In this document: positions 1 to 13,582 of the stretch, piece by piece
How the letters are laid out: every line of letters starts with the position of its first letter
How positions within the stretch are numbered: the first letter of the stretch is position 1
Assembly (NCBI GenBank): GCA_016783505.1
Contig: JADHWK010000059.1
Span: 1 to 13,582, forward strand
DNA from: Candidatus Zhuqueibacterota bacterium
GTDB taxonomy: Bacteria > BS750m-G25
Direction of reading: 5' to 3'
DNA length: 13,582 nucleotides
Notes under the pieces: generated by a model
Database searches by the model: none
Seen by the model: the letters and a program-made list of their open reading frames with translations, nothing else
Told to the model about the DNA's origin: nothing
Translations under genes and position numbers: made by a program

Positions 1-497
1 TCGGGACGGGGATCGGGACCAGCGTAGAAGACGAGGATTTCGACCTGGGGGGGCTACGGTACGGAAAGGTCATAATAATGACCGACGCCGACGTGGACGG
101 GGCCCACATCCGCACCCTGCTGCTAACCTTCTTCTACCGCTATATGCGTCCCTTAGTGGACTTCGGAAATATCTACATCGCCCAGCCCCCGTTGTTCCGG
201 ATAAAAAAAGGGAAACAGCAAGTATATGCCTACGACGAGGAGGAGAGGGATGAGGTCCTGAAGCGGCTGGGGGATCATGGGGTGGGTATTCAACGGTATA
301 AGGGTTTGGGAGAGATGAACCCCGATCAGCTCTGGGAGACCACCATGGACCCCGAACGCCGCACCGTAGTTAGGGTAACGGTAGAGGACGCCGCTGCTGC
401 CGATAAGGTTTTCACTACCCTAATGGGAGGAGACGTGGAACCCCGGCGGTTATTCATTGAAGCGAATGCGAAGTATGTGAGGAATTTGGACATATAA
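1..497 (+). CDS. gyrB: DNA gyrase subunit B, C-terminal part (5' end outside window)
   Basis: This is the 3' end of the ATPase subunit of DNA gyrase, which with GyrA introduces negative supercoils. The reading frame is open from base 3 through the left edge, so the first in-frame ATG at 78 is internal. The visible part holds the second half of the TOPRIM domain, with the metal-binding DxD in [20 protein letters not shown], then the conserved [15 protein letters not shown] block and a typical ending, [14 protein letters not shown]. The protein is of the short type, without the large insert seen in enterobacterial GyrB. Codon use is GC-rich, like gyrA and unlike the AT-rich DNA that begins right after the stop. 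No U-run terminator follows. gyrA, its usual downstream partner, starts about 10.4 kb away. Confidence 0.97.
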
Positions 498-769
498 AAG
501 TTCTTTCCAATTGGAATTGATAGTAAAACTTATTTATTGAAAAATATTCATAAATTGCATTAAAAACCGTAATTTAATATTTCCTATTCCAATTAAAAAC
601 AAATTCTTACCTATTGTTTAATGGATTAATAGTAATAAAAAAGAGTTGTCTAAAAAGTCAAATAATTTTAAATTGTGGGCAGATATTGAATCTTATCATA
701 ATTTAGTGAGTAAAGATAGGTTTACTTGCTAATTAAAGGATAAAGTAAAACAAACGTCAGGAGGAAGTA
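498..769. other. AT-rich intergenic region at the left edge of the island
   Basis: Composition changes abruptly after the gyrB stop. The region contains a 12-base palindrome (TTCCAATTGGAA, 505-516) and a related inverted copy (ATTCCAATT, 587-595), but neither is followed by a U-run. Bases 646-732 read as a short open stretch ending LWADIESYHNLVSKDRFTC without a convincing start, possibly a relic gene end. A loose promoter-like pair (TTGTGG at 673, CATAAT at 697) precedes the next gene but is weak. A good ribosome binding site, AGGAGG at 759-764, serves the gene at 770. I see no clear direct-repeat integration junction. Confidence 0.5.
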
Positions 770-1357
770 ATGTATACATTTCAAGCTTTACAAATTTTGA
801 TATTTCTTATTCCAGGGTTTATTTCGGCAACAATTTTGGATGTTTTTATCGTTAGAAAAGAGAAAAAGGAGTTTGGAAAAATAATAGAAGCATTAATTTT
901 TTCTATGATAATATACATTATTTATTCCTTAATATCTGGTAAAAGTCCTGTTGTATTAAATCAAATTGAAAAATCTATTACTTATTCTTATGATAGTAAG
1001 TCTTTTTTGTTGTTAGGCTTACTTAGTATAGCTACGCCTACAGTATTAAGCTTTCTTATAACAAACGATTGGCATATGAAACTGGCACGAGGGCTACTAA
1101 TCAGCAGAAAAACTGCGAGAAGTTCCGTATGGTTTGATGTGTTTTGTGATATAAAAAAACACGTCATAGTAAATTTTGAAAATGGACGTCGAATATATGG
1201 ATGGCCGATGTATTATTCTAATAATCCAGAGAACCCTTATATTTTTTTATTTGAACCGTCTTGGGTTGAGGGAGATAAATTTGTCGATTTAGATTTAGAA
1301 GGTATCTTAATAACACCTGAGCAAAAAATTGAATCAATAGAATTCCTTAAAAGTTAA
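770..1357 (+). CDS. DUF6338-type membrane protein
   Basis: This is a 195-residue protein of unknown function. The N-terminal half is hydrophobic with about three predicted membrane segments (roughly residues 5-27, 40-57 and 78-97). The first contains the loop LIPGFISA and is followed by a charged stretch (VRKEKKEFGK). The C-terminal half is soluble and probably cytoplasmic, with the motif GRRIYGWPMYYS near residue 144 and later FLFEPSWV. This layout matches what I remember of the DUF6338 family: a PGF-type membrane start and a GWP-x-YYS strand region. It was not checked by search. The start is well supported by AGGAGG five bases upstream. A 38-codon proline-rich ORF with its own strong ribosome site follows after 26 bases, so the two probably form an operon. 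The biochemical role is unknown. Confidence 0.75.
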   Translation: MYTFQALQILIFLIPGFISATILDVFIVRKEKKEFGKIIEALIFSMIIYIIYSLISGKSPVVLNQIEKSITYSYDSKSFLLLGLLSIATPTVLSFLITNDWHMKLARGLLISRKTARSSVWFDVFCDIKKHVIVNFENGRRIYGWPMYYSNNPENPYIFLFEPSWVEGDKFVDLDLEGILITPEQKIESIEFLKS

Positions 1358-1383
1358 GTGAAGCGTTAAAAAAGGAGGTATCG

Positions 1384-1500
1384 ATGATTGACAAAGAGAA
1401 AAAAGAACTAAAAAGTGATAAAGGAGGTTATAATCCTCCCCCTAGAGACCACAAGAAGCCCGAGAGACCAACTCCTCCACCGCCACCAAAGGAAAAATAG
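1384..1500 (+). CDS. 38-residue proline-rich small protein
   Basis: This is a very short ORF with an exceptionally good ribosome site: AAGGAGGT at 1372-1379, four bases before the ATG. The peptide has a charged, lysine-rich start (MIDKEKKELKSDKGGYNPPP), then basic residues and a run of five prolines ending PPPPPKEK. It has no membrane segment or cysteine and is probably unstructured. It follows the DUF6338-type gene by 26 bases in the same direction, so a joint role is likely, for example as a partner that binds the membrane protein through its proline tail. That role is inference. The evidence for translation is the near-perfect Shine-Dalgarno sequence, the in-frame GGY/PPP composition unlike random AT-rich DNA, and the tight operon spacing. 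Confidence 0.72.
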   Translation: MIDKEKKELKSDKGGYNPPPRDHKKPERPTPPPPPKEK

Positions 1501-1557
1501 TTGTTTTAGGCTACATTTGATAACGCCTTTAGAGAAACTAAAGTTAACAGAAAAACA

Positions 1558-1604
1558 TTCACCCTTATCAAAAAGAGTTAAAGATTCCTGTGGATGTTGC
1601 CTGC
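1558..1604 (+). repeat. Dispersed intergenic repeat, copy A (left half only)
   Basis: This stretch aligns closely with copy B near 4169-4215. Both run through ACCCTT, CAAAAAGAG and GGATGTTGCCTGC in the same order and orientation. The right half, which in copies B and C forms a hairpin and ends near ATCCAC, is not recognisable here, so copy A looks truncated or diverged. It lies just upstream of the methyltransferase gene. Confidence 0.6.
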
Positions 1605-1650
1605 TCGACAAGACCCATTAAGTTTGACCAAAGACAAACGGAAGGAATCA

Positions 1651-3222
1651 ATGGAACTGAAGGGAAAAAAATATAATCCAAGCGGATTGCCATTTTTACA
1701 ATCACAAATATTAGAACACATTTATCTTAATATTAGCAAGAACCTAAAAACTGAAACAGAAAAGCTATCCAAAATTACCAATTACCCTGCTACTAGCAAG
1801 ATACTTTTAGGTGGGATAGATTTATTAGTTAATAAAAAATTTCTTAACGGTTCACTGGATACTGGATTTTCCGTACCTGATGAAAGATTTGATTTTTTTC
1901 AAAAAGTTATCAAAAAGAACGATTACAAAAACAAAACGTACTCAAGAAAATTATTTGATCACCTTGAGAAACAATCTTCACAATTAGAACTGTTTTTAGA
2001 AACTAAAAACATTAGTCAATTAAATCGCTATGGCGTGATCCATAAATGGTATAATTACCTTGAAGATTTTCCTTACTCATTGATAGAAGACAAAATCATT
2101 GAATACAACTTGAAAGATAATTCACTAGTTGTTGACCCGTTTTGCGGTAGTGGAACGACAATGATAACCGCAAATATGTTTCACCTGGATGCTGTCGGCT
2201 TTGATGCAAATCCGTTAATGACATATGTATCAAAAGTTAAAACTAATTGGGACATAAATATTGGCGAATTAGAGAAATGGATTAGAAACGTAGCGGAACA
2301 GTTTTTAAAAGGGGTACAGGAGTTATATATTAAACCCCTTAATAATGGCTTTTTAAGGGTAATGCCAAAAAAAGAATTAAATCAATGGTTAAGCCCCAGA
2401 TTGCAACAAGAAGTGTTATTGTTAAAAGATATAATTCTACAAATCCCAGACTTAAAAACAAGAGAACTGTTTTTGTTGGCTATGTCGAAATCTTGCTTTG
2501 ATGCCTCATATGTATCACTTTGCCCTGGAACAACCTTTTACCCTTTCAGGGAGAAAGAAGAATTTTGGGATTTATTCACGGATAAAATTATCAAAATGCA
2601 CGATGATTTAAAGGCAATACAAGCCCACAACCATTATGGCAAAACCAAATTAATTACTGACACTTGTTTGAATGCCCAAAATTATCTTGAAGAGGAATCA
2701 ATCAATTTTATTATTACTTCGCCACCCTATCCAAACGATCTAGAATATACCAGACAAACCCGCTTAGAACTTTATTTGCTTGATTTTGTCAGGGGAATGG
2801 ATGACATCCAAAAGATTAAAAGAAAAATGGCGAAGGGTAGCACTAAACTTATTTTTAAAGAAAGCAATTCGGCGCGTTTTGTTGAAAAATTCGACGAAGT
2901 AAGTTACATATCAAACGAAGTTTATGAACAAACAAAAAGTAAAAATTGGGGGTTTGATTATCCCAGAATGGTTAGAGAGTATTTCGGTGACATGTATCTG
3001 TGCATGAAGGAATTTTATCCTTTAATGAAACATAATTCTCGTTTTCTATTGGTTGTAGGCGATCAAACCATAAAAGGTGTTATGATTCCAGTTTGTAATA
3101 TTTTGATAAAGTTGGCCGAAGAAATTGGATATAATAATTGTCGTAAGAAACTTTTCAGGGTTAGAAGGAGCACAGGACACGACATACCATTACCAGAAGA
3201 AATAGTGATTCTTGAAAAATAA
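1651..3222 (+). CDS. Type II DNA methyltransferase (TSPPY, probable N4-cytosine or N6-adenine)
   Basis: This is a 523-residue S-adenosylmethionine-dependent DNA methyltransferase that would protect host DNA from the endonuclease encoded next to it. A motif X-like segment (HKWYNYLEDFPYSLI, about residues 131-145) leads into the cofactor-binding motif I, DPFCGSGTT (162-170). The catalytic motif IV, TSPPY, is at 356-360. The roughly 190 residues between are a likely target-recognition region, giving the alpha-class order X-I-TRD-IV. S-P-P-Y is the form most often linked to N4-cytosine methylation, but N6-adenine cannot be excluded. I chose ATG 1651 because GGAAGGAA lies four bases upstream. The in-frame ATG at 1594 lies inside repeat copy A and has no clear ribosome site. 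The gene is AT-rich and ends about ten bases before the endonuclease start. Confidence 0.88.
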   Translation: MELKGKKYNPSGLPFLQSQILEHIYLNISKNLKTETEKLSKITNYPATSKILLGGIDLLVNKKFLNGSLDTGFSVPDERFDFFQKVIKKNDYKNKTYSRKLFDHLEKQSSQLELFLETKNISQLNRYGVIHKWYNYLEDFPYSLIEDKIIEYNLKDNSLVVDPFCGSGTTMITANMFHLDAVGFDANPLMTYVSKVKTNWDINIGELEKWIRNVAEQFLKGVQELYIKPLNNGFLRVMPKKELNQWLSPRLQQEVLLLKDIILQIPDLKTRELFLLAMSKSCFDASYVSLCPGTTFYPFREKEEFWDLFTDKIIKMHDDLKAIQAHNHYGKTKLITDTCLNAQNYLEEESINFIITSPPYPNDLEYTRQTRLELYLLDFVRGMDDIQKIKRKMAKGSTKLIFKESNSARFVEKFDEVSYISNEVYEQTKSKNWGFDYPRMVREYFGDMYLCMKEFYPLMKHNSRFLLVVGDQTIKGVMIPVCNILIKLAEEIGYNNCRKKLFRVRRSTGHDIPLPEEIVILEK

Positions 3223-3231
3223 TTGGTGATC

Positions 3232-4086
3232 ATGGGAAACGTTCAATTAGAAGCATTTGGTGAATTATTTCAAAGCCAGAATTCAATAAATAGACTTCGC
3301 AACAATGATTTTGTATGTCCTTTTGATAACCGTATTGATATATGTAACAAACCAAATCGTGGTTCATTGAAATATGGAAATTGTAGTGCCCAGGTTGGTA
3401 AATCAAAACGAATAATATGTCCAAGAAGGTTTTACGAAAGCAATTATCAAATATTGAAAGAAACAAAGAATTTTCTCTGGCCAGACGATATAAATATTGA
3501 TTGCTATGATGAACTGGGAATCAATATCAGAACTTCTAATGGCGATTCATTTCATTACGGGAACATAGATTGGGTTTTAGTGAATCGCCAGAATAGTTCA
3601 GATTTTTGCGGGATTGAGATTCAAACAGATTCCACAACCGGAACAGGTGCATTTAGAAAAGGTATTAAAGATCTATTAAATGGAAATTTAACAGACAATT
3701 ATAAGTTTGGATTAAATACTCTTGCATCTTTCAAGGGTTTTTTACCACAATTCATTTTTAAGGGACAGCTATTTGATGATTGGAAAAGGCCTTATTGTGC
3801 AGTTATTCAAGATGAGTTATGGGAAAAATTCATTAAAAAGTTTAGAATTCGTTACAAAGAGATTACTACATATTCGACAGAGACATTCTTGTTTTTTGTT
3901 TACTCCTTGGAATATAACCCTACCGAAAACAAATACCACATTGGTAGTCATAAAATTTATGCAACGAGGTGGATTGATTTATTGTTCTCGTTTTCTGTTG
4001 AAAAGAAATTTTTGCTCGACTTAGATGACATTAAAAGACGTATTCAGAAAAAAATGAAAAGAAGACAACCAATTATCACGTTTTAG
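3232..4086 (+). CDS. NotI-like type II restriction endonuclease
   Basis: This protein of 284 residues probably cleaves DNA at the site modified by the upstream methyltransferase. From ATG 3232 its N-terminal region has cysteines at 29, 38, 51 and 63 in the arrangement CPF...C...NC...CPRRF. That matches my memory of NotI, whose N-terminal cysteines bind iron. A PD-(D/E)xK-like centre follows: D113 in YGNIDWVLV, then E129 and Q131 in GIEIQTDSTTGTG, with glutamine where lysine is usual. The start is uncertain. TTG 3223 and GTG 3226 directly follow the methyltransferase stop, while ATG 3232 has GGTGATC immediately before it, an SD-like match at unusually short spacing. Either way translation is probably coupled to the methyltransferase. 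The NotI-family assignment rests on motif recognition. The recognition sequence cannot be read from the protein. Confidence 0.78.
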   Translation: MGNVQLEAFGELFQSQNSINRLRNNDFVCPFDNRIDICNKPNRGSLKYGNCSAQVGKSKRIICPRRFYESNYQILKETKNFLWPDDINIDCYDELGINIRTSNGDSFHYGNIDWVLVNRQNSSDFCGIEIQTDSTTGTGAFRKGIKDLLNGNLTDNYKFGLNTLASFKGFLPQFIFKGQLFDDWKRPYCAVIQDELWEKFIKKFRIRYKEITTYSTETFLFFVYSLEYNPTENKYHIGSHKIYATRWIDLLFSFSVEKKFLLDLDDIKRRIQKKMKRRQPIITF

Positions 4087-4168
4087 ATTTATCGAAACAA
4101 ATAGTTTAAATTTTCTAAAACAGCCAAGCAGATAGCATCTTTTAAAAAGCTAAATTCAAGAAAAAAAA

Positions 4169-4251
4169 TTACCCTTTCCAAAAAGAGGCAAAAATCCTTG
4201 TTGGATGTTGCCTGCCTGCCCAGGTCTATGGGCGGGTAATCCACTGAAAAT
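4169..4251 (+). repeat. Dispersed palindromic intergenic repeat, copy B (most complete)
   Basis: The left part matches copy A from ACCCTT to GTTGCCTGC. The centre forms a hairpin: CCTGCCCA (4215-4222) pairs with TGGGCGGG (4229-4236) with one wobble pair and a six-base loop. An outer pairing of TGGAT with ATCCA (near 4202-4206 and 4239-4243) encloses it. The right end, ATCCACTGAAAATT, matches the right end of copy C. It lies about 80 bases after the endonuclease stop, so copies A and B bracket the restriction-modification genes in direct orientation. Confidence 0.65.
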
Positions 4252-4276
4252 TCAATAACAACAAATCTGCCCCGAC

Positions 4277-4320
4277 AAATAAACCAATAATTCCGTAAAA
4301 CAACAATTGATTGGTTATTT
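4277..4320. promoter_or_regulatory. Imperfect inverted repeat upstream of the HEPN gene (possible operator)
   Basis: Bases 4277-4292 and the reverse complement of 4305-4320 are both 16 long and agree except for one extra base in each arm. The core is AACCAAT...ATTGGTT. The loop is 12 bases. There is no U-run, so it is unlikely to be a terminator. It ends 67 bases before the start of the HEPN gene, whose protein has a helix-turn-helix-like C-terminus, so an autoregulatory operator is possible but unproven. Confidence 0.3.
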
Positions 4321-4387
4321 GGTTAAAAATTACGAAGTTAGTAGTTAAGAAACCCCTTGTTAATGTATTGAAGAATGGGTTGGGTTC

Positions 4388-5509
4388 ATGAGAAGGGAAG
4401 CTAAGATACTTCTAAAGAGAAGTGTTGATTCATTAGTCTTAGCAGTTGATCATTTCAACAGATCTTGGGATTGTGGGCGTAGAGAAGCGGTTCTCATTTT
4501 CTTGGACAGAGCATTTGAATTGTTGCTAAAGGCTGTACTTGTGCACCGCGGCGGTCGAATTAGAGCGCCAAAGGCCATGGAGATATTAGGCTTTGACAAT
4601 TGTCTCCGTAAATGCTTGAGCGATTTGACAGTGAAGTGCCTGAACGAGGATGATGCACTTACAATTCAAACCATAAATAGTCTTCGTAATGCGGTCCAGC
4701 ATTATATCCTTGATATATCAGAGCAGTTGCTTTCCCTCTACACGCAGGCAGGATTCACATTGTTTAGGAAATTACTAAAGGCGGTCTTCAATAAAGGTTT
4801 ATTGGACTATTTTCCCGAAAGAATTTTTCCGGTATCCGCCTCTCTACCAGAGGACTTAGCGAGCCTATTCAATACTGATTTCTCTGAAATTAAAGAATTA
4901 GTAACTTCGGGTAGGGGAAGACGAATACAAGCTCGGGCAAAAATGCGTGCTTTTCTAATCATTGAGTCATCTTTTTCCGGTATACGATCGCAGCCCAGTG
5001 AGAATAAGTTGGGAAGGTTAATGAGGCGTATAAACGAAGGGAAGGCTTGGACAGATCTTTTCCCAGGAATTGCTACTTTAAAGATCGATTCTAGTGGAGA
5101 AGGTATTAATGTTTCTGTTAGTATTACTCAAAAAGAGGGAGAACAAATACATTTGGTTCCAGAAGGAATCCCAGGGTCAACCGTTGTAGCTATTAAACAT
5201 GTAAATGAACTTGGCTTTTATTCGTTGGGGTTAAATCAGCTTGCTGAAAAATTGGGGATTTCTGCACCCAAGACAATTGCGTTAATTAAGTACCTTAACC
5301 TTCAAGAATCATCGGATTGCTGCAAGGAAATTCGTATTGGTAGTTCACGGTTTAAAAGATACAGCGCAAAGGCGTTGGATATGCTACAGAAAAGCCTATT
5401 AGACGTCAACATGCAGGAAGTTTGGCTGGAGTATGGACCACGTCGTTCGCCAAAGGATGGGTTAAGAAAGGAAAACAATTCAAATCTTTTCTTTCACGGC
5501 GGCCCCTAA
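4388..5509 (+). CDS. DUF3644/HEPN protein with C-terminal winged-helix-like domain
   Basis: This 373-residue protein is a candidate stand-alone HEPN ribonuclease. The N-terminal part resembles DUF3644: a helix of the SVDSLVLAVDHFNR type, FLDRAFELLLKAVLV around residues 38-52, and the motif LRNAVQHY with R100, N101 and H105. That is the Rx4H pair HEPN nucleases use for metal-independent RNA cleavage. A helical linker follows. Around residues 280-330 a helix-turn-helix-like segment (LGLNQLAEKLGISAPKTIA) is followed by a basic wing-like strand (IRIGSSRFKRYS). No nucleotidyltransferase (MNT) or other known antitoxin is adjacent. Related HEPN proteins act in abortive infection, toxin-antitoxin and restriction-linked defence, which fits the neighbouring restriction-modification genes. 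The ATG at 4388 lacks a strong Shine-Dalgarno sequence. Family membership is likely; RNase activity is inferred from the motif. Confidence 0.72.
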   Translation: MRREAKILLKRSVDSLVLAVDHFNRSWDCGRREAVLIFLDRAFELLLKAVLVHRGGRIRAPKAMEILGFDNCLRKCLSDLTVKCLNEDDALTIQTINSLRNAVQHYILDISEQLLSLYTQAGFTLFRKLLKAVFNKGLLDYFPERIFPVSASLPEDLASLFNTDFSEIKELVTSGRGRRIQARAKMRAFLIIESSFSGIRSQPSENKLGRLMRRINEGKAWTDLFPGIATLKIDSSGEGINVSVSITQKEGEQIHLVPEGIPGSTVVAIKHVNELGFYSLGLNQLAEKLGISAPKTIALIKYLNLQESSDCCKEIRIGSSRFKRYSAKALDMLQKSLLDVNMQEVWLEYGPRRSPKDGLRKENNSNLFFHGGP

Positions 5510-5660
5510 ATCGTTTTAGGATGAAAAAAGTATAAGCAATAAAAATTCAACGATTGTTTTTGGCGTTTAGATAAAAGTATTTTTTAATAATTAATCAAGA
5601 AAAGCTGAATATGTTTGCTATTTATCGGAAAGGGACCCTTGTAATATTTGGGAGGTTTGT

Positions 5661-5717
5661 ATGGTAAAGTTATACGATAAAGACAATGAAATGGATTTTA
5701 CAAAGGGGGTGAGATAA
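5661..5717 (+). CDS. Micro-ORF 1 (18 codons), leader or relic
   Basis: ATG 5661 is preceded by GGGAGG (5650-5655) at ideal spacing. It reads MVKLYDKDNEMDFTKGVR and stops at TAA 5715-5717, where TAATG overlaps the start of the next micro-ORF by one base. No family is recognised. It may be a leader peptide that keeps ribosomes moving toward the downstream enzyme, or the remains of a longer gene. Confidence 0.4.
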   Translation: MVKLYDKDNEMDFTKGVR

Positions 5718-5797
5718 TGCCTGTTAATGTCTGGATGATATGGATGACTTTTCCGATTACAAGAAAAAACAGAAGGAAAAACAAAAGATTAAAATGA
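5717..5797 (+). CDS. Micro-ORF 2 (26 codons), translationally coupled to the fusion enzyme
   Basis: It starts at ATG 5717 within TAATG and has GGGGGTGA four bases upstream, close to the canonical ribosome site. Its stop overlaps the start of the fusion enzyme as ATGA at 5794-5797. The peptide begins MPVNVWMIWMTFP and ends in a strongly basic tail. No function is recognised. The two overlaps give an unbroken chain of coupled starts from 5661 to the enzyme, which is the main reason for listing it. Confidence 0.4.
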   Translation: MPVNVWMIWMTFPITRKNRRKNKRLK

Positions 5798-7842
5798 AAT
5801 GCCTGATCATCGCTGCCGGGCGAGGAAGCAGACTATCAACTAGGGGAGATTCAAAGCCCCTCATTCCTCTCCTGGGATTATCCCTTATCGAACGGGTGAT
5901 ATTAACCGCAAAAAAGAGCGGTCTTACTGATTTCTTTGTGGTGACAGGGTACAAAGGTAAAAAGGTAAGGCAACACCTTAACAGATTTAGCCAGAGCAGA
6001 AACATAAATATAACCCATATCATAAAAGAGGATTGGGAGAAGGGAAACGGCATATCTGTCCTTAAGGCAAAAGAATTATTAAATGAGAATTTTATTCTGT
6101 TGATGGGGGATCACGTCTTTGACGAATCAATACTGGTAAGACTAAAGAACGAAAGAATACTCGATGGCAAAGTTGTGCTGGCCGTAGATTATAACATTAA
6201 AACCAACAACCTCGTTGATGTCACCAAAGTTCTTGTCGAAGACAACAGGATTTTAGATATAGGAAAGAATATCAAGAAATACAACGCTTATGATACAGGA
6301 AATTTTCTTTGTTCTCCGGCAATATTCAGTGCCATCGAAGAAAGTTTGTCTAATGGTAACGATTCTCTTTCAAGTGGAATGGGGGTAATGGCTGAAAAAG
6401 GGAAGGTTAAAGCCATAGACATTAAAAATTCTTACTGGGTTGAGGTGAATACAAAGAACGATTGCAGAAAAGCCGCCAAGCTATTGTATGGTGAGTCAAT
6501 AAAACCGGCCGGTCCAATTACTCGATATATCAATGCGACATTTGCCACCAGGATTTTTACACCCCTTCTTCTTAAAATATATAAAAAATTTACCCCCAAT
6601 CAGGTCTCCATATTGAGTTTTGTTGTAGCTATTATAAGCAGCTTAAGTTTTGTTCTTAGTCATGCGATTACAGGAGGTTTATTGATACAACTATCAAGTA
6701 TTTTGGACTATAGTGATGGGCAAATATCACGAATCAAGCATATGGAGTCCCGTTTTGGACATTTCATTGACACAACCCTTGACCGCTATGACGATGGTTT
6801 CATACTTTTAGGGATGTTTTATTACTCACTATCCCAAATAGGGAGTAAAGAGATACTGGGGATTTATTGGAGCCCTTTGATCATTAGTAGCATTTCCATA
6901 TTAGCGATCATAGGGAACCTGATGGTCAGTTACACTTCCGCAACATCGGTGGTTAATTTTGGCTATGTATATAAAAGGAGATGGATTGCTGCTGGAAGAG
7001 GGAGAGACATTAGACTATTTCTACTTTTCGTCGGGGGAATAATGAGCTATTTTCATCCGATTTTTGTATTACTTGCCTTGTTTATTATGGCCTTACAAAC
7101 CAATATAATTGTAATATGGCGAATTATTTTATCATGGAATTATTATAACAAAGAGGGTGCTTTCAGGATGATGAGAAGAATTAAAGCAATTATTTTTGAT
7201 TTTGATGGAACAGTAGCAAATACAATGCCTTTCTTAACAGAGTTGGCTGTAAATCTTATTACTGAGAACTATAACATCTCAAAAGAAGATGCTGAAAGAA
7301 AGTATTTAGAGACGACCGGATTAGATTTTGCGAGCCAGTTGGGGACAATTTTTCCAGACAATCCCAGCAACCAGAAAGTGGCCGCTATCTTTGAGGAAAG
7401 TAAGTTAAGGGGTGTTTTCGACCATCCCCTCTTCCCCGATGTCATACCCACCCTGGACCATTTTAGAAAAAAGAAAATCAAGATGTTTGTTTGCAGCAGT
7501 ACCAAACAAAGGATAATTACAAAATATGGCCAGTTAAACAAAATTGATGATTTGATGGATAACCTTTTTGGTTATGAACCCGGTTTCAAAAAGGGAGACC
7601 AGATTGATTTCATCCTTCAGCACTATAAATTGCGACCTGACGAAGTGGTTTTTGTGGCGGATTCTTTAAGAGATCATGGTTTTGCTGAAGAAAGAAAATT
7701 AAATTTTATCGGTATTTCTAAAATTTTTGAGAAAAAAGAGTTTCAGAATAAGGGGGCATTAAGCGTTAGTAGCCTGAATGATCTTAGGAAGCTTTTTGAT
7801 ACATCTTACAATTATCTCAAATATGTTGAAAAGGTAAGATGA
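5794..7842 (+). CDS. Three-domain fusion: nucleotidyltransferase, CDP-alcohol phosphotransferase, HAD phosphatase (IPCT/DIPPS-like)
   Basis: The protein has 682 residues from ATG 5794. Domain 1 (about 1-235) is a sugar/alcohol-phosphate nucleotidyltransferase, with AAGRGSRL near 7-14, KPLIPLLG at 21-28 and the metal-binding MGDH at 104-107. Domain 2 (about 245-450) is a membrane CDP-alcohol phosphotransferase. Its signature DxxDGxx(S)R-x8-G-x3-D-x3-D is complete (D305, D308, G309, R313, G322, D326, D330), with hydrophobic segments around it. Domain 3 (about 459-682) is a HAD phosphatase: DFDGT at 469-473, CSST, FKKGDQ and VADSLRD. Domains 1+2 resemble the bifunctional enzyme that makes CDP-inositol and joins it to inositol-1-phosphate. 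That product needs a phosphatase, which domain 3 could supply. The substrate is inferred and another polyol is possible. ATG 5740 is an alternative start, but 5794 begins at the conserved fold and overlaps the upstream stop as ATGA. Confidence 0.85.
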   Translation: MKCLIIAAGRGSRLSTRGDSKPLIPLLGLSLIERVILTAKKSGLTDFFVVTGYKGKKVRQHLNRFSQSRNINITHIIKEDWEKGNGISVLKAKELLNENFILLMGDHVFDESILVRLKNERILDGKVVLAVDYNIKTNNLVDVTKVLVEDNRILDIGKNIKKYNAYDTGNFLCSPAIFSAIEESLSNGNDSLSSGMGVMAEKGKVKAIDIKNSYWVEVNTKNDCRKAAKLLYGESIKPAGPITRYINATFATRIFTPLLLKIYKKFTPNQVSILSFVVAIISSLSFVLSHAITGGLLIQLSSILDYSDGQISRIKHMESRFGHFIDTTLDRYDDGFILLGMFYYSLSQIGSKEILGIYWSPLIISSISILAIIGNLMVSYTSATSVVNFGYVYKRRWIAAGRGRDIRLFLLFVGGIMSYFHPIFVLLALFIMALQTNIIVIWRIILSWNYYNKEGAFRMMRRIKAIIFDFDGTVANTMPFLTELAVNLITENYNISKEDAERKYLETTGLDFASQLGTIFPDNPSNQKVAAIFEESKLRGVFDHPLFPDVIPTLDHFRKKKIKMFVCSSTKQRIITKYGQLNKIDDLMDNLFGYEPGFKKGDQIDFILQHYKLRPDEVVFVADSLRDHGFAEERKLNFIGISKIFEKKEFQNKGALSVSSLNDLRKLFDTSYNYLKYVEKVR

Positions 7843-7854
7843 GGCCGCAGAACT

Positions 7855-7913
7855 CCTTGTGGACATTTCCCGCCTACCAGCAACCCGATTGGGTCGGGTC
7901 ATCCACCGAAAAT
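7855..7913 (+). repeat. Dispersed palindromic intergenic repeat, copy C
   Basis: It starts with CTCCTTGTGGA and ends with ATCCACCGAAAATTAA, related to the ends of copy B. The centre has a perfect six-base stem, ACCCGA (7883-7888) with TCGGGT (7894-7899), and an outer stem of GTGGA (7859-7863) with TCCAC (7902-7906). It lies 12 bases after the stop of the fusion gene, in the same orientation as copies A and B. It could act as a transcript-end hairpin, but no U-run follows. Confidence 0.6.
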
Positions 7914-7974
7914 TAAGTAATGTGGTTAGTCGAAACGTTTTTCATCTTTCAAAGACATGGATAAGGGGTCTAAT

Positions 7975-9453
7975 ATGAAAACACTTCTCGTTTATCCAGA
8001 TTATCCGGACACTTTCTGGAGTTTTAAGTACGCATTAAAATTCATATTTAAAAAGGCCACTCACCCGCCCCTGGGGTTATTGACTGTGGCTGCGATGCTT
8101 CCTGAGGAGTGGGAGAAAAGACTTGTAGACATGAATGTATCAGCATTAACCGATAGAGACCTTGAATGGGCTGATTATGTGTTTATTAGTGCTATGTCTA
8201 TCCAGAAACAATCGGTAAAAGAAATCATCACCAGGTGCAAGAAAATAGGCGTTAAGACTGTGGTTGGTGGTCCTCTTTTTACTACTGGACATGAAGATTT
8301 TGATGATGTAGATCATTTTGTGCTTAATGAGGCAGAAATTACGCTGCCGCCATTTTTAGAAGATTTGAGAAACGGTTGTGCTAAGCACATTTATACCTCT
8401 AAAGAATTACCGGACATAGAAAAGACGCCCATTCCGTCCTGGGGACTTATCAACATGAAAAGATATTTATCTATGAATATCCAGTATTCCCGGGGCTGTC
8501 CTTTTAATTGTGAATTCTGCGACATCAGGGTGCTTTATGGCGATAAGGTGCGAACGAAGGGAAAAGGCCAGATATTAGCCGAATTAGAAAACCTGTACTC
8601 CCAGGGCTGGCGGGGTGGAGTATTTTTTGTTGATGATAACTTTATAGGAAACAAGAGAAAGTTAAAAAAGGAGATTTTGCCCGCAACAATTGAATGGATG
8701 GAGAGAAAAAAACATCCCTTTGCTTTTAATACGGAGACATCCATAAATCTTTCCGACGATGATGAACTCATGCAATTGATGGTTAAGGCAGGATTTGATT
8801 CAGTATTTGTTGGTATTGAGACACCGAACGAGGAAAGTCTTGTAGAATGTAATAAGTTTCTGAACAGAAACCGTGATTTAGTAGCCTGCGTAAAGAAGAT
8901 TCAGAGATTTGGTTTACAGGTACAAGGGGGATTCATTGTGGGTTTTGATAATGATCCCCTTTCAATTTTCGAAAGGCTTATTGCATTTATTAAGGAAAGT
9001 GGAATTGTCACCGCCATGGTTGGGTTATTAAATGCTCCTCGTGGCACAGGACTTTACCATCGTCTTGAAAAAGAGAATCGGTTGTTAAAAGATGTTACCG
9101 GTGACAATACAGACTGCTCAATTAATTTCATTCCAAAAATGAACTATGACACGCTTATTGATGGTTATAAAAAGATTCTCAATACAATTTATTCTTCAAA
9201 ACATTACTACAAAAGAGTTAAGGGGTTTTTAAGAGAATATAAGCCGTTGCAAAAAAAGGGGTTTCGCTTTCATTTCAATCACATTGGAGCACTCTTCAAA
9301 TCGGTATTATTTTTAGGGATAATAGGGAGAGAACGGTTTCAATACTGGAAACTTTTTTTCTGGTCTTTGTTCAGGCGCCCAAGACTTTTTCCATTGGCAA
9401 TCACTTTTGCGATCTACGGATTCCATTTTCGAAAGGTTTTTGAGAATTACTGA
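7975..9453 (+). CDS. B12-binding radical SAM protein (DUF4070 type)
   Basis: This 492-residue protein probably uses a [4Fe-4S] cluster, S-adenosylmethionine and a cobalamin for a radical methylation or similar step. The N-terminal part (about 1-140) looks like a B12-binding Rossmann domain, with HPPLGLLTVAAMLP, ISAMSIQ and VVGGPLFT. The classic DxHxxG cobalamin ligand is not obvious, as is common in this group. The radical SAM motif is C175-x3-C179-x2-C182 (SRGCPFNCEFCD). The barrel continues with FFVDDNFIGN, FVGIETPNEES and GGFIVGFDND. The C-terminus (DTLIDGYKKILNTIYSSKHYYKR) resembles DUF4070, the group that includes the hopanoid methylase HpnP. I chose ATG 7975 because AAGGGG lies six bases upstream; ATG 7957 would add six residues. 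It follows the fusion enzyme and may act on the same product, but its substrate is unknown. Confidence 0.88.
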   Translation: MKTLLVYPDYPDTFWSFKYALKFIFKKATHPPLGLLTVAAMLPEEWEKRLVDMNVSALTDRDLEWADYVFISAMSIQKQSVKEIITRCKKIGVKTVVGGPLFTTGHEDFDDVDHFVLNEAEITLPPFLEDLRNGCAKHIYTSKELPDIEKTPIPSWGLINMKRYLSMNIQYSRGCPFNCEFCDIRVLYGDKVRTKGKGQILAELENLYSQGWRGGVFFVDDNFIGNKRKLKKEILPATIEWMERKKHPFAFNTETSINLSDDDELMQLMVKAGFDSVFVGIETPNEESLVECNKFLNRNRDLVACVKKIQRFGLQVQGGFIVGFDNDPLSIFERLIAFIKESGIVTAMVGLLNAPRGTGLYHRLEKENRLLKDVTGDNTDCSINFIPKMNYDTLIDGYKKILNTIYSSKHYYKRVKGFLREYKPLQKKGFRFHFNHIGALFKSVLFLGIIGRERFQYWKLFFWSLFRRPRLFPLAITFAIYGFHFRKVFENY

Positions 9454-9473
9454 AATTTAAAAGGGAGATCAGA

Positions 9474-9779
9474 ATGAATATCTATGTGGGCAATTTGTCA
9501 ACTGAGGTCACCGAAGAGGATTTGCAACAGGCCTTTGAGGCCTTCGGGCAGGTCACATCCGCCACCGTTATAAAGGACATGTTCAGCGGCGTATCAAGAG
9601 GGTTCGGATTCGTGGAGATGCCCGCCAAAGCGGAAGCCCAGTCCGCCATCACCGGCCTGAGCGGCAAAGATTTGAAGGGCCAAATACTTAACGTTAATGA
9701 GGCTCGCCCCCGATCCGAGGGCCGCCGGGGTAGAGGAGGACGAGGCGGGGGAAGAAAGGGTGGTGGGCGGCGCTTCTAA
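9474..9779 (+). CDS. RRM RNA-binding protein with glycine/arginine-rich tail
   Basis: This 101-residue single RNA-recognition-motif protein is of the type found widely in bacteria, where it binds RNA in the cytoplasm and may help folding or cold adaptation. RNP2 is IYVGNL (residues 3-8) and RNP1 is RGFGFVEM (42-49), both with their stacking aromatic residues. From about residue 82 the tail is nearly all Arg and Gly (GRRGRGGRGGGRKGGGRRF). The ribosome site AGGGAG lies six bases before the ATG, and the gene starts 20 bases after the radical SAM stop. Its base composition is GC-rich like the gyr genes and unlike its upstream neighbours, so it may belong to the host backbone. No terminator is evident after it. 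Confidence 0.93.
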   Translation: MNIYVGNLSTEVTEEDLQQAFEAFGQVTSATVIKDMFSGVSRGFGFVEMPAKAEAQSAITGLSGKDLKGQILNVNEARPRSEGRRGRGGRGGGRKGGGRRF

Positions 9780-9902
9780 TAAGCGAGATGAAACCCCATA
9801 AAGATTGTTGGTGTTGAGTGATTTGGACGAGAGAAGTATTGGTGATGAGTGTTGTTGCAAAACCACCCGTAGCCCCCTTTTATTAGTTAATGAAAACATT
9901 TT

Positions 9903-10412
9903 GTGAAGGGCCTGGTGAAAAAGATCAACGTACGACTCTTGTTGCCATCGGACTTACCCGCAATTCAAAAAGTCGCTTTGGAAACTTGGTCAGATACGTA
10001 CGGCTCTTTCATCCCCGAAGAAGACATTTTAGAGGATCATAATAAACACTGCAACATAGAAGCACTCGGTAAACTTTATAAAAAGCGAGATGGGATGGTG
10101 GGCGAGGTAGATAATGAAGTTGTGGCTTATTCAACTTGTGGATTGAATGAAGAAATGAATCGATATCATATATATTCTCTATACATTTTGCCGGATTACC
10201 AAGGTCATGGGTTGGGTAAGAAACTACTAGGCCTGGCCTATGAAAAAGCCAAGGAATTGGGTTTTGATAGAGTTTGGTTAGGAGTTATGGAGAAGAACAC
10301 CAAAACCCTGGAATGGTATCGGTCTCAAGGGTTTCAATTTGTGGAAGAAGAACCCTTCACCATGGGAAAAACCATTGTTAATTGTCTGAATGGCTACAAA
10401 TTGATATCGTAG
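9903..10412 (+). CDS. GNAT-family N-acetyltransferase
   Basis: This protein of up to 169 residues transfers acetyl from acetyl-CoA to an amine. GNAT motif A is clear at LYILPDYQGHGLGKKLL, with the acetyl-CoA pyrophosphate loop Q100-GHGLG105. Motif B follows as VWLGVMEKNTKTLEWYRSQGF. The WLGV-E-N...FY/WY pattern recalls the polyamine acetyltransferase PaiA of Bacillus, but the substrate cannot be settled by eye. The start is uncertain: GTG 9903 is used here, GTG 9915 is also in frame, and no good Shine-Dalgarno sequence precedes either. The gene stands alone, 123 bases after the RRM gene, and is followed by the long non-coding region upstream of gyrA. Confidence 0.85.
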   Translation: MKGLVKKINVRLLLPSDLPAIQKVALETWSDTYGSFIPEEDILEDHNKHCNIEALGKLYKKRDGMVGEVDNEVVAYSTCGLNEEMNRYHIYSLYILPDYQGHGLGKKLLGLAYEKAKELGFDRVWLGVMEKNTKTLEWYRSQGFQFVEEEPFTMGKTIVNCLNGYKLIS

Positions 10413-10519
10413 AGCATTTCAGCAAATTCCGTTTCCAACCATAAATTGTTCAAAGCCATACTGATATTTGTCTTAAGGGACTGTGATGCAACCCTGAAAT
10501 TGCTGATTCGGAGTTTCAA

Positions 10520-10598
10520 ATAAACCCGTCCATACATATCCGTCTGGATAAACGGGTAACTCCAACTGGCGGAGTTATCCCGAAACTTCGGGGTTTAT
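10520..10598 (+). repeat. Compact multi-hairpin (four-way-junction-like) element
   Basis: An outer stem, ATAAA (10520-10524) with TTTAT (10594-10598), encloses three adjacent hairpins. The first is CCCGT/ACGGG (10525-10529/10552-10556), with an inner TATCC/GGATA hairpin. The second is TAACTCC/GGAGTTA (10557-10563/10571-10577). The third is CCCGA/TCGGG (10579-10583/10588-10592). Almost every base of the junction is used. No U-run follows. Parts (GGCGGAGTTATCC, CGAAACTT) weakly echo the right ends of repeat copies B and C. It could be a structured RNA, a DNA cruciform or a diverged palindromic repeat. Confidence 0.5.
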
Positions 10599-10612
10599 TA
10601 GATTATATGTCC

Positions 10613-10841
10613 TATCTTGTCTAGGTGTTTACACTATGGTTAACAGATTCTTCTCAAAATGTCCCATTAATAACTCACGCTACTGACCATAAAATTACCT
10701 CCTTTCTAAAACGGTTTTGTTCGTTATATATACCCAAGAAAGAAAGCTTTATCGAACAGTGATTCACAACCCCATTAAAAGAAAATAGTAGGTCCCTAAA
10801 AAAGAACAATAACATAAAAGTGTAAACACCCCCTCAAGATA
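10613..10841 (-). mobile_element. Internally deleted insertion element (MITE-like) with terminal inverted repeats
   Basis: GGTGTTTACACT at 10624-10635 is repeated as a perfect inverse at 10819-10830. Beyond each, after four unmatched bases, TATCTTG (10613-10619) and CAAGATA (10835-10841) also pair. Read on the minus strand, the interior has an AT-rich promoter-like stretch (TATATATAAC), then AAAGGAGG, five bases, and an ATG near 10692. That ATG opens a frame of only seven codons (MVSSVSY) before a stop. This fits an insertion sequence that kept its ends, leader, ribosome site and start codon but lost the transposase. No convincing target duplication is seen, and the IS family is not assigned. 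Confidence 0.6.
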
Positions 10842-10922
10842 ATACAGATTTATACAATAGATAGTTCTGCCACAGGGCTTTAAGGATAAAATCTCCCATC
10901 TCGAAATACTTGAATCATAAAA

Positions 10923-13415
10923 ATGTGTGCCATTCAGCGAGAGAAGATTATTCCCATTAACATCGAGGAGGAGATGAAGGACTCCTACCTCGATTACTCC
11001 ATGTCGGTGATCGTATCCCGGGCCCTGCCTGACGTGCGGGACGGATTAAAACCAGTCCACCGCCGGGTCCTCTACGGCATGAACGACATGGGGCTTCAAC
11101 ACAATAAGCCCTACAAGAAATCGGCCCGTATCGTGGGCGATGTGATGGGAAAATACCACCCCCACGGAGACGCCGCCATCTACGATACCATGGTGCGTAT
11201 GGTGCAGGACTTTTCCCTCCGCTACCCCCTGGTGGACGGTCAGGGGAACTTCGGCTCCATTGATGGGGATGGAGCGGCGGCCATGCGGTATACCGAGGCC
11301 CGGATGGCCGAGATAGCCGAGGAGATACTGGCCGATATCGAAAAAGACACCGTGGGTTTTGTGCCCAACTACGACGATACCCTGAAGGAACCCTCTGTCC
11401 TACCCGCAAAGCTCCCCAACCTGCTGGTCAACGGGGCCTCGGGGATCGCCGTGGGGATGGCCACCAATATTCCACCCCATAACCTTTCCGAGATTGTGGA
11501 TGGGATCGTTACCCTTATTGATAATCCCGATATTACAGCCGATGGGTTAATGAATTACATCATCGCCCCGGACTTCCCCACCGGGGGGATCATCTACGGT
11601 AAAAGGGGGGTGAGGGATGCCTATGAGACGGGAAGGGGACGGGTGGTCATCCGAGCCCGGGCCAGCGTGGAAGCGCTCAAAGGGGGGCGGGACCGGATCG
11701 TCATCTCCGAGGTTCCATATCAGGTTAACAAGGCCCGGTTGATCGAAAAGATCGCCGAACTGATCAAAGAAAAGGTCATCACTGGTGTGTCCGAAATCCG
11801 TGACGAATCGGATCGGGACGGCATGCGGGTGGTGATGGAGCTGAAGCGGGAGGGCGTACCCGAGGTCATCCTAAACCAGATCTACCAGCACACCCAGGCC
11901 CAGTCTACCTTCGGGGTGATCATGCTGGGGCTGATGGACGGCCAGCCCCGGGTGCTCAACCTGAAGGAGATGCTCCAGGCCTTTATTGACCACCGCCATG
12001 AGGTGGTCTTAAGACGGACGAAGTTTGACCTGGAGAAGGCCCGGGAACGGGCCCACATCCTGGAGGGGCTGAAGATCGCCGTTGACAACATAGACGAGAT
12101 CGTGGCCCTGATCAAGGGGTCAAAGAATCCCGAGGAGGCCAGGGTGGGACTGATGGTGAGATTTAAGCTCTCAGAGGTTCAGGCCAGGGCTATCCTGGAT
12201 ATGAGGCTTCAACGCCTTACCGGTCTGGAAAGACGAAAACTAGTGGATGAACTTCGGGCCCTGAGTGAGCTCATAGTGGAGCTTTCCAACATACTGGAAA
12301 GCAAGGAGCTTCAATTGGGGATCATCAAGGACGAGTTGGCTGAGATGAAGGAGAAATACGGGGACGGTCGTCGAAGCGAGGTGGTGGAGACGACAGAGGA
12401 ATTCTCCATTGAGGACATGATCGCCGAGGAGGACATGGTGATCACCATTTCCCACCGGGGTTTTATCAAGCGTTTCCCTGTCTCCGGCTTCCGCCGTCAG
12501 CAGAGGGGGGGGAAGGGTTCCACCGGGGCGGGCACCGTCGAGGAGGACTTCATCGAGCATATGTTCGTTGCCTCCACCCATCACTACATTCTCTTCTTCA
12601 CCGACAAGGGCCGCTGCTACTGGCTCAAGGTTCATCAAATCCCCCAGGCGGGGAAGGCCTCTAAGGGTCGGGCCATAGTTAATTTATTGGAAAAACAGCC
12701 CGAAGAGAAGATAGCCGCCTTCGTGACGGTACGCGAGTTTAATCCCGAACTCTTCGTGGTGATGGCCACCCGCAGAGGAATAGTTAAAAAAACCCCCTTG
12801 GTGGATTACAGTCACCCCCGGCGAGGGGGAATCAATGCCATCACCATCAGGCCCGACGATCAGCTCATCGAGGCTCGGATTACGGACGGAACTAACGACA
12901 TCATTCTGGGAACCCGGGGGGGGAAGGCCATCCGTTTCCATGAGAGCGACGTCAGGTCTATGGGACGGACCGCAGCCGGGGTTCAAGGGGTGAAAGTGTC
13001 GGGCGAGGACGCCGTGGTGGGGATGGTGATTATCAAGCGGGATTCCACCATACTGGTAGTGACCGAGAAGGGTTACGGCAAGCGCACCGGGGTGAAGGAC
13101 TATCGCATCACCCACCGCGGGGGGAAGGGGATCATCACCATCAAGACCACCCCCAAGGTGGGCCGGATGGTGGCCATCAAGGAGGTGGTGGACGATGACG
13201 ATTTGATGATCATCACCGCCGCAGGGATCCTCATCCGTCAGCATGTGGGCCGCATCAAGGTCATCGGCCGCAATACCCAGGGGGCGAGGCTGATCAATCT
13301 AAGGGAGGAAGATGAGATCGGGGATGTGGCCCGGGTGGTGAGGCAGGAGGAGATGGAAGAGGAGTCCCCCGAGGAATATGTAGGTTCGGAAGAAACGGAA
13401 ACAGGAAAGACTTAG
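10923..13415 (+). CDS. gyrA: DNA gyrase subunit A
   Basis: This is the breakage-reunion subunit of gyrase, 830 residues and full length for the family. The N-terminal winged-helix/tower region starts with [20 protein letters not shown]. The catalytic tyrosine is Y123 in AAAMRYTE. The quinolone region reads [11 protein letters not shown], with alanine at the position of Escherichia coli Ser83 (A84 here) and the acidic residue kept (D88). The C-terminal beta-pinwheel carries the GyrA box as QQRGGKG (526-532), which supports gyrase rather than topoisomerase IV. It ends in an acidic tail. No Shine-Dalgarno sequence lies before ATG 10923; the nearest AAGGA is about 35 bases away. Codon use is GC-rich, like the gyrB fragment. 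Confidence 0.98.
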
Positions 13416-13447
13416 GTTTTTACTTTTATTACTTCAGCAAAAACAGA

Positions 13448-13479
13448 AAAACCAGTACCCTTTTAGGGCTGGTTTTTTG
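13448..13479. terminator. Hairpin terminator between gyrA and the convergent gene
   Basis: CCAG and CCC on the left pair with GGG and CTGG on the right, with a two-base bulge and the loop TTTTA. Flanking A5 and T6 tracts extend the stem and give a U-run in either direction. It starts 32 bases after the gyrA stop and 34 bases from the end of the minus-strand gene, so it probably terminates both. Confidence 0.85.
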
Positions 13480-13513
13480 TTTGTTTAAAACAACAAGATC
13501 AATAGTCCCCAGT

Positions 13514-13582
13514 TTAAAATTTATATCCTGCCGAGAAGTAGACGATATCATTTTCTTCCCAAGATTTCCCCCCAAATAGCCT
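13514..13582 (-). CDS. Outer-membrane beta-barrel protein, C-terminal end only
   Basis: The minus strand is open from the right window edge to a TAA at 13514-13516 and encodes 22 residues, ending ENDIVYFSAGYKF. Alternating hydrophobic residues, an aromatic near the end and a final phenylalanine form the beta-signal recognised by the BAM machinery in outer-membrane barrels. The gene converges on gyrA across the shared terminator. The fragment is too short to name a family, but it supports a diderm host. Confidence 0.6.
   Translation of the reverse strand, partial: RLFGGKSWEENDIVYFSAGYKF

What the first reader, a model, noticed from the sequence alone, without database searches (positions are those of the whole stretch)
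5794..7842. IPCT-DIPPS-like enzyme fused to a HAD phosphatase: all late steps in one chain
The bifunctional IPCT/DIPPS of thermophiles makes phosphorylated di-myo-inositol phosphate, which then needs a phosphatase. As far as I recall, that phosphatase is poorly defined. Here a HAD domain with complete motifs is joined to the C-terminus, suggesting the missing step. The host need not be a thermophile, so the product might instead be another phosphodiester or a lipid headgroup.
Basis: partly seen in the sequence, partly recalled or inferred. Interest (0 to 1): 0.7.

Follow-up and report, generated by a model that had tools for sequence, protein, structure and literature searches.

The report
Three-step CDP-inositol phosphodiester synthase with phosphatase
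One long protein joins an enzyme that activates inositol phosphate, a membrane enzyme that transfers it, and a phosphatase; the same fusion occurs in at least seven other bacterial phyla, and the phosphatase is a plausible candidate for the poorly defined last step of inositol-phosphodiester synthesis.

Summary
ORF 5740-7842 (+; probable start 5794) encodes a cytidylyltransferase (NT), a CDP-alcohol phosphotransferase (CAP) and a HAD phosphatase in one intact chain with complete core motifs. The architecture is not a one-off: 18 further three-domain loci were found in about 8 phyla, and 15 of 17 of those genomes carry inositol-1-phosphate synthase (MIPS), against 41% of 386 diverse genomes.

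Closest relatives without HAD form MIPS / NT-CAP / DUF4202 operons. DUF4202 follows the gene in 38 of 57 two-domain loci and in 0 of 17 three-domain loci, so fused HAD and DUF4202 look like alternatives. The CAP keeps the arginines that bind a phosphorylated acceptor. Stand-alone HAD relatives mostly sit beside NT and/or CAP genes, and one lies in an inositol-catabolic operon.

Best reading: NT makes CDP-inositol, CAP joins it to inositol phosphate, and HAD removes the remaining phosphate. The NT step is well supported, the HAD substrate is inferred, and the final product (soluble diester or lipid) is open. The window genome (60% complete) shows no MIPS.

Unexpectedly, NT domains have been exchanged between two- and three-domain genes. 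New variant of a known kind.

The parts
5717..5797 (+). Possible 26-aa leader ORF (MPVNVWMIWMTFPITRKNRRKNKRLK) with a GGGGGTGAG Shine-Dalgarno; its stop overlaps the ATG at 5794 (ATGA)
   Evidence: direct reading of the sequence
5740..7842 (+). Three-domain ORF, 700 aa; probable real start at 5794 (682 aa)
5794..6489 (+). Domain 1: CTP:inositol-1-phosphate cytidylyltransferase-like (NT), residues 19-250
   Evidence: Pfam NTP_transf_3; PDB 2XME, 4JD0, 4MND; 71-77% identical to the NT domain of two-domain relatives, several of them MIPS-linked
6502..7143 (+). Domain 2: CDP-alcohol phosphotransferase (CAP), residues 255-468
   Evidence: Pfam CDP-OH_P_transf; NF041135 CAP part 95 bits; 4MND Z 27.4 over both domains
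6706..6783 (+). CAP catalytic motif D323-x2-D326-G327-x3-R331 ... G340-x3-D344-x3-D348; window reads DYSDGQISR where relatives have DG(C/S)DGE(I/V)AR
   Evidence: invariant columns of A2; unusual residues listed
7003..7122 (+). Acceptor-phosphate arginines R422xxR425 and R461 (TM6)
   Evidence: invariant in 40 sequences; L069, a class-B CAP, aligns at these sites with PIP synthases 6h53/6wm5; roles of the PIPS arginines from PMC4634129
7171..7809 (+). Domain 3: HAD phosphatase with C1 cap, residues 478-690; motif residues D487/D489, S586, K618, D641/D645
   Evidence: Pfam HAD_2; A3 alignment; model pLDDT 91, nearest folds 3MC1/3D6J/2AH5, Z 23-24
7957..9453 (+). B12-binding radical SAM protein with DUF4070, 114 bp downstream; membership of the system uncertain
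   Evidence: homologues 59-63% identical lie near L072 and L114 genes

Best explanation
The protein is a modular inositol-phosphodiester synthase. Domain 1 condenses CTP with L-myo-inositol-1-phosphate to CDP-inositol. Domain 2, in the membrane, transfers inositol phosphate from CDP-inositol to a second phosphorylated alcohol, most likely inositol-1-phosphate, giving a phosphorylated diester. Domain 3 removes the remaining phosphomonoester (for example DIPP to DIP), which pulls the chain of reactions forward. Shown by sequence: three intact domains with full core motifs, acceptor arginines, and the recurrence of the architecture. Inferred: substrates, order of steps, and that the HAD works on the CAP product. 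Rough likelihoods: CDP-inositol-forming NT 0.85; HAD acts on an inositol-phosphate group 0.65; the soluble diester route as a whole 0.5.
For: NT: 61-62% identical to MIPS-operon enzymes and 77% to ANME-1/Actinomycetota ones, with MIPS upstream in 31 of 52 two-domain loci that have room. CAP: best model is the DIPPS part of NF041135, then archaetidylinositol-phosphate and PI-phosphate synthases, which all use phosphorylated inositol as acceptor; R422, R425 and R461 are invariant (PMC4634129). MIPS occurs in 15 of 17 other three-domain genomes against 157 of 386 diverse genomes (Fisher p 1.6e-4, not corrected for kinship). HAD: in 386 diverse genomes only 7 others carry a close relative, and 6 of these sit directly beside NT and/or CAP genes; 6 of 7 genomes have MIPS. 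One relative lies in an IolM-IolN-IolO inositol-catabolic operon. DUF4202 follows 38 of 57 two-domain genes but 0 of 17 three-domain genes.
Against: No MIPS in the window genome, which is 60% complete. The three-domain CAPs form their own strongly separated clade (100/100, branch 1.93), so the acceptor may have changed. CAPs of the stand-alone HAD clusters mostly lack the acceptor arginines, so there the HAD cannot simply be acting on a CAP product with a phosphorylated acceptor. The window copy deviates at 11 of 77 near-invariant CAP positions, including G324Y, E328Q, A330S and A345T, and has E235/N237 where relatives have Asp in the NT. No sign of hyperthermophily, the usual setting of DIP: the only reverse-gyrase match is below the family cut-off. 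Two three-domain loci also have IMPase and DUF4202 genes nearby.
Confidence: 0.5

Rival explanations
1. Lipid headgroup route: NT makes CDP-inositol and the CAP transfers inositol phosphate to a lipid acceptor (diacylglycerol, dialkylglycerol or ceramide), giving an inositol lipid; the HAD acts on a side substrate or on a lipid intermediate.
For: PMC9246714 predicts such a Kennedy-like route for the MIPS + NT + CAP + HAD gene cluster of B. vulgatus/Prevotella, whose members make inositol sphingolipids; PMC9246714 also cites CDP-inositol-dependent ether-lipid synthesis (Jorge et al. 2015, not read here). Stand-alone HAD clusters carry LPG_synthase_TM genes, as in that paper. Many hosts here come from cold seeps or groundwater, judging by record titles. 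The three-domain CAP is a distinct clade.
Against: The three-domain CAP keeps R422, R425 and R461, which bind the acceptor phosphate in PIP synthases; stand-alone cluster CAPs mostly lack them. A lipid route from DAG needs no phosphatase.
Confidence: 0.25
2. The HAD works upstream: it dephosphorylates inositol-1-phosphate to free inositol, which is the acceptor for the CAP, so DIP forms directly without a phosphorylated intermediate.
For: An older scheme for DIP has inositol monophosphatase and then CDP-inositol + inositol, and even invokes a multifunctional DIP synthase that dephosphorylates inositol phosphate itself (PMC1224877). A close HAD relative lies in an inositol-catabolic operon, where free inositol would be the product. 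CAPs beside stand-alone HADs mostly lack acceptor-phosphate arginines.
Against: The window CAP keeps the acceptor-phosphate arginines. IMPase-family genes that could do this job follow the gene in L035, L037 and L047.
Confidence: 0.15
3. Other soluble phosphodiester: the acceptor is glycerol-3-phosphate or another phosphorylated alcohol, giving glycerophosphoinositol after HAD action.
For: A glycerophosphodiester phosphodiesterase gene follows the three-domain gene in L036 and two genes on in L047. In L133 a HAD relative is clustered with a glycerol-3-phosphate-cytidylyltransferase-like gene and a CAP. The acceptor arginines would fit any phosphorylated alcohol.
Against: Only two loci with GDPD, both in related Planctomycetota; no direct evidence on acceptor choice.
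Confidence: 0.1

Closest known systems
Bifunctional IPCT/DIPPS of Archaeoglobus and Thermococcales (PDB 4MND; NF041135)
   Same: Domain order NT-CAP, fold over 406 residues, CAP catalytic motif, acceptor arginines
   Different: Extra C-terminal HAD domain; only 249.9 bits against a curated cut-off of 580; CAP in a separate clade; bacterial hosts not shown to be thermophiles
MIPS / NT-CAP / DUF4202 operons of bacteria and ANME archaea (L048-L114)
   Same: NT domain up to 77% identical; same NT-CAP order; inositol context
   Different: No HAD; instead a separate HD-domain DUF4202 gene follows; CAP only about 30-41% identical to the window's
Alternative inositol cluster of B. vulgatus/Prevotella (PMC9246714)
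   Same: MIPS + NT + CAP + HAD parts; a CAP-HAD fusion reported in P. veroralis
   Different: Separate genes with a remote NT; the look-alike clusters examined here have CAPs mostly lacking acceptor arginines; function there predicted only, as lipid synthesis
Actinobacterial PI-phosphate synthase (PIPS)
   Same: CAP domain with phosphorylated-inositol acceptor arginines; product needs a phosphatase
   Different: Donor is CDP-diacylglycerol, not CDP-inositol; no NT or HAD domain
PntC-type fusions (phosphonate cytidylyltransferase; 6PD2)
   Same: NT fold (Z 29) and fusion habit
   Different: 18% identity; no CAP or HAD; no phosphonate genes seen in the window

Membership tests
IPCT/DIPPS bifunctional enzyme (NF041135 equivalog) | Score above the curated family cut-off (580 bits) | tested here: not met
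   249.9 bits: a relative, not a member of this equivalog
IPCT/DIPPS bifunctional enzyme (NF041135 equivalog) | NT followed by CAP with the A. fulgidus fold | tested here: met
   4MND Z 27.4, rmsd 2.4, 406 residues, 29% identity
IPCT/DIPPS bifunctional enzyme (NF041135 equivalog) | CAP motif D..DG...R...G...D...D and acceptor-phosphate arginines | tested here: met
   invariant columns D323 D326 G327 R331 G340 D344 D348, R422 R425 R461; A330 is Ser in the window
IPCT/DIPPS bifunctional enzyme (NF041135 equivalog) | Makes CDP-inositol and DIPP | not testable with these tools
   needs enzyme assay
DIP pathway | Inositol-1-phosphate synthase in the genome | tested here: inconclusive
   none found in the 60%-complete own genome; 15 of 17 other three-domain genomes have it
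DIP pathway | Hyperthermophilic host | tested here: inconclusive
   no reverse gyrase over the cut-off; no 16S rRNA found; genome incomplete
HAD phosphatase, C1-cap subfamily | Motifs I-IV (DxD, S/T, K, DD) and C1 cap fold | tested here: met
   A3 alignment; 3MC1/3D6J Z about 24
HAD phosphatase, C1-cap subfamily | Membership of a characterised HAD equivalog | tested here: not met
   best NCBIfam model 39.3 bits against a cut-off of 225
B. vulgatus alternative inositol cluster (PMC9246714) | HAD of the same family as BVU_RS13115 | not tested

The most novel reading that the evidence does not exclude
CDP-inositol phosphodiester synthesis is a modular system spread through non-hyperthermophilic bacteria and archaea: one interchangeable inositol cytidylyltransferase domain is recombined with two classes of transferase, each with its own unrelated phosphatase (fused HAD, or the HD-domain DUF4202 gene), which supply the undefined last step of DIP-type solute synthesis.
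Probability: 0.35. Interest if true: 0.75.

Novelty: new variant of a known kind. Interest (0 to 1): 0.58.

Why it matters
If right, a single protein carries out activation, transfer and dephosphorylation, so the poorly defined phosphatase of the DIP-type pathway gets a concrete candidate that can be assayed. The companion DUF4202 pattern offers a second, independent candidate. It would also widen inositol-phosphodiester or CDP-inositol chemistry from thermophiles to cold-seep, anammox and groundwater lineages, and show that the pathway evolves by swapping domains.

Tried and rejected
Fusion as an assembly error: rejected, because 18 further loci in about 8 phyla carry it. Phosphonate NT (PntC) reading: the NT fold match is highest for 6PD2 (Z 29.0) but within about 1-2 of 4JD0 and 4MND at lower identity, and the genomic context of relatives is inositol. 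HAD as a known phosphoglycolate phosphatase or beta-PGM: no curated cut-off reached. Three-domain NTs as one clade: rejected, AU p 5e-13. Radical SAM neighbour as part of the system: two nearby homologues (L072, L114), too few to claim. Host temperature from rRNA: no 16S found. Nogly 2014 and Brito 2011 are not in the paper library; a search for DUF4202 found no paper, and a five-term search for an NT/CAP/HAD inositol fusion found only an unrelated paper. No tRNA or Rfam RNA in the window.

Full report
Observation. The window holds one uninterrupted frame, 5740-7842 on the + strand. Its three parts are found independently by Pfam: an NTP transferase domain, a CDP-alcohol phosphotransferase and a HAD hydrolase. 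NCBIfam places residues 19-459 nearest to the bifunctional IPCT/DIPPS enzyme, but well below that family's curated cut-off (249.9 against 580 bits). The PDB sequence search and the model comparison both point to the A. fulgidus IPCT-DIPPS structure 4MND over both domains.

Distribution. A scan of 84,980 species genomes with an alignment of relatives returned 80 loci. Eighteen of them, beside the window, carry all three domains in one chain (17 by ORF calling, plus L061 read in frame; L043 and L046 are two contigs of one genome): Deltaproteobacteria, Thermodesulfobacteriota, Planctomycetota including Scalindua, Cloacimonadota, Spirochaetes, Chloroflexi, Actinomycetota, one labelled Thermoanaerobacterales, and one unplaced bacterium. 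Three more are cut at contig ends after the CAP. MIPS was found in 15 of 17 of these genomes, against 157 of 386 diverse genomes; Fisher p is 1.6e-4 without correction for kinship. In three loci MIPS lies directly upstream, and in three an IMPase-family gene follows with overlapping or touching ends.

Relatives without HAD. The nearest two-domain genes form operons: MIPS upstream in 31 of 52 loci with room, and a DUF4202 HD-domain gene directly downstream in 38 of 57. None of 17 three-domain genes has DUF4202 in that place. Because the DIPPS reaction with a phosphorylated acceptor leaves a phosphomonoester, the simplest reading is that the fused HAD and the DUF4202 gene are alternative phosphatases. 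This is inference; two three-domain loci (L037, L047) also have DUF4202 a few genes on, and DUF4202 is present in 6 of the 18 genomes searched, the window's included.

Mosaic origin. The window NT is 71-77% identical to NTs of two-domain genes from ANME-1 archaea and others, but its CAP is far from theirs; the CAP is 65-74% identical to three-domain genes whose NTs are as low as 50%. In the CAP tree all three-domain CAPs fall in one strongly supported set of 24 rows, with six rows lacking a fused HAD: three cut at contig ends and three archaeal. In the NT tree the three-domain rows are scattered, and holding them together is rejected (log-likelihood loss 289, p-AU 5e-13). So NT domains have been exchanged between the two gene types, which argues that NT does the same job in both. 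The tree's bootstrap had not fully settled, and long branches are present.

Acceptor. The CAP catalytic residues and R422, R425 and R461 are invariant across 40 two- and three-domain sequences. A class-B CAP (L069) aligns these arginines with those of PIP synthases, where two arginines bind the phosphate of the inositol-phosphate acceptor (PMC4634129). This supports a phosphorylated acceptor. CAPs next to stand-alone HAD genes mostly lack these arginines, so those clusters may work differently.

The HAD. Its motifs are complete and its fold is an ordinary C1-cap phosphatase; it fits no characterised equivalog. In 386 diverse genomes only seven others hold a close relative, all stand-alone: four next to an NT gene (G042, G109, G378, G148), one next to a CAP (G151), one between an NT fused to LPG_synthase_TM and a CAP, with MIPS nearby (G286), and one with neither (G274). 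MIPS is present in 6 of these 7 genomes. Among 50 genomes of two-domain or archaeal CAP-B loci only two hold it: a Hodarchaeota genome, where one copy clusters with a glycerol-3-phosphate-cytidylyltransferase-like gene and a CAP, and a Thermotogae genome, where it lies in an operon with IolM, IolN and IolO of inositol catabolism. Together this ties the HAD family to inositol phosphates, though not to one substrate.

Known work. An NT + CAP + HAD cluster beside MIPS, and a CAP-HAD fusion, were described in Bacteroidetes and proposed, without test, to make inositol lipids (PMC9246714). An older review proposed a multifunctional DIP synthase that also dephosphorylates inositol phosphate (PMC1224877). 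I found no account of the three-domain chain, but the paper library is partial.

Caveats. The host genome is about 60% complete and shows no MIPS; it has one IMPase-family gene. The window copy departs from near-invariant CAP residues at 11 of 77 positions (second highest among 15 three-domain sequences compared) and from the usual NT Asp pair (E235, N237), so this particular copy may have shifted specificity or lowered activity. The gene lies in a low-GC stretch between gyrB and gyrA, probably acquired.

Verdict. Observation confirmed, interpretation partly supported. New variant of a known kind.

Noticed in passing
L048-L114, downstream of the two-domain NT-CAP genes; e.g. L022:245-799, L024:8488-9060: A DUF4202 (PF13875, HD-domain) gene directly follows 38 of 57 two-domain IPCT/DIPPS-like genes; a possible unrecognised phosphatase or hydrolase of the pathway, and a search for the family name found no paper in the library.
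   Followed up: partly
window 600-10800: A 28-48% GC stretch lies between gyrB (about 49%) and gyrA (55-59%); probably an acquired island.
   Followed up: partly
window 1594-4086: A DNA methyltransferase (N6_N4_Mtase) followed at once by a NotI-family restriction endonuclease: a likely restriction-modification pair.
   Followed up: no
window 770-1357 and 4388-5509: DUF6338 membrane-like protein and DUF3644 protein flank the restriction-modification pair; function unknown.
   Followed up: no
window 7957-9453; L072:11632-13146; L114:7291-8880: A B12-binding radical SAM DUF4070 protein follows the three-domain gene; homologues 59-63% identical lie within about 2.5-4 kb of related genes in two other genomes.
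   Followed up: partly
L086:7001-10964: A Hodarchaeota locus has a normal NT-CAP gene, an IMPase gene and, convergent, a three-domain-type CAP behind a strongly diverged NT without a HAD.
   Followed up: partly
window 5717-5797: Possible 26-aa leader peptide with a strong Shine-Dalgarno sequence, overlapping the start of the three-domain gene by ATGA.
   Followed up: partly
L134:5317-11327: A Thermotogae inositol-catabolic operon (IolM, IolN, IolO) includes a HAD of this family and a PPi-type phosphofructokinase.
   Followed up: partly
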